Origin: Pyrodictiaceae archaeon
Lineage (GTDB): Archaea > Thermoproteota > Thermoprotei_A > Sulfolobales > Pyrodictiaceae
DNA length: 64,000 nt
Direction of reading: 5' to 3'
Assembly: GCA_027036135.1 (NCBI GenBank)
Contig: JALVSY010000007.1
Location: 748,880-812,879, forward strand
Position numbers and translations under genes: made by a program. Positions 1 through 64,000 of this stretch are shown here, piece after piece. Positions within the stretch are counted from its first letter, which is position 1, and every line of letters begins with the position of its first letter. Under the pieces are notes generated by a model that was not told where the DNA came from, did not search any database, and was given only the letters and a program-made list of their open reading frames with translations.

Positions 1-257
1 TCTATGGGGTCAATGTTCATTGCCGTGAGTAGGCCGTAGACAAGGGTGTATAGTTTCCCGCCGATATTCTTACGGACGCCGCATACACCATACTTGCCCG
101 GGGCTATTATGCAGCGCCTAGCGCAGAGGTTGCAGCGCACATAGCCCTTCTCGCCATGGTACTCCACTGGCTCCCATAGGACTGCTTCTCTCACGTAGGG
201 CTTCTTTAGTAGCTCCTCGTTGCTCGGTCTCCTCTCCTCGCTTAAGCCTATGGCCAA
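1..257 (-). CDS. AmrS-like radical SAM enzyme (AmmeMemoRadiSam system), N-terminal part
   Basis: Only the N-terminal ~85 residues lie in the window; the rest runs off the left edge. The frame reads a Cys pair (CNLC), then CIIAPGKYGVCGVRKN, then YTLVYG and a DPI stretch. This is the N-terminal Cys-rich zone and the lead-in to the radical SAM core typical of AmrS/PflA-like archaeal enzymes that accompany MEMO and AMMECR1 proteins. No ATG is available upstream in frame; TTG at 257 follows a GGGGAC stretch, with a TATA-like TTATACA near 296-303. The substrate is not known. The CxxxCxxC cluster of the radical SAM core lies outside the window, so the family call rests on the N-terminal region alone. 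Confidence 0.8.
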   Translation of the reverse strand, partial: MAIGLSEERRPSNEELLKKPYVREAVLWEPVEYHGEKGYVRCNLCARRCIIAPGKYGVCGVRKNIGGKLYTLVYGLLTAMNIDPI

Positions 258-386
258 GACATGTGTCCCCGAGTGTATAGGGGTTGTAGGAACTCTGTAT
301 AAGTAACCCGAAGTACACTGGGCTGTAGATACTTTAACGACGAAGAGCAGGGGAGTAGATACCAGTACTGTTGCACAAGTTAGTAA

Positions 387-1805
387 CTAGACTAGTCCCT
401 GTTTTCCCAGTTTTTCTCTGTACCGTTTATAGCGTAGCATAGCGGCTAGGCTACCTACTGCTCTCTCCGGGCTAGGGTATGCTGGTATGTGTTCTCGGTT
501 CAGTACCTTCATTGCCTCGTAGGTCTCTATGCCGCCGACCATTGCTACGAGTAGTGGCTTGTTCTTGTCGCGGTACTCCTTGGCTACATCGGTTATTGCT
601 TTTGCTAGGTCTATTGGGTCTAGTACCGCGGTCTGACAATAGAGTACGACTATGTTGTCTACCTTGTCTGACTCGTAAGCTACTCTTAGTGCTGCGACGT
701 AATTGTCTACCCCGGCTTGGCCGGAGAGGTCTACTGGGTTCTTGGGGCTACCGAACCAGGGCATTGTTTTTCGGAACTTCTCTATCAACTCGTTATCGGG
801 TTGTAGTAGGGGTACACCGTGTAGCTCTGCGGCATCGGTTGCTAGTACTCCTACCCCGCCGCCATTGGTTATGATGACCGTGTTCTCGCCTGGTGGGAGC
901 GGCTGGGTTGCGAAGGCTCTTGCCCAGTCGAACATCTCTTCCACAGTCTCTGCTCTCAGTATACCTGCCTGCTTGAACCCAGCGCTGTAGAGCGTGTCTG
1001 CTCCTGCTAGGCTTCCAGTGTGGCTCGCTACCGCAGCTGCTCCTCGCCTCGTTCTGCCAGCCTTTATGACTATTACGGGCTTCTTCGCCGTGACCCTCTT
1101 CATTGCCTCTATGAATCTCTGCCCAGTGCCTGGCTTCAATCCCTCAAGGTAAATAGCTATGACCCTCGTGTGTGGGTCGTCTGCCAGCCACTCGGAGACC
1201 TCAACCACATCTATATCGGCCATGTTGCCCATGCTCACGACTGCGCTGAGTCCTAGCTCGTTCATAGCAGTCCAGCCCATCAATGCTATGCCGAGGGCCC
1301 CACTCTGCGTGATGAATGCTATGTTTCCTTTCCTAATCCTGCTGGGCCCGAAGGTAGCGTTCATCCCTATAGGGGTATAGGCTACGCCAAAGATGTTGGG
1401 GCCTAGGACCCTCATCCCATACCTCCGGGCTATCTTGACGAGCTCCTCCTCTGCCTCCCTGTTACCTACCTCGGAGAACCCCGCCGTTATGACAACGAGT
1501 ACCTTGACGCCCTTCTCGCCACACTCCCGAGCAACCCTATTCACTATACCAACAGGTACAGCAATGACCGCCATGTCTACCTCATCGGGTATATCAAGCA
1601 CGCTTGGATAAGCCTTGAGCCCCAGGATCTCCTTCGCGAAAGGGTTCACAGGGTAAATCTTACCCGTGTACCCGGACTCTATCAGGTTACGGACAATCGT
1701 GTAACCTATTTTCCCGGGATGCCTAGACGCGCCTATCACGGCTATGCTGCGTGGATTAAACAATGCATCAAGAGGGCTACGCGGCTTCAAGGCTAGTAAG
1801 GACAC
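387..1805 (-). CDS. acetate/acyl-CoA synthetase (ADP-forming), alpha subunit
   Basis: Cytoplasmic enzyme converting acyl-CoA, ADP and Pi to acid, CoA and ATP, used by peptide- and sugar-fermenting archaea for substrate-level phosphorylation. The N-terminus has the CoA-binding Rossmann fold (NPRSIAVIGASRHPGKIGY). A succinyl-CoA-ligase-like domain follows, with TQSGALG and the SHTGSLAG motif carrying the His that is phosphorylated in this family. Length (~470 aa) matches stand-alone alpha subunits; the ATP-grasp beta subunit is not in the window. The frame stays open to 1949, but family N-termini begin close to the Rossmann fold. I favour GTG 1805 (or TTG 1790), below a TATA-like TTTATTTATTAAAA at about 1860-1873. 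Confidence 0.88.
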   Translation of the reverse strand: MSLLALKPRSPLDALFNPRSIAVIGASRHPGKIGYTIVRNLIESGYTGKIYPVNPFAKEILGLKAYPSVLDIPDEVDMAVIAVPVGIVNRVARECGEKGVKVLVVITAGFSEVGNREAEEELVKIARRYGMRVLGPNIFGVAYTPIGMNATFGPSRIRKGNIAFITQSGALGIALMGWTAMNELGLSAVVSMGNMADIDVVEVSEWLADDPHTRVIAIYLEGLKPGTGQRFIEAMKRVTAKKPVIVIKAGRTRRGAAAVASHTGSLAGADTLYSAGFKQAGILRAETVEEMFDWARAFATQPLPPGENTVIITNGGGVGVLATDAAELHGVPLLQPDNELIEKFRKTMPWFGSPKNPVDLSGQAGVDNYVAALRVAYESDKVDNIVVLYCQTAVLDPIDLAKAITDVAKEYRDKNKPLLVAMVGGIETYEAMKVLNREHIPAYPSPERAVGSLAAMLRYKRYREKLGKQGLV

Positions 1806-1948
1806 CTCCCAGGGATAAGAGGTAAGTGCTCTGGGCAAAAACGTTTTGGCACCACAACGTTTTAATAAATAAATCGCCGAATAGAGAAAATAACTAGCTG
1901 AAACAGACTCTAGAGTACAGGGATACCGAGAATACGGGTTCTTGTTCA

Positions 1949-2200
1949 TTGATTGAGAAAAAAGGGAACCAGGTTAGCACCCCTTACCTTGTTGAGCGCG
2001 AGTCGAGTAGGGCAAATGTGCACACGGCTAGAAAGTTGGTAGCAAGGGTCTCAGCATTTTTCCTTGAGGAAAGACTAGATATAAAATATATCATTCATGC
2101 TAGGCGGGCCAGGAGCTTACCAAGCAATGTCGAGCTTTTCCCCTTAGACGATATCAGGGAAGGCATAGGAAGGAGGAAGCACTACTTGTCAAGCCAGTAG
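1949..2200 (+). CDS. small hypothetical protein
   Basis: An 83-residue basic, charged frame from TTG, divergent from the acyl-CoA synthetase gene and sharing its AT-rich upstream zone (TTTAATAAATAAATC on this strand). I recognise no domain. The sequence has a central amphipathic stretch rich in Arg and Ala (HTARKLVARVSAFFLEERL) and an acidic-to-basic C-terminus. No Shine-Dalgarno motif stands out and the start is uncertain. The main argument for a gene is an open frame with plausible archaeal composition in a gap otherwise lacking one. It could be a chance frame. Confidence 0.35.
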   Translation: MIEKKGNQVSTPYLVERESSRANVHTARKLVARVSAFFLEERLDIKYIIHARRARSLPSNVELFPLDDIREGIGRRKHYLSSQ

Positions 2201-2204
2201 CGTA

Positions 2205-2302
2205 GCTCGGGGGACCTTGGTGGCTCGGTCCCGCCGAGGACCCCTTCCTCACCCCCTGGGGGCTCCTCGGTGAAAGGGCGTCCCTCCTCATCACCACCGA
2301 GA
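2205..2302. other. GC-rich segment with nested inverted repeats, candidate structured RNA
   Basis: This gap between convergent genes is much more GC-rich than other intergenic DNA here. Nested complements are visible: CTCGGT (2224-2229) with ACCGAG (2296-2301), or GGTGG (2219-2223) with CCACC (2294-2298); CCGAGGA (2234-2240) with TCCTCGG (2264-2270); and CCCC/GGGG (2252-2255/2259-2262). On the minus strand, GTGATGA matches the box C / kink-turn consensus. No clear box D and no ACA is seen, so neither a C/D nor an H/ACA RNA is proven. It could also be the 3' end of the panB transcript. Confidence 0.3.
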
Positions 2303-2337
2303 TCTCTGTTCATGTACTGAGAGGGTTGTTTTCTTGG

Positions 2338-3189
2338 TTACTTTTCTTCGAGCATTTGCTCTAGTCTATCTAGTTCGCCTTTCTTCATGCCCCAGTACAT
2401 TCCCGCTGAGGGGAATGCTCCCTGCCTTACCTCGTTAGCGTAGCGTGTCACTGCTTCGCGTATCATCTTGGCTGTGTCTAGATACTTTTTGGCGAAGGGG
2501 GGCGGGCTTAGTGATAGCCCTATTAGGTCGTGGAGTACGAGGACTTGGCCGTCGCAATATGGGCCGCTTCCTATACATATCGTTGGTATGCTTAGTCTCT
2601 GTGTTATCTTTCTTGCTACCTCGTGGGCTGTGAACTCTATCACTATTGCGAAGGCTCCTGCCTCTTCTAGTGCCTCGGCGTCCTGGATTATCTTCTTGGC
2701 CTCCTCGGCTGTCTTGCCTGCCAGTCTGTAGCCTCCGAGGAGCTTGTGTTTCTGCGGGGTAAGGCCTATGTGCCCCATTACGGGGATGCCTGTCCTTGTT
2801 AGGGCCTTAACCACGTCGCTGTATTCTTGCCCGCCCTCTAGCTTTACCGCGTCCGCGCCCATGGCTAGCATTTTTCCCGCGTTGTGCACCGCCTCGTTTA
2901 TGCTCGCCTCGTAGCTCATGAACGGCATGTCTCCAACTACTAGTGCCCTGGGCTTCGCCCTAGCGACCGCTGCTACGTGTAGGAGCATCATATCCATTGT
3001 TACCTGGAGCGTTGACTCGAGGCCATGAACAACCATGCCCACGCTGTCGCCAACAAGTATAGCGTCGACCCCTGCCTCATCGACTATGCGCGCGGAGGGA
3101 TAATCATAGGCCGTGACCATTACTATTTTCTCGCCGCGCTGCTTTGCACGGACTATGTCTCGCACGGTGACCTTCTCCCGGCTAGCCAT
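2338..3189 (-). CDS. panB: 3-methyl-2-oxobutanoate hydroxymethyltransferase
   Basis: PanB transfers a hydroxymethyl group from methylene-tetrahydrofolate/methanopterin to 2-oxoisovalerate, giving ketopantoate for CoA synthesis. The 283-residue protein has the family's full TIM-barrel length. Visible landmarks are VMVTAYDYPSARI, the metal-binding ILVGDSVGMVVHG, VVGDMPFMSYE, KLEGG, GHIGLTPQ and IGSGPYCDGQVLV. ATG 3189 lies inside the 3' end of the upstream ketopantoate reductase gene (37-nt overlap), so the two are probably translationally coupled and catalyse consecutive steps to pantoate. Confidence 0.95.
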   Translation of the reverse strand: MASREKVTVRDIVRAKQRGEKIVMVTAYDYPSARIVDEAGVDAILVGDSVGMVVHGLESTLQVTMDMMLLHVAAVARAKPRALVVGDMPFMSYEASINEAVHNAGKMLAMGADAVKLEGGQEYSDVVKALTRTGIPVMGHIGLTPQKHKLLGGYRLAGKTAEEAKKIIQDAEALEEAGAFAIVIEFTAHEVARKITQRLSIPTICIGSGPYCDGQVLVLHDLIGLSLSPPPFAKKYLDTAKMIREAVTRYANEVRQGAFPSAGMYWGMKKGELDRLEQMLEEK

Positions 3190-4097
3190 TTCTCGAGCAG
3201 CCTCACAGCCCGGTACGCAAACCAGTTAAGCGGGGCCGAGACCCCGTGTCTCCAGGCCTCTTCGGCGACGACTCCACTGATATAGTCTATCTCGGTCCGC
3301 TTACCCCTACTAATGTCCTGGATCATGGAGGAGCAGTTATCCCCAGTTACCCGGGCTACTCGCAGCGCCTCCTCAACAGGGTTCCTCGGCAGCTTAATGC
3401 CGTGGGCCTCGGCGACCCTGCCAACCTCCTCTGCCAAGGCCTCAGCTAGCTCCCTGGCAAAAGGATCCTCAACTACTACCCGGTTACGGCTCCACGCTAG
3501 CACTGTTACTGGGTTTATTGCTGCGTTTACCGCGAGTTTCAGCCAGCGCCACTCATCGAGACGCCCGCCGATGCAGTGGGTACTTAGCCCTCCCCGACTA
3601 AGAGCATCGGAGAGGAAGTGGCAGGCACGCCTAGCTTCCTCGTTAGCGCTTCTCCAGCCCAGCAGCACCTCGCCCCTATTGACGAGCCTTGAGCGGCAAT
3701 GCCCGAGCCTAGTGGAGCCAAACAACACTATTCCGCCAAGAGCCCTACCCGGGAACCTCGACTCTAGTAGCTCTAGGCTCCCTAGCCCATTCTGTAACGA
3801 GACAACCGAGCCAGGCCTCCACCCAGCACGTAGAGACTCCTCAACAGCTGCTCGTAGATCATAGGCCTTGGTAGCGTAGAGAACCAGCTCTGGGCTAATC
3901 CTATGTGCATCGCTCCACGTGTAGACGGGGATACTAGCCTCTCCTAGACCCTCGACAATAACCCTGCTAGCACTCTGGCCCCGAGTAACTACAGCCACGT
4001 CCACGCCTCCCCTGCTAAGCGCGACAGCAAGCACTGAGCCAACAGCGCCGCACCCAACAACCACTACACTGGCCAAGGCAGCTCCTTGCCCTCCCAT
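3153..4097 (-). CDS. ketopantoate reductase-like protein (ApbA/PanE family)
   Basis: Predicted NAD(P)H-dependent reduction of ketopantoate to pantoate. The N-terminus carries the Rossmann motif VVVGCGAVGSVLA. NGLGSLE matches the family NG motif, the Lys of LKLAVNAAINP is the catalytic/substrate Lys region, and the helical C-terminal domain ends with EIDYISG, a substrate-contact signature. ATG 4097 gives about 314 aa and an N-terminus close to the Rossmann strand; the frame is open further upstream but would cross the divergent promoter. Pairing with panB strongly supports the pantothenate role, although related 2-oxoacid reductases exist. Confidence 0.85.
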   Translation of the reverse strand: MGGQGAALASVVVVGCGAVGSVLAVALSRGGVDVAVVTRGQSASRVIVEGLGEASIPVYTWSDAHRISPELVLYATKAYDLRAAVEESLRAGWRPGSVVSLQNGLGSLELLESRFPGRALGGIVLFGSTRLGHCRSRLVNRGEVLLGWRSANEEARRACHFLSDALSRGGLSTHCIGGRLDEWRWLKLAVNAAINPVTVLAWSRNRVVVEDPFARELAEALAEEVGRVAEAHGIKLPRNPVEEALRVARVTGDNCSSMIQDISRGKRTEIDYISGVVAEEAWRHGVSAPLNWFAYRAVRLLEKWLAGRRSPCET

Positions 4098-4175
4098 GAG
4101 GACCGGAGTGTTCTCCCGGGAATATACCCGCCGGTATATAGCTACAGTTATATAACCACAGTTATACAGCAGGTT
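4098..4175. promoter_or_regulatory. bidirectional promoter with TATA boxes for both divergent genes
   Basis: The 78-nt gap holds several TATA-like elements. On the plus strand, GTTATATAA (about 4147-4155) sits about 25 nt upstream of ATG 4176, which fits a leaderless transcript. For the minus-strand ketopantoate reductase gene, the reverse complement shows CTATATACC and GGTATATT about 20-40 nt before ATG 4097. Confidence 0.5.
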
Positions 4176-5498
4176 ATGCCATGGGGGCACCCGTTAGTGC
4201 AAAAAGTAGTTATCCATCGATGGGAGTGTAGCTACCTTGCCAAGCGCTCCCGGGAACAAGGCTGGGTACTGGTATACGGTAGGAGGAAGACAGGAAAGAC
4301 ATGGCTTCTAAGGAACTGCGTTGACTGGGGTCTCTACGTCACTGTTACGCGTAGCGGCGAGTGCATAGTAGAGGACCGGGCTGGTAGGAGGAATATTGGT
4401 CTCCGAGAATGCATATCCATGGCTACTCAGGGGCTGAGGAAGCAGGGGGAGAGCATCATTATTGACGAGTTTCAGCGTGTCCCGGAAAAGTACTGGGACT
4501 TGCTAGCAATTGCTGCCCACGAGGCTGAGAGAGGCCTCATACTATGCGGGTCTAGCCTAGGCATGGCACGCCGCGTATTCGACGAGAGAAGCCCCTTGCT
4601 AGGCTTCTTTGAGGCCTTCCGCGTAGACCTGGCAAGCATCGCGGATACCATCGCGTCACTCCACGGCCAGGGCCTCGGAACCCGCGAGGCAGTCCTATGG
4701 TCAATTATTGTCCGTGACCCCTGGGTGCTGCTGCATCTCAAGCCCCGGGGTGAGCCCTGGAAGCTACTAGCCGAGCGAGCAGCTGGCCTTGTCCCCGCGG
4801 CTAAGGGGCTTATCGGGGAGGTGTTTAGTGAGGAAGATAGGCAGCTAAGCAGGGTCTACGAGGCGGTTCTCCAGCTACTAGCTCAGGGCTATTGGCGGGC
4901 TGCCGACATAGCTGCCAAGCTCTACGAGGCAGGGTTCTCCACGTCTCCCCAGCCAGGGGTAGCAACCGGGGTTCTTCGCGTCCTTGAAGAGATGGGGCTT
5001 GTTGAGCGTGTTCCCTTGTGGAGGACTCGTAGAGCCCGCGTATATTATCGGCACCGATCCTCGTCGGTCTCGCTTCTCTACAGCGTAGCAGACTATGTGG
5101 AGGAGGTAGGGGAGACACCTAGCCCCGACGCGCTCTTGGCAAGGTATGGTGTGGAGCTGCAGTTCGGCCTCGGAGAGCTACTAGCTGAGCGCAAGGGTCT
5201 TCGCAGAGGCTACTCTATACCGCGGGGTGGACGCGACATAGACGTCGTCTTGCTCGATAGACGCGGCAGGCCTGAGTGGGGCTACGAGGTGGAAATGGGC
5301 CACCTGGATACCCGCGAAGCCGAGAACATAGCTGAGTGGATACGGTCCCTCGGAATACCACACGCAGGTATAATAGCCCTAGGCGGGATAAGGGGCGATA
5401 CAGGTAGGGTTGATGAGGCCCCTGACGCCAAGGCTATAGTGGAGGAGGCAGAGATGCTAAGCAATACACGGAGAAAAGAAATTGATACGGTGGAATAG
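4176..5498 (+). CDS. archaeal ATPase with C-terminal DUF234/nuclease-like domain
   Basis: A P-loop ATPase of the archaeal MNS/DUF234 type. Near the N-terminus are Walker A GRRKTGKTW and Walker B SIIIDEFQRVPE, then a sensor-like LILCGSS. The middle is winged-helix-like (YWRAADIAAKLYEAG, VLRVLEEMGLVERV). The C-terminal DUF234-like part contains GGRDIDVVLLD followed by GYEVEMGH, an arrangement reminiscent of a PD-(D/E)xK nuclease core. Cellular role is unknown; such genes are common accessory genes in archaea and have been linked to mobile or defence loci. ATG 4176 is preferred to an upstream in-frame start because of TATA spacing. Confidence 0.8.
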   Translation: MPWGHPLVQKVVIHRWECSYLAKRSREQGWVLVYGRRKTGKTWLLRNCVDWGLYVTVTRSGECIVEDRAGRRNIGLRECISMATQGLRKQGESIIIDEFQRVPEKYWDLLAIAAHEAERGLILCGSSLGMARRVFDERSPLLGFFEAFRVDLASIADTIASLHGQGLGTREAVLWSIIVRDPWVLLHLKPRGEPWKLLAERAAGLVPAAKGLIGEVFSEEDRQLSRVYEAVLQLLAQGYWRAADIAAKLYEAGFSTSPQPGVATGVLRVLEEMGLVERVPLWRTRRARVYYRHRSSSVSLLYSVADYVEEVGETPSPDALLARYGVELQFGLGELLAERKGLRRGYSIPRGGRDIDVVLLDRRGRPEWGYEVEMGHLDTREAENIAEWIRSLGIPHAGIIALGGIRGDTGRVDEAPDAKAIVEEAEMLSNTRRKEIDTVE

Positions 5499-5567
5499 CC
5501 TTAGCTAAGGCGCTGCTCCTGGCTACCCGGTTCCGAGGCCCTACGGAGATCGGAGGAGTCCCTGAGC

Positions 5568-6299
5568 TTGCCTATCGTGCGAATGGGTGGCTGGGTACTA
5601 GCCATAGAGGGGGATACAAACAGCTCTAATGACATTATTGCTACTCTTCGCCGCGTCTACGAGAGAGTTAGTGGAGAGGACCTCGTCGAGCTAATTATCC
5701 ACGAATCGCGAGAAGCAATGGAGACGTTTCTCAGACAAGAAGCAGAGAGGCTGGGCGTTGTTATTGATGCCTCGTTCCCCGTGGTTCATGAGGCTTGGAC
5801 CGGGGTTCCCCGGATACACGTAGTCCCCCAGGAGCTTAGACAACTAGGCGACGTGGGCAAGGCCTTTCTCGTACACGAGGCCTTTCACAGCATACTACAC
5901 GGCTCACTAGAGTATTATATCGTAACATTACCCGGCAGCGATGAAGCGAGCTGGCTAGCAGCCTACATAGCCGCCACGAGTATCAAGGACCTAGAAGTAC
6001 ACATGCACATGAAGAGATACGGGTTCAAGGAGGAGCTATTGCTCGAGAAGAACTACTGGGAGAAAACACTGGGAAACAAGTGGGGATGCAGCAGTCCCGA
6101 GGAGCTTGGAGATGTGCTGCGAGCAGCCACGATATGGATAGTCCTGGGAGAGAAGCCGCCGCTAAGCGAAGAGTGCTCCGGGAAAATAGAGCCCCTTATC
6201 AAGTTATACGAGGAACTAACGCGCCTAGATAAGAGGCCGTGGAATTACCTGGATAGAGCAATAAGCGAGACAATAGGCATTGTTAAGGCTCTTCGGTAG
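5568..6299 (+). CDS. HExxH-containing putative metallopeptidase, function unknown
   Basis: A 243-residue soluble protein without a signal peptide. It contains VHEAFHSILHGSLEYY, an HExxH zinc-binding motif. About 45 residues later comes IKDLEVHMHMKRYG, where an acidic residue or His could be a third ligand. Similar small archaeal proteins are annotated only as hypothetical. TTG 5568 is 11 nt after GGAGG (5552-5556); an internal ATG at 5583 is an alternative. It follows the DUF234 ATPase on the same strand but is probably not co-functional. Confidence 0.6.
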   Translation: MPIVRMGGWVLAIEGDTNSSNDIIATLRRVYERVSGEDLVELIIHESREAMETFLRQEAERLGVVIDASFPVVHEAWTGVPRIHVVPQELRQLGDVGKAFLVHEAFHSILHGSLEYYIVTLPGSDEASWLAAYIAATSIKDLEVHMHMKRYGFKEELLLEKNYWEKTLGNKWGCSSPEELGDVLRAATIWIVLGEKPPLSEECSGKIEPLIKLYEELTRLDKRPWNYLDRAISETIGIVKALR

Positions 6300-6359
6300 A
6301 GCTGTCTCTGAGCCCAGCCGTGTCCCGGAGGGATGCATATGGAGGCCTAGTGCTCCTAG

Positions 6360-7715
6360 GTGACGAGGCATTTTTCATCCCTCAGGGACCTTGATACAGA
6401 GTTAATGGTGTTGTCTCTCTTGGCTAGCGGAGAGCCCCTTGTTCTTTGTGGCCGGGTAGTTGATACGTCTAGTGGCGGTATTATCGAGGATGGCTGCGTC
6501 GTTGTAGAGGGCAGTGTTATACGTGATGTTGGTTCCCGTGGCTCTGTCGAGGTACCGGAAGAGGCTAGGGTTCTTGATCTCCGGGGTTATACTATCCTGC
6601 CTGGCCTAATAGATGCCCATGTACATGTTACCGGGCTTCGTAGCGGCGACTACGTGAGAGAGGCCCTCACAACCCCGGCTGGTGTTCTATGCGCACGCGG
6701 AGCAAGGGATTTAGAGAAAATGCTTGATGCTGGCTTCACCACTATTGTTGATGCTGGTGGTGTTATAGGTCTTCATCTCCGCGATGCTGTTGCTGAGGGC
6801 ACTGTTAGGGGGCCGCGCATAGTTGCTGCTGGGTACCCGTTGAGCCAGACCTTTGGCCATGGCGATGTACACTTTCTCCCCGTTGAGTACGTTGATGCAC
6901 GGACTACTAGGATTTTCCAGCCCTTCCTCTCACTGATATGTGATGGAGCTGACGAGTGCCGCAAGGCTGCTCGCTATGCTCTCCGGGAGGGAGCGGATTT
7001 TATCAAGATATTCGCTAGTGGTGGCGTTGCTTCCCAGCGCGATAGGCCAGAGTACCCTCAGTTCACCCTAGAGGAGATCAAGGCCATTGTTGAGGAGGCT
7101 AGGAGGGCTAGGAGGTTCGTACATGCACATGCAGAGGGTGCGGAGGGCATAATCAATGCTCTACGCGGGGGCGTGACGAGGATAGCCCACGCAATATTCA
7201 TAGATGATGAAGGCATTAGCCTAGCCCTGGAGAAGAACGCTGTCATAATCCCAACGCTTAGTGTCGTGAAGCTACTCGTGGAGCACGGCGAGAAAGCCGG
7301 GGTACCGAGCTGGGCCCTAGAGAAGGCACGGGAAGTCTACAAGATACACGTGGAGAACATTAGGCGTGCCTACCGGGCAGGTGTAAGGCTAGCGACTGGC
7401 ACCGACTTCTTCTTCGAGCCACTCGGGACAAAGTTCTACGGGCTCAATGCGTTAGAGATACACCTCCTCGTAACAGAGATAGGGCTAAGCCCCCTAGAAG
7501 CACTAATAGCTGCCACTAAGAACGCTGCCTACGTGGCCGGGCTAGAGGGCAAAGTAGGCGAGCTAAAGCCGGGATACCTAGCAGACATCATAGTCGTGAA
7601 AGGCAACCCTGACCAAGACACTAGGACACTACTCTGCCCAGACAACGTAGTACTTGTGATGAAGGAAGGCAAGATACTAAAAGACAGAGTCAATGGCCAA
7701 GATGCACATGCTTAG
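6360..7715 (+). CDS. metal-dependent amidohydrolase (imidazolonepropionase/prolidase-like)
   Basis: Amidohydrolase-superfamily protein with a beta-sandwich N-terminus (VLCGRVVD) and a TIM barrel. The metal-binding residues are easy to follow: LPGLIDAHVHV (HxH), FIKIFASGGV (candidate bridging Lys), FVHAHAEG (His), ITRIAHAIF-type His, and ATGTDFFFEP (Asp). It ends with the superfamily's LKPGYLADIIVVKG. The closest recognised group is imidazolonepropionase-related hydrolases and Xaa-Pro dipeptidases of archaea; the substrate cannot be told from sequence. GTG 6360 is the first start, ATG 6405 an alternative that keeps all motifs. Confidence 0.82.
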   Translation: MTRHFSSLRDLDTELMVLSLLASGEPLVLCGRVVDTSSGGIIEDGCVVVEGSVIRDVGSRGSVEVPEEARVLDLRGYTILPGLIDAHVHVTGLRSGDYVREALTTPAGVLCARGARDLEKMLDAGFTTIVDAGGVIGLHLRDAVAEGTVRGPRIVAAGYPLSQTFGHGDVHFLPVEYVDARTTRIFQPFLSLICDGADECRKAARYALREGADFIKIFASGGVASQRDRPEYPQFTLEEIKAIVEEARRARRFVHAHAEGAEGIINALRGGVTRIAHAIFIDDEGISLALEKNAVIIPTLSVVKLLVEHGEKAGVPSWALEKAREVYKIHVENIRRAYRAGVRLATGTDFFFEPLGTKFYGLNALEIHLLVTEIGLSPLEALIAATKNAAYVAGLEGKVGELKPGYLADIIVVKGNPDQDTRTLLCPDNVVLVMKEGKILKDRVNGQDAHA

Positions 7716-7852
7716 GCAATAGTAGAGTATTAGTTAAGGCACTAGTAGTTACTGCTCTCTCAGCTCCGATAGCTTGCGCACTGAGTCAGTTCCCAGGAAT
7801 ACTTTTACTTAGCTCTTCATATTCCACCTCTATAAGGAGGAAAAAGGGGGCC

Positions 7853-8336
7853 GTGGATTCTCTCGTAATTAGTCTGCCGCCTAGTACGGCTAAGAGGCTT
7901 CGTAGAGAGGCCGAGAGGAATGAAATGAGTGTTGAGGAGCACGTCTTGGAGCTTCTAGGGACTAGTCTAAATCCCCGCTAATAGAGCGAGGGAGTATATA
8001 GAGGGAGCAAGACAGCTCCTTGAGCAGGCTCGTGGGGAGCTGGGGAGGGGTGATGTTCGGCAGGCTGCTGAAAAGCTATGGGGCGCGGCAGCACTGGCTG
8101 TTAAGGCCTACGCGTCGTGGAGAGAAGGCAAAAGGCTGACAAGCCACCGAGAACTATGGGAGTATAGCAAGAAGCTGATAAACGAGCTAGGAGAATGGGT
8201 GTATGATGCATGGATGGCGGCCAATGGTATGCATACATGCTTCTACGAAAACTGGTGCAGCAGGGAGCATGTTGAGAGCGCTATTAAGCGTATAGAGAGG
8301 CTTGTCAACGAGATTACTCGCCGTATACTCGGCTAG
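7853..8336 (+). pseudogene. RHH-PaREP1 family gene split by a one-base frameshift
   Basis: GTG 7853, behind AAGGAGG (7834-7840), starts a 42-residue ribbon-helix-helix-like frame (VISLPPSTAKRLRREAERN, then MSVEEHVLELL) that stops at TAA 7979-7981. In the +1 frame, open to TAG 8334-8336, a PaREP1-like protein follows (ARQLLEQARGELGRGDV, AAEKLWGAAALAVKAYA, GEWVYDAWMAANGMHTCFYE). This second part has no start codon of its own near its beginning. Dropping one C from the CCCC run (7973-7976) joins them into about 160 aa, the order expected for archaeal RHH-PaREP1 proteins. It may be a real mutation, a +1 programmed shift, or a sequencing error. PaREP1 function is unknown. Confidence 0.7.
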
Positions 8337-8884
8337 CTCCTTGACCCACGCCTCATTTCCACCAATAATCGATGAACAATGCTCTCCACAGCGTCTGCCT
8401 GGTTTGTTGCAGGGCACGCGTTTATGCAGAGCCGGCAAGCCCTACATTTCTCTGGGTTTATCCTTGGTAGGGGCTCTGTGAAGGCGTTGTAGGGGCAGCT
8501 TTCTTTGCAGAGGCCGCAGCCGAGACAGTAGGAGGCCATATAGAGCGCTGCCGCTGCTGCCCTCGCTGCCTTGGCTGCTCCGCGCCTATTCCTTACGCGC
8601 TCGGGGTTCCTTATCTCGATTCGGCCCGTTGTGCTTACTAGTATCTCTGCGTCACTGTCCTCGTCTAGTAGGAGTGTCTCGTTGCCCCAGGTCTCTAGTA
8701 TTCTTAGCCCGGTCGCCTTGGCGAGGCCCGGCAATAGGCTGGGCTCGATAGCGTCGTGAAGCGTTATCGTTGCTACGAGGCTCCGGCCTCGCCGAGAGTA
8801 CTCCAGGGCTGCCGATACGCCGCGGTTCAGCTTCTCTAGTAGCTTGTCGGGGTCTAGCCCAGCTCTCCTGGCCAGGAGCCTGGC
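8333..8884 (-). CDS. C-terminal two-[4Fe-4S] ferredoxin segment of the interrupted PAPS-reductase-like gene
   Basis: This 183-codon open segment is in the same frame as the upstream PAPS-reductase-like gene, separated from it only by TAG 8885-8887. It begins ARLLARRAGLDPDKLLEKL, then has a small domain (SLVATITLHDAIEP) and two ferredoxin clusters: CLGCGLCKESCP and CRACRLCINACP. There is no ATG or GTG near its beginning; the first start is TTG 8734, which would cut into the domain before the clusters. The segment is thus best read as the tail of a ~657-residue protein. If independent, it would be a ~133-residue ferredoxin from 8734. Its stop shares the CTAG at 8333-8336 with the PaREP1 gene. 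Confidence 0.65.
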   Translation of the reverse strand, partial: ARLLARRAGLDPDKLLEKLNRGVSAALEYSRRGRSLVATITLHDAIEPSLLPGLAKATGLRILETWGNETLLLDEDSDAEILVSTTGRIEIRNPERVRNRRGAAKAARAAAAALYMASYCLGCGLCKESCPYNAFTEPLPRINPEKCRACRLCINACPATNQADAVESIVHRLLVEMRRGSRS

Positions 8885-10306
8885 CTAAGAAGGGTAGCTG
8901 AATCTCCACCTCCATAGCCCCAGCGTGATCCACTCGCTCGGCAAGTCTCGGCGACGAGCATAGCTCCTTAGAAAGCTTGTCCACTTCTCCCATAGATCTG
9001 GGTGGCGTTTCTTAACTATCTTGAACTCTGCTAGCCTGCTTACGGGGCACATGTAGCACCCTATGCGGTCAAACCCTTCCAGGTACAATGGGTGGAGCGG
9101 TAGTCTCCGGTAGTGTATGTAGAGGTAGACCTCTAGGCTACTCCACCTCTGAATAGGGAGGGCTACGTAGTGCCTACCACGGGCAGCTGTACCGCTCTCA
9201 GCTAGTCGGGGCGAGAGTGCTCTCTGGGTACTCTCTGCTCCCCGTTGCCCAGTTACGACGAGTATCCTCTTGTCCCTGGGGAACTCACTGAATACCCTCG
9301 GGAGGACGCTCATCTTGAGGTACTTCGTGCACCACCTATAGTCCCTGGCTGGGGGCCCGTAGAGCCTCGCTGCCCGCCAGAAGGCCTCTGAGCCAGGGGA
9401 TGCCTCGTGATGAGTAAACCCGAGAGCCCTAACTATCTTGTCTATGGTCTCGAGGCTCTCAGGGTGCTCGATACCAGTATCGATGCTATAGCTGTGCTCT
9501 ACCCCCGCTCTCATAGCAATGCTGGCCGCTACCGTGCTGTCCTTCCCGCCGCTGACAGCGCTAACAGCCCAGAAGCCATGAATCCTTATTGTCTCCTGGA
9601 GCCAGGTCGTTGCCTCCTCTTCTAGCTCCTCTAGCCATTCCCTGTTAACCTCGACGGCCTCGTCTAGGCTGAGGGGGCGGGGGTTATGCCTCCACTCTAT
9701 TCTACGGTTCCTCGCCCAGGCCTTAACCACACGTATTGCGCCGTCCTCGAGTACTCTTCCAACACCATAGCTTGGGCCACGCCCCACAAGTACGACGAAG
9801 TTTCCGGGGCCGGGCTTCTCGCCTCGGAGCCCCTCTCGGAGAACAGCGCCACTACGGAGCCGGGCCCTGGTCTCAACAACAGTCCCCAGCTCCTCGTTGG
9901 CGAGGATCTCTGCGCCGACACGGTCTGGGCGAAACCTCCACCTATCCTCTAGGGGCTCGTAGAAGAAGAGACCAACCGTGTGCCCATCGACGAGGACCTC
10001 GTATGCCGCATCGACGCCCTGGACGGGGTTAAACAATGCGAAACTGGATGGCGAGCCAAGGAGTCTCTTGGCAGCCTCTTTGCCGTGCTCGCGCTTGGCT
10101 GCTTCGTAGAGCTCTCTCCTCTCCTTGGGCCACGCTGGCCTAGCATCACCCGGTGGAGCCATCTTGACCTCAACAGTCCTTGAGCCACAGCGGGGACAGC
10201 GCTCCCTGCCAAGAACAGGGGCGCCGCAGACAGGGCACCAGCGCAACCTTGGCACGTATCTCCGGAAGATGCGTAGCGCTGCCTCCCCCTTTACCCGCTT
10301 AACCAC
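8885..10306 (-). CDS. PAPS reductase/PP-loop family protein with zinc ribbon and PUA-like region
   Basis: 473 residues from GTG 10306. Residues 24-40 form a zinc ribbon (CPVC...CPRC), followed by a PUA-like region around 100-205. The PP-loop SGGKDS lies at about 252-257, followed by the CysH-family core with WCTKYLK, VTGQRGAEST and GCYMCPVSR. Archaeal relatives are annotated as phosphoadenosine phosphosulfate reductases and usually carry a C-terminal ferredoxin, which here lies just beyond an in-frame TAG. The reaction is uncertain: it could be sulfur assimilation or a thiolation-type PP-loop reaction. Cys residues in the C-terminal half could bind a metal or FeS cluster. Confidence 0.8.
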   Translation of the reverse strand: MVKRVKGEAALRIFRRYVPRLRWCPVCGAPVLGRERCPRCGSRTVEVKMAPPGDARPAWPKERRELYEAAKREHGKEAAKRLLGSPSSFALFNPVQGVDAAYEVLVDGHTVGLFFYEPLEDRWRFRPDRVGAEILANEELGTVVETRARLRSGAVLREGLRGEKPGPGNFVVLVGRGPSYGVGRVLEDGAIRVVKAWARNRRIEWRHNPRPLSLDEAVEVNREWLEELEEEATTWLQETIRIHGFWAVSAVSGGKDSTVAASIAMRAGVEHSYSIDTGIEHPESLETIDKIVRALGFTHHEASPGSEAFWRAARLYGPPARDYRWCTKYLKMSVLPRVFSEFPRDKRILVVTGQRGAESTQRALSPRLAESGTAARGRHYVALPIQRWSSLEVYLYIHYRRLPLHPLYLEGFDRIGCYMCPVSRLAEFKIVKKRHPDLWEKWTSFLRSYARRRDLPSEWITLGLWRWRFSYPS

Positions 10307-10404
10307 ACTAACGTCTGCCCTCGCATAGCCAGGCTAGGCTATCTCGTCACTATCCTCTTATTTCCTCCTCGTTTGGGCTGTTAGCCCACAAGAGAACTCA
10401 TTAA

Positions 10405-10418
10405 TTAACACGTGTTAA
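10405..10418. promoter_or_regulatory. perfect 14-bp palindrome, candidate operator
   Basis: TTAACACGTGTTAA is a perfect palindrome of form TTAAC-N4-GTTAA. It lies about 55 nt upstream of the TATA-like CATTATAACA (10472-10481) that would serve the octaheme cytochrome gene. A second site of the same form occurs at 26024-26037 beside another cytochrome gene. Confidence 0.45.
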
Positions 10419-10533
10419 AGCTATGGTCTGCTCCGAAAAGTTAAGGTTGCAACGCTAAAACCAATGCCCCGCATTATAACATAGACTACCCGGACAACAA
10501 GGTAACGATGCACTATAAGAGGGAGGACAAGCC

Positions 10534-13188
10534 ATGAACATGAAATACCTATTTCTAGCCCTTTCGATAATAGCATTGTTAGTCCTCCCCTACATAGGAT
10601 TAATGGCGCCAGCCCACGCTGAGGACTACCAGGGCCCAGAGCCAAGGATGGGAAATGCGAGCATTAAAGAACTCCAACAGCTGTTAAAAAGCAACATAGT
10701 TAGCCCGCAAACGAAGGCTTGTATAGCATGCCACATAAAGTATACGCCTGGCATCGTCTACCAATGGCTAAATAGCGCTCACGCCCATCACCCCGCCATG
10801 GATGCAGCTGAGCTATACAAGGCGATAGGCGCCACCCAGTGGATAGATAAGATAAGCCCCAAGTTCAAGAACTACCACTATGTAGTAGGCTGCTACGAGT
10901 GCCACGGCATGTTCGCCGACAAGAATAGACCAGATGTATTCAACCACTTCGGCTTCAAAATAGTAACAATAGTAACCAGGAAGGATTGTGCACAATGCCA
11001 CCCTAAGGAGAACGCGGAGATAAGCTGGACATGGCACGCCACCGCCACTCTACACGCTACCTTCCTTCCATGGTACAAAGGCATACTAACATACGCAGCC
11101 AAGGTTCTAGGAGCCAACCCATTCGGTAACACTGAGCAGAAGAAACTATACGAGGAGTATTTCCCGCCATACTTGACCGAGAAACGTGACCAGCAACCAG
11201 TCTACTGGAACTTCTACGAAAAAATAGCTAAGGCAATCTACGACTACTTCAACCACAAGGCGACAAGCGAGGATATGCAGATAATAAACATGCTAAAGAA
11301 GGCAACCGGTATGATATCACCCTATGATAAGGACTTTAAGAACTGGATAAGCCCGCTATGGCCAGCAAGCGGCACGCTAAATACAACAGTACTGGAGAGA
11401 GACCATGTAGCAATAACAGTACCGGCGCTAGGGCTAGAGAACGGAACATACACTATCTACAACCCAATGAGTCATCCATGGTTCAGGAACGCTTACATGT
11501 ACCATGCATGTATAGAGTGCCACGGCTCCATAGTTATACCATACAAGGTTGTAACAGTAGATGTGAACGGCCTACCAACAAGACTGATGCTTTACTGGGG
11601 CTGGCCAAGCGTTGGAGCAGGACGCGTGGATCCAGACGGTAGCATAGGTACATGCACCGCCTGCCACGATGCCCACATGTTTAGCATAGCTCAAGCAAGA
11701 CATCCATGGACATGTGGCCGCTGCCACCTGGGCTATGATCACCCACAGATAGAGATCTATGAGGAGAGCGCACACGGCAATATAGAAAATGCTTACGGCA
11801 AGTATTATAACTGGGAGCACCTACCATGGCGCGTAGGCGTTGACTTCATAGCACCAACGTGCGCAACATGCCATATGAGCACTATAGCTGTAGTGTATCC
11901 AAATGGTACGGAACGCATAGTTGTAAAGGGTACGCACGATTTAGAGGCTAGATTAGTATGGGATGAGACACACTTCTTTGCAGTACCAAAGCCAATCATA
12001 CCAGACAAGGTGCAAGAGGCACTATTCCTGCACTACAGCGTGCTGAAAGGCGATCTAGGTGCTGTATTAAAAGCACACGAGGAACTGGTGAAAGAAGGGG
12101 CACCGATAAAGTGGCCAGTATACTGGGGCATAAAGATAAGCGAAGGCTATAAGCCAGGCCAGTTTGGCTTCCCAAGACTACTTAACATACAATTCACCGG
12201 CACACTAGCGCAGCACCGTGAGGAGATGAAGAAGGTATGTGAGCTATGCCACAGCATCCCGTGGGTAAACAACTACTTCAGAACAGCCGATCAGAACATG
12301 ATAGACTATGACGTAGTAGCGCACTTTGCGTTCAACCTACTAAAGCTAGCATGGAAGCTAGGCATACAGCACAAGAACAACTTAATGGACGAGTACATGG
12401 AGTGGTGGTGGTACTACATCTGGCACCACCAGGGCAGAAGATGGAGAATGGGCGCCTTCATGATGGGGCCTGATTACGCACACTGGTTCGGTATCGTTGA
12501 CACGATGAAGGCGCTAATGAAGATGACGGAATACTTTGATACAGCACTAAAGATTAGAGAATTACAAATGGAGATAGCTGCACTAAAGAAGCAGGCAACC
12601 GGAGCGCCATACATGCCGGGAGTACAAGCACAAATAGCACAGCTGCAACAACAGCTACAACTACTTGAATCACGCCTACAAGCACTACAAGCACAAGTAC
12701 CAGTAATACAGCAGCAGATAAGCAAACTAGATATGGACTTCAGCAAGAATGCAGCAAAGACACAGCAGAGCATTGCACAGATACATGAGAGCATACAAGA
12801 ATTGATGGCACAAATAGAGCAGCTAGCGAAGCAGCTACCATCAGCCCCGCAGAAACAAGAGATAGAGAAACTTGTAGCAGATATAGAGCAGACAATTAAC
12901 AAAATGCAGCAAATAGAGCAGCAGGTAAGTACTGCTGCAATGGCTGCAAAAGAAGCCAAGACTGAGGCAGCAAAGGCGAGCGAGGCAGCAGCAGCAGCCA
13001 AGAGCGCTGCGGCGGCAGCTAAGAGCACCGCTGGAGCAGCCTATGAAAAGGTAACAGAATTATCAAGCCAGGTCCACAGTCTAAGGACAAGTGTAGAGAA
13101 CATGGCTAGGGCTGCATTCGCGATAGGTGTTATAGCAATAGTTATAGCAATAATAGCTGCTGTGGTTGCCTTTATAAGAAGGGGCTAA
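10534..13188 (+). CDS. HAO-like octaheme cytochrome c with coiled-coil tail and C-terminal membrane anchor
   Basis: A signal peptide (residues 1-29, ending AHA) precedes eight CxxCH heme sites at residues 63, 120, 152, 326, 374, 394, 443 and 569. Heme spacing and PTCATCHMS resemble the hydroxylamine oxidoreductase/octaheme nitrite reductase group; an HAO-related octaheme protein is known from the crenarchaeon Ignicoccus. From about 665 to 855 there is a Gln/Ala-rich coiled coil, absent from classical HAO, then a transmembrane anchor (about 862-881) ending FIRRG. Predicted to stand outside the membrane and to oxidise or reduce N- or S-compounds, or to carry electrons to an external acceptor. 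GGGAGGAC precedes ATG 10534. Confidence 0.9.
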   Translation: MNMKYLFLALSIIALLVLPYIGLMAPAHAEDYQGPEPRMGNASIKELQQLLKSNIVSPQTKACIACHIKYTPGIVYQWLNSAHAHHPAMDAAELYKAIGATQWIDKISPKFKNYHYVVGCYECHGMFADKNRPDVFNHFGFKIVTIVTRKDCAQCHPKENAEISWTWHATATLHATFLPWYKGILTYAAKVLGANPFGNTEQKKLYEEYFPPYLTEKRDQQPVYWNFYEKIAKAIYDYFNHKATSEDMQIINMLKKATGMISPYDKDFKNWISPLWPASGTLNTTVLERDHVAITVPALGLENGTYTIYNPMSHPWFRNAYMYHACIECHGSIVIPYKVVTVDVNGLPTRLMLYWGWPSVGAGRVDPDGSIGTCTACHDAHMFSIAQARHPWTCGRCHLGYDHPQIEIYEESAHGNIENAYGKYYNWEHLPWRVGVDFIAPTCATCHMSTIAVVYPNGTERIVVKGTHDLEARLVWDETHFFAVPKPIIPDKVQEALFLHYSVLKGDLGAVLKAHEELVKEGAPIKWPVYWGIKISEGYKPGQFGFPRLLNIQFTGTLAQHREEMKKVCELCHSIPWVNNYFRTADQNMIDYDVVAHFAFNLLKLAWKLGIQHKNNLMDEYMEWWWYYIWHHQGRRWRMGAFMMGPDYAHWFGIVDTMKALMKMTEYFDTALKIRELQMEIAALKKQATGAPYMPGVQAQIAQLQQQLQLLESRLQALQAQVPVIQQQISKLDMDFSKNAAKTQQSIAQIHESIQELMAQIEQLAKQLPSAPQKQEIEKLVADIEQTINKMQQIEQQVSTAAMAAKEAKTEAAKASEAAAAAKSAAAAAKSTAGAAYEKVTELSSQVHSLRTSVENMARAAFAIGVIAIVIAIIAAVVAFIRRG

Positions 13189-13221
13189 CCAAATAGCAAT
13201 AAGCCTCCATCCACACTAACA

Positions 13222-13240
13222 TTTTTTAACATTCTTTTTT
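13222..13240 (+). terminator. T-rich transcription terminator candidate
   Basis: Two T runs (six T's each, ATTTTTT and TTCTTTTTT) lie 34-52 nt after the octaheme gene stop. Archaeal RNA polymerase terminates at such tracts without a hairpin. Confidence 0.4.
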
Positions 13241-13333
13241 CAAGACCTAAATAATTTATAAGAAACTTACCGACTTTAAAATAATATTACTGACTAAAAG
13301 GATGGCGATAGGGAAAGAGATCGGTATTTAAGT

Positions 13334-14869
13334 GTGAGATTCTTGAAAAATGAATATATCGTGATCACTATAGCTATATTAGTGATATTGATGTTAACCT
13401 TAGCGCCTAGTATACTGATTGCTCAAGAAAACAGCTTCCTTAGTAAGTCATACATCTTCATCTCCTTGAGACCCCTCTTAGGAAAGAATTCATGGCAGGT
13501 AAACATTAGTGCAGACATAGAAGAAAACCTTTTCAGATGCAAAGGCGTGGTGAGGGCAAACCCGTATTATAGGGAGACAAGGGCGGTATCAGCAACGCTT
13601 CTCTCTGTACCACTATATTATGTCCTTGACTCAGTATGTCCTAACCTCACTCTTCTACTCGATGTCATAAAGCCAACTGGACTCGTTCACATAGTTATCA
13701 ATGTCCCTAGGAATTATTATATATATACTGCAATGGATTCTCGGGGATACGGTTCTCACGGAAAGTATGTGTTACTGCTTGGATTGTTCACTCATCAATA
13801 CCTATTTGATGGAATAGTTGTTGCTTCAAAAAGGTACTATAAAGCTGCTAGGATTTATAGAATTACTCTTATAGAGCCACGCGGTTCTGCATATAATTAT
13901 ACGCTTGTAGCCAGAGTCGTGGAATGTGTTAGTGGTTTTCTTCGCAAAGAGTTAGGGCCTAGCAATCGTAACCCCGTAGTGGTAGTTATTGCTGCTGGTT
14001 GGGATCATCCATATATGTTGACCGGGGTAGGATATAGCCTTGGTGGCGTCATATATATCAAGCCGGGCTCGGACCTAGGTAGTCTTATTCATCTTATTGC
14101 GCACGAGACTGTGCATAGCTGGATAGGGAAAGGTAAACTGCAAGGAGGACCAAGTCTAGTAGAGGGGGCCGCTGAGCTATTATCCCTATTAGCTCTCTCC
14201 TCCTGCAACAAGGAAATGTATAAAAAGGATCTCCTCTACGAAGTGATGAGCCAAAAAGCTAACCCTTACAATGTCTGGCTCCGACTCCACGCAGCAATAA
14301 GAGAGGCCTCCATATATGCTTGTAGAAGGGATCTCTATATTAAGGCACTTCACTTACTCTATGAACGGGGAAAAAAGAACGCCAATATATTCGATCTATT
14401 GATGACTATTAAGAAGTTAGCGAATAATTACAGTTGCCTAGACACTCTCGAGAAATACCTAGGTAGGGCATTATTAAACATAGGAAACGAATCGCTAAAA
14501 GAATTACTAAATACTTCACTAAAACAAGGAAATCAAGAAATAACACAATACTCCGTAACTAGTACTCGAATAATACGCACAACAGCATTAAAAACAAGTG
14601 CCGAGACCTTGATAAGATATCGTCATTTCACCAATAGCACGAATAGACCATTAAGAATACATGAGCGTGAGTTAACACGTGGCAAAGAATATAATAGTAC
14701 GGATACCAGGCACACTATAAACCGTATTAGTAACACAGAGCATAGCTTCAGAATAGTAAAAACCTGTGTCTTTAGTAATAAGCATAGTCTCTACTTGCTA
14801 GCCTTGTTAATCATAATTGTACTCAGCATTATTATCTATAATGTGCTGATAAGTAAATATTATATTTAA
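13334..14869 (+). CDS. membrane-anchored gluzincin-type metallopeptidase-like protein
   Basis: 511 residues from GTG. The N-terminal segment (VITIAILVILMLTLAPSIL) is a signal or membrane anchor, and a second hydrophobic segment sits at the extreme C-terminus, so the body probably faces outward. The centre has HLIAHETVHSWIG with VEGAAELL some 16 residues later: HExxH plus a downstream Glu, the gluzincin (M1-like) zinc site. The C-terminal third is Asn/Thr-rich and likely a glycosylated stalk. Base composition is more AT-rich than the flanking housekeeping genes. It lies between the octaheme cytochrome and the cytochrome maturation genes; a role in processing exported proteins is possible but not shown. 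Confidence 0.65.
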   Translation: MRFLKNEYIVITIAILVILMLTLAPSILIAQENSFLSKSYIFISLRPLLGKNSWQVNISADIEENLFRCKGVVRANPYYRETRAVSATLLSVPLYYVLDSVCPNLTLLLDVIKPTGLVHIVINVPRNYYIYTAMDSRGYGSHGKYVLLLGLFTHQYLFDGIVVASKRYYKAARIYRITLIEPRGSAYNYTLVARVVECVSGFLRKELGPSNRNPVVVVIAAGWDHPYMLTGVGYSLGGVIYIKPGSDLGSLIHLIAHETVHSWIGKGKLQGGPSLVEGAAELLSLLALSSCNKEMYKKDLLYEVMSQKANPYNVWLRLHAAIREASIYACRRDLYIKALHLLYERGKKNANIFDLLMTIKKLANNYSCLDTLEKYLGRALLNIGNESLKELLNTSLKQGNQEITQYSVTSTRIIRTTALKTSAETLIRYRHFTNSTNRPLRIHERELTRGKEYNSTDTRHTINRISNTEHSFRIVKTCVFSNKHSLYLLALLIIIVLSIIIYNVLISKYYI

Positions 14870-15007
14870 TTTGGCTCAGACATAAAAAAGTGTTCCTACA
14901 AGCACTGAGTAAAACTTATTGATGCCTTCGATAATAGAGTTATTTGGATAGCTAGCAAAGAGTCTAAAAAGCTATCTTAGCCATTATGATGATTGAGAGG
15001 TGGGCTC

Positions 15008-15865
15008 TTGATAAATCAATCAGCCGTAGTATTCTGTCTTACACAGATACCGGGATGCCCGTTACAAATGCTTATGAGAAAAACCGTGGAGTCCTCCTTA
15101 AACGAGACTAATAACACTAATAACAGTACTAGTAACTCTATGAATATCGTCCTAAACATGGTTTCAGGGATCGCTGGTCGTGTTCTCCGTGCTGGTCTTC
15201 ACCGAGAAGAAGGCTATACTGAGATCTGGCTGCGCATAAGTGGTGCTAGTGGTTACCTAGATCTATTCGAGAATAAAATGAGACAAGAAGAAGGGGTTGC
15301 TTTTCAAAAAATCTTTAGTAATAAGTTTAATACCGTATATCGGATACTAATAGAACATAATAAATGCCCATGTGCTAACGATAAAGTTACTCATTGCCCA
15401 TTATTAAAGGCTATGCCTGGAGCCATGGTAAAGTCTAGCATTATTACGCCGTACGGACTCCTCTGCGAATTCTTGGTCGCTAAGAGCAGAGTTATCTCAG
15501 AGTTAAAGCAGCGCGGCTGTAAGATACTCCTAATGCACGAGATAAATGGCTATGACTTCATGCTGACCCAGAAACAAGAACTCGCCATTATATATGCTTA
15601 CCTCATGGGCTATTATCACTTTCCGCGCAAAGTCAGCCTTAAGGAATTGGCAGCTAAGCTGGGTTTATCTGTTTCAACTCTTGCCGAATTGCTTAGAAAA
15701 GCTGAGGCAAAAGTTATTGATGCTTACATAAGGCATGAGTTACCTCATTATCTTGTAGGTCTAGTGATGAGCAAGAGCACCTATAGAGATTTTGTTGAAA
15801 ACCAATTTGGTTCAAAACATGAGGAGAAGAAAGAGAAAGTGTTAGTTGAGGCCAAGACTAGCTAG
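15008..15865 (+). CDS. HTH_10 (Bat-like) transcription regulator
   Basis: The C-terminal part has the HTH_10 arrangement: LTQKQELAIIYAYLMGYY, then VSLKELAAKLGLSVSTLAEL and LLRKAEAKVIDAYI, as in archaeal bacterio-opsin-activator-type regulators. The N-terminal sensory part contains several Cys: FCLTQIPGCP and a cluster NKCPCANDKVTHCP, which could bind a metal or sense redox state. TTG 15008 is preceded by GAGGTGGG; TTG 14993 is an alternative. Its place just before the Trx-cyt c-CcdA and ccm genes makes it a candidate regulator of the respiratory block (inference). Confidence 0.72.
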   Translation: MINQSAVVFCLTQIPGCPLQMLMRKTVESSLNETNNTNNSTSNSMNIVLNMVSGIAGRVLRAGLHREEGYTEIWLRISGASGYLDLFENKMRQEEGVAFQKIFSNKFNTVYRILIEHNKCPCANDKVTHCPLLKAMPGAMVKSSIITPYGLLCEFLVAKSRVISELKQRGCKILLMHEINGYDFMLTQKQELAIIYAYLMGYYHFPRKVSLKELAAKLGLSVSTLAELLRKAEAKVIDAYIRHELPHYLVGLVMSKSTYRDFVENQFGSKHEEKKEKVLVEAKTS

Positions 15866-15916
15866 AAGTACTTATTAACTAGAATATGTCTCGGCCCTTA
15901 TCTATTTCTTCGATGC

Positions 15917-15937
15917 CTACTTAATGAGAGTAAGTAG
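15917..15937 (+). promoter_or_regulatory. perfect 7-bp hairpin in the leader region of the CcdA-fusion gene
   Basis: CTACTTA and TAAGTAG pair around a 7-nt loop. A second, overlapping pairing GCCTACT/AGTAGGC spans 15915-15952. It may be a terminator of the regulator gene, an attenuator or a protein site; no known riboswitch is recognised. Confidence 0.3.
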
Positions 15938-16059
15938 CTGCATGAGTAGGCTCCTTAAACGGCGTTGATGAAGCGCCAAACATTTTTCGGAGAAGAGTGA
16001 TAAGAGCTGTAGAGCCACTATGTGCCTTATGATGGGCCTCGAAGGGAGGATGCACGATA

Positions 16060-17628
16060 TTGCCAAGGTTTAGCAGGAAGTCCATGAGGCTTGATCTTAA
16101 GGCTTTTCAGCGCCAGAAGCGCAGTGGCCTTGTACTCATAGTAGTTATCTTAATTGCTGCAACTATCGCGTTTGGACTGGTTGCTTATATGGGCGATGTT
16201 TCTCACCTCTATTTCGAGGTAGAGGGAAAAGCTATTCCTAATCTGGCTACACTACAAAAGCTTATATCTAGCTCCAAGAAACCCGTTGCGGTAATGTTCG
16301 AGTCTCCTACATGCCCTGTTTGTAAGAGGATGTACCCTTACTGGGCTAAGCTTGAAGAAAGGAGTCCAACGCTTCCTGTAAGCTTTTACCATATATTATA
16401 TGGGCCTCAGACAGCCTCTGCTTTTCAGAAGTATCACGTATACGATACGCCAACATTCATAGTATTTGTTAATGGCAAGCCCGTGGCACGACATGTTGGT
16501 GCCTTTATTTCCGGAAATATTACGGATTCTATGTTAGCATGGGCTATTGGAGCCTCTGGGCTACCTCAAGTCATGAATCCAACCGAGCTTGCAAGACAAG
16601 GGCTGAGTATCTTTAATGAGAAGTGTGCTGCTTGCCACGGAATAATACCAGGAATTGATAAAAAATCAATACTATTATGGCTTAGAGGAAGGAAGGTAAT
16701 GAATGATCCATTAGCTAGCGTGTTCTACGAAGCACTGAAGAGGAATATGACGCTTGAAGAATACTTTGGCGGCTATACTAATCTGAGAGACACTGTCGCG
16801 ACTATGAGAAAATATACCGAGTTAACAGCATACGAGCTTAGCAGAACCACTTACCTACTCTCGTATATGTCTCATATTCTACTAGGGCTCAAGCCTCCGG
16901 TATTTAACTTGTCCGACGTAGCCACATTATTTAATTCAACTAGTCCTAAAGAGGCCCTGCCACTGAGAAGCAAAGAGGCCGGCCTAGCCGGACAAGCCGC
17001 TAGTATTATTAGTGCCGTAGCTGCGTTTGTCGCAGGATTCGTTGCAGCCTTCTCACCATGCGTCTTGCCTCTCCTAGTAACACAGGCAGCCACGATCAGT
17101 GCTACTGGGAGAAAGCTAAGTGCTAGTAATTGTGGACTATGTGGGTTTGCTTCATTTCTCGGCGTTATAGCTATAGGCTTATTATTTGTTATCGCGGGAG
17201 TCCTAGCTACAAGCATACAAGAGGTACTTTTACCGGTAATGGCATTAGCCATAATTGCTGCAGGTACAGCGAGCTTACTAGGTGTGCCAGTAGAACTCGA
17301 TACAATGCTAAGCACAAAACATGGAGGACTCTACGGCTTCTGCGCAGCATACGGGTTCCTCGCTGTTCAGTGTAGCCTGCCCTTAGTAGTAGGCTCGCTT
17401 CTCCTAGTATTGAGCGCAGGGGCTGGAATCTCGGGAATACTAGTAGCTGCTAGCTTTGCCCTAGGCGTAAGTCTCCCCCTAGCGATCGTGCTTTATGCTG
17501 TCTCGAGGCTTGGTGCAGGCGTTGTCAATAAGATAATGCAACACAAGAGAGCACTCGATATAATGGGCGGCTTAGTGCTTCTTGGCTCAGGTCTCTACCT
17601 GCTACTATACTCGTTAGGATTTGTTTAA
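16060..17628 (+). CDS. thioredoxin-cytochrome c-CcdA fusion protein
   Basis: Three modules in one 522-residue membrane protein. A TM anchor (about 23-44) is followed by a thioredoxin-like domain with CPVC at 85-88 and cis-Pro YDTPTF near 131. Then comes a monoheme cytochrome c domain with CAACH at 189-193 and a possible distal Met near 270. Last is a CcdA/DsbD-type domain from ~315 with SPCVLPLL (C334), QCSLPLV (C438) and about six TM helices. CcdA moves reducing power across the membrane to thioredoxin-like partners that keep apocytochrome CxxCH thiols reduced; here carrier and partner are fused, with an added heme. TTG 16060 follows AAGGGAGGA. The ccm genes follow 30 nt later. Confidence 0.88.
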   Translation: MPRFSRKSMRLDLKAFQRQKRSGLVLIVVILIAATIAFGLVAYMGDVSHLYFEVEGKAIPNLATLQKLISSSKKPVAVMFESPTCPVCKRMYPYWAKLEERSPTLPVSFYHILYGPQTASAFQKYHVYDTPTFIVFVNGKPVARHVGAFISGNITDSMLAWAIGASGLPQVMNPTELARQGLSIFNEKCAACHGIIPGIDKKSILLWLRGRKVMNDPLASVFYEALKRNMTLEEYFGGYTNLRDTVATMRKYTELTAYELSRTTYLLSYMSHILLGLKPPVFNLSDVATLFNSTSPKEALPLRSKEAGLAGQAASIISAVAAFVAGFVAAFSPCVLPLLVTQAATISATGRKLSASNCGLCGFASFLGVIAIGLLFVIAGVLATSIQEVLLPVMALAIIAAGTASLLGVPVELDTMLSTKHGGLYGFCAAYGFLAVQCSLPLVVGSLLLVLSAGAGISGILVAASFALGVSLPLAIVLYAVSRLGAGVVNKIMQHKRALDIMGGLVLLGSGLYLLLYSLGFV

Positions 17629-17658
17629 TCTCCATGAGTATGCGGGGGGTAGTCGAGT

Positions 17659-20600
17659 ATGAGCCTTCATATAGGGCCTCTCCACTACTCCGGTATAGTA
17701 CCATTAGTAGCCCTATTAGTACTGATATATGGTGTTGGTAAGGCACTAATTGGCAGAGATGCCCGAAGGATCCTAAAGATAGGGTTCTTGTTAATCATTA
17801 TTGGCTGGCTTATATATTGGATACCTTATGTTACCCTGGACTTTAGCCTAAAGGAAGTATACTGGGATACAAGCCCGGAGTTGCCCCTCTGGATGCGATT
17901 CGCAGCAGCTTGGGCAGGTAGTGGCGGAAGCTTATTCCTCTTCACACTAATAGCTAGCCTAGCATCGCTCTATGCGCTGAAAAACGCCACACGCTGGTTG
18001 CAAGTCGCGCTAGGCTCTATAACAATAATAGGTCTCATAGCAGCTTTCCTTAATGACGCCTTCACAGCCCTCCCCTCAACTCCCCCTAGCGGCGCCGGGC
18101 TTAACCCCTTGCTAAAGAGCCCCTGGCTATACCCTCACCCACTTTCGACGTTTAGTGGCTATGCCTTACTAGCTATAGCAGCAGCAGCGCTCCTAGCCGG
18201 ACAGAAGAGAAAGGGATACACACTCTACGAGATAGGCTGGGCCTTCCTCACCCTTGGCATACTATTGGGTGGGTACTGGAGCTATGAGACATTTGGCTGG
18301 GGTGGTTACTGGGCCTGGGATCCCGTGGAGACAAGCGAGCTAATGGTGTGGCTAGCAGCCACGCTATTACCACACATACTTTATGCAGCTCCAAGTCTCG
18401 CTGATTTCTCGGAAGGCCTCATAGCCTCCAGCGTGTTCTTAGCAATGTATGTGACGCGCACCGGGCTAAGCCCACTTCACAGCTTTGCCGCCCCAAGCAT
18501 AGGAGCAATAATACTCCTCATCACCGGGTATTCATGGCTCCTCCTAGCAACAATAAAGCTCTACTTCAAACTAGAGCCAGGCATCCGCGACTTAGTAAAT
18601 AGCTTGAGAAGCGGTAGCACGTACCGAGTAGGCATCACTATAGCCGCGCTTTCGCTCTTAGCCGCTACCTTGTTTGTCTACAGCACATTACTGGTCCCGG
18701 CTACAATAATAGCCACAGGTAAGACAGCTAGCGTCCCGCAAATGAATTCGGGTATTCAGTATTTCCACCCAGTTCTCTATCCACTATTAATAACCATGCT
18801 AGCAGCTATGCCAGCAGTGTTCCTCGGAGAATGGCTCGGATGGCGAGGCTACTTCGCCTTACTAGTCACAACGGGTCTTGCGGCAACAACTCTTGGATTA
18901 GCTGCTTACTATGATAAGGTTACCCTAGCGCCTCTAAGCCCTCTCGGAACCAATGCCGAGATGGCCTTTGGACTTGTATGGGCAGGGGTAGCTGCTGCAT
19001 CAACCCTAACATATCTTGGACTCCGCGCTCGTAGAGGACTCCGCGTTCTTTTACGTGACCGCTTGGGTGGATTATCGTTACTTCACTTGGGACTAGCTAT
19101 AACTGTGATAGGGGTGCTACTAAGCGGGACATATGCGTTTAACCAAGCCTATATGAAGACATATCATGTTAAACCTGGGCAAGAAATAGATTTACCGGGC
19201 GGATTCAGACTAGTATTTAAAGGATTTAAGTATAGTATCAGTCATTCAAAGGTGGACATTTATACTAGATACGTAAATCACGCCACAAGTTATTACTATG
19301 GGCAACTGGCACTTTACACTCTTGCCCAAGATTTTGCGCGAACAATACAGAGCTACGAAAAAGGAAAGATCATATACAAGGAGAACCCCATTATAAGAAC
19401 CCTAATAAACATTGCCTCGAAAAAAGCGATATTCTATCCAGGAAACTATACAATAGAGACCCGGGCAACAATAAGATATATAAACTTTGCAACAAATATA
19501 ACACTATTATTAACCGACAACGAACCCGTTAAAATAAAGATAGTAAACATGACCCTAGAACCCCTAGTAAACCAGAACCCTAATACTGGCAAATACTACC
19601 TCTACATGCCGATTCAAGGAAATAAAATAGAAATGATACTGCCACGGAATATATCAAAATTCATAACACCAGAACTAGGAGTACACGCCTTCCTAGCAAT
19701 ACAGTTCACGAAACCAGCAAGAATCATAACCAAAAACTTAACCATAATTATCAATAATGCATCACTATTATCAGAGCAATTCGTAACTGGAGGACAAGGA
19801 GCACCACTAAGGGTAAAGAACAATACTATAACTGGTTCGTTCGCTGTACTTGACATAAGGCATGCAAAGATAATTACAAAGAATGGCACAACAGTAACTA
19901 TACCAGCACAAATACCAGCAAGTGCAATAATATACTACTCTATAACAACTAATCCGACCTACAAGAAAATATTAGAGGCCATTAAAGAGACCGGGCTCTA
20001 CAAAATACTAGCCAATCCAGATAACATACTTAGGCTCGCATTTACGCAGAAGTGTATAAATGAGATGAGCAAGGGAGCATCATTTGCTCCTCCAAGTGAG
20101 TGCCTTGCCTATGTTAGGGCACCGAAGCTAGTACCAGAGACGGCATGGTTAAAACTCCAATTCAAACTAATAAGAGGACACACATCCAAGGAAATCAATA
20201 CCAGAATAAGGTACGAGGCGTATGGCGAGATACAAGGCATACATGGGCTTGTGCCGAAAGTTATTCATCCAGGAGAGGGCATAGACGAGGTTTACATAGT
20301 ATTGGAGCCACCTATGATTAATAGTTTCCTTTATGGCAACCAGATGGCTTACCATGAACTCTTTATTTACTATCTACATGAAGTATTCAAGAATCTGACG
20401 CCTCCCCAGAGACTTGCACTAGCAGCTGTAATGATTGGCGGATATGAGTCCGATATGTTGAAAACAATGAGTGAACAACAAGCCCAGAACCTGCTTGAGG
20501 GAAGCCTCATCGACGTATACATACTAGCTTCTAAGTTTAGTCCAATGAACTCTACAATATATAGAGAGGGGTTACTAGTAAAGGTCAAGATAGTGCCAGG

Positions 20601-20691
20601 TGTAAGACTTGTATGGATAGGACCCATAATAATGGCGGCCTCGGCTCTCTATCTGGCAGGCTTTGCACTATTTACGAGGCGTGAAGGCTGA
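17659..20691 (+). CDS. ccmF: cytochrome c heme lyase subunit CcmF with enlarged external domain
   Basis: CcmF takes heme from CcmE and attaches it to apocytochrome c. The first ~490 residues are polytopic and contain the Trp-rich WWD heme-handling motif (FGWGGYWAWDPVETSELMVW, about 212-231) and conserved His residues. At 1010 aa it is far longer than the usual ~600-660. The excess is a hydrophilic, Asn/Thr-rich region from about 510 to 980 between the last two TM segments, predicted outside the membrane. The C-terminal TM ends FTRREG. The stop overlaps the ccmA start by one base (TGATG). Confidence 0.92.
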   Translation: MSLHIGPLHYSGIVPLVALLVLIYGVGKALIGRDARRILKIGFLLIIIGWLIYWIPYVTLDFSLKEVYWDTSPELPLWMRFAAAWAGSGGSLFLFTLIASLASLYALKNATRWLQVALGSITIIGLIAAFLNDAFTALPSTPPSGAGLNPLLKSPWLYPHPLSTFSGYALLAIAAAALLAGQKRKGYTLYEIGWAFLTLGILLGGYWSYETFGWGGYWAWDPVETSELMVWLAATLLPHILYAAPSLADFSEGLIASSVFLAMYVTRTGLSPLHSFAAPSIGAIILLITGYSWLLLATIKLYFKLEPGIRDLVNSLRSGSTYRVGITIAALSLLAATLFVYSTLLVPATIIATGKTASVPQMNSGIQYFHPVLYPLLITMLAAMPAVFLGEWLGWRGYFALLVTTGLAATTLGLAAYYDKVTLAPLSPLGTNAEMAFGLVWAGVAAASTLTYLGLRARRGLRVLLRDRLGGLSLLHLGLAITVIGVLLSGTYAFNQAYMKTYHVKPGQEIDLPGGFRLVFKGFKYSISHSKVDIYTRYVNHATSYYYGQLALYTLAQDFARTIQSYEKGKIIYKENPIIRTLINIASKKAIFYPGNYTIETRATIRYINFATNITLLLTDNEPVKIKIVNMTLEPLVNQNPNTGKYYLYMPIQGNKIEMILPRNISKFITPELGVHAFLAIQFTKPARIITKNLTIIINNASLLSEQFVTGGQGAPLRVKNNTITGSFAVLDIRHAKIITKNGTTVTIPAQIPASAIIYYSITTNPTYKKILEAIKETGLYKILANPDNILRLAFTQKCINEMSKGASFAPPSECLAYVRAPKLVPETAWLKLQFKLIRGHTSKEINTRIRYEAYGEIQGIHGLVPKVIHPGEGIDEVYIVLEPPMINSFLYGNQMAYHELFIYYLHEVFKNLTPPQRLALAAVMIGGYESDMLKTMSEQQAQNLLEGSLIDVYILASKFSPMNSTIYREGLLVKVKIVPGVRLVWIGPIIMAASALYLAGFALFTRREG

Positions 20692-21341
20692 TGGCGCCTG
20701 TACTTGAGGCACGCAATATATGGAAGGCATATCGGCCCCGAGACTGGGTTTTACGCGGCATAGACCTAACAATTAACACAAGCGACTTCGTGGTAATTGT
20801 CGGCCCCAATGGAAGCGGGAAAACAACCTTTTTAAAAATAGTATCCGGGCTTCTACGCCCCAGCAAAGGCGATATAAAGATATGTGGGCATAAACCTTGG
20901 AGCATCGAAGCCAAGAAGTGTAGAGGAGTTGTCATGCACTGGAGCTTCCTCTATGACGAATTAACTGTTGCAGAAAACCTTAGCTTCTATGCCACTCTTA
21001 GCGGTATACAAAAATATGCACCATATCGAGACAAGATTGTCCACACACTGGGTCTAAATAAGAGACTTCATCAATTAGTGGCGTGGCTCAGCTTCGGATG
21101 GCGGAAAAGAACCGATTTGGCTAGATCATTGCTTGGAGAGCCTAAGTTATTAATACTAGATGAGCCGTTAACAGGACTTGACCCAGATGCTAGCACACGA
21201 CTACTAGAATCACTAAGAGACTACGTTGATAAAGGAGGAGCAATACTTGCTGCAACCCCTAAGGGTGAGGAAGAACTGTTAAAGAGTGCTACCAGAGTAT
21301 ATGAGCTTGCTAATGGGAAACTTATAGAGTCTAGAACATAG
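20691..21341 (+). CDS. ccmA: heme exporter ABC ATPase CcmA
   Basis: Cytoplasmic ATPase that with CcmB drives release of holo-CcmE from CcmC. Walker A GPNGSGKTT and Walker B LLILDEP are intact. The signature is WLSFGWRKR rather than LSGGQ, which CcmA proteins often relax, and the switch region reads AATPKGEEE without the usual His. It overlaps ccmF at one base and is followed by ccmC. Length (216 aa) is normal for CcmA. Confidence 0.85.
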   Translation: MAPVLEARNIWKAYRPRDWVLRGIDLTINTSDFVVIVGPNGSGKTTFLKIVSGLLRPSKGDIKICGHKPWSIEAKKCRGVVMHWSFLYDELTVAENLSFYATLSGIQKYAPYRDKIVHTLGLNKRLHQLVAWLSFGWRKRTDLARSLLGEPKLLILDEPLTGLDPDASTRLLESLRDYVDKGGAILAATPKGEEELLKSATRVYELANGKLIESRT

Positions 21342-21390
21342 GTTCCTTATTCAATATGATGTATAGTCCTGGCTACAAACGGAGATAGAG

Positions 21391-22467
21391 GTGCTGGAAT
21401 TGACGAATATCAATAAATATGGCTACATATTAGCAATAATCTTCATAATCGATGCTATTATTAGTAGCTATGCTGTCCTAAAAGCGCCTTACCCTGCATT
21501 CGTGAATCTAGGCAGCCCCGCTGCCTATCTAAATATTTACATCCATGTCCCCGTGGCTATGAACAGCTACGTGCTCTATACCGGTGCCTTTATAGCCGCA
21601 ATACTCTACTTAGCCAAACGAGAAGAACGCTATGATAAGTACGTCTATGCATTCACCCTCGTGGCTACACTATACGCTGCTTATACCCTAGTATCTGGTA
21701 GCATGTGGGCGCACGAATCATGGGGTTCCTACTGGAACTGGGACCCAAGAGAGACCGGTGTACTATTATTATTCTTATCATATCTCGTCTATTTCGCGCT
21801 CCGCTCAAGCATAGTCGACCCAGATAGAAAGCCCGTCGTATCATCGACCTACGCCATTGCCGCTTATGCAATGGTTCCAATAAGCTATGCTGCGCCAAGA
21901 ATAGCGAGTTCAAGCCTACACCCAACTATGACGCTCCTTCAGGGCTTCATGGAGCAACTTGAGGTAAGGGCAATACTTTATACAAAGATAATACTAGTTT
22001 TACTAATAGGCCTTTTAGCGGTAAAACTATACGTTGACAAAGAGCATTTATCGCAAAATTCTAAGAGAGCACTAAAAATAGCCATTCTCATCTCCATAAT
22101 CATTATCATAGCCGTTGCAAGTTACTTATCCTCACAATACGCCGGAGGAAAAATTACTAGAGTATACGCTGTATTTGGATCTCCTTTGAGTGCTAAGCTA
22201 TTAGTCAGGGAAGGAAACAGTTTCGTAAATATCTCTGTAGCAGAAAAACTAACCAAATACGTTGTTGCGGGGAGAATAGCTCTAGTGGGCCATATTATCA
22301 AGTTAATAGGCTTACATGGAAATAGAGCTGAGAAAATCGAAATACTTATACCTAGTTGCGTGATACTCGATTTTATATTTTACGCCCTATTTATTTCGGG
22401 ACTAGGCTATATCCTTCTTCACAAGAAAAAAATTGTAGGGGAGGAGGAGTATGAAGAGCAAGGCTAA
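21391..22467 (+). CDS. ccmC: heme handling protein CcmC
   Basis: Polytopic membrane protein that loads heme onto CcmE. The WWD motif reads WAHESWGSYWNWDPRETG (about 106-123), with flanking external His in YIHVPVAMNSY (H52) and SSLHPTM. At 358 aa it is longer than usual (~220-250), with a C-terminal extension containing a hydrophilic external loop and a final TM. GTG 21391 follows GGAGATAGAG. The 3' end overlaps ccmE by 17 nt, implying coupled translation. Confidence 0.9.
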   Translation: MLELTNINKYGYILAIIFIIDAIISSYAVLKAPYPAFVNLGSPAAYLNIYIHVPVAMNSYVLYTGAFIAAILYLAKREERYDKYVYAFTLVATLYAAYTLVSGSMWAHESWGSYWNWDPRETGVLLLFLSYLVYFALRSSIVDPDRKPVVSSTYAIAAYAMVPISYAAPRIASSSLHPTMTLLQGFMEQLEVRAILYTKIILVLLIGLLAVKLYVDKEHLSQNSKRALKIAILISIIIIIAVASYLSSQYAGGKITRVYAVFGSPLSAKLLVREGNSFVNISVAEKLTKYVVAGRIALVGHIIKLIGLHGNRAEKIEILIPSCVILDFIFYALFISGLGYILLHKKKIVGEEEYEEQG

Positions 22468-22858
22468 ATTATTCTCAATCGCTGCCGCACTATTTGTTAT
22501 ATTTGCTGGGATAGGTTATTATGCTGTAAAAAGTAGTTCATACATGGATGTCTCCCAAGTACTAAAACTTAATCACCGAGCCGAGGTTACTGTCAAAGGG
22601 CGTCTCGTAGGTACGCAGTATAACGCACGTGCAGGAGAGTTATATATATTACTTGAGGGGAAGAATGGGGCGAAACTGGTTGCGATTGCTAATGCAAAGT
22701 ACATAGAGGAAAAATATGGCCCTATACAGTACCTTCAATGGGACCCAAATAATGTTGTTATACAAGGAATATACGATCCTCATCAACATGTCTTAATAGT
22801 AACGAATATCCTTGAAGGGTGCCATAGTAACTATAATCAGCCAGCTACACGAGCATAG
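22451..22858 (+). CDS. ccmE: heme chaperone CcmE, Cys-type (CxxxY)
   Basis: CcmE binds heme covalently and passes it to CcmF. One N-terminal TM anchor (about 7-26) is followed by an OB-fold (AEVTVKGRLVGTQYNARAGE, VVIQGIYDP). The heme-binding motif near the C-terminus is CHSNY (C124-Y128), so Cys replaces the His of the classical HxxxY. This variant is known from archaea and some sulfate reducers, where it goes with absence of CcmH. No ccmH is present in this cluster. ATG 22451 lies within the ccmC end and follows GGGGAGGAGG. Confidence 0.92.
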   Translation: MKSKAKLFSIAAALFVIFAGIGYYAVKSSSYMDVSQVLKLNHRAEVTVKGRLVGTQYNARAGELYILLEGKNGAKLVAIANAKYIEEKYGPIQYLQWDPNNVVIQGIYDPHQHVLIVTNILEGCHSNYNQPATRA

Positions 22859-22976
22859 ATAATATGAATCCAAGTCCAGGCTCAACTTATTTCTACATCT
22901 CCTTAGTTCTCGGGTCAAGAACATTAGGATTAGCAGACAATCACTAAATGTATGCAACAACGCCTGGGGAAGGGAA

Positions 22977-23651
22977 GTGGAACAACTAGTTGCATTGCTT
23001 AGAAAAGATGTACTGATTATTAGCAGACGTTGGCATGAACTAGCCTCGCTTATCATAATATCGATCGTCATAGGAATAGGCGTGGCTTATATGATATCGG
23101 GGCCCTTGGCTCCGCTGGCTGAGCGGCTTGATGCAACTGTAGTGGTGGCTGCAGGACAAATAATAGTTTATTTCATAATATCCATAGCTACGGGTTTTAT
23201 AGCAGTATTGCGAGAAGCTGAAAAAGGGACCCTTGATGGCTTGCGAGCTTCTCCTCTTAGCCCGGAGACTCTTTTTGTGGCAAAGCTGATTTATGTATAT
23301 TTGATAATAATTGTTTTATCCTTTGCATATTCCCTTGCTACCATCTTCTTTTCTGGGTATACTAGTATCTTTAATACGAGCTATATAGTGCTTAGTCTCT
23401 CTATAAGTCTTTATTTCGCGTCAGCAACTGCTTTAACCTCCTTTATGATAATCTATAGTGAAGCACGTAGCCTTCTCTCAATGGTGGTTTTATCTGGGTT
23501 GCTTGCTCCATTTCTACAAGAGGCTGATAGGGCGCTAGCAGCAGCTGCGGCAGGAACTGCGACTGGAGGCCAAGCTGCACAGATACTTGGAGCAGCATTA
23601 GCATTCGCGGTTATAGCTACTATATTGTCGAAGCCGCTCTCAGAGATCTAA
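22977..23651 (+). CDS. ccmB: heme exporter membrane subunit CcmB
   Basis: Integral membrane partner of CcmA. It is 224 residues with six predicted TM segments. It begins with a short amphipathic region (LVALLRKDVLIISRRW), and the loop VLREAEKGTLDGLRASPL is the typical CcmB cytoplasmic coupling segment. GTG 22977 follows GGGGAAGG. It is separated from ccmE by 118 nt without another frame. It is usually next to ccmA, whereas here ccmC and ccmE intervene. Confidence 0.88.
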   Translation: MEQLVALLRKDVLIISRRWHELASLIIISIVIGIGVAYMISGPLAPLAERLDATVVVAAGQIIVYFIISIATGFIAVLREAEKGTLDGLRASPLSPETLFVAKLIYVYLIIIVLSFAYSLATIFFSGYTSIFNTSYIVLSLSISLYFASATALTSFMIIYSEARSLLSMVVLSGLLAPFLQEADRALAAAAAGTATGGQAAQILGAALAFAVIATILSKPLSEI

Positions 23652-23721
23652 GGAAGCGCGTGGCCGTTCAGAGGCTTTATTTAAGCGGTTTACATAAAAA
23701 GACTTAATTATTCAGCTGTAC

Positions 23722-25242
23722 TCAAGAGGAATTTTGTCTTTTCCTCCTAGGAGGCTCCAGAGGACTTAGTCCTAGTCTTCTTCTAACCCTATTCACAACG
23801 CGGTAGAGTGTTTCGTAGTCTACTTGGTCGTCGCTTATCATGCCTAGGCTGTATTTCTGCTTACAGCTCTCGCACATGAGTAGTTGCGGCATCTTTTCCG
23901 GGTGATGGCCTTTTAGTATTAGTCTCTCAATAGTCTTCTCTATCATTGCTGCTGCTCCTAGCGGCTCGCCGCATACTATGCAACGAAGGCTCTCTTTAAG
24001 GACCAGGGGGGTCCATGTATTTATTAGGTTAGCGTTTACGGCCTTAGATACGCTCAAGGCGTTCTCCGGGCATATCTCCTCACAATAGCCACAAGCTATA
24101 CAACGGTCATGTAGAAATAGCAGAGCAGAGACATCGCTTGCTTCTTTAACAACAAGAGCATTAGCTGGGCATTCGTAAGCACATGCCCCGCAGAGAGTAC
24201 ACTTTTCTGTATCAATTTTCAGCACAGAGCTAAATCCCGTGGAAAGATCCGCTGCTATTCCGAGCTTTTTTAGAACGGCTAGGGCTAGTGGCCTGAGTCC
24301 ACGTGAGAGGTACTGACTGGGGTTATTGATGCTATATACTCGTGGCTCTCCTTTTATGAGCACCTTTACCTCATCTAGGCTATGGAGCAAGCGAAGGCTT
24401 GTCACCTTGACATAGTCTGACTCAACCATGTCCTTATAGGGGGCTCGGGACTCTCTGCATCTCTTTACCTCTCTTTCCCACCCTGCCTCTATAATAACTG
24501 GCTGTAATCCTACAGCGTGAAGCGCAAGAAGCTCTTCGAGACCAATTACGTATGGACAGGAGACCGGAACTATCACTACTGGGGCTTTTGTCTTATTAAT
24601 GGACTCTAAGAGAGCGGCTATAGAGCTGCGAGGCACTATGAGTGCGTAGCCAGGCTTTCCCAGCGGCACTATACTGCGCAAGGCATCGCGGAGCCCTGAT
24701 CTCGTATAGCCGGGGAGATAGAGTAATTCTATTCCACAAATCGCTGCAGAGACAGGACACCCCCCACTAATATTGCACACTGAAAGGCATTCTTCACAAT
24801 ATTTCTCCACTGCTGGATGCCTGCACAGAGTGACGTCCTCTATGGGTCTCTCCGTATACTCCATCGCTGTACCAATTACTGTTCCTCTTAGTAATGCCCT
24901 CCGAGTTACTCTCTTTTCTGCACCACCGAGCTCGCTGAAGGCCTCCTCTGCAGGCCTTCTCGCAGTATATGCTATGCGAGAAAGAAGCAAACGCCCCCAG
25001 CTAATACCCGCAAGTTCAGCTTCTCGAGGATCAATCGCCTCTAAGAGGTAGTAGTTTTCAGCATTTATTCTCATCTCCCTAGCTAGCTCAGAATATAAGT
25101 TCCAGGCACCAGTTCCTACTAGTATAACTTTATCATTATTATTGAGGACTATCTGGCGAGCTTTCTTCTTGGCCTCTTCTTGGCTTCCTACCCGTATAGC
25201 GCCTGGGGCCTCAACCGAGTCAAAGACTATAGCTTTGACCAT
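23722..25242 (-). CDS. two-[4Fe-4S] ferredoxin-domain protein with extra Cys clusters
   Basis: 506 residues, no signal peptide, therefore probably cytoplasmic. Three Cys regions are seen. First, an unusual N-terminal set CEECLSVCNISGGC plus nearby Cys. Second, a central pair of ferredoxin clusters, CTLCGACAYECP and CIACGYCEEICP. Third, a C-terminal CIVC...CESC pair resembling a zinc ribbon. No catalytic domain is recognised. It ends the minus-strand tetraheme/FeS/NrfD/cyt c run (84 nt after the previous start), suggesting a role in electron supply or in assembly of that complex; this is inference from position. Confidence 0.65.
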   Translation of the reverse strand: MVKAIVFDSVEAPGAIRVGSQEEAKKKARQIVLNNNDKVILVGTGAWNLYSELAREMRINAENYYLLEAIDPREAELAGISWGRLLLSRIAYTARRPAEEAFSELGGAEKRVTRRALLRGTVIGTAMEYTERPIEDVTLCRHPAVEKYCEECLSVCNISGGCPVSAAICGIELLYLPGYTRSGLRDALRSIVPLGKPGYALIVPRSSIAALLESINKTKAPVVIVPVSCPYVIGLEELLALHAVGLQPVIIEAGWEREVKRCRESRAPYKDMVESDYVKVTSLRLLHSLDEVKVLIKGEPRVYSINNPSQYLSRGLRPLALAVLKKLGIAADLSTGFSSVLKIDTEKCTLCGACAYECPANALVVKEASDVSALLFLHDRCIACGYCEEICPENALSVSKAVNANLINTWTPLVLKESLRCIVCGEPLGAAAMIEKTIERLILKGHHPEKMPQLLMCESCKQKYSLGMISDDQVDYETLYRVVNRVRRRLGLSPLEPPRRKRQNSS

Positions 25243-25326
25243 TAAAGACTACCTCCGAAAAATATGTGCTGAAAGGAGGGTAATAAGAGAGCAAGGAAAA
25301 GATGAAAAAGATAGCATGATTAAAAA

Positions 25327-26007
25327 TCAGTGACGACGGGCAAGAGCGATAGCTGCTATTATTATTCCTATGATGAGCACTGCTATTCCGGCGTATAGCC
25401 CCGTTTTTATCATTTTGTGTAAGTGGCTGCTATACGGCTTCACCGTCCTCCAGGCCGTCTCAGTGATAGTTGGGGGCGGGGTTGTATATGCCTTTTTGGA
25501 TACTGTTGTAGTGGTTGACGTAGTAGTTGTACTAGTGGTCGTAGTAGTTGTTGTCTTTGTAGTTGTAGTAGTTACCGTGGTAGTCGTGGTAGTGGTTTTT
25601 GCTGTAGTTGTTGTCTTTGCCGTACTAGTAGTAGTCGCTGCTCCCGCTTTCGCCTCCTCGAATACCTGCTTAAAGAAGTCATATAGTAGCTTAAAGTCTT
25701 GATTACTTAGTCCCCCTGCATAACTTCTCATTTGCTGCATAAGCTGCTCATAGCTACTTGCTTGTTTATACTCATGTGCGACGGCCTCATCAAGAGTCTT
25801 GTATTTCTTAGCCCATCCCTTTATGATTTTGACTAGTTGATCAAACGATGGAGCCACTTGACCGTTATGACATGTTGCACAATGGGCTTGAAATATTTGT
25901 TTCACTTTCGCTTCATTAGCTGTTTGGCTAGCGGCTATCCCTATACCAAGCATTAATAGAGCCATTACTACAAGCCCAAGGATGCTTCTTGCACCGGCGC
26001 GGGCCAT
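25327..26007 (-). CDS. monoheme cytochrome c with Thr-rich stalk and C-terminal anchor
   Basis: A signal peptide (to about residue 27) precedes a small cytochrome c domain with one CATCH site (C43-H47). From about 123 to 180 comes a stretch made almost only of Thr, probably an O-glycosylated extended stalk. A TM helix (about 203-223) ends ALARRH. The heme domain would stand away from the membrane, reaching through the S-layer space. It lies downstream of the NrfD gene, with a palindrome at 26024-26037 just before its start, and may take electrons from the NrfD/FeS module. Confidence 0.82.
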   Translation of the reverse strand: MARAGARSILGLVVMALLMLGIGIAASQTANEAKVKQIFQAHCATCHNGQVAPSFDQLVKIIKGWAKKYKTLDEAVAHEYKQASSYEQLMQQMRSYAGGLSNQDFKLLYDFFKQVFEEAKAGAATTTSTAKTTTTAKTTTTTTTVTTTTTKTTTTTTTSTTTTSTTTTVSKKAYTTPPPTITETAWRTVKPYSSHLHKMIKTGLYAGIAVLIIGIIIAAIALARRH

Positions 26008-26023
26008 ATTCCATCCTCCTCAG

Positions 26024-26037
26024 TTAACGAGCGTTAA
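26024..26037. promoter_or_regulatory. palindrome of the TTAAC-N4-GTTAA form
   Basis: TTAACG-AG-CGTTAA begins 17 nt upstream of the monoheme cytochrome start. It matches the form of the 10405-10418 site ahead of the octaheme cytochrome. A TATA-like TATATAAAAA lies at about 26044-26053. Confidence 0.42.
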
Positions 26038-26054
26038 TTAGGGTATATAAAAAA

Positions 26055-27332
26055 CTAGTGTGCACTATTTTCGGGTACAGTTGCTGTCTTAATACCCGGT
26101 TTGAAATAGTGAGTCATTACTGCCTTTATCGCTGGTCTTGCTAGCCATAGATAAATCATTATTCCTAGCGCATGCACGCCCAGCGCTATACCATACTCTA
26201 TTGGTGTTGGGTGGTACGGTCTTATTTCTCCTAGCGTGCTAGGCGTGAATCCCGGGACGAGTGTAGCTAAGGTCTTTTCGGATGTTACTGCTATTATTGT
26301 GAGTATTGCTATAAAGGCCATTGCTCCCTTGCTCCTATGAGTTGATGGTATAAAGCTTAGCAGCACTGCCGCTACTGCAAAACTTATCCATATCCATTCA
26401 AGCACTGCTAAGTAAGGCAAATGTAGACCATAGAATAGGTTTCTTGCTTGTGCCCATTTCATCGGCTCCGTAGTGTACCAGAATATTTCCTGTGCATCGC
26501 TGAAGGTGAAGTAGAGTCCCACTATTAGTCCTCCTGCGATAATGTATATTATCTTTTTATACATTTCTGCGCTAACGCTGAATCCATCGATGTATCTCTC
26601 AGCAAGATATATCGCCAGCAGAACCATTGCTGGCCCAGCAGCCAACGCCGTAGCCACAAAGCTTGGCGCCAAGAGTGATGTATTCCAGATCGGGCGTGCT
26701 CTTAGTGCCTGGAAGATGAATCCCGTCACCGTGTGTATACCTATAGCGAATGGCGCTGCTAGCACTATGTATGGTATGATAAATTTCTTTGGCAAAGGTT
26801 TGTCCTGCCGATAGTAATGTATAGTCACATAGACCGCTACCAGGTTTATCGTTAGATATGTTGAGATCACTATGAAGTCCCAGTCTAGCATTGAATGGAG
26901 ATTTGGCAGGAATGGTAACTCGAACATAGCCCTTATAGGCCTACCCAGATCAGCAAAACCGACTAAGGCTAGCACTATTATCAGTGCTGCTACTGCTTGC
27001 ACCTCGCCTAGCACTGCTATCTTGAGGAGCTCCTTATCCTGGAAGATGTAAGCAGCTACGCCAAATGCTATCCCCGCAGCCGCTACGCCAACCCAGTATA
27101 TGAAGAACGCTATATAGAGACCCCATGGATCGCTGTCATTCATACCTGTTAGCGCTAATCCACCATAATCCGTATGCAGAAATACTGGCGCGTGCTGTAT
27201 GAAGAACCATAGGTAGAAGCCGTATAGGAATATCAGCGTTAGGCCAACCATTGCTAAGTAGTAGCGCTTACTGCCCTTGAACCCATCCTTTATTATTATG
27301 ACGAATGTATCCCACCAGTCCTTCCAGCTCAC
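26055..27332 (-). CDS. NrfD/PsrC-family quinol-interacting membrane subunit
   Basis: 425 residues with roughly eight to ten TM helices, of the NrfD/polysulfide reductase C family, which exchange electrons between the quinone pool and an FeS partner. Typical features are the long first loop after TM1 (HTDYGGLALTGMNDSDPWG) and charged residues buried near ADLGRP and the TM helix EWIWISF. GTG 27332 overlaps the preceding FeS gene stop by 4 nt (GTGA), so the pair is coupled. No molybdenum subunit is adjacent, unlike most PsrABC or DMSO reductase operons. Confidence 0.88.
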   Translation of the reverse strand: MSWKDWWDTFVIIIKDGFKGSKRYYLAMVGLTLIFLYGFYLWFFIQHAPVFLHTDYGGLALTGMNDSDPWGLYIAFFIYWVGVAAAGIAFGVAAYIFQDKELLKIAVLGEVQAVAALIIVLALVGFADLGRPIRAMFELPFLPNLHSMLDWDFIVISTYLTINLVAVYVTIHYYRQDKPLPKKFIIPYIVLAAPFAIGIHTVTGFIFQALRARPIWNTSLLAPSFVATALAAGPAMVLLAIYLAERYIDGFSVSAEMYKKIIYIIAGGLIVGLYFTFSDAQEIFWYTTEPMKWAQARNLFYGLHLPYLAVLEWIWISFAVAAVLLSFIPSTHRSKGAMAFIAILTIIAVTSEKTLATLVPGFTPSTLGEIRPYHPTPIEYGIALGVHALGIMIYLWLARPAIKAVMTHYFKPGIKTATVPENSAH

Positions 27333-28432
27333 TTAGAGCCACCTCCATTCTGTGCCTCCTTACTTGTACTAGCAGCACCTTCTCTAGGAGGTGTGCGTGC
27401 AGGCCCAAAGAAATAGAAGAACTTTGGATGAGTACCTGCGTCGGGTTTCAACACGAAGAGACCATATTCCTCTGCTATTCTCCGTATGGGGCTGTTGGGA
27501 TCATTCAAGTTACCAAATACCCTAGCACCAACTGGGCAGACCTCTACACACGCTGGCACGCCACCGTCACGCGTGCGCTGTATACACCAAGTACACTTCT
27601 CCATGACATGTATCTGCCTAGGCACGTTACCGAGTATGTGCATGTTCGGATTCAGTTCCAGCACTGGTATATAGGGCTTCTTCCAATTGAAGCGCCTAGC
27701 TCCATAGGGACATGCTACCTCACAGTACCTGCACCCGATACAGCGATCATAGTCTATTACTACTATCCCGTCTGGCTCCTTGAACGTCGCTCTAACGGGA
27801 CAAACCATAACGCATGGCGGCTTCTCACAATGCATACAAGCTATTGGTATATAGACCTTATCCTTCTTCGGCCCTTCCTTATAGTACCACTGTGAGCCAA
27901 GCAAGTCCTGGAACTCCATTCTATTGGCTTCAAGTACTCTTATCCATTCTATGTGCAGGTTCCGGGCCTGGTTGTTCTCCATGACGCAAGCGTAGACACA
28001 GCGGCGGCACCCAATACACTTGTTGAGATCAAGGGCCATAGCGTATCTGACGCCTTTCTTTGGCGGTGTTGCTTTTACTACTAAAAGCTTACACTTTTGC
28101 TTGACTAGTTTGCACTCCTCGGATGATTCGCCGTATTTCTCGCAAACCTTTCTTGCCTCTTTTTGGCACCACTTCTTTAGCTTCGCTTCTTTCTTCTTGG
28201 CTCTTTTCTCTAGAGCCGATTGTGAATCTGAGGGGCCTCCTAGCGGGTAATCCAGCATGCCCTCTAGTTTTACTGGCTTCAGAACCTTCATTAACTTCTC
28301 CTTATCAACAAGAGGTATACTTGTAATCGCAGCCCCTACAGCCATTAATTTGAGAACATCCCTACGCTTCTCATCTATCTTTCCATTATTCATGGCATCT
28401 TTATTGTTATCGTTTTTAACATCACGGTTCAT
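27329..28432 (-). CDS. Tat-exported four-cluster ferredoxin subunit (NrfC/PsrB-like)
   Basis: Electron-transfer partner of the NrfD-type subunit. The N-terminus has a twin-arginine signal (EKRRDVLKLMAVGAA). A charged Cys-containing insert follows (about 85-140), then the DMSO reductase B-type core with Cys sets CIGCRRCVYAC, CMHCEKPPCVMVCP, CIGCRYCEVACP and CTWCIQRTRDGGVPACVEVCP: enough for four [4Fe-4S] clusters. ATG 28432 is 10 nt after GGAGGTGA, better than the upstream in-frame start. It lies 7 nt after the tetraheme gene and overlaps the nrfD-like gene. Confidence 0.9.
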   Translation of the reverse strand: MNRDVKNDNNKDAMNNGKIDEKRRDVLKLMAVGAAITSIPLVDKEKLMKVLKPVKLEGMLDYPLGGPSDSQSALEKRAKKKEAKLKKWCQKEARKVCEKYGESSEECKLVKQKCKLLVVKATPPKKGVRYAMALDLNKCIGCRRCVYACVMENNQARNLHIEWIRVLEANRMEFQDLLGSQWYYKEGPKKDKVYIPIACMHCEKPPCVMVCPVRATFKEPDGIVVIDYDRCIGCRYCEVACPYGARRFNWKKPYIPVLELNPNMHILGNVPRQIHVMEKCTWCIQRTRDGGVPACVEVCPVGARVFGNLNDPNSPIRRIAEEYGLFVLKPDAGTHPKFFYFFGPARTPPREGAASTSKEAQNGGGSK

Positions 28433-28439
28433 AAGGGGG

Positions 28440-29183
28440 TCACCTCCTTGAACCAGAGTCGCCATGCCTAGAGGCAGAAGGAGCATAGTGCACAACAAAA
28501 GCAATTCCAACAACTATTAACCCGCCAACTAGAGCTAATACATCACCAATAGCTATACTGGTCTCCTTTGGTGGAGCGGGTCTTTCGGATGGTGTCGGCA
28601 GTATATTTAGTGGCTTAACTACTGGGTCGTGTGGATTATGGCACTCCACACATGCCCTCGCTGGCACCGTTTCCAAATGCTTATAGCCGTCGGGGCATAT
28701 GTGATAGTAATAGTTGACACCCTTATAGCCATGGATTATTATTACTTTTCCTCCAGGACATGTAAATGTCTTATTACCATGTATAAGGTCTAAGTAGTCC
28801 TGGTATTCTCTAGGATGGCAGATGGCACAGAGCTTGTTTGTTTGCATTACTAATGTTCTGTTATGGAAGCCAGGAATGTAGACTCTGGCACCGCCTCTTA
28901 GGTTTATGAATGTTGGTGGTATGTGGCAATTCGCGCAATAAAGTCCTCGGTGAGGGCCTTTAGTTAGATCTATGTGATGGAAGGGTACTTTCTTTACCAT
29001 GCCATTTAAGTACGGCATATGTGCATGGCACTTTGTACAAGGATATATACTCTTATAGTACTCAAATAGTTGCTTGTTCTTCGTACTGTTACTAGCTGCG
29101 TGCGCTATACTCATGCCTGCTAACATGATTATTACTAGTGATAACGTTAGCGCGATAGTTGTTCTTCTTAGCATATACCTCAC
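28440..29183 (-). CDS. tetraheme cytochrome c, membrane-anchored
   Basis: Signal peptide (to AHA, about residue 29), then four CxxCH sites at residues 49, 83, 119 and 178 with several spare His that could be distal ligands. C142 and C163 flank a loop and may form a disulfide. A TM helix (about 213-232) precedes a short basic tail. It is the first gene of the FeS/NrfD run, so it may be the immediate electron partner of that module, much as NrfB/Qrc-type cytochromes accompany NrfD modules. Family assignment beyond multiheme cytochrome is not possible by eye. Confidence 0.85.
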   Translation of the reverse strand: MRYMLRRTTIALTLSLVIIMLAGMSIAHAASNSTKNKQLFEYYKSIYPCTKCHAHMPYLNGMVKKVPFHHIDLTKGPHRGLYCANCHIPPTFINLRGGARVYIPGFHNRTLVMQTNKLCAICHPREYQDYLDLIHGNKTFTCPGGKVIIIHGYKGVNYYYHICPDGYKHLETVPARACVECHNPHDPVVKPLNILPTPSERPAPPKETSIAIGDVLALVGGLIVVGIAFVVHYAPSASRHGDSGSRR

Positions 29184-29457
29184 CCCGGCAAGGAAACCCG
29201 CGAACTGAACGCCGACCTGTACCCTATGTCTTCCTTGGTCAAAGGCTAAGGGATCAGCCTAGGTAAAAGATATTGGCCCGCAAAAATTTGGTCGGAGTAA
29301 GATAATTCGTATAAGAGGATAACAGTGCCATAAGAGCAGTATCCATGACCTCCCCCTCACGATTACTACGCTTAATTAGATTAATTAGACTAAATGATAT
29401 TAAAGCCTAAGGCGTATTTACAATAAATGCCGAAATGATTAGTTTAGGGTGTGATAT

Positions 29458-30159
29458 ATGAAACACATTATAATGTTTGCTATTATTGTTGCCCTTATTA
29501 TAATGATCGGTTTGACAAGCTATCAATATGCACGTGCAATGAGTTCGGGTGCTCCTTCTCTGAATTGCGTGCAATGCCACCGCGGCGCAGAGAAAAGACC
29601 AGCTACATTTATTATAGAGGGGTTGCCAAAGAAATATACACCTAGTAAGATATATACAATAATAATAAAGATAACAAATGGACCAAAATGTAATCCGAAT
29701 ATCGCATGCGGTGGCTTTGCTGTAAAAGTGAATTCGGGCAAACTGATAGTGACAGATCCTAAAGATACTCAAATACGGGCCTCGCCCATGGGGGAGATAA
29801 TCACACATACTAAACAAGGCTCAAAGAAACGTGAATGGAGCTTTGAATGGAAGGCCCCAAAGACCATGAGGCCCGTAACCTTTGAAATATCGGTGCTCGC
29901 CGCCAACGGTGATGGAAGCCCACTAGGCGATGCCTTTGCACAAAAGATCATCACTATTCAACCAGTATCGGTCACAACAAGTACAATAACTATGAACAAG
30001 ACTAAGAATCCAACAATTACCAAAATAACACCAAAGACGCAACCCTACACGATTACTACAAAAAAACAAGAAAAACGCAACACCCTAGTAGCAACTGCAT
30101 CAGCAATACTCCTATTTGTACTAGCTACAGCTGCATACCTATTTGTTATTCGAAAATAG
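29458..30159 (+). CDS. monoheme cytochrome c with Reeler-like domain and C-terminal anchor
   Basis: A signal/anchor segment (4-19) is followed by one heme site CVQCH (C37-H41). A beta-rich domain (about 48-165; GLPKKYTPSKIYTIIIKI, SPLGDAFAQKI) resembles Reeler/choice-of-anchor-V domains found with cytochromes in bacteria; two further Cys (PKCNPNIACG) may form a disulfide. Then a Thr/Lys-rich stalk and a final TM (about 209-230) ending VIRK. It points away from the tetraheme gene and closes the respiratory block. Likely an exported electron carrier or heme-binding adhesion-like protein. Confidence 0.7.
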   Translation: MKHIIMFAIIVALIIMIGLTSYQYARAMSSGAPSLNCVQCHRGAEKRPATFIIEGLPKKYTPSKIYTIIIKITNGPKCNPNIACGGFAVKVNSGKLIVTDPKDTQIRASPMGEIITHTKQGSKKREWSFEWKAPKTMRPVTFEISVLAANGDGSPLGDAFAQKIITIQPVSVTTSTITMNKTKNPTITKITPKTQPYTITTKKQEKRNTLVATASAILLFVLATAAYLFVIRK

Positions 30160-30327
30160 CATCAACCTGGTTTAAAGACGACTTTTGACCCCTCTTCTTC
30201 GTTCCTAATTCTTTTTATGCTTTTTATTATCCTAGATAACACTAGAGGAAAGAAATATAATAAGTTCTGAATCGCTGTAGAGACCTATACCCCCGTGACT
30301 ATAATATACTATTTTAGGGATGGATTC

Positions 30328-31032
30328 ATGAACAATATCGTCCCAGTGGGTGCTGTCGCCGAGCTACTCATTAAAAACAAGGATGAATGTATTAGCCTAG
30401 AAACCATTGCAGAAAGACTCTTCATACGCTTACCATTAGTAAAGAGAGCCATAGATGCCCTCATAAAGGCCTCTAATAAGGATTCAATCGAGCTACATAG
30501 CAATTGTATAATAGTTAAAGACCGCTTGGAACTCGCGCTGGCTGCTGTCCGCCTAGGTGTACCGGAGAATGTTGTCGCCCGTGGCCTTGATTGGAGAATG
30601 TTCGAGGCGTACGCTGCTAGGGCTCTTGCTGAGGCTGGGTACCGGGTTTATCGTGGCCTCCGGGTAGGCGGTAGGGGTGGATTGGAGCTAGATGTGCTGG
30701 GGCTTGGAACCCGCGTAGGGGTAGCGATTGATTGTAAGCACTGGGAGCCCCGTTACACGGTACCCAGTAGGCTCCGGGAAGCAGCAAAGAGGCACGTTGA
30801 GCGGGTTACGAAGCTGGCTTTGTTCTGGGATCGGCTTCGTCTCCCACCGGGCTGCTGGAAAATCATACCAGCGCTCCTCGTTCTACGTGAGCATGTTCCC
30901 CGGCTCCTAGAGGGAGTGGCTATCGTCCCCGTCTCTAGGCTGAGGGGATTTATAGAAGAGATCTCTGTGCTCGCTGAGGCGGAGGAGGTGGCATCGAGAC
31001 TAGCTTGTTCTAGGCAGAAAAAAATGTTCTAG
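30328..31032 (+). CDS. Mrr/archaeal Holliday-nuclease-like PD-(D/E)xK protein
   Basis: Residues 1-75 look like a winged helix (LISLETIAERLFIRLPLV-type pattern). The C-terminal part has a restriction-endonuclease-like core: RMFEAYAARALAEAGY, then LELDVLGLGTRVGVAIDCKHW, giving the E-x-D...D-x-K pattern. A role in DNA cleavage or repair is inferred; no methylase is adjacent. ATG 30328 lies about 25 nt after TATA-like CTATAATATA (30299-30308), suggesting a leaderless start. Its stop shares CTAG (31029-31032) with the convergent threonine dehydratase gene. Confidence 0.68.
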   Translation: MNNIVPVGAVAELLIKNKDECISLETIAERLFIRLPLVKRAIDALIKASNKDSIELHSNCIIVKDRLELALAAVRLGVPENVVARGLDWRMFEAYAARALAEAGYRVYRGLRVGGRGGLELDVLGLGTRVGVAIDCKHWEPRYTVPSRLREAAKRHVERVTKLALFWDRLRLPPGCWKIIPALLVLREHVPRLLEGVAIVPVSRLRGFIEEISVLAEAEEVASRLACSRQKKMF

Positions 31033-32264
31033 AAACTGTTTATTGCGCGGAACTCGAAGCCTTCGCGCCGGAGGTCCTCTAGTATCTTCTTGGTCTCTTC
31101 CCTTGATGGGACCTCTACTATTACTCGTAGAGCCGTGTGCCACGGTGGTGCATGCACATCGCTACGGTCGTGGAGTACCTCTAGTATATTTGCTCGGTGG
31201 CTCCCTATTATCGCTGCGACTCTTGCGAGCATGCCTGGCTTGTCCGGCACGTAGCCGAAGAGCGTGGCTATTCTACCGCTGAAGGAGAGGCCGCGGATGA
31301 GTACGCGGTTGAGCATTGTTAGGTCTATGTTACCGCCGCTTATCAGCGCCACAACTTTCTTACCCTGTACTCCTCTTACTTTGCCGCTTAGGATGGCTGC
31401 TAGCGAGGCTGCTCCCGCACCCTCCGCTAGGACCTTACCTCTCTCTAGGAGGAGGTATATTGCCTGGGCTAGCTCGTCCTCGGTAACCGTTACTATCTCG
31501 TCTACAAGCTCCCTTACTATCCGGAATGTTAGCTCCCCGGGCCTCTTGACAGCAAGGCCATCCGCTATCGTTGACTGAGCCTTCACTTTGACGGGGTGAC
31601 CAGCTTTTAGCGATAATGTGAACTTCGGTACATTAGCTGGCTCAACACCAACTATCTTTACGCCTGGCCGGTTCTTCTTGATCGCTATTGAGGCCCCGGA
31701 TGCTAAGCCACCACCACCCAGCGGCACGACTACTATGTCGAAGTCCTCTATGTCCTCAAGTATCTCGTGCCCGAGCGTCGCCTGCCCCGCAATAATATCG
31801 GGGTCGTCAAATGCCGGTATGAAGGCGTAGCCGCGCTCCCTGGCTATCTCGCGGGCCTTGGCCTCAGCCTCGTCATATATAGTCCCGTAGAGCACTACTT
31901 CCGCTCCATAGCTCTTCGTTGCCTCTACCTTGGATATGCTAGCCGAGACCGGCATCACTATTACCGCAGGGAGCCCAAAGCTCTTAGCCGCAAAAGCTAC
32001 TCCCTGTGCGTGATTCCCCGCAGAAGCTGCTACAACGCCCCGGGCACGGTCCTTTACCTTGTATACCTTGTAGAGTGCTCCTCTTATCTTAAAGCTACCA
32101 GTCTTTTGCAAGTTCTCGTACTTGAGATAGACCGTTGCCCCGCTCATCCTGCTAAAAGTAGCACTGATATCAACTGGTGTACGGTGAGCATATCTCTGCA
32201 CGATTTTTCGCGCTTCTAGGCTCCTCTCATATATATCGTCTATTAGTTCACGTGTACTCGTCAA
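31029..32264 (-). CDS. ilvA: threonine ammonia-lyase (threonine dehydratase) with ACT domain
   Basis: PLP enzyme converting threonine to 2-oxobutanoate and ammonia, at the entry to isoleucine synthesis or in catabolism. The PLP Lys is in KTGSFKIRGA, the phosphate-binding loop is PLGGGGLASG and the Ser/Gly cofactor loop is SGGNIDL. The C-terminal ~75 residues (FGYVPDKPGMLARVAAIIG) form an ACT domain, so allosteric control by an amino acid is likely. TTG 32264 overlaps the ridA stop by 4 nt, so they form an operon. Tcb/IlvA distinction is not certain. Confidence 0.9.
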   Translation of the reverse strand: MTSTRELIDDIYERSLEARKIVQRYAHRTPVDISATFSRMSGATVYLKYENLQKTGSFKIRGALYKVYKVKDRARGVVAASAGNHAQGVAFAAKSFGLPAVIVMPVSASISKVEATKSYGAEVVLYGTIYDEAEAKAREIARERGYAFIPAFDDPDIIAGQATLGHEILEDIEDFDIVVVPLGGGGLASGASIAIKKNRPGVKIVGVEPANVPKFTLSLKAGHPVKVKAQSTIADGLAVKRPGELTFRIVRELVDEIVTVTEDELAQAIYLLLERGKVLAEGAGAASLAAILSGKVRGVQGKKVVALISGGNIDLTMLNRVLIRGLSFSGRIATLFGYVPDKPGMLARVAAIIGSHRANILEVLHDRSDVHAPPWHTALRVIVEVPSREETKKILEDLRREGFEFRAINSF

Positions 32265-32653
32265 GCCTTGTCTCCCAGATAAGCTATGGCCTCAACCTCT
32301 AAGTCAACACCCTTTGGGAGATTAGACACCTCTACCACGACGCGAGCCGGCGGCTCATCACTAAAATACTCCGAGTAGACCTTGTTAAAGCGCTCAAACA
32401 ACGCTATATCGCGAAGATAGACCGTGACCTTCACTACGTCGCGTAGGCTACCGCCAGCAGCCTCAACAATAGCCCTAATGTTCTCTAAGACACGTCTAGC
32501 CTTCTCCTCAAAACTGCCCTCAATAAGCCTGCCCGTAGCCGGGTCCAAGGGTATCTGGCCGGCCACGAAGAGCCAGCCACCAGCAATAACTCCCTGGCTA
32601 TAGGGCCCGACGGGGCGAGGAGCCTTATCCGTATAGATTATTCGCTTAGCCAT
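32261..32653 (-). CDS. ridA: RidA family enamine/imine deaminase
   Basis: RidA hydrolyses the reactive enamine/imine released by threonine dehydratase. It is about 130 aa, the usual length for this trimeric fold, with the motifs GPYSQGVIAGGWLFVAGQIP, VKVTVYLRD, PPARVVVEVSNLPKG (the Arg that binds the carboxylate) and VEIEAIAY-like ending. ATG 32653 follows GAGAGG; an upstream in-frame start exists but gives an unneeded extension. Direct translational coupling to the threonine dehydratase gene is a clear functional pairing. Confidence 0.92.
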   Translation of the reverse strand: MAKRIIYTDKAPRPVGPYSQGVIAGGWLFVAGQIPLDPATGRLIEGSFEEKARRVLENIRAIVEAAGGSLRDVVKVTVYLRDIALFERFNKVYSEYFSDEPPARVVVEVSNLPKGVDLEVEAIAYLGDKA

Positions 32654-32943
32654 ACCTCTCTTGCCCGCAGATATTGGTGGAGAAGCTCCCCTTAAATTAG
32701 GCAAAGCCGCTAAAGACTCTTGTAACACTTCTCCGAGCCTCATACCGATACGTAATTATCAGCAATCCGGGTCCAATGTCCTGGACATGTATCATTTAGT
32801 CCCACTAGTGACTCCCAGCTTTATCTAGGGCTCCCTAAAGCATTGGATAATACATTGGTTTCTATGCTGGCTGTAGGAGTACATCATATTGAAAAACTAT
32901 ATAAACTAATAGTTCCCACTAAGGTACTCCCTGGGTGAAACAC

Positions 32944-33030
32944 ATGTTCCCGGAGCTGTCAAGCATCATGGCGGCAAAGATAGTAGAAGCACAGGAAAGA
33001 AACAAGAAAAGCAGAAAAACAACCAAGTAA
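32944..33030 (+). CDS. possible 28-residue small protein
   Basis: In the ~460-nt gap (32654-33112), a short frame from ATG encodes a peptide beginning MFPELSSIMAAKIVEAQERN and ending in a Lys/Arg-rich tail. CTATATAAAC (about 32898-32907) is TATA-like but 37-46 nt upstream, and GGGTGAA precedes the ATG. No homologue is recognised. The rest of the gap shows nothing except AT-rich promoter-like DNA. Confidence 0.3.
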   Translation: MFPELSSIMAAKIVEAQERNKKSRKTTK

Positions 33031-33112
33031 TCGTCATAGTAAAGAACAAGAAACCCCGATTATTTTTCCCGAAAACCCCTAGCTACATAGTCTTCTATTC
33101 AGTTCCTATAAT

Positions 33113-33862
33113 TTAGTAATAAAGCGCGACAAGGGCTAGGATAGAGAATAGAAGAAGACGAGCAAACGTCTTCTGACCGAGTTTTCGTATCATCTGAGGT
33201 GTTATTTTCCTCGGCCGGAGACCATATAGAATATACCTAATAGTTGGCTCCACTAGAGCTACAAAGATATATGGAATAATGAATACTAGTACCCAGGCAG
33301 GGAGAAACAGAGCAAAAGCTAGCCATGGACTCGTATTTCTCCACGGAAGATGAGCCTCCACATAAGCTGCTGTAGCAACAGCATATATCGTTAGGAGGAG
33401 CCAATATATCATGACTCTGTGGTTCACTAAACCTATAAGGGAAGGAATCGTAGCCGCAGGAAGCACTGGGATAGAGGAACCAACAATGTACTCCATCTCG
33501 GTGCCTGGTCCACTAAGCCTCTCAACAACTAAATGAGCTATGAGAAGGAGTGCTGCTACTCCCAGAAGACCCAGGGCTAGTAACGAGGGCCTTATGTAGA
33601 CAGTCACAATGATGTATGGAACTACGTTAATGGCCACGGATACAAAGAATAATCGGACATTCCCCGCCCTTAGGGCATAGAAAGCCGAGTCAAATGTGAA
33701 AAAGTGAATAGCTAGCACAAGGAGGCCAAGGAGAGCCCAGCTAAGCGGTGGCCGAGCCAGGATAAGTCCACCAATACCACTAATAAGCAACATTGATGCA
33801 GCACTGACTTCACGAGGCACACTTAGTAACCGAGGCTTCTCAGCCCTACCTCGTGCACACAT
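33113..33862 (-). CDS. polytopic membrane protein, possibly YwiC-like
   Basis: 249 residues with about seven hydrophobic helices and a basic C-terminal loop before the last helix (PRKITPQMIRKLGQKTFARL). The N-terminal PREVSAASMLLISGIGG and the C-terminal RKLG-helix arrangement are reminiscent of YwiC-like proteins, which begin with a PxxHGAW-type segment, but key residues differ. No transport or enzyme motif is visible. It stands alone between gaps. Confidence 0.55.
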   Translation of the reverse strand: MCARGRAEKPRLLSVPREVSAASMLLISGIGGLILARPPLSWALLGLLVLAIHFFTFDSAFYALRAGNVRLFFVSVAINVVPYIIVTVYIRPSLLALGLLGVAALLLIAHLVVERLSGPGTEMEYIVGSSIPVLPAATIPSLIGLVNHRVMIYWLLLTIYAVATAAYVEAHLPWRNTSPWLAFALFLPAWVLVFIIPYIFVALVEPTIRYILYGLRPRKITPQMIRKLGQKTFARLLLFSILALVALYY

Positions 33863-34173
33863 ACCCTATACCACCCCAAGAATAAGGCATAGTTAGTAAC
33901 AGTCCTATTTATCATGTAACACCCGTTAAATATACCATTCAAAGCCTAGCATGTGAGGTGACTGCAACAAAAATACAGAACAGCATTACGCACGATACAT
34001 TACAATGAATCAAGGAGGAAAATAACACACTAGTTCAGAAATGTTAGGATTAGTTCTTAACCACTTTTATAGAGTTTTAATAAGCTAAATACAACGACAA
34101 TAGCCGGAACTTAGAGAATTATTGCCCGATTCTTTCTGCCCTAGAGAGGCGTAACCGTTTTCGCCTTGCCTTA
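33863..34173. other. intergenic region with promoters and a TTAAC-like palindrome
   Basis: No gene is seen in this 311-nt gap. It holds GTAAC-ACCC-GTTAA (33916-33929), a near match to the TTAAC-N4-GTTAA sites found by two cytochrome genes, about 55 nt upstream of the membrane protein start. TATA-like TTTTATAGAG and TTTTAATAAG (about 34064-34084) could serve the downstream coiled-coil gene. Confidence 0.4.
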
Positions 34174-34734
34174 GTGCTTGAATACCCGGGGCCGTGTTTG
34201 GCTGAGGAGGCTGTATTGTCTACTGTTCTTAGCCAGGTATCGAAGAAGATACTGGAGAAGCTCGAGAAGGGGAAGAAGCTCTCCACAGAGGACCTAATAA
34301 TACTATATCTCGATATCACTCACAAAGAGATAAGGGAGACAAGGAGAGAACTCAAAGAAGAAATAAGAGAAGTCAACAGGAGAATAAATGAGACAAACAA
34401 GAGAATAGACAGGGTACAGGAAAATTTGCTAACAAAAATAGATGAGACTAATAAGAGGATTGATAAGGTACAAGAATCTCTATCAGCTAAGATAGAATCT
34501 GTGCAGAAGGCCTTACTAGCAAAAATAGATGAAACGAACAAACAAATAGATAGTATACAAGAGACACTACTAGCGAAAATAGACGATACTAATAAACGAA
34601 TAGATGAAACAAATAAGAGGATATATAACACACAGCAAACACTATTAGCGAAGATTGAGGAGACAAATAAACGCATAGACGAGCTATACAGGCTATACGC
34701 GGAGCTAAGAAGCCTAATTACTGCTCAGAGATGA
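34174..34734 (+). CDS. coiled-coil protein with tandem 18-residue repeats
   Basis: 186 residues from GTG. After a short start region the protein is almost wholly a coiled coil made of repeats of the form KIDETNKRID-xVQExLLA (18 residues), with at least five copies and one 11-residue partial copy, including inserted ETNKRI units. No enzymatic motif, signal peptide or TM segment. Similar Lys/Glu/Asn repeat proteins are frequent in thermophilic archaea and are annotated as hypothetical or DUF1640-like; they may scaffold complexes. The repeated DNA may vary in copy number between strains. Confidence 0.65.
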   Translation: MLEYPGPCLAEEAVLSTVLSQVSKKILEKLEKGKKLSTEDLIILYLDITHKEIRETRRELKEEIREVNRRINETNKRIDRVQENLLTKIDETNKRIDKVQESLSAKIESVQKALLAKIDETNKQIDSIQETLLAKIDDTNKRIDETNKRIYNTQQTLLAKIEETNKRIDELYRLYAELRSLITAQR

Positions 34735-34783
34735 CATATTACTTTGAACGATGCCGGCTGGGGATTATTCCTCTGAAGTGGTA

Positions 34784-35824
34784 TTATTGTTTTCTTTTTA
34801 ACTCTATGGCTTTCCGCAGGGCCTCCATATCGAGTATAGCCTCCAGTATATCTATGCTATGAGCTATTGTTCTCGAGAGTATTTCGAGTAGTAGCCCTGT
34901 GCTTGAGGGTACTGCGTAGCCATAGCTGGAGCGTACCTCCTTTATTCGTTTCTTTGCTTCATCGCTTTGCCTCGAGGCTTCCTCTATGTCTTCTTCGCTT
35001 GGCTCTAGTGCTGCTTTGAGTACTCGTTTTAGGACGCCTATTACGGTGTTGTATAGCTCTATTATTTGTCTTGGTATTTTCTCTTCAGAGCCTACGATTA
35101 TCCTAGCTATCGCTGTTGCGTAGTCTGCTATGCGCTCAACGTTCTTTGCTAGTGAGGCTATGAAGAGTGTTTCGGGCATTGTTATGTCTTGGCGCGCTGC
35201 CTCAGATGGATCCATCCCGGTCTCTACTAGTTGGCGGAGTATAAGGAGGTAGAGCTTGTCTGCTAGGTTGTCCCTTTCGCGTATACTCTGGAATAACTCA
35301 TTGCATTCACTCCTCGAGGCCATGCACTGAAATGTATCTTCGTGCATTGTTATGGTTACTCTTACTAATCTCCTCAACGTGCTCCATATCTCAGTAAAGC
35401 TCGTATCAACAATATTTTGTAGAAGGAGAGAGCTAGCATCCTCGTCCAATACCTCCAGTCCAAGAACACGCTTATGGACAACATCTACTAGTTTCTCTAC
35501 TAGCTTCTGAGCAGCCACACTCTTCTTAACAATCCTTATAGATTTGAACCCAGCGACATAGCCCGCCATAACTCTTCTCACAAGCATATTAAAATCACTA
35601 TGTTCATCAACCTCGACAACGTATTCCAAGGCTCTTCTATCATCGTTACCGCCTCGCGGCCGCAGCAACAAGCTCCCATCCGGCAATACTTCTAGCTCGA
35701 GCTCCGAGCCAGAACCAATACCCACTTGGCGGGCCCAGTCCTTGGGCAACGATACAACATAGGTACTCCCACCAACCAGCTGGACACGCCTAGTATACCG
35801 CGTAGCCACTTCATCTTCCCCCAC
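34784..35824 (-). CDS. AbrB-PhoU phosphate uptake regulator
   Basis: N-terminal SpoVT/AbrB-type DNA-binding swapped-hairpin (RRVQLVGGSTYVVSLPKDWA, then LELEVLPDGSLLLRP) joined to PhoU-like helical bundles (about 150-346; SLAKNVERIADYATAIARI). Such fusions are common in archaea beside pst genes and probably sense phosphate-transport state and bind DNA. It is divergent from pstS with a 117-nt promoter region containing several TATA-like boxes, so direct control of the pst operon, and self-control, is likely (inference). Confidence 0.85.
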   Translation of the reverse strand: MGEDEVATRYTRRVQLVGGSTYVVSLPKDWARQVGIGSGSELELEVLPDGSLLLRPRGGNDDRRALEYVVEVDEHSDFNMLVRRVMAGYVAGFKSIRIVKKSVAAQKLVEKLVDVVHKRVLGLEVLDEDASSLLLQNIVDTSFTEIWSTLRRLVRVTITMHEDTFQCMASRSECNELFQSIRERDNLADKLYLLILRQLVETGMDPSEAARQDITMPETLFIASLAKNVERIADYATAIARIIVGSEEKIPRQIIELYNTVIGVLKRVLKAALEPSEEDIEEASRQSDEAKKRIKEVRSSYGYAVPSSTGLLLEILSRTIAHSIDILEAILDMEALRKAIELKRKQ

Positions 35825-35941
35825 TACTAAGCCACACCTATAACTATAGAGGACTATATACTCTACTAAGCTCTCTACACACCTACATATACTCTATACA
35901 CATGCTATCTATACCCCTAGAGGGAGAACATAAAGCAATAC

Positions 35942-37138
35942 ATGGATAAGCGAACCAATGACAGAGAGAGGAGACAACAAGCCTTGTCAAAGCTTAGAGC
36001 AATAGGAATTGTCGGAGAGACAGCACTCACACTATTAATACTCATATTAATAGGGCTCATCGCTCTAGACATAGTAATACAGGTAACTTGCTGCCTTTAT
36101 CACAGAGGGGGCCCACAAACCCCTATTGCACAGAGCCAGGCATCGGTAACACTCACTGGATCCGGATCCACATTCATTTATCCCCAGATGAGGGAATGGA
36201 TAAGTCAATTCCAGGCACAGAACCCCACTATATCGATAATATACAATCCGACCGGGAGCGGGGCTGGGCAATCACAGCTACTAAAGGAACACGTAGTTGA
36301 TTTTGCTTGCTCCGATCCCCCCTTGAGCCACAAGCAGTACGAGGAGTATAAGGGAAAAGTCCTACAAATGCCAGTCATAGTCGGAGCAGTCGCAGTTATC
36401 TACAAAATACCTGGGTACAAGGGGCCCTTGAACCTCACCGCTGATGTAATAGCGAAGATATACTTGGGGAAGATAAAGTACTGGGACAATCCTGAGATAG
36501 CTAGGCTCAATCCACGGGCAAAGCTACCTCATATGGCTATCAAGGTTATTCATCGCTCCGATGCAAGCGGCACAACTGAGGTTTTCACGTTCTTCTTGCA
36601 CAAGGCAGCGCCAAGTGTGTGGCCTGCTAGCCTTGTCGGAAAGGCCATCGAGTGGCCCGTTGACTCCACGGGTAGAGGACTGGGAGCTAAGGGTAATCAA
36701 GGCGTGGCGGAATACTTCAAGAAGCTTGACTCAGCCATAGCGTATGTGGAGCTCGGCTATGCGTTAGCTAACCATTTCCCCATAGCAGCGATAAGGAATG
36801 CCGCCGGAGTCTTCGTTAAGCCCAGTCCAGAGACTATGCAGGCTGCTATATCGAATGCTCTCCGTAGTGGGCTATTGCCTAGCTCACCTCTAGCTGATTG
36901 GAGCGGCGCGCTCAACGCGATAATATATGCTCCTGGCAAGGACTCGTACCCAATAGTTAGCTTTAGCTTTATGATGACCTGGACTAGGTATCCCAAGGCC
37001 AAAGCAGAGGCCCTAAAGAAGTTCATAAAGTTCATCAACACAGTGGGGCAAGGAGACATCGTCGAAGGCTATGCACCGATACCACCCGAGCTGAGAACCA
37101 TCAATCTAAAGGCCCTCAGCATAATCCAGGGGAGCTAG
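35942..37138 (+). CDS. pstS: phosphate ABC transporter substrate-binding protein PstS
   Basis: High-affinity phosphate binding outside the membrane. An N-terminal TM helix (about 22-46, LTLLILILIGLIALDIVIQV) serves as anchor. The mature domain has the PstS landmarks TGSGSTFIYPQM, YNPTGSGAGQ, DFACSDPPL, IHRSDASGTTEVFTFFLH and GNQGVAEY, whose Ser/Thr/Asp/Arg side chains hold phosphate. It is the first gene of pstS-C-A-B-phoU, followed by pstC after 2 nt. Confidence 0.95.
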   Translation: MDKRTNDRERRQQALSKLRAIGIVGETALTLLILILIGLIALDIVIQVTCCLYHRGGPQTPIAQSQASVTLTGSGSTFIYPQMREWISQFQAQNPTISIIYNPTGSGAGQSQLLKEHVVDFACSDPPLSHKQYEEYKGKVLQMPVIVGAVAVIYKIPGYKGPLNLTADVIAKIYLGKIKYWDNPEIARLNPRAKLPHMAIKVIHRSDASGTTEVFTFFLHKAAPSVWPASLVGKAIEWPVDSTGRGLGAKGNQGVAEYFKKLDSAIAYVELGYALANHFPIAAIRNAAGVFVKPSPETMQAAISNALRSGLLPSSPLADWSGALNAIIYAPGKDSYPIVSFSFMMTWTRYPKAKAEALKKFIKFINTVGQGDIVEGYAPIPPELRTINLKALSIIQGS

Positions 37139-37140
37139 GA

Positions 37141-38082
37141 ATGAGCGCCTCTAAAACCATGTATAGGAGCGATAAGCTCCTATACTACTCCCTATTGCCC
37201 TTCGCAGCAATAGTTATCGCTGCGTTCATAATGCTCTTTGCGATCCTAGGCTATGTATCGGCACCAGCTCTCCGCAAATATGGTATAAGCTTGTTCACTA
37301 CAACGAAGTGGGCTCCCAATGAAGCTAACCCCAGCAAATCAGTCTACGGTCTCCTAGCCCCCTTATTCGGAACCCTAGTCTCCTCAGCAATAGCAGTCCT
37401 ACTAGCACTCCCGGTCACGGTCTCAATTGTCCTCGTGATAGAGGAGTACTCGCCAGAGAGACTAAGAGAACTCATCGGCTCGATAATAGAGGTCATGGCT
37501 GGGCTCCCCACAATAGTATATGGGTTATGGGGCTTAGAGGTGCTCGCACCCTTCCTAAGAGAGCATGTATATTCTCCTCTTCACCAACTCTTGGGCTTTA
37601 TCCCATTATTCTCTTGTAAGCCGATAACCGGGTTCAACCTAGCTACTGCTGGTGTCTTGCTCTCAATAATGATTCTCCCCTACATGGTTGCTGTTGCAAG
37701 GGACGCTTACCGCTCAATACCTTTCACCTACAAGGAGGCTGCACTAACTATTGGGGCTACCCGCTACGAGTACGCTAAGATAATGATGGGGCTAGCTAAG
37801 CCAGGGATTATAGCTGCTGCCCTCCTGGGCTTTGGGCGGGCAGCAGGCGAAACGGTTGCCGTTGCACTAGTTGTCGGGAATGTACCCCTTGTCTCCGGCT
37901 GCTTGTTCAAACCCGCCTATACCATCTCTTCCCTAATAGCTAACCAGTTCTCCATGGCCCCGCTCTACCCGTACATGATGAGCGTCTTGTTCACAGGGGG
38001 CCTGGTTCTCCTCCTCATAGGAATGGCTGCAAACACGGTTGCAGTGATAATGATTGCGAGGGCAAGGAAGAGGCTTGGCTGA
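37141..38082 (+). CDS. pstC: phosphate ABC transporter permease PstC
   Basis: 313-residue inner membrane permease with six TM helices. The EAA-type coupling loop reads YKEAALTIGATRYEYAKIMM..., and GRAAGETVAVALVVGN is the usual PstC/PstA signature in the following TM. It starts 2 nt after pstS and overlaps pstA by 8 nt, consistent with a single transcript. Confidence 0.94.
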   Translation: MSASKTMYRSDKLLYYSLLPFAAIVIAAFIMLFAILGYVSAPALRKYGISLFTTTKWAPNEANPSKSVYGLLAPLFGTLVSSAIAVLLALPVTVSIVLVIEEYSPERLRELIGSIIEVMAGLPTIVYGLWGLEVLAPFLREHVYSPLHQLLGFIPLFSCKPITGFNLATAGVLLSIMILPYMVAVARDAYRSIPFTYKEAALTIGATRYEYAKIMMGLAKPGIIAAALLGFGRAAGETVAVALVVGNVPLVSGCLFKPAYTISSLIANQFSMAPLYPYMMSVLFTGGLVLLLIGMAANTVAVIMIARARKRLG

Positions 38083-38917
38083 CCCGAGGATAATCAAGGA
38101 GAAAATATTCTTAGTAACAATATTCGCGCTAACCATACTAGGCATACTTCCCGTCTTCCACGTACTAGCAGAGGTTATCATAAAAGGATCCGAGGCAATA
38201 GCTAAACATGGTCTCGGAATACTCACTAGCACTTCTAACGGCATACTTGCCTCCTTGGTTGGCTCCGCTATATTATCGATCCTGGCCTCTCTCCTCGGCA
38301 TACCATTAGCAATAGCTGCTGGGCTCTTCGTAGCAGAGTTCAGCGATACCAAGCTAGCCAAGATAACGCGAGTAGTCTCGCGTAGTCTATTAGAGGTACC
38401 AACCGTCCTGCTAGGCATGCTCGTCTACATAATAATGGTTGTTCCTATGGGCAGCTTCAGCCTACTAGCAGGCGCAATAGCGCTAGCACTAGTAATGCTT
38501 CCCTACGTCATGGTCCACGTAGAGCAGGCAATAGAGTCTGTGCCCCCGATTTACCGGGAAGCTGGCTACTCTATCGGAATGACTAGGGCAGAGGTCCTAC
38601 TAGGAGTAGTAGCGGGGATAGCGAGACGTGGAATAGCGACAGGAGTACTAATGGGGTTCGCGAAGGCAATGGGAGAGACCGCCCCCCTCCTCTTCACCAT
38701 AGGTGCCGCCAGAACCACGCTTCCTTGCTCTCACAGTATTCCTCTCGCTAACGTGCTTGATCCGGGAGACGCTGTGCCCCTAATGATATTCCAGTACGCC
38801 CAGATGCCGCAGAAGATGTATCACGACATGGCCTGGGCCGGGTCACTCATACTCGTAGCCGCGTTTCTTGCCGTATTCATTGCTGTTAGGCTTCTCGTCA
38901 AAGAGGTGAAAACCTAG
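38075..38917 (+). CDS. pstA: phosphate ABC transporter permease PstA
   Basis: Second permease half. Six TM helices; the coupling loop YREAGYSIGMTRAEVLLGVV and AKAMGETAPLLFTIGA are diagnostic for PstA. TTG 38075, behind GGAAGAGG, overlaps the pstC stop by 8 nt; TTG 38054 is an alternative but would extend the overlap. pstB begins 2 nt after its stop. Confidence 0.93.
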   Translation: MADPRIIKEKIFLVTIFALTILGILPVFHVLAEVIIKGSEAIAKHGLGILTSTSNGILASLVGSAILSILASLLGIPLAIAAGLFVAEFSDTKLAKITRVVSRSLLEVPTVLLGMLVYIIMVVPMGSFSLLAGAIALALVMLPYVMVHVEQAIESVPPIYREAGYSIGMTRAEVLLGVVAGIARRGIATGVLMGFAKAMGETAPLLFTIGAARTTLPCSHSIPLANVLDPGDAVPLMIFQYAQMPQKMYHDMAWAGSLILVAAFLAVFIAVRLLVKEVKT

Positions 38918-38919
38918 CC

Positions 38920-39684
38920 TTGGAGCGCGACGCTGTTAGAACCGAGAACCTCAACGTATGGATTCACGGCAAACATGTACTCAAGAACATAAATTTCCGC
39001 GCAGCAGTCTCAGCGATAACTGTTATAATGGGGCCTAGTGGTAGCGGGAAAAGCACGCTCTTGAGAAGCATTAACCGGCTCATAGAAATTGTGCCTGGGA
39101 CGAAGGTGGAGGGCAAGGTATACATATTTGGCAGAGATATTTACAGTGATGACCCGTACCGCGTACGGAGATACGTTACAATGGTTTCCCAGACCCCGAA
39201 TCCCTTCCCTCACATGAGTATATACGAGAACGTAGCTATAGGGCCAAAGCTTCACCGCCTAGTTAGGAGCAAGGAGGAGCTAGATAAGATTGTTCGCTGG
39301 GCTTTGGAGAAGGCGATGCTCTGGGACGAGGTCAAGGACAGATTGAATGACCCCCCTACGAGACTTAGTGGCGGCCAGCAGCAGAGGCTCTGCTTAGCAC
39401 GCGCTCTCGCACTTAAGCCCCGCATACTACTGCTAGACGAGCCCACAGCCAACATCGACCCCGTCAATGCAAGGAAGATAGAGGAAGCGATAAAGATGCT
39501 AGTAAAGGAGGAGGGGATAACCGTTATATTTGTGACGCATACGCCTGCGCAGGCAGTAAGGGTAGCTGACTTCATAGCATTCATCTATAATGGTGAGCTA
39601 GTAGAGTATGGCCCGGCGAGGGAAATCGCGCTTAACCCGAGACACCGCTTAACCGAGATGTACTTACGGGGCGAGATAGGTTGA
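38920..39684 (+). CDS. pstB: phosphate ABC transporter ATPase PstB
   Basis: Complete ABC ATPase of 254 aa: Walker A GPSGSGKST, Q-loop MVSQTPNPFPHMSIYENV (the NPFP stretch is typical of PstB), signature LSGGQQQRL, Walker B ILLLDEPTA, and H-loop FVTHTPAQA. TTG 38920 is two bases after pstA. The 3' end overlaps the phoU start by 4 nt. Confidence 0.95.
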   Translation: MERDAVRTENLNVWIHGKHVLKNINFRAAVSAITVIMGPSGSGKSTLLRSINRLIEIVPGTKVEGKVYIFGRDIYSDDPYRVRRYVTMVSQTPNPFPHMSIYENVAIGPKLHRLVRSKEELDKIVRWALEKAMLWDEVKDRLNDPPTRLSGGQQQRLCLARALALKPRILLLDEPTANIDPVNARKIEEAIKMLVKEEGITVIFVTHTPAQAVRVADFIAFIYNGELVEYGPAREIALNPRHRLTEMYLRGEIG

Positions 39685-40292
39685 GCACTACCCTCTCGGC
39701 CGAGGAGGACCTACGCCACATAGAGACTAGCCTCGATAAATTGTTCAGAGTAGCCATGGAGAGCCTCGAGGCCGTGGAGAATGCTCTCAGAGAGGCTAAG
39801 CCCTTAGACCTCTCAGCTAACACAGCGCTAGCAGAGCACTTGAAGGACACGATATACACTGAGGCATTGTTCTTCATAGCTAAGTGGCAGCCGCTCGGCC
39901 ATGAACTCCTCTACGTAGAGGCCTTGATAAAGGTATCATATGACTTGTTCCGGATAACTAGGTACGCTAACGAGATAGCCCTCACGATATCACTTGCACC
40001 CGGTACTAGGATAGATAGCCAGGTCGTGGAGGTGGCGCGGACAGCGAGAGAGATGGTTGAGCGCGCTTTCAGGGCACTCCTCGAGAAAAAGAGGGACATA
40101 GCAAAGAACGTTGAGGAGCTAGACGCTGTAATAGATAGGGCTTACCGCGCTGCACTACAGGGGGTTGCATCAAAGGAACAAGTTCCACGAGAAGAGGCTC
40201 TCGCCTGCATCATACTCCGGCAGCTGGAGAGAGTAGCTGACCACGCAACGTATATTGCTAGAGAGGTTCTACGTGCACTCGCACCCAGCTAG
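39681..40292 (+). CDS. phoU: PhoU family phosphate transport regulator
   Basis: 203-residue all-helical protein with the PhoU pattern ITRYANEIALTISL and ERVADHATYIAREV (ExxxD metal-binding repeats). It would modulate PstB activity and signalling. TTG 39681 overlaps the pstB stop (TTGA). This is the second PhoU-domain gene in the region; unlike the divergent one it lacks a DNA-binding domain. Confidence 0.85.
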   Translation: MSTTLSAEEDLRHIETSLDKLFRVAMESLEAVENALREAKPLDLSANTALAEHLKDTIYTEALFFIAKWQPLGHELLYVEALIKVSYDLFRITRYANEIALTISLAPGTRIDSQVVEVARTAREMVERAFRALLEKKRDIAKNVEELDAVIDRAYRAALQGVASKEQVPREEALACIILRQLERVADHATYIAREVLRALAPS

Positions 40293-40316
40293 CCCGGTCA
40301 AGGGAGGAGGAACATC

Positions 40317-41303
40317 GTGCCCCTAATAGACGAGGAACAAGTGAGGAGAGTCGCTTCCTTCCTCCTGAAAGCCGTTGATAAATACGAGCCGGATAGCTTT
40401 GATGATCCCTGCTGCTACCCGCCAAGTAGCGCAGACAAAGAGACCACCGCTATGTACTTCTTAGTAATGGTCGCAATGGATCACCGGCTTAGCCGCCCAA
40501 GCAGGGTATACGAGGCAATAGTAGATGGGAAAAGGTATCACGGGGCTGATCTTCTCTATCGCCTCGGGAAAAGGATGCTCGATGAGGATCCTGGTTTCTT
40601 CGCTGCTGAGCGACTAGCCCGGGTCAGCCGGGAGGATGTTCTTCGCTGGCTATGCGTAGGCTCTACATGTCCACCAGACCCAGAGCTGCGAGCAGCGTTG
40701 CTAAGAGATCTTGGGCGCAAGCTGCTTCTCCACTACAATGGCTCGGCTCTCCAGCTAGTAGAGGAGAGCAAAGGCTACCTCCACTCATGGAATCCGGGGT
40801 CCCCTGGGTTCATTGAGAGGCTTAGATTGTTCGAGGCCTACGTCGACCCTGTTGAGAAGAAGCCTATGCTGCTGGCAAAGTTTCTTGAGCGCCGCGGGGT
40901 CCTGGAGGTAAAGGATCCCTGGAATCGTAGGGTTCCTGTGGATAACCATGTGACCCGTATAGCTCTTAGGCTAGGCCTAGTTAGGCTTGAACCTTCTCTC
41001 CGGGCTAAGCTTGTTGAGAGGAGAGAGTACACTCCGTGGGAGGACGTAGGGCTTAGAATGGTTATCCGGGAGGCTTGGCACCAAGTAGCCGAGGCAATGA
41101 ATGTTAATGACTTTGTCCTAGACGATATACTATGGACTATGGGTAGAAAGGTTTGCCTACAAGGAGCCCCCTTGTGCAAGGGGTGTAGTAATCACCCAGT
41201 GTGCGAGAATAGCTCGTGTGTTCTCCGCCCCATATGCCCTGTAGGCAGGGGGGAGGAGAAGCCATTAGATGAGCACGTCTTCTACAATACCTGGTGGTAC
41301 TAG
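40317..41303 (+). CDS. HhH-GPD-like protein with C-terminal Cys cluster
   Basis: 328 residues, soluble. The central part PVDNHVTRIALRLGLVRL resembles the helix-hairpin-helix/Asp region of HhH-GPD DNA glycosylases, and the C-terminus has CLQGAPLCKGCSNHPVC followed by more Cys, like the FeS loop of endonuclease III-type enzymes. The catalytic Lys/Asp pair cannot be assigned with certainty. Archaeal relatives are called iron-sulfur cluster loop proteins. An alternative is a relative of the queuosine-salvage fold, which is also HhH-like. GTG 40317 lies 24 nt after phoU, so it is probably co-transcribed. Confidence 0.5.
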   Translation: MPLIDEEQVRRVASFLLKAVDKYEPDSFDDPCCYPPSSADKETTAMYFLVMVAMDHRLSRPSRVYEAIVDGKRYHGADLLYRLGKRMLDEDPGFFAAERLARVSREDVLRWLCVGSTCPPDPELRAALLRDLGRKLLLHYNGSALQLVEESKGYLHSWNPGSPGFIERLRLFEAYVDPVEKKPMLLAKFLERRGVLEVKDPWNRRVPVDNHVTRIALRLGLVRLEPSLRAKLVERREYTPWEDVGLRMVIREAWHQVAEAMNVNDFVLDDILWTMGRKVCLQGAPLCKGCSNHPVCENSSCVLRPICPVGRGEEKPLDEHVFYNTWWY

Positions 41304-41459
41304 AGAAGACTATATCGCTATAGGGCCGATGAGGTTACCTTGTTTGGCTACCTCCGGAGCCCTCAAGAGGGGCCGTGGCGAGTCCTGGCCTTACCGAGGC
41401 CGCTCCATCACTCCACAAGTAGCTACTGATACACCAGGAAGGAGGTGCTGAGCTAGGTC

Positions 41460-42422
41460 TTGTTCGTTGTAAGAGCCGTTGTTACTGAGCTAGAGGTGAA
41501 GGGAGTATACCGGGCAGAGAGCAGAGGCTCTGGGCTTGATGCGTGGCTCGGCAGCCCTAGTAGTGGCAGGGTCTCTGTAAAGCTCCACGTTATGAAACTG
41601 AGAAAGTTGGGGCTCCTTGTGCAGAACCTACCAGAAGAACATGTACACGTTGTATGGGAGCCTCTTCTCCGCATAGAGCACGTCGGGGAAGCTATATGCA
41701 GGTTTCATGAAGGGCCTTGGGAGAGGCCGGAGGAGCATCGCTATTGTACTCGGAGAGCTACTACACGAGAAGGCTACTGCGAGCTTCATAAGAGGAGCTG
41801 GCGCGCTCTCTACGAGAAATGTGCGCAGGGCATTGACTCTGCTTGTTTATCAGTAGCCCCTCTTCTCCGGGGCTACGAGTTCATAGTCTATGTGCTTGAT
41901 TACGGGGGCTCCGTGGCTAAAGCGGGGCTAACACAGAGCTGGCGACTATTGTGGCGCGTAAGCGAGCAGCCCCACGTGGCAGCCGCCGCGGTTTTCCGCG
42001 GAGAACTACTCGAGGCTAGGGAATTGGAGAAGAAGCTGGGAAGGAGCCCAGCTGCCACAGAGGGAGCTGCTGCTCGCCTGAACAAGCGTCTAGAGAGCGC
42101 TATAGTCACCCTGCGCCGAGGACTTAGAAGCCCCGAGAAAATAGCTGCTAGGCTCGCTTCTATGCTCCAGAGGCTGGGCTTTAGCGGAGAATTTGAGGCA
42201 TACACGGTGCTACCCCGTAGCGGCATCCCCCAATGGGTTCTCGAGAACCGACACGCCTCACTAGGCGATGTAATAGGAGAGAAGATACGTATCCGCGATT
42301 ACTGGGCTGGCTTTCTCCTCGTAGAAACAGAGGACACGAGACTTATCATGCATAAGTCTGATATACAGCACTTAGCCCTTGGAGGAGTAATCGTGCCCGG
42401 AGAGGTAAGTGAGAGCAAATAG
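41460..42422 (+). CDS. DUF2797 family protein
   Basis: 320 residues from TTG. The segment CRFHEGPWERPEEHRYCTRR...YCELHKRSW holds conserved Cys/His, probably a zinc site, followed by FIVYVLDYGGSVAKAGLTQS, a GIY-YIG-like strand pattern expected for DUF2797. Function is unknown; family members occur in archaea and actinobacteria. It is followed by the inositol-phosphatase family gene after 60 nt. The 156-nt gap before it shows GGAGG but no gene. Confidence 0.72.
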   Translation: MFVVRAVVTELEVKGVYRAESRGSGLDAWLGSPSSGRVSVKLHVMKLRKLGLLVQNLPEEHVHVVWEPLLRIEHVGEAICRFHEGPWERPEEHRYCTRRATTREGYCELHKRSWRALYEKCAQGIDSACLSVAPLLRGYEFIVYVLDYGGSVAKAGLTQSWRLLWRVSEQPHVAAAAVFRGELLEARELEKKLGRSPAATEGAAARLNKRLESAIVTLRRGLRSPEKIAARLASMLQRLGFSGEFEAYTVLPRSGIPQWVLENRHASLGDVIGEKIRIRDYWAGFLLVETEDTRLIMHKSDIQHLALGGVIVPGEVSESK

Positions 42423-42482
42423 AGCCGCCTTCATGATTAGTTAAGAGGGGGCTAGCCCAGTTCACGGCTAGAAGGGAGTACT

Positions 42483-43352
42483 TTGGAGGACATGCTCACT
42501 CGGAGAAGCCTCGAGGATCTCCGCAGACTTGTTGCCCGGGTTGCGGGCGAGGCTGCGGCTTATCTAAGGGACCGCTTCGGGCTCGAAGAGTTCCTTGAGA
42601 CCAAGGGCATCCATAGCTATGATACTGATGAGAGCATGGTGATAGACTGCGAGAGCGAGAACAACGTCATAGAGCTACTCCGCTTAGAGGGCTTCCGAGG
42701 CATCTTCGTCGGAGAGGAGCACGGAGTCGTCAAGCTAGGCGATGACCCCTTTGTCGCTGTGGTAGACCCGCTCGATGGTAGTAAGAACTATGCGAGCCTC
42801 GTGCCATGGAGCGCTGTTAGCATAGCCATTGCCCCACTACCCGGGGATCGGGAACCAGTTCTCCGCGACGTGGTTGCTGGAGCTATAGCCCCTATACCTG
42901 GGATGCCTATCCTTAGCTTCGCAAGAGGGCTGGGCGCCTTTGAAGGGGGAGCAAGAGTTCACACCAATAACAAGAGGAAGAGACTTGTATTAGCGTACGT
43001 TGAGACCCTTGATCAAGCGAGGGTGGTTCACAGCTATCTTATGCTAAGGAATAGTAGGATGAGCGTACGTGCTCTCGGCAGTGCTAGTCTCGAAATAGCC
43101 TGGGTCGGTATGGGGCGCGCCGATGTCTTCATAGATGTCAGGGGTAGGCTAAGGATAGTTGACGTGGCCGCATCAGTATGGTTCGCCAAGGAGGCAGGAG
43201 CGATAGTAGCTATCGAGAACCCTGAGGCAAGGCTTACGGGCGTCGAGAGAGTAGGTAGTGTATTAGCGTCGTCTAGCCGGGAGTCCTGGAACGTGCTTGT
43301 AAAGGCGCTTGAGGAGACAGGGTTCCACGAACTCGCGGAGAGAACACTATAG
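42483..43352 (+). CDS. inositol monophosphatase family phosphatase
   Basis: Metal-dependent sugar/inositol phosphatase. Motif 1 (GEEHGVV), motif 2 (VVDPLDGSKNYASLVPW) and a C-terminal IVDVAASVWFAKEAGA in place of the usual WDxAAG motif hold the two to three metal ions. Archaeal members often act on both inositol-1-phosphate and fructose-1,6-bisphosphate. The replacement of WD by VD in the last motif is notable but the Asp is retained. TTG 42483 or ATG 42492 could start it. Confidence 0.85.
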   Translation: MEDMLTRRSLEDLRRLVARVAGEAAAYLRDRFGLEEFLETKGIHSYDTDESMVIDCESENNVIELLRLEGFRGIFVGEEHGVVKLGDDPFVAVVDPLDGSKNYASLVPWSAVSIAIAPLPGDREPVLRDVVAGAIAPIPGMPILSFARGLGAFEGGARVHTNNKRKRLVLAYVETLDQARVVHSYLMLRNSRMSVRALGSASLEIAWVGMGRADVFIDVRGRLRIVDVAASVWFAKEAGAIVAIENPEARLTGVERVGSVLASSSRESWNVLVKALEETGFHELAERTL

Positions 43353-43444
43353 CTCAGCAAGACACAGAGCCCCCATAGATGCCACGACCAAGTCCGAGTC
43401 ATCGTCTTTCCTTAATAGGATTCATTTCATGAATTCCTGGGTCG

Positions 43445-44452
43445 TTGAGCGTCTTGGCGAGGCTAAGGGACGCAGGGGAGAAGCAGGTCCTTAAAAGACT
43501 CGAGAAACTATTGTCTATGCAGTGGCTATGTACCAGTCTTAGCCCAGGCGATGACGCTGTCTGCGCCGGAGAGGGCCATGAAGACTTGTTGGTAAAGATT
43601 GACGGAGGCTCAGTAGCTTCTAGCCTAGCTCCTTGGATGAGCTACGCGGATCTTGGCTGGCAATGGGTCACCGCCACCGCTAGTGACTTGGTAGCGAAGG
43701 CCGCTAAGCCACTAGTCTTCCTAGTATCTGTTGGACTGAGCCCAGAGGAGCCAGAGGAGCACCTCTACGAGATCGTGAAGGGAGCTATGGAGGCTGCTAG
43801 AAGGCATGGCGCGTGGCTAGGCGGAGGCGACACTAATGGCTCCTATGGCGCTGGCTGGGTAGATGTAGCTGGGATCGGCAAGGCTGTTCGACTACCCCTG
43901 CCTGGTAGGAGAGCTAGGCCCAGCGACCAAGTCTACGTAACCACTGGTAGGCTTGGATTGAGCGGAATTGCGCTTCACTCCCTCCTCCACGGCAACTGGG
44001 CTGAGGCAAAGAAATCATTCCCAGAGGCCTTCTCCGAGTTCACAAGGCCCTTGGCTAGGCTCGGCTTCCTCGAGCTATATCGCGCCCTGGGTCATGAATG
44101 CGTAACAGCATCCCTGGATATTAGCGACGGGCTAGCTGAGACACTATACCAGCTCTCCGAGGCAACAGGGCGCGTAATAGTACTTGACAACTTGCCCGAG
44201 ATAAGCATTGCAGCTGAGTATGCACGGCTCTATAGAATCAGTTACTCAGAGCTATTGCTTTACGGTGGCCAAGAATACGAACTCGTATTCACAGTGAGCC
44301 CGGAATGCAAGGATAATGTCGAAACCGTGTCTAGGCAAGTAGGGTTAGAGATAACCAGAATAGGGCACGTAACGAGAATCGAGGATGTTGGTGTAAAGCT
44401 AGGGAATAGAATTGTTGAGAGAAGGGGCTGGGATAACTTCGCCAGAGCTTAG
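43445..44452 (+). CDS. thiL: thiamine-monophosphate kinase
   Basis: ThiL phosphorylates thiamine monophosphate to thiamine pyrophosphate. Landmarks of the AIR-synthase-like fold: SPGDDAV, VTATASDLVAKAAKP, GAWLGGGDTNG, VTTGRLGLSG, SLDISDGL and GGQEYELVFTV. At 335 aa it is the usual length. TTG 43445 begins within the zone after the phosphatase gene. It ends this plus-strand run. Confidence 0.92.
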   Translation: MSVLARLRDAGEKQVLKRLEKLLSMQWLCTSLSPGDDAVCAGEGHEDLLVKIDGGSVASSLAPWMSYADLGWQWVTATASDLVAKAAKPLVFLVSVGLSPEEPEEHLYEIVKGAMEAARRHGAWLGGGDTNGSYGAGWVDVAGIGKAVRLPLPGRRARPSDQVYVTTGRLGLSGIALHSLLHGNWAEAKKSFPEAFSEFTRPLARLGFLELYRALGHECVTASLDISDGLAETLYQLSEATGRVIVLDNLPEISIAAEYARLYRISYSELLLYGGQEYELVFTVSPECKDNVETVSRQVGLEITRIGHVTRIEDVGVKLGNRIVERRGWDNFARA

Positions 44453-44544
44453 AGCACCAACTACGAGGAGGAAGGCTTACAAAATATTACCATGACTTAT
44501 TATCTCTAAGAGGCCGGCCTCGTCACATTTATCACGTGTTAATC

Positions 44545-44581
44545 GGATTAGGGTAATCCAGTACTACTAGTAGGTAGTACT
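44545..44581. repeat. two adjacent perfect inverted repeats upstream of a zinc-ribbon gene
   Basis: GGATTA-GGG-TAATCC (44545-44559) is followed at once by AGTACTAC-TAGTAG-GTAGTACT (44560-44581; 8-bp arms). GTAGTACT recurs near 44632. They lie in the 268-nt gap 44453-44720, which has no gene, and may be operators or transcript hairpins. Confidence 0.45.
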
Positions 44582-44720
44582 AAAACCATAGGGATGGAAT
44601 GAGAAGTATCGTTAACTCGACTGATGAAAAAGTAGTACTGTTCCCACCGCTGGACTACCAACCCTATACAATAGAGCTAGTTAACTCAGACTAGACTAGA
44701 GACCCGGGTGGTCTTCTCTC

Positions 44721-45053
44721 ATGCCTATTGTGTATAGGTGTCATCGTTGCGGCTTCATACTACATGTCTTTGTTAGAGTTGGGCAGAATAGTTACGGCGT
44801 ACCCACTCCCAGCGAGCTAGCAAGCCAGTTTGGAGGAATATGTCCTCGCTGTGGAGCACCGCTCGGGAAGCCGACCTTAAACGATATAATAATTAAGCCA
44901 AATGGAGCCGAAGAACTAAGACGTGTACTCGAGGAGGCAAAGCAGATAATGAGGATAAGCTTCAGGAGCTTGGAGAAATACTTGTACGAGACCAGAGTGC
45001 CGAGCGTTGAAGCCCCGTCATCGAGCACTGCGACGGCTCACGCAGAGACCTAG
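44721..45053 (+). CDS. zinc-ribbon protein of unknown function
   Basis: 110 residues. The N-terminal half has CHRCGF and, about 35 residues later, CPRCGAPLG: a two-CxxC zinc ribbon. The rest is a helix rich in Glu/Arg (LRRVLEEAKQIMRISF) and a Ser/Thr/Ala tail. It could bind nucleic acid or be an accessory transcription factor; nothing more specific can be said. ATG 44721 follows a GGGTGG stretch. Confidence 0.65.
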   Translation: MPIVYRCHRCGFILHVFVRVGQNSYGVPTPSELASQFGGICPRCGAPLGKPTLNDIIIKPNGAEELRRVLEEAKQIMRISFRSLEKYLYETRVPSVEAPSSSTATAHAET

Positions 45054-45232
45054 CAACGAAAGCGTATGGAGGATCTTCATTACCTGGTTTGGTCGTTCTC
45101 ATTAGAGGTGTTTGAGGTATTTTTGCCACGATATTTCCTATTCTATTGGCTGCTTGTTGCGCTAGGCAAGACTGTATGAGCCATTGTTCTTTTATCTGAT
45201 TGCTCTTCCCTGCTGCCACGGGATAACAGGGT

Positions 45233-45868
45233 ATGCTGGCCAGGGATGCTCCACCACTCTATGAGCTCAGGAAGAGCCTAGTTGATGCTATGCGTATTCT
45301 CCACGAACGCGGCTTAATCAATATACGCGGCGGCAATGCTAGCGCTATTTACAAGTTCTCTAAGGGCTTTGCCTTCATCTACATAACCCCTAGTGGCGCG
45401 ATTAAGCCGCTTATGAGGCCCGAGGATATAGCTGTCATAGATCTCGACGGTAATGTCTATGAGGGAAAGCCTAGTAGCGAGTACCGCTTACACATAGCTA
45501 TTTACCGTGAAAGAGAGGATGCTAGAGCAATTGTTCACGCTCATAACCCGCTTACAGTGCTAGCTAGGCGCCTAGGCTTAGAACTCAGCCCAAGACTCCT
45601 AGGCGTAGAGGCTAGGTACTACCTCGGAGACTGCATAGCTATAGTCCCAGAAGCTGAGCCCGGCACATGGGAGCTAGCGGAGAAAGCCGCTAAGGCTCTT
45701 GCTAAGAGAGAGTGCAACATTGCTGTACTAGAGGGACACGGAGCAGTAGCCATAGGAGCCAATAATGACCCCATTCAAGCTGTTTACGAGGCTGTTGACA
45801 GGATAGAAGCATTAGAGGATCTCGCGAGAGCTACTCTGCTTCACAACCTGCTACGCCACGAGAAATGA
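45233..45868 (+). CDS. class II aldolase/adducin family protein (fuculose-phosphate aldolase-like)
   Basis: 211-residue zinc aldolase fold. The family motifs are INIRGGNASA, ITPSGAIKPLM, PSSEYRLHIAIYRERED (catalytic Glu region), IVHAHNPLTV (HAH zinc ligands) and LEGHGAVAIG (third His). It is probably an L-fuculose-1-phosphate or related sugar-phosphate aldolase; archaeal homologues also act in pentose or methylthioribose metabolism. The start is an ATG after GGGATAACAGGGT. Confidence 0.85.
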   Translation: MLARDAPPLYELRKSLVDAMRILHERGLINIRGGNASAIYKFSKGFAFIYITPSGAIKPLMRPEDIAVIDLDGNVYEGKPSSEYRLHIAIYREREDARAIVHAHNPLTVLARRLGLELSPRLLGVEARYYLGDCIAIVPEAEPGTWELAEKAAKALAKRECNIAVLEGHGAVAIGANNDPIQAVYEAVDRIEALEDLARATLLHNLLRHEK

Positions 45869-45872
45869 GTAC

Positions 45873-46736
45873 TTAGCCATCTCGGCGATGCCTCGGAGGA
45901 TAAGCCGTCAAGGCTAACCAGGCACCACTCACCGACAAAAGCATGCCCGGGATACTAGCTAATGGTGGTCTCTCCCTAAGCAATAACCAGCCGAGCAGGC
46001 TGGCGCCATAGGGCTCGAGGAGAGCCACCCCGGTTACAACTGCAGCAGGATAATACCCAAGAGCATAATTCATCATACTGTGCCCCATGAGCATCGGCAC
46101 TAAGCCCAAGAGCACCAAGTACGGGACACTAGGGCTAGGCGGGCTCCAGGGCTCAAGCCCGAGTAGAGGAGCCGTCATGGATAGTACTAGAAATGCGGCG
46201 AGATAGGCCGCACTAGTATACTCTAGAGTAGAGGCTCCCCTGAGCCTTAGCCAACGCCCTATGAGGAAATATATAGACGCAAATACGGCCGCCAAGAACG
46301 AGAGCAATGCTCCGAGAAGCGTCGCCCCAGCCCAAGGAGTTGATAGAATAGCCACTCCCAGGAAGCCGAGAATAACGCCCAGAAGGCCTCGAAGACTAAT
46401 ATTCTTCGCGACAACTGATTCATAAATACCAATTATAACGGGATAAGAGACAACTATACCAGTAGACGAAGCTATGCTCATATGCCTGAGGCTCTCAAGC
46501 CAGAAAGCCAAGTGAAGAGCAAGAAAGACTCCACTAGGGACACTTCTCAGCACTAGCCACAGCGAAGGAAGCTGCCTAGCTAGGATAGCAAACAATATCG
46601 TCACTAGGCTACCAATAAGTAAACGCCACCAAGCCGCGGTAAACCCATCAACACCAGCAAGCTTGGCCAACGGTGCAGCAAAAGAGATACCTACAAACGC
46701 GATAACAATTGCTAACGAGGGCGGAAGACTACGCAT
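45873..46736 (-). CDS. EamA/DMT superfamily transporter
   Basis: 287 residues with ten TM helices in two EamA repeats (about 5-135 and 145-280); the Pro and Gly-rich TMs (LLGVILGFLGVAIL and LGWLLLRERPPLASIPGMLL) are typical. The transported substrate, often an amino acid or metabolite, is unknown. It converges with the aldolase gene, with only 4 nt between stops. Confidence 0.85.
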   Translation of the reverse strand: MRSLPPSLAIVIAFVGISFAAPLAKLAGVDGFTAAWWRLLIGSLVTILFAILARQLPSLWLVLRSVPSGVFLALHLAFWLESLRHMSIASSTGIVVSYPVIIGIYESVVAKNISLRGLLGVILGFLGVAILSTPWAGATLLGALLSFLAAVFASIYFLIGRWLRLRGASTLEYTSAAYLAAFLVLSMTAPLLGLEPWSPPSPSVPYLVLLGLVPMLMGHSMMNYALGYYPAAVVTGVALLEPYGASLLGWLLLRERPPLASIPGMLLSVSGAWLALTAYPPRHRRDG

Positions 46737-46913
46737 CTGATATACACCCTACAAACATGATTCAAGTCTCCAAGATAAATGAAAACGCCATAAAAGTCGC
46801 TAATGAGGATGCATATCCCCCGGGAGAGTGGGGCGTAGAGTTAATATTAGGGAATGCACTATAACCCTATTCGAGGAAAGCAAGAGTGCTACCTATGAGA
46901 GGTAGAGTTACCC

Positions 46914-47276
46914 ATGCTTCCGCTCCACTACGCTGTCTATAGGGCTCAGTTTGACTTCCTCAACGGGTTTGAGTGGATAATACTACTGTTCATAATACTG
47001 CTAATATTTGGTCCATCAAAGATACCCCAGTTAGCGAGAGGACTAGGACAAGCAATACACGAATTCCGTAAAGCATCACAGGGACTCATAGAGGAAGATG
47101 AGAAAAAGACAAAGAGCAATCTGGAAAACGTTGATGAGAAAACACTACGTGAGCTTGCGGAAAAGCTTGGCGTAGACAAACCCGAGGAAAAGAAAAAGGA
47201 CGAACTTATATCAGAGATAATTGCTCAGGCAAAGAAGAAGGGACTTATATCAGATGTAAAGATTAGGACTAATTAA
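46914..47276 (+). CDS. tatA: twin-arginine translocase subunit TatA
   Basis: Short external N-terminus, one TM (about 20-34, WIILLFIILLIFGPSKIP), FGPSKIPQLARGLGQAI as hinge and amphipathic helix, then a charged tail. The tail ends with LRELAEKLGVDKPEEKKKDE, resembling a SAP/Rho-N helix-extended-helix motif not usual for TatA. TatC follows 152 nt later. Confidence 0.88.
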   Translation: MLPLHYAVYRAQFDFLNGFEWIILLFIILLIFGPSKIPQLARGLGQAIHEFRKASQGLIEEDEKKTKSNLENVDEKTLRELAEKLGVDKPEEKKKDELISEIIAQAKKKGLISDVKIRTN

Positions 47277-47428
47277 GAATTAAAGACCTACTAGGCTGTT
47301 GGTGAAAATTCAGCGATCTTTCCTCCATTAAGGTTTTGAAATAACACGAATAGGAGCTGGTTTGTTCGAGAAGCCAGTGGGAGTTAGTGAGGAGCGGTTC
47401 TCAGAGAGCCTAGCGCCGGTGGTGAGGA

Positions 47429-48283
47429 ATGAGCGAGAGTTCACCGAATGATAAAGAAGCGACTATATGGGAACATCTAGAAGAACTTATTATTAGGCTT
47501 CGCCGCATAGTAATAGCGTTCATTATAGCCACTGCTATACTGTCAGCTCTGCCCGCTGGGTTCGAGGGTGGAAAACTTTATACTCCTTTAATAACAGTCT
47601 TTCCCCGCATCATTTTCCGACGCGTAATACCGCCACGCATAACTGCTTTTAACGGTAAAACGTATACAGTAGTAGTAATGCCGGGCTCGGAGTTCGAGTC
47701 AATAGAGATATTATCTTATTCTGCAGCCCTGTTGGGAATGATAGGTGCTGCACCCGTAGCCGCTAAGGAGATATGGGAATACATCGAGCCTGCACTTTAC
47801 CCCCATGAAAAGCAATTTATGAAACGCTATGTTGCTCTATTTACTGTGGCATTTATATTAGGTGTCATCTTTGCTATTAACGTAGTTGCACCACTCATAT
47901 ATCTAATGATGTACAAGCTCTATCCCTTATTCGTGCCAAATGGATATACAACTCTAATCAAGGTTGAGATAAGTAGAGTCGTCCTCTTTACACTTGAATT
48001 GGCTCTAGCCTTTGGCTTGCTCTTTGAGATACCCATAGTAATATACCTACTTCTTGCACATGGCATCCTTGACCCAGATATATTCACACCAACAATGATG
48101 AAATATATATTCTTAGGCGCGATGATAGTTGGTGCAATAATATCACCGGATCCCTCAGGACTTGGCATGACTCTTATAGGACTAAGCTTGTACCTTCCTC
48201 TCCACATAGCTGTTCATCTCGGTAAGAAGCGAGCGATAGAGCGTAAAACTCTAGAACAGATTAAAGCACTAGTGGAGAGCTGA
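47429..48283 (+). CDS. tatC: twin-arginine translocase subunit TatC
   Basis: Receptor for twin-arginine signal peptides. The N-terminal cytoplasmic segment contains TIWEHLEELIIRLRRI, with the Glu that contacts RR signals. Six TM helices follow, including IWEYIEPALYPHEKQF and FGLLFEIPIVIYLL. A large external loop (about 45-85) between TM1 and TM2 is longer than in bacteria. Together with TatA it would export the RR-signal FeS subunit encoded at 27329-28432. Confidence 0.92.
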   Translation: MSESSPNDKEATIWEHLEELIIRLRRIVIAFIIATAILSALPAGFEGGKLYTPLITVFPRIIFRRVIPPRITAFNGKTYTVVVMPGSEFESIEILSYSAALLGMIGAAPVAAKEIWEYIEPALYPHEKQFMKRYVALFTVAFILGVIFAINVVAPLIYLMMYKLYPLFVPNGYTTLIKVEISRVVLFTLELALAFGLLFEIPIVIYLLLAHGILDPDIFTPTMMKYIFLGAMIVGAIISPDPSGLGMTLIGLSLYLPLHIAVHLGKKRAIERKTLEQIKALVES

Positions 48284-48376
48284 CAAAAATGTCGCAGTGA
48301 TTTCATGCTCGATACCAATATAAGCGGGTTTTATATAATCCCTCGGCCCAGGAGATACCAGGATAATAGGGGGGTT

Positions 48377-49492
48377 ATGATGTTGTTCTGGTTCTTTTAT
48401 GATCCCTTGACGATGATGGCGTTGATGATAGCGTATATTGTTGGCTTCGTAGCGTTACAGTTCATAGCCATGAAGATAGCGCCTCGTGTCGCTGCTAGTC
48501 TTGCTGGCCGTATGAGTCTCTACACCGCGATGCTTCTAACAGCTCTACTGGTTATCGGCGGCGGTACATTAACCGCTTATGCTCTCTACGCCGCCGCAGC
48601 TGCTTATGGTTATCACTTGTACGTGGAGTGGCTACTAGGGTTCTTGCTGGTTATGAGCCTTATTAGCTACGTGTTCGCACCATGGATGATAAACCTGGCT
48701 TACCGTGCAAAACCGAGCCCCGAGCTACAAGAGATAGTCAATGAAGCTGCTGAGAGAGCAGGGATGCAGAGACCCCCTAGAGCCGTGATTGTTGAAGGCC
48801 CACCGAATGCGTTCGCCTATGGCAACTTCCTAGCAGGACGCTATGTTGCTGTTTCTCGCTCTCTCTACGAGATGCTTAGCCGAGACGAGTTACTGGGTGT
48901 AGTAGGGCACGAACTAGGGCACCATAAGCACCGCGACACAGTTATAATAATGCTGCTAGGCCTAGTCCCAAGCCTACTATACTATATGGGTGTATTCCTC
49001 ATAAGGGCCGGTCTATGGGGCTCAGTGAGCAGCGATCGCGAGGAGGGTAATAGTGGTCTTGTACTAGCAGCTCTCGGTATACTCGGGGTAATAGTTAGCT
49101 TCGTTATGCAGGTAGCTGTTCTAGCCTTTAGCAGGCTCCGCGAGTACTACGCTGATGCCCATGGAGCCTTCGTGGCAGGTGTTAAGCCTATGCAGAGAGC
49201 ACTGGCGAAGCTACACCTCTACTACTCGACACCAAGAGGCCAGCAACGCCTACAAGAGCTTCATAAGAGTAGCATTAAGGCGCTCTTCATATATGCATTC
49301 ACATCAGCGTTGGCAAATCCGTTCTACGAGCCAAGCTGGGGTAAAAGAGAATTCTACGATATCGATAGAGTTGTTGAAGAGCTAAAGAGAGCCAAAGTCG
49401 ATCCCTCAGAGGAGATATTCAGTGATCATCCGCCAATACCTAAGAGGCTAAGGTTTCTTGACCAACTCGAGACAATCAACATAAGGCCCTAG
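48377..49492 (+). CDS. htpX: HtpX-type membrane zinc metalloprotease (M48)
   Basis: Membrane quality-control protease. Two N-terminal TM pairs are followed by the active-site helix VVGHELGHHKHRD (HExxH) and the downstream Glu in LREYYADAHGAFVAG. ATG 48377 follows GGGGGG and gives an N-terminus starting in TM1; an upstream in-frame start adds about 24 hydrophilic residues. The 371-residue length is normal. The 222-nt gap after it contains T runs fit for termination. Confidence 0.9.
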   Translation: MMLFWFFYDPLTMMALMIAYIVGFVALQFIAMKIAPRVAASLAGRMSLYTAMLLTALLVIGGGTLTAYALYAAAAAYGYHLYVEWLLGFLLVMSLISYVFAPWMINLAYRAKPSPELQEIVNEAAERAGMQRPPRAVIVEGPPNAFAYGNFLAGRYVAVSRSLYEMLSRDELLGVVGHELGHHKHRDTVIIMLLGLVPSLLYYMGVFLIRAGLWGSVSSDREEGNSGLVLAALGILGVIVSFVMQVAVLAFSRLREYYADAHGAFVAGVKPMQRALAKLHLYYSTPRGQQRLQELHKSSIKALFIYAFTSALANPFYEPSWGKREFYDIDRVVEELKRAKVDPSEEIFSDHPPIPKRLRFLDQLETINIRP

Positions 49493-49714
49493 AATAACCA
49501 ATATATCGAGTTTTTCTGTTTTTCTCGCTCGTTCTACATATATATGGCGTCTACACAATTTCTTCAATATTGATCGTAATTTATGCAAGGCCTTAAGCTC
49601 TCTAAGTACTTTTGTTTCCCGGTATTTTGCGAGTATTTAGTCTTCCAGTGAGCGTCACGAGGCTTGCGTGTTAGATAGTGTTACCATTACCTAGTATATT
49701 GTGGGGCTCTACAC

Positions 49715-50005
49715 TTGGCTCACCAAGTTATTGGAAAGCAGAGCGATTCTAAGCCGAGGTACTTGGGACTAGCTGTTGCTATAGAGCGTGTGCTAAGGGA
49801 GCTAGGAGGAAGAGCAGAGCTCGATACAGTGCTTGCCAGGGTGTGGAGCAGGTATGTCACAAGTAGTAACGGCGAGCGTGTTGTCATGAGGCTCTATCAC
49901 CACCCGAGCGGCGAGCTCTGGAGCCCGGATGCGGAGGAGGCCCTTCGCGTGCTGGAGGCAGCTGGGATAATTAAGCGAAAGGGGCGCATGCTTATCATAG
50001 AGTAG
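49715..50005 (+). CDS. small winged-helix-like hypothetical protein
   Basis: 96 residues from TTG. The pattern LAVAIERVLRELGGRAELDTVLARV...ALRVLEAAGIIKRKGRMLIIE matches a winged-helix domain ending in a beta-hairpin. It may be DNA-binding. No family name is recognised. It converges with the HD phosphohydrolase gene. Confidence 0.5.
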   Translation: MAHQVIGKQSDSKPRYLGLAVAIERVLRELGGRAELDTVLARVWSRYVTSSNGERVVMRLYHHPSGELWSPDAEEALRVLEAAGIIKRKGRMLIIE

Positions 50006-50036
50006 CTTGACCCATGACGGAACATCATCATTGCTA

Positions 50037-51563
50037 TTATTTTCTTTGTTCTCTTAGCGCCTCCCTACGTAGGTCATCTAGTATACTTATTGCTTTCTTT
50101 GCCACGCTCTCTAGGCTTGGCTGTGAGAATACGACTATTCGGTAGAGGCTTAGCTCTGCTAGTGTTTGTAGCCTTCTTAGCTCTGGGCCTCCCCCCTCCT
50201 TTACGTTTTCTAGTGTTGCTATAGTATTAGCTGAGCGGTTATAGACCCCGAGCCTACTGAGACTAATAACATCAACTCTAAGCGGCCTCACCATTAGCAA
50301 CGGGTACTGGTCTTGTAGCTCGAGTAACTCGTCGAGTAGCGGCTTAGCCCATGAAGGCGCATAGCCCTCATATAGGTAGCCCGTGTAGAGTCCCCAGAGC
50401 TTCTTGTCCTCTACTACATGGTATATTCTTGGGTGCTTGCGCTCAATCAGCATCGTGGCTAATTGTCGCGCCTCGCTTGACGCCTTATACCTTGAGTTAT
50501 AGACTCCTCTTATGAGCCAATTCATAGCGGTATCGTCGAGGGTTTTCCAGGTCTCGAGTGCCCAGTCTTTTTCCTCCTCAATGCTCTTAGGTGTTGGTAT
50601 ATCCATTTCGCCACTATTGTTCTCTACCGATATTAATCCGTCACGTGCCAGTATGGAGAACAGTCTCGCGTATATAGAGTTATAAGCCTCCACGACTCTG
50701 TGCAGGTATACTTCGCTGAACATATAGAACCTTGCTAGGAGAAATGCCTCTATTATGCTGACACCTTTGTCTAGGACCATTACTTGGCATGCCTTCTTGC
50801 TGACCTCTGCTACTCTTCCACCGCGCTCTAGGAGGAGGGGAGAGGCGAGCATTACTCGGACTAATCTATCAACATCAAATATCCCGTAGCGTACCCCCGC
50901 GTATATACTATCCCTTATTAGGTAATCCATTCTGTCAACATCTAGTCCCCCGGCTATTAATTGGTGGAGAACATTCGCGGCACACTCGCTTCCATAGTCA
51001 AGGGCAAAGGCCTGCGCACCCGAACCCTGTAGTATTAGGCGTAAGTCGTTCGTTACGGAATGGGTGAAGACGGGCTCTACCCCGGCTTCGCTAGCTATGT
51101 CTCCTACTACGCGGAGGAGCGCATAGGTATATGCCTCGTGACGCAATGGGAGACGCTCAAAGCCCTTGATCTTGTATATGAGTCTAGCCTCTGTTATCCC
51201 GACCTCGCTTGAATGACTATACGGTAGATGACCTATATCGTGAACCAGTGCTGCTAGCTGAAAGACCTCCGCTGAGTTAAGCAGCGTATTAGCGAATTCC
51301 CCGCCGCCTGCGCTGCGGAAATAGAGCCTAGTATTAGCTGCTATGAAGTTTATGACTTCTCCCGCGAGGTGGGCTGAGCCGAGGCTATGGTTAAACCTTG
51401 AGTGCTCCATGCCGTGGTAAACCATGTATGCGAAAGCTGTTTGCCGAATAAAGCGCAGCCGCTGCATAATCCAGGAATCGACGACGCGGGCTAACCGGCC
51501 ACATATATCAACATAACCGTGAACAGGGTCTTTGAAGCTCTTGATGCTGGTGCAGATGCGCAC
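50037..51563 (-). CDS. HD-domain phosphohydrolase (dNTPase/SAMHD1-like)
   Basis: 508 residues. The HD metal site is complete: MEHSRFNHSLGSAHLA (H), LAALVHDIGHLPYSHSSE (HD), and GGLDVDRMDYLIRDS (D). The start FKDPVHGYVDI is the classical beginning of this archaeal family, related to dGTPases and SAMHD1. Probable deoxynucleotide or cyclic-nucleotide hydrolysis in the cytoplasm; substrate unknown. The C-terminal half is helical and less conserved. Confidence 0.87.
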   Translation of the reverse strand: MRICTSIKSFKDPVHGYVDICGRLARVVDSWIMQRLRFIRQTAFAYMVYHGMEHSRFNHSLGSAHLAGEVINFIAANTRLYFRSAGGGEFANTLLNSAEVFQLAALVHDIGHLPYSHSSEVGITEARLIYKIKGFERLPLRHEAYTYALLRVVGDIASEAGVEPVFTHSVTNDLRLILQGSGAQAFALDYGSECAANVLHQLIAGGLDVDRMDYLIRDSIYAGVRYGIFDVDRLVRVMLASPLLLERGGRVAEVSKKACQVMVLDKGVSIIEAFLLARFYMFSEVYLHRVVEAYNSIYARLFSILARDGLISVENNSGEMDIPTPKSIEEEKDWALETWKTLDDTAMNWLIRGVYNSRYKASSEARQLATMLIERKHPRIYHVVEDKKLWGLYTGYLYEGYAPSWAKPLLDELLELQDQYPLLMVRPLRVDVISLSRLGVYNRSANTIATLENVKEGGGPELRRLQTLAELSLYRIVVFSQPSLESVAKKAISILDDLRREALREQRK

Positions 51564-51739
51564 GCTTTGCCATCCCTCCCATTGATGGCATACAGGGGCA
51601 CGGACTCCTAGGTCTCTCTGTTAGCGATTATACTAGCTACGCGTAATAAGCACATCCATGGACACGTATCACTACACTCATAGCCCGGCTCTTGTAGCGC
51701 TAAGCGGCTCAAATAAATAGGCGCTACTCGCTAGGAACT

Positions 51740-52048
51740 ATGCACGGGGCTTGCGAGATGCCTAAGAAGAGGCAGAATAGGGGAAGACACAAGGGCTCCA
51801 AGGGCAGAACAAGACTGGTACAATGTGATAACTGTGGAAGACTAGTGCCGAGAGACAAGGCTATCTGTATAACAAAAATGTACACACCCATAGACCCACA
51901 GCTAGCACGAGAGCTCGAAAAGAAGGGAGCAATAATAATGAGATACCCCGTTGAGAAATGCTACTGCATAAGCTGCGCCGTACACTACGGCCTAGTCAAA
52001 GTAAGACCCGAGGAAGAGAGAAAGACCATAAAAGGGCCCCTAGTCTAA
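51740..52048 (+). CDS. 30S ribosomal protein S26e
   Basis: Archaeal/eukaryotic small-subunit protein. The N-terminus PKKRQNRGRHKGSKG binds rRNA and the zinc ribbon is CDNCGR...CYCISC. TATA-like AAATAAATAG (51711-51720) places transcription start at about 51740, fitting a leaderless ATG there; family proteins usually begin at the next Met (51758, MPKKR). The length of 96-102 aa is normal. Confidence 0.93.
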   Translation: MHGACEMPKKRQNRGRHKGSKGRTRLVQCDNCGRLVPRDKAICITKMYTPIDPQLARELEKKGAIIMRYPVEKCYCISCAVHYGLVKVRPEEERKTIKGPLV

Positions 52049-52186
52049 CCTCTATACCAGCCTATTCTTCTCCTTTTTGCCTAAGCCATAGATAAAGACC
52101 CTTCTACTTGCCTAGATTCCTTTTAGCGTTTTTCGTGATACGCATCTCAACATACTTAGCTCGCCTAGGGGAAGGTCTAAGGAGCC

Positions 52187-52789
52187 TTGGATGCAAAGGC
52201 GCTGGTTACAGAGCTCGCCGGGAAGCATGGCTTTATATGGCTTGTTTATAGCAGGGATCCCGGGAACAAGCTTCCTCGTAGCTGGAAGGGGCTAGTCAAC
52301 TACAAGAGACTTGACATTATTCCCCGTATTGCCCTATCCGCTCTCTATCCCGGCGGCGTGCTTCTCCAAGACTCAGCGCTACTTGTATTCCTAGACTCGG
52401 GTGAGAAGGGAGAACAAGGAAAAATCGTGGCGTTGTATGAGGAGTGTATGCCCAGGGAGGCTCTTTACGAGCGCGAGGTGGCTCCTCTATTCCTGCGTAG
52501 TCTTCGCGGCGAGGAATGTATTCTTGTAGACAATGCCTCGCTGGTATACGTTGCGCGGTTGCTAAGGAAGAATGGGTATCGCTTGATAGCTCTAAGTGAG
52601 AAGGGAGACAGGATAAGACCAAGCGTTCTTAGTGGGAGGCTTGTACTTGTTCTTGGTAGCTACTTTGATCCCCCGGCTAGGATTCTGAGCGAGGTAGAGG
52701 AGTCTTACTCTATTGGTCCGTGTAGTTATCTTGCGAGCCACGTGGCTGCCTATATTAATGCTCTTAGGCTTGGTGTTGTTCGTGCTTGA
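52187..52789 (+). CDS. TrmY-like SPOUT RNA methyltransferase (DUF358-like)
   Basis: 200 residues from TTG. LDIIPRIALSALYPGGVLL aligns in pattern with the TrmY N-terminal DVxCRxxxSAL region, and the C-terminus ESYSIGPCSYLASHVAAYIN matches the trefoil-knot SAM-binding end of SPOUT enzymes. TrmY methylates N1 of pseudouridine 54 in archaeal tRNA. Similarity is judged by eye and is modest. Its 3' end overlaps the convergent creatininase-family gene by 26 nt. Confidence 0.5.
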   Translation: MDAKALVTELAGKHGFIWLVYSRDPGNKLPRSWKGLVNYKRLDIIPRIALSALYPGGVLLQDSALLVFLDSGEKGEQGKIVALYEECMPREALYEREVAPLFLRSLRGEECILVDNASLVYVARLLRKNGYRLIALSEKGDRIRPSVLSGRLVLVLGSYFDPPARILSEVEESYSIGPCSYLASHVAAYINALRLGVVRA

Positions 52790-53507
52790 CTAGCTTCTCA
52801 TATATCTCTTTGACTATACTTGTTATCTCATTTATCACGGCCTCTAGCCATTCTCTCCCCTTCTCTGCACTTGCCTGGGATGCTTTTCCTAGCACTGCCT
52901 TCGGGTACAGTAGCTCTTCTAGTTTAGGCGAGTAGGTTGATAGCTTGGGGAACCAGGGAGCTTCGTAGTCCCTTGCCTTATCCATGTCCACGTACTCTGG
53001 GACTATGTGAAGCATTGCACTTGTCTCGTCCTCGCCTGCGTGCCCGGGTGAGCTGAATAGTTGTCTGCGCTTCTCCTGGGCCACATCCCTCCACCAATCA
53101 ACGATAGTTATCACGGCACCGGTCTCGCTACTTACTCGCTTAGCGGCTAGCTTTAGCACGTTCGTGTTGCCTCCATGCCCATTAACAATGAGTATGAGCT
53201 TGTACTCGTTACGGACAAGACCCCTTAACACGTCCTCTACGTAGGCTCTGAATCCTTCCTCATCTACACTAATGGTTCCAGGGAAGCGCTCAAGCGACCG
53301 AGAGCAACCATACCAAATAGGAGGGTAGAGATGCGCGTCCAGCCTCTCCGCTACCTTCTCTGCCACATACTCGGCCTCGATAGTATCTGTTCCAAGGGGT
53401 AAGTGGTCCCCATGCCTTTCAAAGCTCCCCACCGGGAGGACTGCTATACTCTTCTCCTCTTTATCGAAGCGATAGCCACTAAGAAGCCAGGCCTTCTTAA
53501 ACCCCAT
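52764..53507 (-). CDS. creatininase family amidohydrolase (ArfB/MftE-like)
   Basis: Metal sites are intact: PVGSFERHGDHLPLGTDTIEA (Glu/His/Asp), VNGHGGN and GHAGEDETSAML. In archaea this family includes the formamide hydrolase ArfB of F420/riboflavin synthesis; creatininase itself is unlikely. ATG 53507 is 9 nt after GAGGTG and preferred to the upstream GTG. The 3' end overlaps the convergent TrmY-like gene. Confidence 0.85.
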   Translation of the reverse strand: MGFKKAWLLSGYRFDKEEKSIAVLPVGSFERHGDHLPLGTDTIEAEYVAEKVAERLDAHLYPPIWYGCSRSLERFPGTISVDEEGFRAYVEDVLRGLVRNEYKLILIVNGHGGNTNVLKLAAKRVSSETGAVITIVDWWRDVAQEKRRQLFSSPGHAGEDETSAMLHIVPEYVDMDKARDYEAPWFPKLSTYSPKLEELLYPKAVLGKASQASAEKGREWLEAVINEITSIVKEIYEKLVKHEQHQA

Positions 53508-53608
53508 TCCGCGTTGCACCTCTATTCGGGAAGCCCCGTAATGCTACTAGCTAGGATGTACAGAGTATAAGAGAGTGAAGCTATGCTTACTACGTAGTTG
53601 TTGGAGCC

Positions 53609-53830
53609 GTGATGAGGGTTAAAAGCGGCCTAGAGCCCCGCGCGTGGGGGATGGGCGGAGCCAGGCCGCTGAGCTTCTATTACTTAGTCTTTGCCACCAA
53701 GGAGAGAGACAAGCTAGGAGTCTACACTTCTTGGTATTCCCTCATAATTAGCTTGCTTCGTTATACTCTACAGCTTCTTCGCGAAGCTGGCGGAGGGCCT
53801 GGTAACACTAGTGGTAGTCTCGTCAATTGA
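53609..53830 (+). CDS. small hypothetical protein
   Basis: 73-residue frame from GTG/ATG 53609. One hydrophobic stretch (SWYSLIISLLRYTLQLL) could be an amphipathic or membrane helix, followed by a Gly/Ser tail. No family recognised. Supported only by an open frame of reasonable composition in a gap. Confidence 0.35.
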   Translation: MMRVKSGLEPRAWGMGGARPLSFYYLVFATKERDKLGVYTSWYSLIISLLRYTLQLLREAGGGPGNTSGSLVN

Positions 53831-53915
53831 GTTAATTGGTCTCGCCTGTCAGGCTAGGGGCTAGTAGCTTGTTAGGGTAGTACCAACCTAGTAGTTTTAC
53901 CCGGGGGAGAGCCCA

Positions 53916-54125
53916 GTGGCGAAGGTCCTCGTAGCAGTAGTCCTAGAAGAGGACGAGGCAAAGGTTCTCGAGGAAATAGCGAGACAGGAGGGCCACAGCG
54001 ATATTGGCCGTGTGCTCGAAAAAGCGCTACGCACGTACCTGGAGCTAGGAGAGTCTAATACTTCTTTGCAAGCCTTATACTTGTCACGGAGGGTCGGCCG
54101 CATACGGGGCAGCGTTTCCCCTTAA
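53916..54125 (+). CDS. small RHH/antitoxin-like protein overlapping proS end
   Basis: 69 residues from GTG 53916, behind [30 protein letters not shown] and [19 protein letters not shown] show a strand-helix-helix pattern like a ribbon-helix-helix DNA-binding protein. The last 71 nt overlap the 3' end of proS on the other strand, where the sequence becomes less antitoxin-like. No toxin partner is visible. Confidence 0.45.
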
Positions 54126-55512
54126 CCCAGTCAGGTCTCTCTAGAGGCGAGCCGAGTACGCCAGCATCAACTAGCTCTTCTAGCTTGAGCCCACACTCTT
54201 CTCGCCCACACCAGGGCAGCTCGACAATACCCCTCTCTTCTTCTAGAATCCTCTTAGCCTCCTCGATGCTCTCGACACGCTTCACTCTCGTCCTTAGCCA
54301 GTTCCAGGCACGTTCCCTTAGGTTCTTCCTAACATCCTCCATGAGTTCTCTAAGCTTCTCTGGAAGACCCTCCAGCCCAAGCTCTATTTTCTCGAAGGTA
54401 TCGCGCCTAGCAACCATTACCTTGTTTGAGCGTGCCTCACGCGGCCCTATCTCTATGCGGAGAGGTACGCCGCGAGCTTCCCATTCGTAGAACTTTCTAC
54501 CAGGTCTCACATCGTCGCGGTCATCAACGTGTATCCTTATTCCTGCTTCTCGGAGCGTCTTCGCCACTTTCTCAACATACTCGTTTACTAGCCTTCTATC
54601 CTCTTCACTACCAGCTGGTATAGGCACAATGACTACTTGTATAGGTGCTACATTAGGAGGTATAACGGCTCCACGATCATCGCCGTGAATAGCTATCAGC
54701 GTTGCGACAACTCTATCGCTTAGGCCATAGCTGGTCTGCCAAGCATAATCAAGGGTCTCGTCTCTTAGCTGTATCCTTATCTCGAAAGGCACTGTGAAGT
54801 TCTGTCCGAGGTGGTGAACTGTGCCTATTTGAAGTGTCCGGCCATCCGGCATAACGGTGTCGAACGCGACTGTGTAAAGGGCTCCCGCGAACTTGTCCCA
54901 CTCCGGCCTCCTACTTATCACGTAGGGTATGCCGAGCTCGTCGAATATCTTCTTATAGAGCTCTATGGCCTCCGCTACCTGTCTATCGGCGTCCTCAAAG
55001 CTATCATGAACGGTGTGTGCTTCCTTGAACGTTGTTACCTCGCGCAGTCTTATCAGGGGCCTAGTCGCCTTCGTCTCGTAACGGAATATACTGACTATCT
55101 GGTAGTACTTCTTGGGAAGCTGCTTGTAGCTCTTAATCCAGAAGCTCTCCATATAGGATATACTGGTCTCGCTAGTAGGCCTAAGGGCGAGGCGTATATC
55201 CAGTGGTTCTTTGCCGCCATGCGTTACCCAGTAAACCTCTCCCTCGAATCCTCTTATGTGCTCACTCTCCTTCCGTAGAAGCGTCTCCGGAATCAATAAC
55301 GGGAAGAGAACCTCCTCGTGACCAGCCGAGTCAAGAACACTTCTTATTAGCTCTATTACTCTTCGCCGTATCTGGAACCCATAGGGAAGCCATATACCCA
55401 TACCCTTTACAGGGTAACGACCATAGTCGTAGATGCCAGCCTCCTCTAACACCCAGTCAAACCATCGCGAAAACTCCCCCCGCCACTTTTTACGAGGAAT
55501 CCCCTTTGCCAT
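54055..55512 (-). CDS. proS: prolyl-tRNA synthetase, archaeal/eukaryotic type
   Basis: Class II synthetase of 485 aa. N-terminus [24 protein letters not shown]; motif 2 region [24 protein letters not shown]; motif 3 region [17 protein letters not shown](R). Anticodon-binding domain at about 290-390, then a zinc-binding-like C-terminal domain (CGREECG, CPVCGRP) ending in KY, as in archaeal ProS. TATATACC-like TATA (about 55536-55543) is about 27 nt from ATG 55512, so the mRNA is probably leaderless. Confidence 0.96.
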
Positions 55513-55697
55513 TAGCCTACACCACTTTGTACGCCTTTATATACCACTGATAGAGTTCAGTATATAGCAATACATTCCTGTCAACTTTCAAAATCCCGGC
55601 CTTGATAGCATTACTAAGGTTACTTCTTAAAAGGAGGGGTATGTCTATCAGTGTCCATTAAAAAGCAATATCCATATCTTTGTATTTTAAACTATTT

Positions 55698-55997
55698 TTA
55701 CTTTATCGCGAAGAGTATTAGTATAGCTATTAACAGCCCATATATTGCAATACCTTCGCCAAGCACTAGGTATACCAGTAGGCGACCATATAGATCAGGG
55801 TTTTCTGTCGTAGCTGCACTAGCTGCTGCACCAGCCCTACCCACAGCAATACCAGCTCCTATAGCGCTCAAACCCATTGCCAATCCGGCTCCAAGAGCCT
55901 TAGCCGTCGCTGTTCCTTGCGCGTGAGCCACTCCGCTAAGAAGCCCGAGTGCTAAGAGGCTTAACCCTAGCACTAGGAACTTCGCGTTGAGCGCCAT
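55698..55997 (-). CDS. atpK: A/V-type ATP synthase proteolipid subunit K (c-ring)
   Basis: About 99 aa with a cleavable signal-like N-terminus (to AHAQ), then one helical hairpin. The first helix is Gly-rich (GLAMGLSAIGAGIAVG) and the second holds the ion-binding Glu in LVLGEGIAIYGLLIA. This gives one Glu per hairpin, so a proton- or Na-binding ring of single-hairpin subunits. ATG 55997 follows GGTGGG. Separated from the atpD-F run by dtdA on the opposite strand. Confidence 0.92.
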   Translation of the reverse strand: MALNAKFLVLGLSLLALGLLSGVAHAQGTATAKALGAGLAMGLSAIGAGIAVGRAGAAASAATTENPDLYGRLLVYLVLGEGIAIYGLLIAILILFAIK

Positions 55998-56085
55998 GCA
56001 GCCCACCGGAGACAAGAAGCTTGTCCCGAAGGGCTAAAAAGCTTATCTTAATCGTCTCAAGCTCCGGCTAGGCTACAGAGGTAAC

Positions 56086-56955
56086 ATGGATACATGTGAG
56101 GAGGGCGAAGCAGCTGTGTCCTCGCATCCAAGGCTCCTAGTCGTCTACTCGCTAAGGGATCCCGCTAGTAGAGGAGCTGCTGAGGAGCTACTCGGTCTCA
56201 TAAATGGCAGGGAGTGCTCTATTCCTAGGAGCACTGGGTGCACTTACAGCGATGAGCTGGGGGCCTATGTGGCCGGGTTCGACGAGGACACAATAAGACT
56301 TGATTTCCTGGACGACGTGGCGCCGAGCGACGTAGAGGCCTATATTATTCTTAGCAGGCATAGTGGCGGGAAGCCCTCGCTAACCGTTCACTACACCGGT
56401 AATCCTGGTCCAAGAGCAGAGCATGGGGGGAGGCCCTGGGAGCTATCTTATACATGGCCTAGGCTTCATGCCGCACTAATCCGGACTTACAGAGTAGTCG
56501 CTAAGGAGCATGGATTAACAAAGGAGTTTCAAGTAGTGCTAGAGGCCACCCACCACGGTCCCACGTCTCTGAGAAAGCCGCTCGTATTCATCGAGATTGG
56601 TAGCTCAGAGAAAGAATGGGGCCGGAGGGATGCCCACCGTGCTATGGCTGAGACTGTTTACCGCGTACTGAGCAACGACTGGACAAGTACGGAGTGCTCT
56701 AGGATAGCTATAGGTGTCGGTGATACTCACTACCCCTCCACGCATACGCGCGGCGTGCTCGAGAAGAGGTACTGTTATACGCACATATTCTCTAAGTATG
56801 TGCTCGAGAACCTTAACGAAGAGCTACTTGAACAAGCAAGGACTAAGAGCGAGGATCTTGTGGACTCCGTGCTCTATGCAAAGATACCAGGAGCTATTAA
56901 GCGCCTTGTGCGCTCATATGCGGAGAAAAAGGGTCTCTATAGCGGGAAGGTATAG
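56086..56955 (+). CDS. dtdA: D-aminoacyl-tRNA deacylase, archaeal type (DTD2)
   Basis: Removes D-amino acids from mischarged tRNA. Family landmarks: YIILSRHSGGKPSLTVHYTGN, EATHHGPTSLRKPLVFIEIGS, and the C-terminal GVGDTHYPSTHT with conserved His. At 289 aa it is normal for the archaeal enzyme. ATG 56086 follows AGAGGT. It sits inside the ATP synthase region on the opposite strand. Confidence 0.92.
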   Translation: MDTCEEGEAAVSSHPRLLVVYSLRDPASRGAAEELLGLINGRECSIPRSTGCTYSDELGAYVAGFDEDTIRLDFLDDVAPSDVEAYIILSRHSGGKPSLTVHYTGNPGPRAEHGGRPWELSYTWPRLHAALIRTYRVVAKEHGLTKEFQVVLEATHHGPTSLRKPLVFIEIGSSEKEWGRRDAHRAMAETVYRVLSNDWTSTECSRIAIGVGDTHYPSTHTRGVLEKRYCYTHIFSKYVLENLNEELLEQARTKSEDLVDSVLYAKIPGAIKRLVRSYAEKKGLYSGKV

Positions 56956-56965
56956 AGGGGCTAGG

Positions 56966-57628
56966 CTAGGCCAGGCCCTCTGCTCCACGCATTCTTGCTA
57001 GGCGGCGCTTCATGGTCTTTAGTCTTATTACCTCTTCTCTCATACGATCATCGAGTACTAGCTTGATGTACTTTATGCTCTGCTCGTAGCCAGGTATGAT
57101 GCTATAGTCGAGTGCGTTTAGTAGTCGCTGGGTATCCTTTAGTTCTTGGAGGAGTCTACGAATAGCTGCCTCGGTCTCAACTACTTTTAGGAAGCTTTCA
57201 AGGACTTCTACTAGCCTATTCCTAGCCTCGAGGAGGTCTGGTGTAAGCCTCGTGGCTGTTACGGGTGCGCTGGGTATGGTCTCCTTCATGAGGGTGAATG
57301 AGGGTGCTTTTATCGCGAATAGTATCCTGACTCCCTGGGCAATCGATAGTTCTGGGGGAATAGCTTCTATGAGGGGCCTCACATTCTCTAGTCCTCCGCT
57401 CGAGACTAGGGCTCTGAAGAAGCTCTGGTAAGCATCCATGAGCTTGCGGGCTGCCTCCTCGTATGCCTTCTTATACTCTACGGCGAGTTGGCGTACGTAG
57501 AGCAGGATTACGTCTCTCTTCTCCTCTATGACCTTCCTTATTCTCTTCATTGTCTGGAGTTCTCTTCTAAGCCTTATTAGGTTAATCTTCGTTGGCAGTA
57601 CTCTTTGGCCACCGAACATTAGCGACAT
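56966..57628 (-). CDS. atpD: A/V-type ATP synthase subunit D (central stalk)
   Basis: Rotor stalk subunit. 220 residues, nearly all helical, with the N-terminal LPTKINLIRLRRELQTMKR and the C-terminal NALDYSIIPGYEQSIKYIKL typical of subunit D. It is last in the F-E-A-B-D run (minus strand), 69 nt after atpB. Its end converges with dtdA. Confidence 0.93.
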   Translation of the reverse strand: MSLMFGGQRVLPTKINLIRLRRELQTMKRIRKVIEEKRDVILLYVRQLAVEYKKAYEEAARKLMDAYQSFFRALVSSGGLENVRPLIEAIPPELSIAQGVRILFAIKAPSFTLMKETIPSAPVTATRLTPDLLEARNRLVEVLESFLKVVETEAAIRRLLQELKDTQRLLNALDYSIIPGYEQSIKYIKLVLDDRMREEVIRLKTMKRRLARMRGAEGLA

Positions 57629-57697
57629 TCTTGCCCAGCCTCACAAATACGTGGTGTGGTTAAGGGTACGAGAGAAACAAAAGAGGCGATTAGGAAG

Positions 57698-59122
57698 TTA
57701 CTGTTGTTGCTGTGCTTTCTTGCGGTACTTGGGGTGATACTTCCTTATGTACTCGTCTTTTATCTTGTAGAGCTCTGTCTCGGGCAGTATTGCTAGTATT
57801 TCCCAGGCTAGGTCTAGTGTCTCTTCTATGCTGCGGTTCTCGAAGAAGCCCTGGCTCAGGAATCTCTGCTCGAATGCCTCGCCGAATCTTAGGTACTTCC
57901 TGTCTATCTCGGAGAGGCTTTCCTCGCCCACGATTGCTGCGAGGCTTCTTAGCTCTACTGCGCGGCTATAGGCCGCGTATAGCTGGTCTGAGACATTGGC
58001 GTGGTCTTCGCGTGTCTTTCCTGGGCCTATACCTTCCTTCATTAGTCGCGAGAGGCTCATTAGCACGTTAATGGGTGGGTAGATGCCTCTGTTGTGTAGC
58101 TCTCTGCTAAGCACTATCTGGCCCTCAGTGATGTAGCCCGTTAGGTCGGGTATGGGGTGCGTTATGTCGTCGTTGGGCATTGTTAGGATTGGCATCTGGG
58201 TTATGCTGCCCTTCTTGCCCTTTGCTCTACCTGCTCTCTCGTAGATTGAGGCTAGGTCGCTGTACATGTAGCCTGGGTAGCCCTGCCTACCGGGAACCTC
58301 TTCTCTCGAGGCACTTATCTCGCGGAGAGCCTCACAGTAATTGGTCATATCTGTTAGTATGACTAGTACGTGCATTCCTAGGTCGAAGGCCAGGTGCTCT
58401 GCTAGTGTTAGGGCAAGCCTCGGCGTGATTAACCTAACGCTTGCCGGCTCGTCAGCTAGGTTTATGAAGAGTGCTGCTCTCTTTATGGCACCGGTCTCTT
58501 CGAAGAACTTCTTGAAGAACAAGGCCTCGTCGTGCATCACGCCTATTGCTGCGAAGACTACTGCGAACTCTTCTCCGGTCCTCACGGTGGCCTGCCTAGC
58601 TATCTGGACAGCCAGCTTGTTGTGTGGTAGACCGCTTCCGCTAAAGATTGGTAGCTTCTGTCCACGAACCATAGTGTTCATGCCATCTATAGCCGAGACA
58701 CCCGTCTGTATGAAGTCCTCTGGATACTCTCTCGCTGCTGGGTTCAATGGGTCGCCGTTTATGTCTCTCCATACACCACTGGTTATTGGGGGCCCACCAT
58801 CTATTGGGTCGCCGAGGCCATTGAATATTCTTCCTAGCATCTCGTCAGACACTTTAACCTCTAGTGTTCGTGCCAGGAAGCGTACCTTTGTACCCCTTGC
58901 GGAGATACCCGTTGTTCCCTCGAAGACCTGGACAACTGCATAGCCCTGTGCCGTCTCTAGTACTCTGCCACGTCTCTTTTCACCATTCGGTAGCTCTACC
59001 TCAACTATCTCGTCGTATGCTGCATCGCTTATACCCTCTACTATTACGAGGGGGCCTCTTACCTCTCTAATTGTCTCGTACTCGCGCACTACACGGGTAG
59101 ATGCCTCAGCCACGGATCCCAC
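57698..59122 (-). CDS. atpB: A/V-type ATP synthase subunit B (non-catalytic)
   Basis: 474-residue regulatory nucleotide-binding subunit. The P-loop is degenerate ([13 protein letters not shown]), as expected for B. Other landmarks: [33 protein letters not shown] and [19 protein letters not shown]. It ends in a Gln-rich tail (KKAQQQQ). GTG 59122 is the first start; a second GTG at 59113 is possible. It follows atpA by 40 nt. Confidence 0.96.
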
Positions 59123-59162
59123 CCAATACGAGAATTATATTCCATAATCATGGAGTATGGGC

Positions 59163-60968
59163 CTAGGCGGCTATAGCGGGGGCTGTTCTCTGTCCCTCTA
59201 CGAGCTTCTGCAACCCCTCTATTAGTTGCTGCTTTATCTTGTCTATCTCCTCTACCTTGTCGTTGGGCACCTTATATCTTGTCATTACTAGCTCTCTCAT
59301 TAATACTGCTAGAGAGTCTTTTATCTGCTTAACAGTGACGCCTTTGCTAACAGCTTCTAGGGCTGCATGGTAGAAGTCGATTATTGCTTCTAGTTGCTTC
59401 CACTGCTTCTGTGGCGTAGCGAAGGCATCTATTGGGTCGAAGGCGTTCTGTTGTAGGAAGCCTTCTCTTATCAGCCTCGCTACTTCTAGGATTAGTTTGT
59501 CTTTCTCGCTTAGGCCCTCTGTACCAACGAGTCTTACTATCTCTTTGAGCTCGTCCTCGCGTAGCAGTATGTCGTAGGCCTCGTCGCGGTACTGTTTCCA
59601 CTTGGGGCTAACATTCTTGTGCCACCACTCAGCAACCGTCTCCACGTAGGCCGAGTAGCTCATTATCCAGTTAATCGCTGGGTAGTGCCTGCTGTAAGCT
59701 AGGCGTGCGTCGAGCGCCCAGAAGACCCTTATGAATCTCTTAGTATTAGCTGTGACCGGCTCGGTGAAGTCTCCACCAGGGGGTGACACTGCGCCAGTAA
59801 TTGTTACGCTGCCTATACGCTCCGGTGAGCCGAGGGTTCTGACTCTACCCGCTCTACCATAGAACTCTGCTAGTCGTGAGGCAAGGTAGCTTGGGTAGCC
59901 CTCCTCGGCGGGCATCTCCTCTAGGCGGCCAGCTATCTCTCGTAGCGCCTCTGCCCAGCGGCTAGTGGAATCGGCTACGAGTAGTACGTCGTAGCCCATG
60001 TCCCTGTAGTACTCTGCCATTGTGACCCCAGTATAGATGCTTGCCTCACGCGCTGCTACAGGCATGTTACTGGTGTTGGCAATGAGTATCGTTCTCTCCA
60101 TCATGGGCCTGCCCGTCCACGGGTCTTTCAGCTTCGGGAACGTTACCAGGACGTCTGTCATCTCGTTCCCGCGCTCGCCACAACCAATGTATATCACTAC
60201 TCTAGCCTCACTCCACTTCGCGAGGCTTTGAAGAGTTACCGTCTTCCCGCTGCCGAAGGGACCAGGTATCGCAGCTGTACCGCCCTTCGCAATAGGGAAC
60301 ATAGTGTCTATTACACGCCATCCAGTGATAAGAGGCTCTGCGGGTTCGAATTTCTCCCTTATAGGCCTCGGCTTACGGACCGGCCATTTGTGGTACATCT
60401 TGAGCTCTACTTCGCCCTTACCCGGCACTTCAACCGTGGCTATGGTGTCCTCTACTGTGTACTCGCCCTCGCTTGCAACCCACTTCAGAACACCGTGTAC
60501 ATCGGGGGGTACGAGCACCTTGTGAGTTATTAGCGGGGTCTCCGGGACCTCGCCGAGTATATCGCCGCCAGAAACCTTGTCCCCGGGCTTCAACCCACTC
60601 GGCTTAAAATGCCACTTCTTGCTACGGTCAAGCGCTGGAACCTTTATTCCACGCCTTATGAAGATGCTCTTTGCTACCTCTCTTATAGCGTCCAAGGGTC
60701 TCTGAATACCATCATAGATCTTACCTATTAGGCCGGGTCCAAGCTCTACGCTCAAGGGGGCACCTGTTCCGTATACGGGATCGCCGGGCTTGAGACCGGT
60801 TGTGGACTCATATACCTGGATATAGGCCTTGTCTCCGACTATCCTGTTTACCTCGCCTACGAGGCGCTCCTCGCCCACCTCAACCATCTCGTACATCTGT
60901 ATACCTGTCATTCCCTCAGCTACTACTAGTGGTCCAGCCACGCGAATTATTCTGCCTTTTACGCCCAC
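59163..60968 (-). CDS. atpA: A/V-type ATP synthase subunit A (catalytic)
   Basis: 601-residue catalytic subunit. Walker A GPFGSGKT, the A-specific insertion between N-terminal barrel and core (about 115-190), the catalytic Glu region [16 protein letters not shown], and [17 protein letters not shown] 60968 starts the protein at [15 protein letters not shown], the usual N-terminus. No intein is present at the P-loop, a place where some archaea carry one. Confidence 0.97.
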
Positions 60969-61012
60969 TCACAACCACCCGTGGAACCGTAGACTAGTGG
61001 GGGGAATTAGTG

Positions 61013-61645
61013 CTAAGCACCCTCCTTGCCAAGGAGGGTTTCCAAAATAACTGTCCTGGCCTTTTCTATCACGGGAGCGAGCACGACATCGAGGCTATAG
61101 TTTAGTGTTAGTCCTCCACCACGTGCACGGACAATGAATCCACCAAGACCATCAACGGGCTCCTCCGCTACTGTTGCTTTGATCCCCTTCGGCTTCTCCA
61201 CCTTCCTTAGAGCCTTTGACACGTATTCGGTGTCTCCATTAACCGGGACTATTTCTATCTCCTTGATATCCTCTGGAAGCTTTGAGAACGCGTCATTGAG
61301 CATTCGTGCGAGGAACTCTATGTAAGCTTCCTCGCCCACGAAGCTGCGGAGCTTGGACAGCGCCTCTTGTAAGACCTCGTCTACCGCCTTTGCCTTTATC
61401 TCTGCGAGCCTCTTACGGTGCTCAACTTCCCACTTAGCACTAAATGATGATGCCTTCTCGCGAGCATCTCTAAGAGCGTGGTTAAGCTCCTCCTCTAGTT
61501 TTCGCCGCGCCTCCTCATAAGCTTTCTCAACTATTTGCTTAGCAGCTATTAGTGCCTCATTCATCTTGGTCTCTATCTCTGAGCGTATCTTATTAATTAT
61601 CTCGTCAGCCAGCTTATCTGGGGAACCAAGCACGCGAACAGACAC
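61013..61645 (-). CDS. atpE: A/V-type ATP synthase subunit E (peripheral stalk)
   Basis: 210 residues: a long N-terminal helix (EIETKMNEALIAAKQIVEKA...) and a C-terminal globular domain with VEEPVDGLGGFIVRARGGG, the typical subunit E end that binds the catalytic head. GTG 61645 follows GGGGTGAG. It lies 10 nt after atpF and 44 nt before atpA. Confidence 0.92.
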   Translation of the reverse strand: MSVRVLGSPDKLADEIINKIRSEIETKMNEALIAAKQIVEKAYEEARRKLEEELNHALRDAREKASSFSAKWEVEHRKRLAEIKAKAVDEVLQEALSKLRSFVGEEAYIEFLARMLNDAFSKLPEDIKEIEIVPVNGDTEYVSKALRKVEKPKGIKATVAEEPVDGLGGFIVRARGGGLTLNYSLDVVLAPVIEKARTVILETLLGKEGA

Positions 61646-61655
61646 GGTAACTAGC

Positions 61656-61964
61656 TCACCCCATGCCTAGTGCTTTGAGCAGCTCCTTTTGAACATCCAT
61701 GGGTTGCCCGGGCTCTCGTACAGTAGGGAGACGAGCAACAACTATGTCGCTCCTACTGCGCTGCAGTTGCTCTATAGCGTCCTCAACTGCGTCGAAAAGC
61801 TCAGCCGAGACAAGGACAAGGCCAACATCTTCGCGGATCTCAAGCTCTCTTATCACCTTCTTCGCCTCAGTTGCTGCATTCACGGGATAACCCTCAACAC
61901 CTATGAGGCGGAGCGCATATACTGTATAAGGGTCAGCAACAGCGACTATGTGGCGCTTCTCCAA
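61656..61964 (-). CDS. atpF: A/V-type ATP synthase subunit F
   Basis: 102-residue Rossmann-like small stalk subunit: IVAVADPYTVYALRLIGVEG, VGLVLVSAELF, and a hydrophobic C-terminus VVARLPTVREPG. TTG 61964 follows GGGAGGAGG. It is the first gene of the minus-strand run, divergent from atpI across a 63-nt gap. Confidence 0.9.
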   Translation of the reverse strand: MEKRHIVAVADPYTVYALRLIGVEGYPVNAATEAKKVIRELEIREDVGLVLVSAELFDAVEDAIEQLQRSRSDIVVARLPTVREPGQPMDVQKELLKALGMG

Positions 61965-62075
61965 AACCTCCTCCCAGAGGAACTAGCCCGGCACCATGTA
62001 TATTAAAAATTCTTGCAGCCTCGAGCTATGTGTGGGGGCGTAGAGCTTACAGGTAAGGCGTCAAGGGGGGAGGCA

Positions 62076-64000
62076 TTGGCGTTATCAGAGGTGCTAGTTG
62101 CGAGGCCTGCTCAAGAAGTGACCCTGCTTGTGCCAATAGACAAGTTGTCCAGGGCAGTGAAGGCTCTTACGGAGTGCCGTTGTCTACACCCAGAGCCCCT
62201 TGCTGTAGATCCCGCGTATAGGGCAATGATTCATCGTATTCGCGGCGACCTTGACTCTCTTGAGCAGAAGATTAGGCAGGCTCTCGAGGTAGCTGAGCAG
62301 GCGCCGATGGAGGGCGAGGTAGGCGAGGAGACACTAAAGCTTGCGCGCGAGACTGATGTAGGACTTTCGAGACTCCTTGAGCAGCTAGGCGATGCCATAA
62401 GGGGTATTGAGAGAATAGCTGAGAAACTTGCTCAGCTCCGCAACCCAGAGTCTGAGCTCTCAACTATGCTCCATGTTATAGAGTATTATAGCTTCCTTAA
62501 GGTTGATATAGAGAAGGTGCGAAAGGGGCACATAATACGAGCAAAGATCTATCGGGTACCACTTGACCGTACTGATAGCTTCCGCGAAGAGGCATCCAAG
62601 CTGGAGTCAGTACTTGTAGTAGAGCTTGGCACCATAGAGCCTAACAGAGTCACGTTCCTTGCTATCTATCCCGCTTGGCGAGAGGCTGATATCGGTCGTG
62701 TTGCTGTGCGTAATAGGGCAGAGCTTCTCGAGATACCACGTGACTTGCCTCCAATACCGGCTGAGGCTCTGAGACAAGCAAGAGAAGAGCTTGAGAATCT
62801 GCCTGCTCTCCTACAGCGCCACGTACCATTGCTACGTAGAGCATTAGTGCTTATCGACGCCGCGAAGAGGCTTGTAGCGATACTTGAGGTCGTGAAGCCG
62901 CTGAAAACACTGGCAGTTATACACGGCTACGTAGCAGCTGGCAAGATGAAGGCACTAGAGGAGTCTATGAGGAGGAACAATGTTACCTACTCAGCCATAG
63001 TGGCGGAGACCGAGACAAACAATCATGGGCATAAAGAGGGTAAGGAGGAGAAGCTACCTCCATCGTATTTCAGAGTAGGCGGCTTCTTAGCACCCTTCGC
63101 AGATCTCCTAGGAATGGGGGGCTTTCCGCGTCCAAGGGAGATAGTGCCAGCAGCTGTTATGGCTATAACACTTCCAATAATATATGGGCTAATGTTCCCT
63201 GATCTCGGTCACGGAATCGTGCTAGTCCTCATAGGCTACTACTTGTTCTACAAGAAGATGAGGAGCGAGAACCTAGGCAAGCTAGTCATAATATTTGGCT
63301 CAGCAGCGATAATAACAGGGTTCCTTAGCGGCGAGTTCTTTGGCGCCTACCCTGCCCTAGTGAGCTGGCTAACACACATATGGCACGGCCACCCACCACT
63401 GGCAAGCCCACTGCACCCCATAGCCGAGGAAGTAGTAAAGGGAGGAGGCGAGATACCACAAGGCACAGTACAACACCTATTATACAACGCCATATACGTG
63501 TCACTAGCGATAGGCGCATTCGTATTAACACTGTCATCGATATTCGCCATGATAAACGGGATAAATCTGAGAGACAAGGAAATGTTAGTAGCTGGACTAG
63601 GTAAGACACTGGTATTCGGAAGCATAGCGTTAGCACTTCTAGGCGGCCCATTCGTGGTTCATGCTATGCATCCAATAGAAGCTGCTGCGCAGGTGCTCAA
63701 AGACGCTGGGCTGACACTAATACCACACACAATAATGGGCGCCACGGTGAGAACTCTCTTTGTCATAGGATTAATCATAGCAATGATAGCACCAATTATA
63801 TACGGTCATGGAAGCTTCGGCGAGAGAGGAATGGCGGGGTTCATGGAGGCCTTCGACCTATTACTAATGGCTATTGGTAATACAGCATCCTTCATGCGAA
63901 TTATGGGCCTCATGCTAGCGCACAGCGGCTTAATGTTCGGATTCTTAATACTTGCAGTAATCAGCGGCCCAATACTTGGACCAATAGTATACATATTTGG
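62076..64000 (+). CDS. atpI: A/V-type ATP synthase membrane subunit I (a-subunit), 3' end missing
   Basis: At least 640 residues in the window, open to the right edge. The N-terminal cytoplasmic half is coiled coil (LDSLEQKIRQALE, LARETDVGLSRLLEQLGD). The membrane half begins with PREIVPAAVMAITLPIIYG and MFPDLGHGIVLVLIGYY, with FMRIMGLMLAHSG close to the proton-path Arg region. TTG 62076 follows AAGGGGGGAGG. An in-frame ATG at 62028 lies about 25 nt after TATATTAAA (61999-62007) and could be a leaderless start. Transcription is away from atpF. Confidence 0.93.
   Translation, partial: MALSEVLVARPAQEVTLLVPIDKLSRAVKALTECRCLHPEPLAVDPAYRAMIHRIRGDLDSLEQKIRQALEVAEQAPMEGEVGEETLKLARETDVGLSRLLEQLGDAIRGIERIAEKLAQLRNPESELSTMLHVIEYYSFLKVDIEKVRKGHIIRAKIYRVPLDRTDSFREEASKLESVLVVELGTIEPNRVTFLAIYPAWREADIGRVAVRNRAELLEIPRDLPPIPAEALRQAREELENLPALLQRHVPLLRRALVLIDAAKRLVAILEVVKPLKTLAVIHGYVAAGKMKALEESMRRNNVTYSAIVAETETNNHGHKEGKEEKLPPSYFRVGGFLAPFADLLGMGGFPRPREIVPAAVMAITLPIIYGLMFPDLGHGIVLVLIGYYLFYKKMRSENLGKLVIIFGSAAIITGFLSGEFFGAYPALVSWLTHIWHGHPPLASPLHPIAEEVVKGGGEIPQGTVQHLLYNAIYVSLAIGAFVLTLSSIFAMINGINLRDKEMLVAGLGKTLVFGSIALALLGGPFVVHAMHPIEAAAQVLKDAGLTLIPHTIMGATVRTLFVIGLIIAMIAPIIYGHGSFGERGMAGFMEAFDLLLMAIGNTASFMRIMGLMLAHSGLMFGFLILAVISGPILGPIVYIF

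Follow-up and report, generated by a model that had tools for sequence, protein, structure and literature searches.

How does the machinery that attaches heme to cytochromes c obtain its electrons? Cytochrome c synthesis requires reduced cysteines together with reduced heme iron. How the thiols are reduced is known; for the heme of CcmF, the reductant has been described as unknown (PMC10663686). The question is raised by a gene in a 64,000-nucleotide stretch of DNA from a heat-loving Pyrodictiaceae archaeon (the window; coordinates refer to its + strand unless marked otherwise). This gene encodes a thioredoxin (Trx) domain, a monoheme cytochrome c and a CcdA-type membrane domain in one chain, a fusion which makes the electron supply of the heme-attachment machine testable. 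The single parts are known, and so are Trx-CcdA fusions, but a heme inserted in the relay is, as far as open-access papers show, undescribed; our literature search, which covered open-access papers only, revealed no description of a Trx-cytochrome c-CcdA architecture. In the accessible parts of the genome paper of Pyrodictium delaneyi, Pdsh_09020 of the ccm cluster is named only as a CcdA-superfamily protein; the CcdA-superfamily protein beside the ccm genes is predicted there to be a functional CcmH homologue, with no mention of a heme or a thioredoxin in these parts (PMC5556600). A 2015 survey of archaeal cytochromes gives, in its accessible part, only Igni_0579 and Igni_1052 as monoheme candidates of Ignicoccus hospitalis, both described without Trx or CcdA parts. 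A Reeler-domain protein with a CXXCH motif (PF02014) encoded in the window (29458–30159) resembles these spondin-like candidates.

The fusion gene (16060–17628) is one intact, uninterrupted open reading frame of 522 amino acids. A GGGAGG motif 10 bases 5' of the TTG codon fits TTG as the start, and an alternative ATG start is possible at 16084. Hydropathy and charge indicate an N-terminal membrane anchor (residues ~22–44, 16123–16191), and the basic N-terminus of the protein (8 K/R versus 1 D/E) argues for an N-in orientation of this anchor. It is followed by the thioredoxin domain (residues ~56–168, 16225–16563) with the motif CPVC at residues 85–88 (16312–16323) and a cis-proline in TPTF. 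The Pfam family Thioredoxin (PF00085) matched residues 64–154 above its cut-off (E 6e-10), a profile match to a PDB thioredoxin was obtained for the domain (E 1.7e-15), and a Foldseek search with the full-length model retrieved thioredoxins. The Trx domain had no match to a CcmG/DsbE family model, and NCBIfam gave thioredoxin, PDI and MauD models, all below their cut-offs. By model match the domain is therefore assigned as a thioredoxin and not as CcmG/DsbE; it is nevertheless predicted to be a membrane-anchored extracytoplasmic thioredoxin fold with a CPxC motif, as found in the CcmG family. The monoheme cytochrome c domain (residues ~172–285, 16573–16914) carries CAACH at residues 189–193 (16624–16638) and Met249 (16804–16806) as candidate axial ligand; Cytochrome_CBB3 matched residues 178–201 below the cut-off (E 0.003). 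The CcdA-type membrane domain (16984–17619) contains Cys334 in SPCVLP (17059–17061) and Cys438 in QCSLP (17371–17373), matching the redox cysteine pair of the CcdA family, of which one lies in TM1 (SPC.xP) and the other in TM4 (QC.xP). Here DsbD_TM matched residues 319–484, again below the cut-off (E 0.055), and the hydropathy and charge pattern is consistent with about six transmembrane helices in an N-out arrangement. The full-length model was poor (pTM 0.44, pLDDT 76.5) and too weak to judge domain contacts. Hydropathy and positive-inside charges fit a predicted topology with an N-in anchor, the Trx and heme domains outside and an N-out CcdA domain.

The two weak Pfam calls were settled by the relatives of the protein. 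A search within the family yielded ten full-length triple fusions, the window's own included, with 45–79% identity to the window protein. A class-wide search widened this set to 21 complete genes from four families of one archaeal order (33–79% identity). Three further genes were broken or partial, frameshifted in genome G006 and truncated in G016 and G133. In G006 (loci L021 and L081) the frameshift lies at the start of the cytochrome domain, and adjacent genes are broken too, which makes assembly errors likely. Among the carriers are I. hospitalis, which we take to be genome G137 (1,297,538 bp), and P. delaneyi Su06 (G004, 2,023,836 bp; PMC5556600). Among 398 sampled genomes of the phylum, no triple fusion was found outside the order. 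A pattern scan of the genomes of 84,980 species, which detects close relatives only, returned archaeal records only; those named by group belonged to Pyrodictiaceae, Desulfurococcales and Acidilobaceae. Since the domain order repeats in independent assemblies, a sequencing artefact is excluded.

The alignment of the 21 triples showed invariant residues in all three domains: C85, P86, C88 and P131 in the Trx domain, C189, C192, H193, W207 and M249 in the cytochrome domain, and C334 and C438 in the CcdA domain. The latter two cysteines were also found in all Trx-CcdA fusions that lack the heme domain. Mean pairwise identity was 50% for the Trx domain, 44% for the CcdA domain and 33% for the cytochrome domain. 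Only 6 of the 114 columns of the cytochrome domain are invariant, with both cysteines, the histidine and the methionine among them. Such retention of the heme-site ligands while the rest of the domain drifts is the pattern of a used heme site. The three-part architecture proposed from the window alone thus stood up, and the order Trx-cytochrome c-CcdA recurs beyond the window. Additional cysteines (C358, C361 and C428) were considered as heme-linked and rejected: among the triples the full trio is limited to Pyrodictiaceae, yet it also occurs in heme-free fusions and consequently is not tied to heme.

Is the middle domain indeed a cytochrome? When the cytochrome segments were searched in isolation, 20 of the 21 matched Cytochrome_CBB3 at E ≤ 1 and 15 matched Cytochrom_C. 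The decisive comparison came from a second gene of the window, 9 kb from the fusion gene, which encodes a membrane-anchored, stand-alone monoheme cytochrome c that has a Thr-rich stalk and a C-terminal transmembrane segment (25327–26007 (−); PF00034, E 4.6e-6, above cut-off). The family profile of the fused domain aligned with that of the stand-alone family over 96 columns (hhalign, E 3.2e-10), with Met placed on Met. Its C-terminal half, which lacks the CXXCH motif, aligned with the stand-alone family in the same register (E 1e-4). The stand-alone family in turn matches solved class I cytochromes c552 and c555 in the PDB. In a secondary test hhalign gave E 3e-6 against three textbook cytochromes. 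The C-terminal half alone retrieved no cytochrome among PDB sequences, and peroxidase-like matches of the domain were therefore not relied on. The AF2 model of the domain is all-helical (pLDDT 93.5), with a helix leading into the CXXCH motif and a C-terminal helix after M249. An N-terminal CXXCH, a later invariant Met and a C-terminal helix, the traits of class I cytochromes c, are thus all present. A Foldseek search of this model against the PDB gave nothing at E ≤ 0.001 and no cytochrome c among the matches listed; predicted without its heme, the apo domain may be a poor basis for such a comparison. The assignment of the CAACH region as a cytochrome accordingly holds by homology to a cytochrome c family and found no counterpart in the structural search, so that the cytochrome fold rests on sequence homology.

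Because of the homology to the stand-alone family the fused domain is assigned, at the level of sequence, as a class I-like cytochrome that was taken over from a respiratory family. We are highly confident that it is a real, heme-loaded monoheme c-type cytochrome, for which homology is observed and heme loading deduced; M249 is the putative second ligand, and ligation is probably His/Met. The genomic context of the stand-alone family points to respiration: its member in Aeropyrum adjoins COX2, SCO1, Rieske and cytochrome b genes, a context that would fit the bc-complex cytochrome Ape_1719.1 (PMC4429474). The stand-alone family occurs in most of the genomes searched and in none of the five genomes of the genus Ignicoccus.

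The original prediction placed the fusion ahead of ccm genes, and this was confirmed. The start of ccmF (17659–20691), which encodes a heme lyase of 1010 amino acids by Pfam and alignment with all four heme-ligand His columns conserved, lies 30 bp 3' of the fusion gene. It is followed by ccmA (ABC ATPase, 20691–21341; PF00005 and synteny), ccmC (21391–22467; PF01578, E 3e-28, with TIGR01191 below its cut-off), ccmE (22451–22858) and ccmB (22977–23651; ABC2_membrane PF01061 and synteny). The ccmE product had no family-model match and is named from its CHSNY motif, of the CxxxY type, and synteny alone. Some ~450 residues of CcmF have no counterpart in the alignment with the 660-residue Thermus CcmF (6zmq), and the protein is of similar length across the order; this additional part could stand in for CcmH/I. 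Across families, a gene for an HTH_10 (DmsR/Bat-like) regulator, in the window at 14993–15865, recurs beside the ccm cluster. Immediately 5' of ccmF, nearly every genome examined has the fusion gene, whether or not this includes a heme domain. The arrangement differs in I. hospitalis, where 1.3 kb separate the fusion from a ccmF on the opposite strand, and in I. islandicus and Pyrolobus no ccmF lies near the fusion. Several fusion-bearing clusters also hold octaheme and tetraheme cytochromes.

The source genome (2.2 Mb, 99.6% complete) contains one CcmF and one CcmC, its only DsbD_TM match is the fusion gene, and no match to CcmH was found in it. Neither was a second exported thioredoxin: the other two Trx matches and two peroxiredoxins have no transmembrane or signal segment. 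The absence of separate CcmG and CcmH, claimed at first for the window, hence extends to the whole genome. Together, ccmA, B, C, E and F, a CxxxY-type CcmE and the absence of CcmH correspond to the archaeal variant of System I. As there is neither CcmH nor another exported thioredoxin in the genome, the Trx-CcdA part is the obvious equivalent of CcmG plus CcdA. The idea that the fusion replaces CcmG/CcmH must therefore be divided. Its Trx and CcdA parts account for the role of CcmG and CcdA, but there is no sign of a replacement of CcmH, since most archaea have no CcmH, with or without such a fusion (PMC9084895).

Trx-CcdA fusions without the cytochrome domain were found in Aeropyrum, in Pyrolobus and as a second copy in Pyrodictium; the Aeropyrum pernix and Pyrolobus fumarii genomes are presumably G046 (1,669,696 bp) and G011 (1,843,267 bp). 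The spacer between Trx and CcdA comprises 0–23 residues in these doubles versus 100–152 in the triples. Since heme-free fusions, too, are found in this order and beside ccmF, the distinctive part of the window protein is its heme domain and not the fusion, which qualifies the original interpretation. P. abyssi (G003) and P. delaneyi each carry one triple and one double, every fusion with its own ccmF. In both genomes (loci L078 and L080) the heme-free fusion and its ccmF paralogue lie near a different octaheme cytochrome, for which they possibly form a dedicated synthase.

On the tree of the Trx and CcdA parts, a single clade of all triples was rejected (AU test, p 0.0026), which points to losses of the heme domain. 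The heme-free Pyrolobus pair is nested among the triples (support 98/94) and is best read as such a loss. The Aeropyrum doubles fall, in the tree built from CcmF, inside a triple-associated, Acidilobaceae-type group (support 100/99), so the domain was probably lost in the Aeropyrum lineage as well. An Aeropyrum relative (G048, L111:9094–10413) encodes a Trx-CcdA protein with a shrunken domain in which CGDCH is kept and the Met is gone, likely a degenerate cytochrome and an apparent intermediate of loss. Independent gains are less likely, because the same cytochrome stands at the same place. Loss in some lineages indicates that the domain is accessory to the Trx-CcdA-CcmF function, useful but not essential. 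Heme-copper oxidase, as a marker of an aerobic life style, and VKOR were both tried as correlates of the heme domain; with too few independent pairs neither found support. We likewise rejected the idea that the fused heme stands in for a heme lost from CcmF, because all four His are conserved, with or without a heme domain, in every CcmF sequence that covers them.

What could the protein do? We propose, with an even chance of being right, that it supplies electrons, as a module made of one chain, to the CcmF synthase of an archaeal System I without CcmH, and that its tethered c-heme trades electrons with this module. This proposal relies on the catalytic and ligand residues invariant in all three domains of the 21 homologues, on the adjacency to ccmF across families, including an own ccmF for each fusion type in P. 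delaneyi and P. abyssi, and on the N-out CcdA topology that fits hydropathy and positive-inside charges. The CcdA domain would take electrons from the cytoplasm via C334 and C438 to the extracytoplasmic CPVC site, which would reduce the disulfide in the CXXCH motif of apocytochromes before heme is attached. A thiol-reductase role is likely, and the protein very likely combines CcmG and CcdA in one polypeptide for the reduction of apocytochrome thiols. The heme would trade single electrons with the Trx/CcdA module as an add-on, and lineages without the domain would keep Trx-CcdA and CcmF. Reduced by the relay and placed beside CcmF, it may pass electrons singly to the ferric heme that CcmE delivers, and a single chain would then serve both thiols and heme iron; this version, which seems to us the likeliest, we put forward tentatively, at less than even probability. 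That the tethered c-heme is the missing reductant of the CcmF/CcmE heme, in a thiol-to-heme circuit inside the synthase complex, appears rather unlikely. If true, a thiol-fed heme would mean that a single protein supplies electrons to apocytochrome thiols and heme iron. The fusion is also an example of a respiratory-type cytochrome taken into the cytochrome-making machine. The Pyrodictium triple and its heme-free sister, each with its own ccmF, offer a natural comparison with and without the domain for the question of the CcmF-heme reductant.

The potential of a His/Met heme is usually high and lies above that of CcmG thiols. Thiol-to-heme transfer would then be the downhill direction, which for flow through the heme domain we favor with considerable reserve. 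From there, transfer to the transmembrane heme of CcmF (−147 mV, PMC10663686) could be uphill, except with a fused heme of unusually low potential. A precedent for heme-thiol electron exchange in the pathway is the reduction of CcmG by NapB in Shewanella (PMC8782879). Points against the proposal are that ccmG and ccdA are dispensable in Methanosarcina under reducing conditions (PMC9084895), the loss of the heme domain in some lineages without loss of CcmF, and the missing Foldseek match.

The NapB precedent also agrees with a rival reading: the heme could take electrons from extracytoplasmic multiheme cytochromes, driven by H2 or formate, and reduce the thioredoxin, with less need for a cytoplasmic reductant. 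A cytochrome c that reduces CcmG (PMC8782879), the respiratory homologue of the fused domain and the octaheme and tetraheme cytochromes in several clusters all fit this entry route, which we regard as improbable, because a heme with the probable His/Met ligation would be expected at a higher potential than CcmG-type thiols (−220 to −175 mV, PMC8782879) and the CcdA domain always keeps both cysteines, so that the cytoplasmic route remains. Equally improbable is a built-in substrate or checkpoint, in which the tethered cytochrome would be the first apocytochrome matured by the adjacent CcmF and its occupancy or fold would dock or gate the complex without catalytic transfer. The conserved pairing with ccmF would agree with it, as would the repeated loss of the heme domain with no visible change in the CcmF heme ligands; but W207 and the candidate axial Met show the same strict conservation as the thioether cysteines, and this speaks for a folded heme active in electron transfer more than for a substrate peptide only.

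Flow in the opposite, DsbB-like sense, with the heme draining electrons from Trx and the module oxidizing extracytoplasmic thiols in organisms without VKOR, is very unlikely. VKOR is indeed absent from the source genome and from most of the Pyrodictiaceae and Ignicoccus genomes searched, but it is present in several genomes with the triple fusion, the test on independent pairs gave nothing, and a CcdA domain with intact cysteines in a ccm setting points to reduction. Finally, a CXXCH motif arising by chance, or a vestigial cytochrome without heme, would account for the individual Pfam scores below the curated cut-off and for the Foldseek result, and a degenerate remnant does exist in the one Aeropyrum relative. 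This is hardly credible in view of ligands invariant in 21 of 21 sequences while the rest drifts, and of the homology to a family of genuine cytochromes c.

Several known systems are close to the electron-supply module proposed here. One is the heme-free Trx-CcdA double, which shares the anchor, Trx and CcdA parts and often lies directly 5' of ccmF; it differs in that the triple has a cytochrome domain between Trx and CcdA. A variant archaeal System I with a CxxxY CcmE and no CcmH was reportedly described by Allen in 2006. As in bacterial System I with CcmG and CcdA/DsbD, a CcdA-type relay feeds an extracytoplasmic thioredoxin fold with CPxC beside ccm genes, but there CcmG is separate and the relay has no heme. 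The variant System I of Methanosarcina likewise has ccmABCEF, a CxxxY CcmE and no CcmH, but its ccmG and ccdA are separate genes and not fused around a cytochrome (PMC9084895). In Shewanella dsbD mutants NapB provides a functional precedent for electrons passing from one to the other of a cytochrome c and the thiol relay of the Ccm system; however, it is a separate diheme protein that acts as a suppressor (PMC8782879). The molecule name of PDB entry 2l4d, a SCO1/SenC-cytochrome c protein, also combines a thioredoxin-fold family with a cytochrome c, but it belongs to a copper chaperone family and has no CcdA membrane relay. In A. pernix, a second, distant Trx-CcdA fusion (L091:7649–9647) directly follows a SCO1 gene and COX2, which suggests a CuA-maturation version of the same module.
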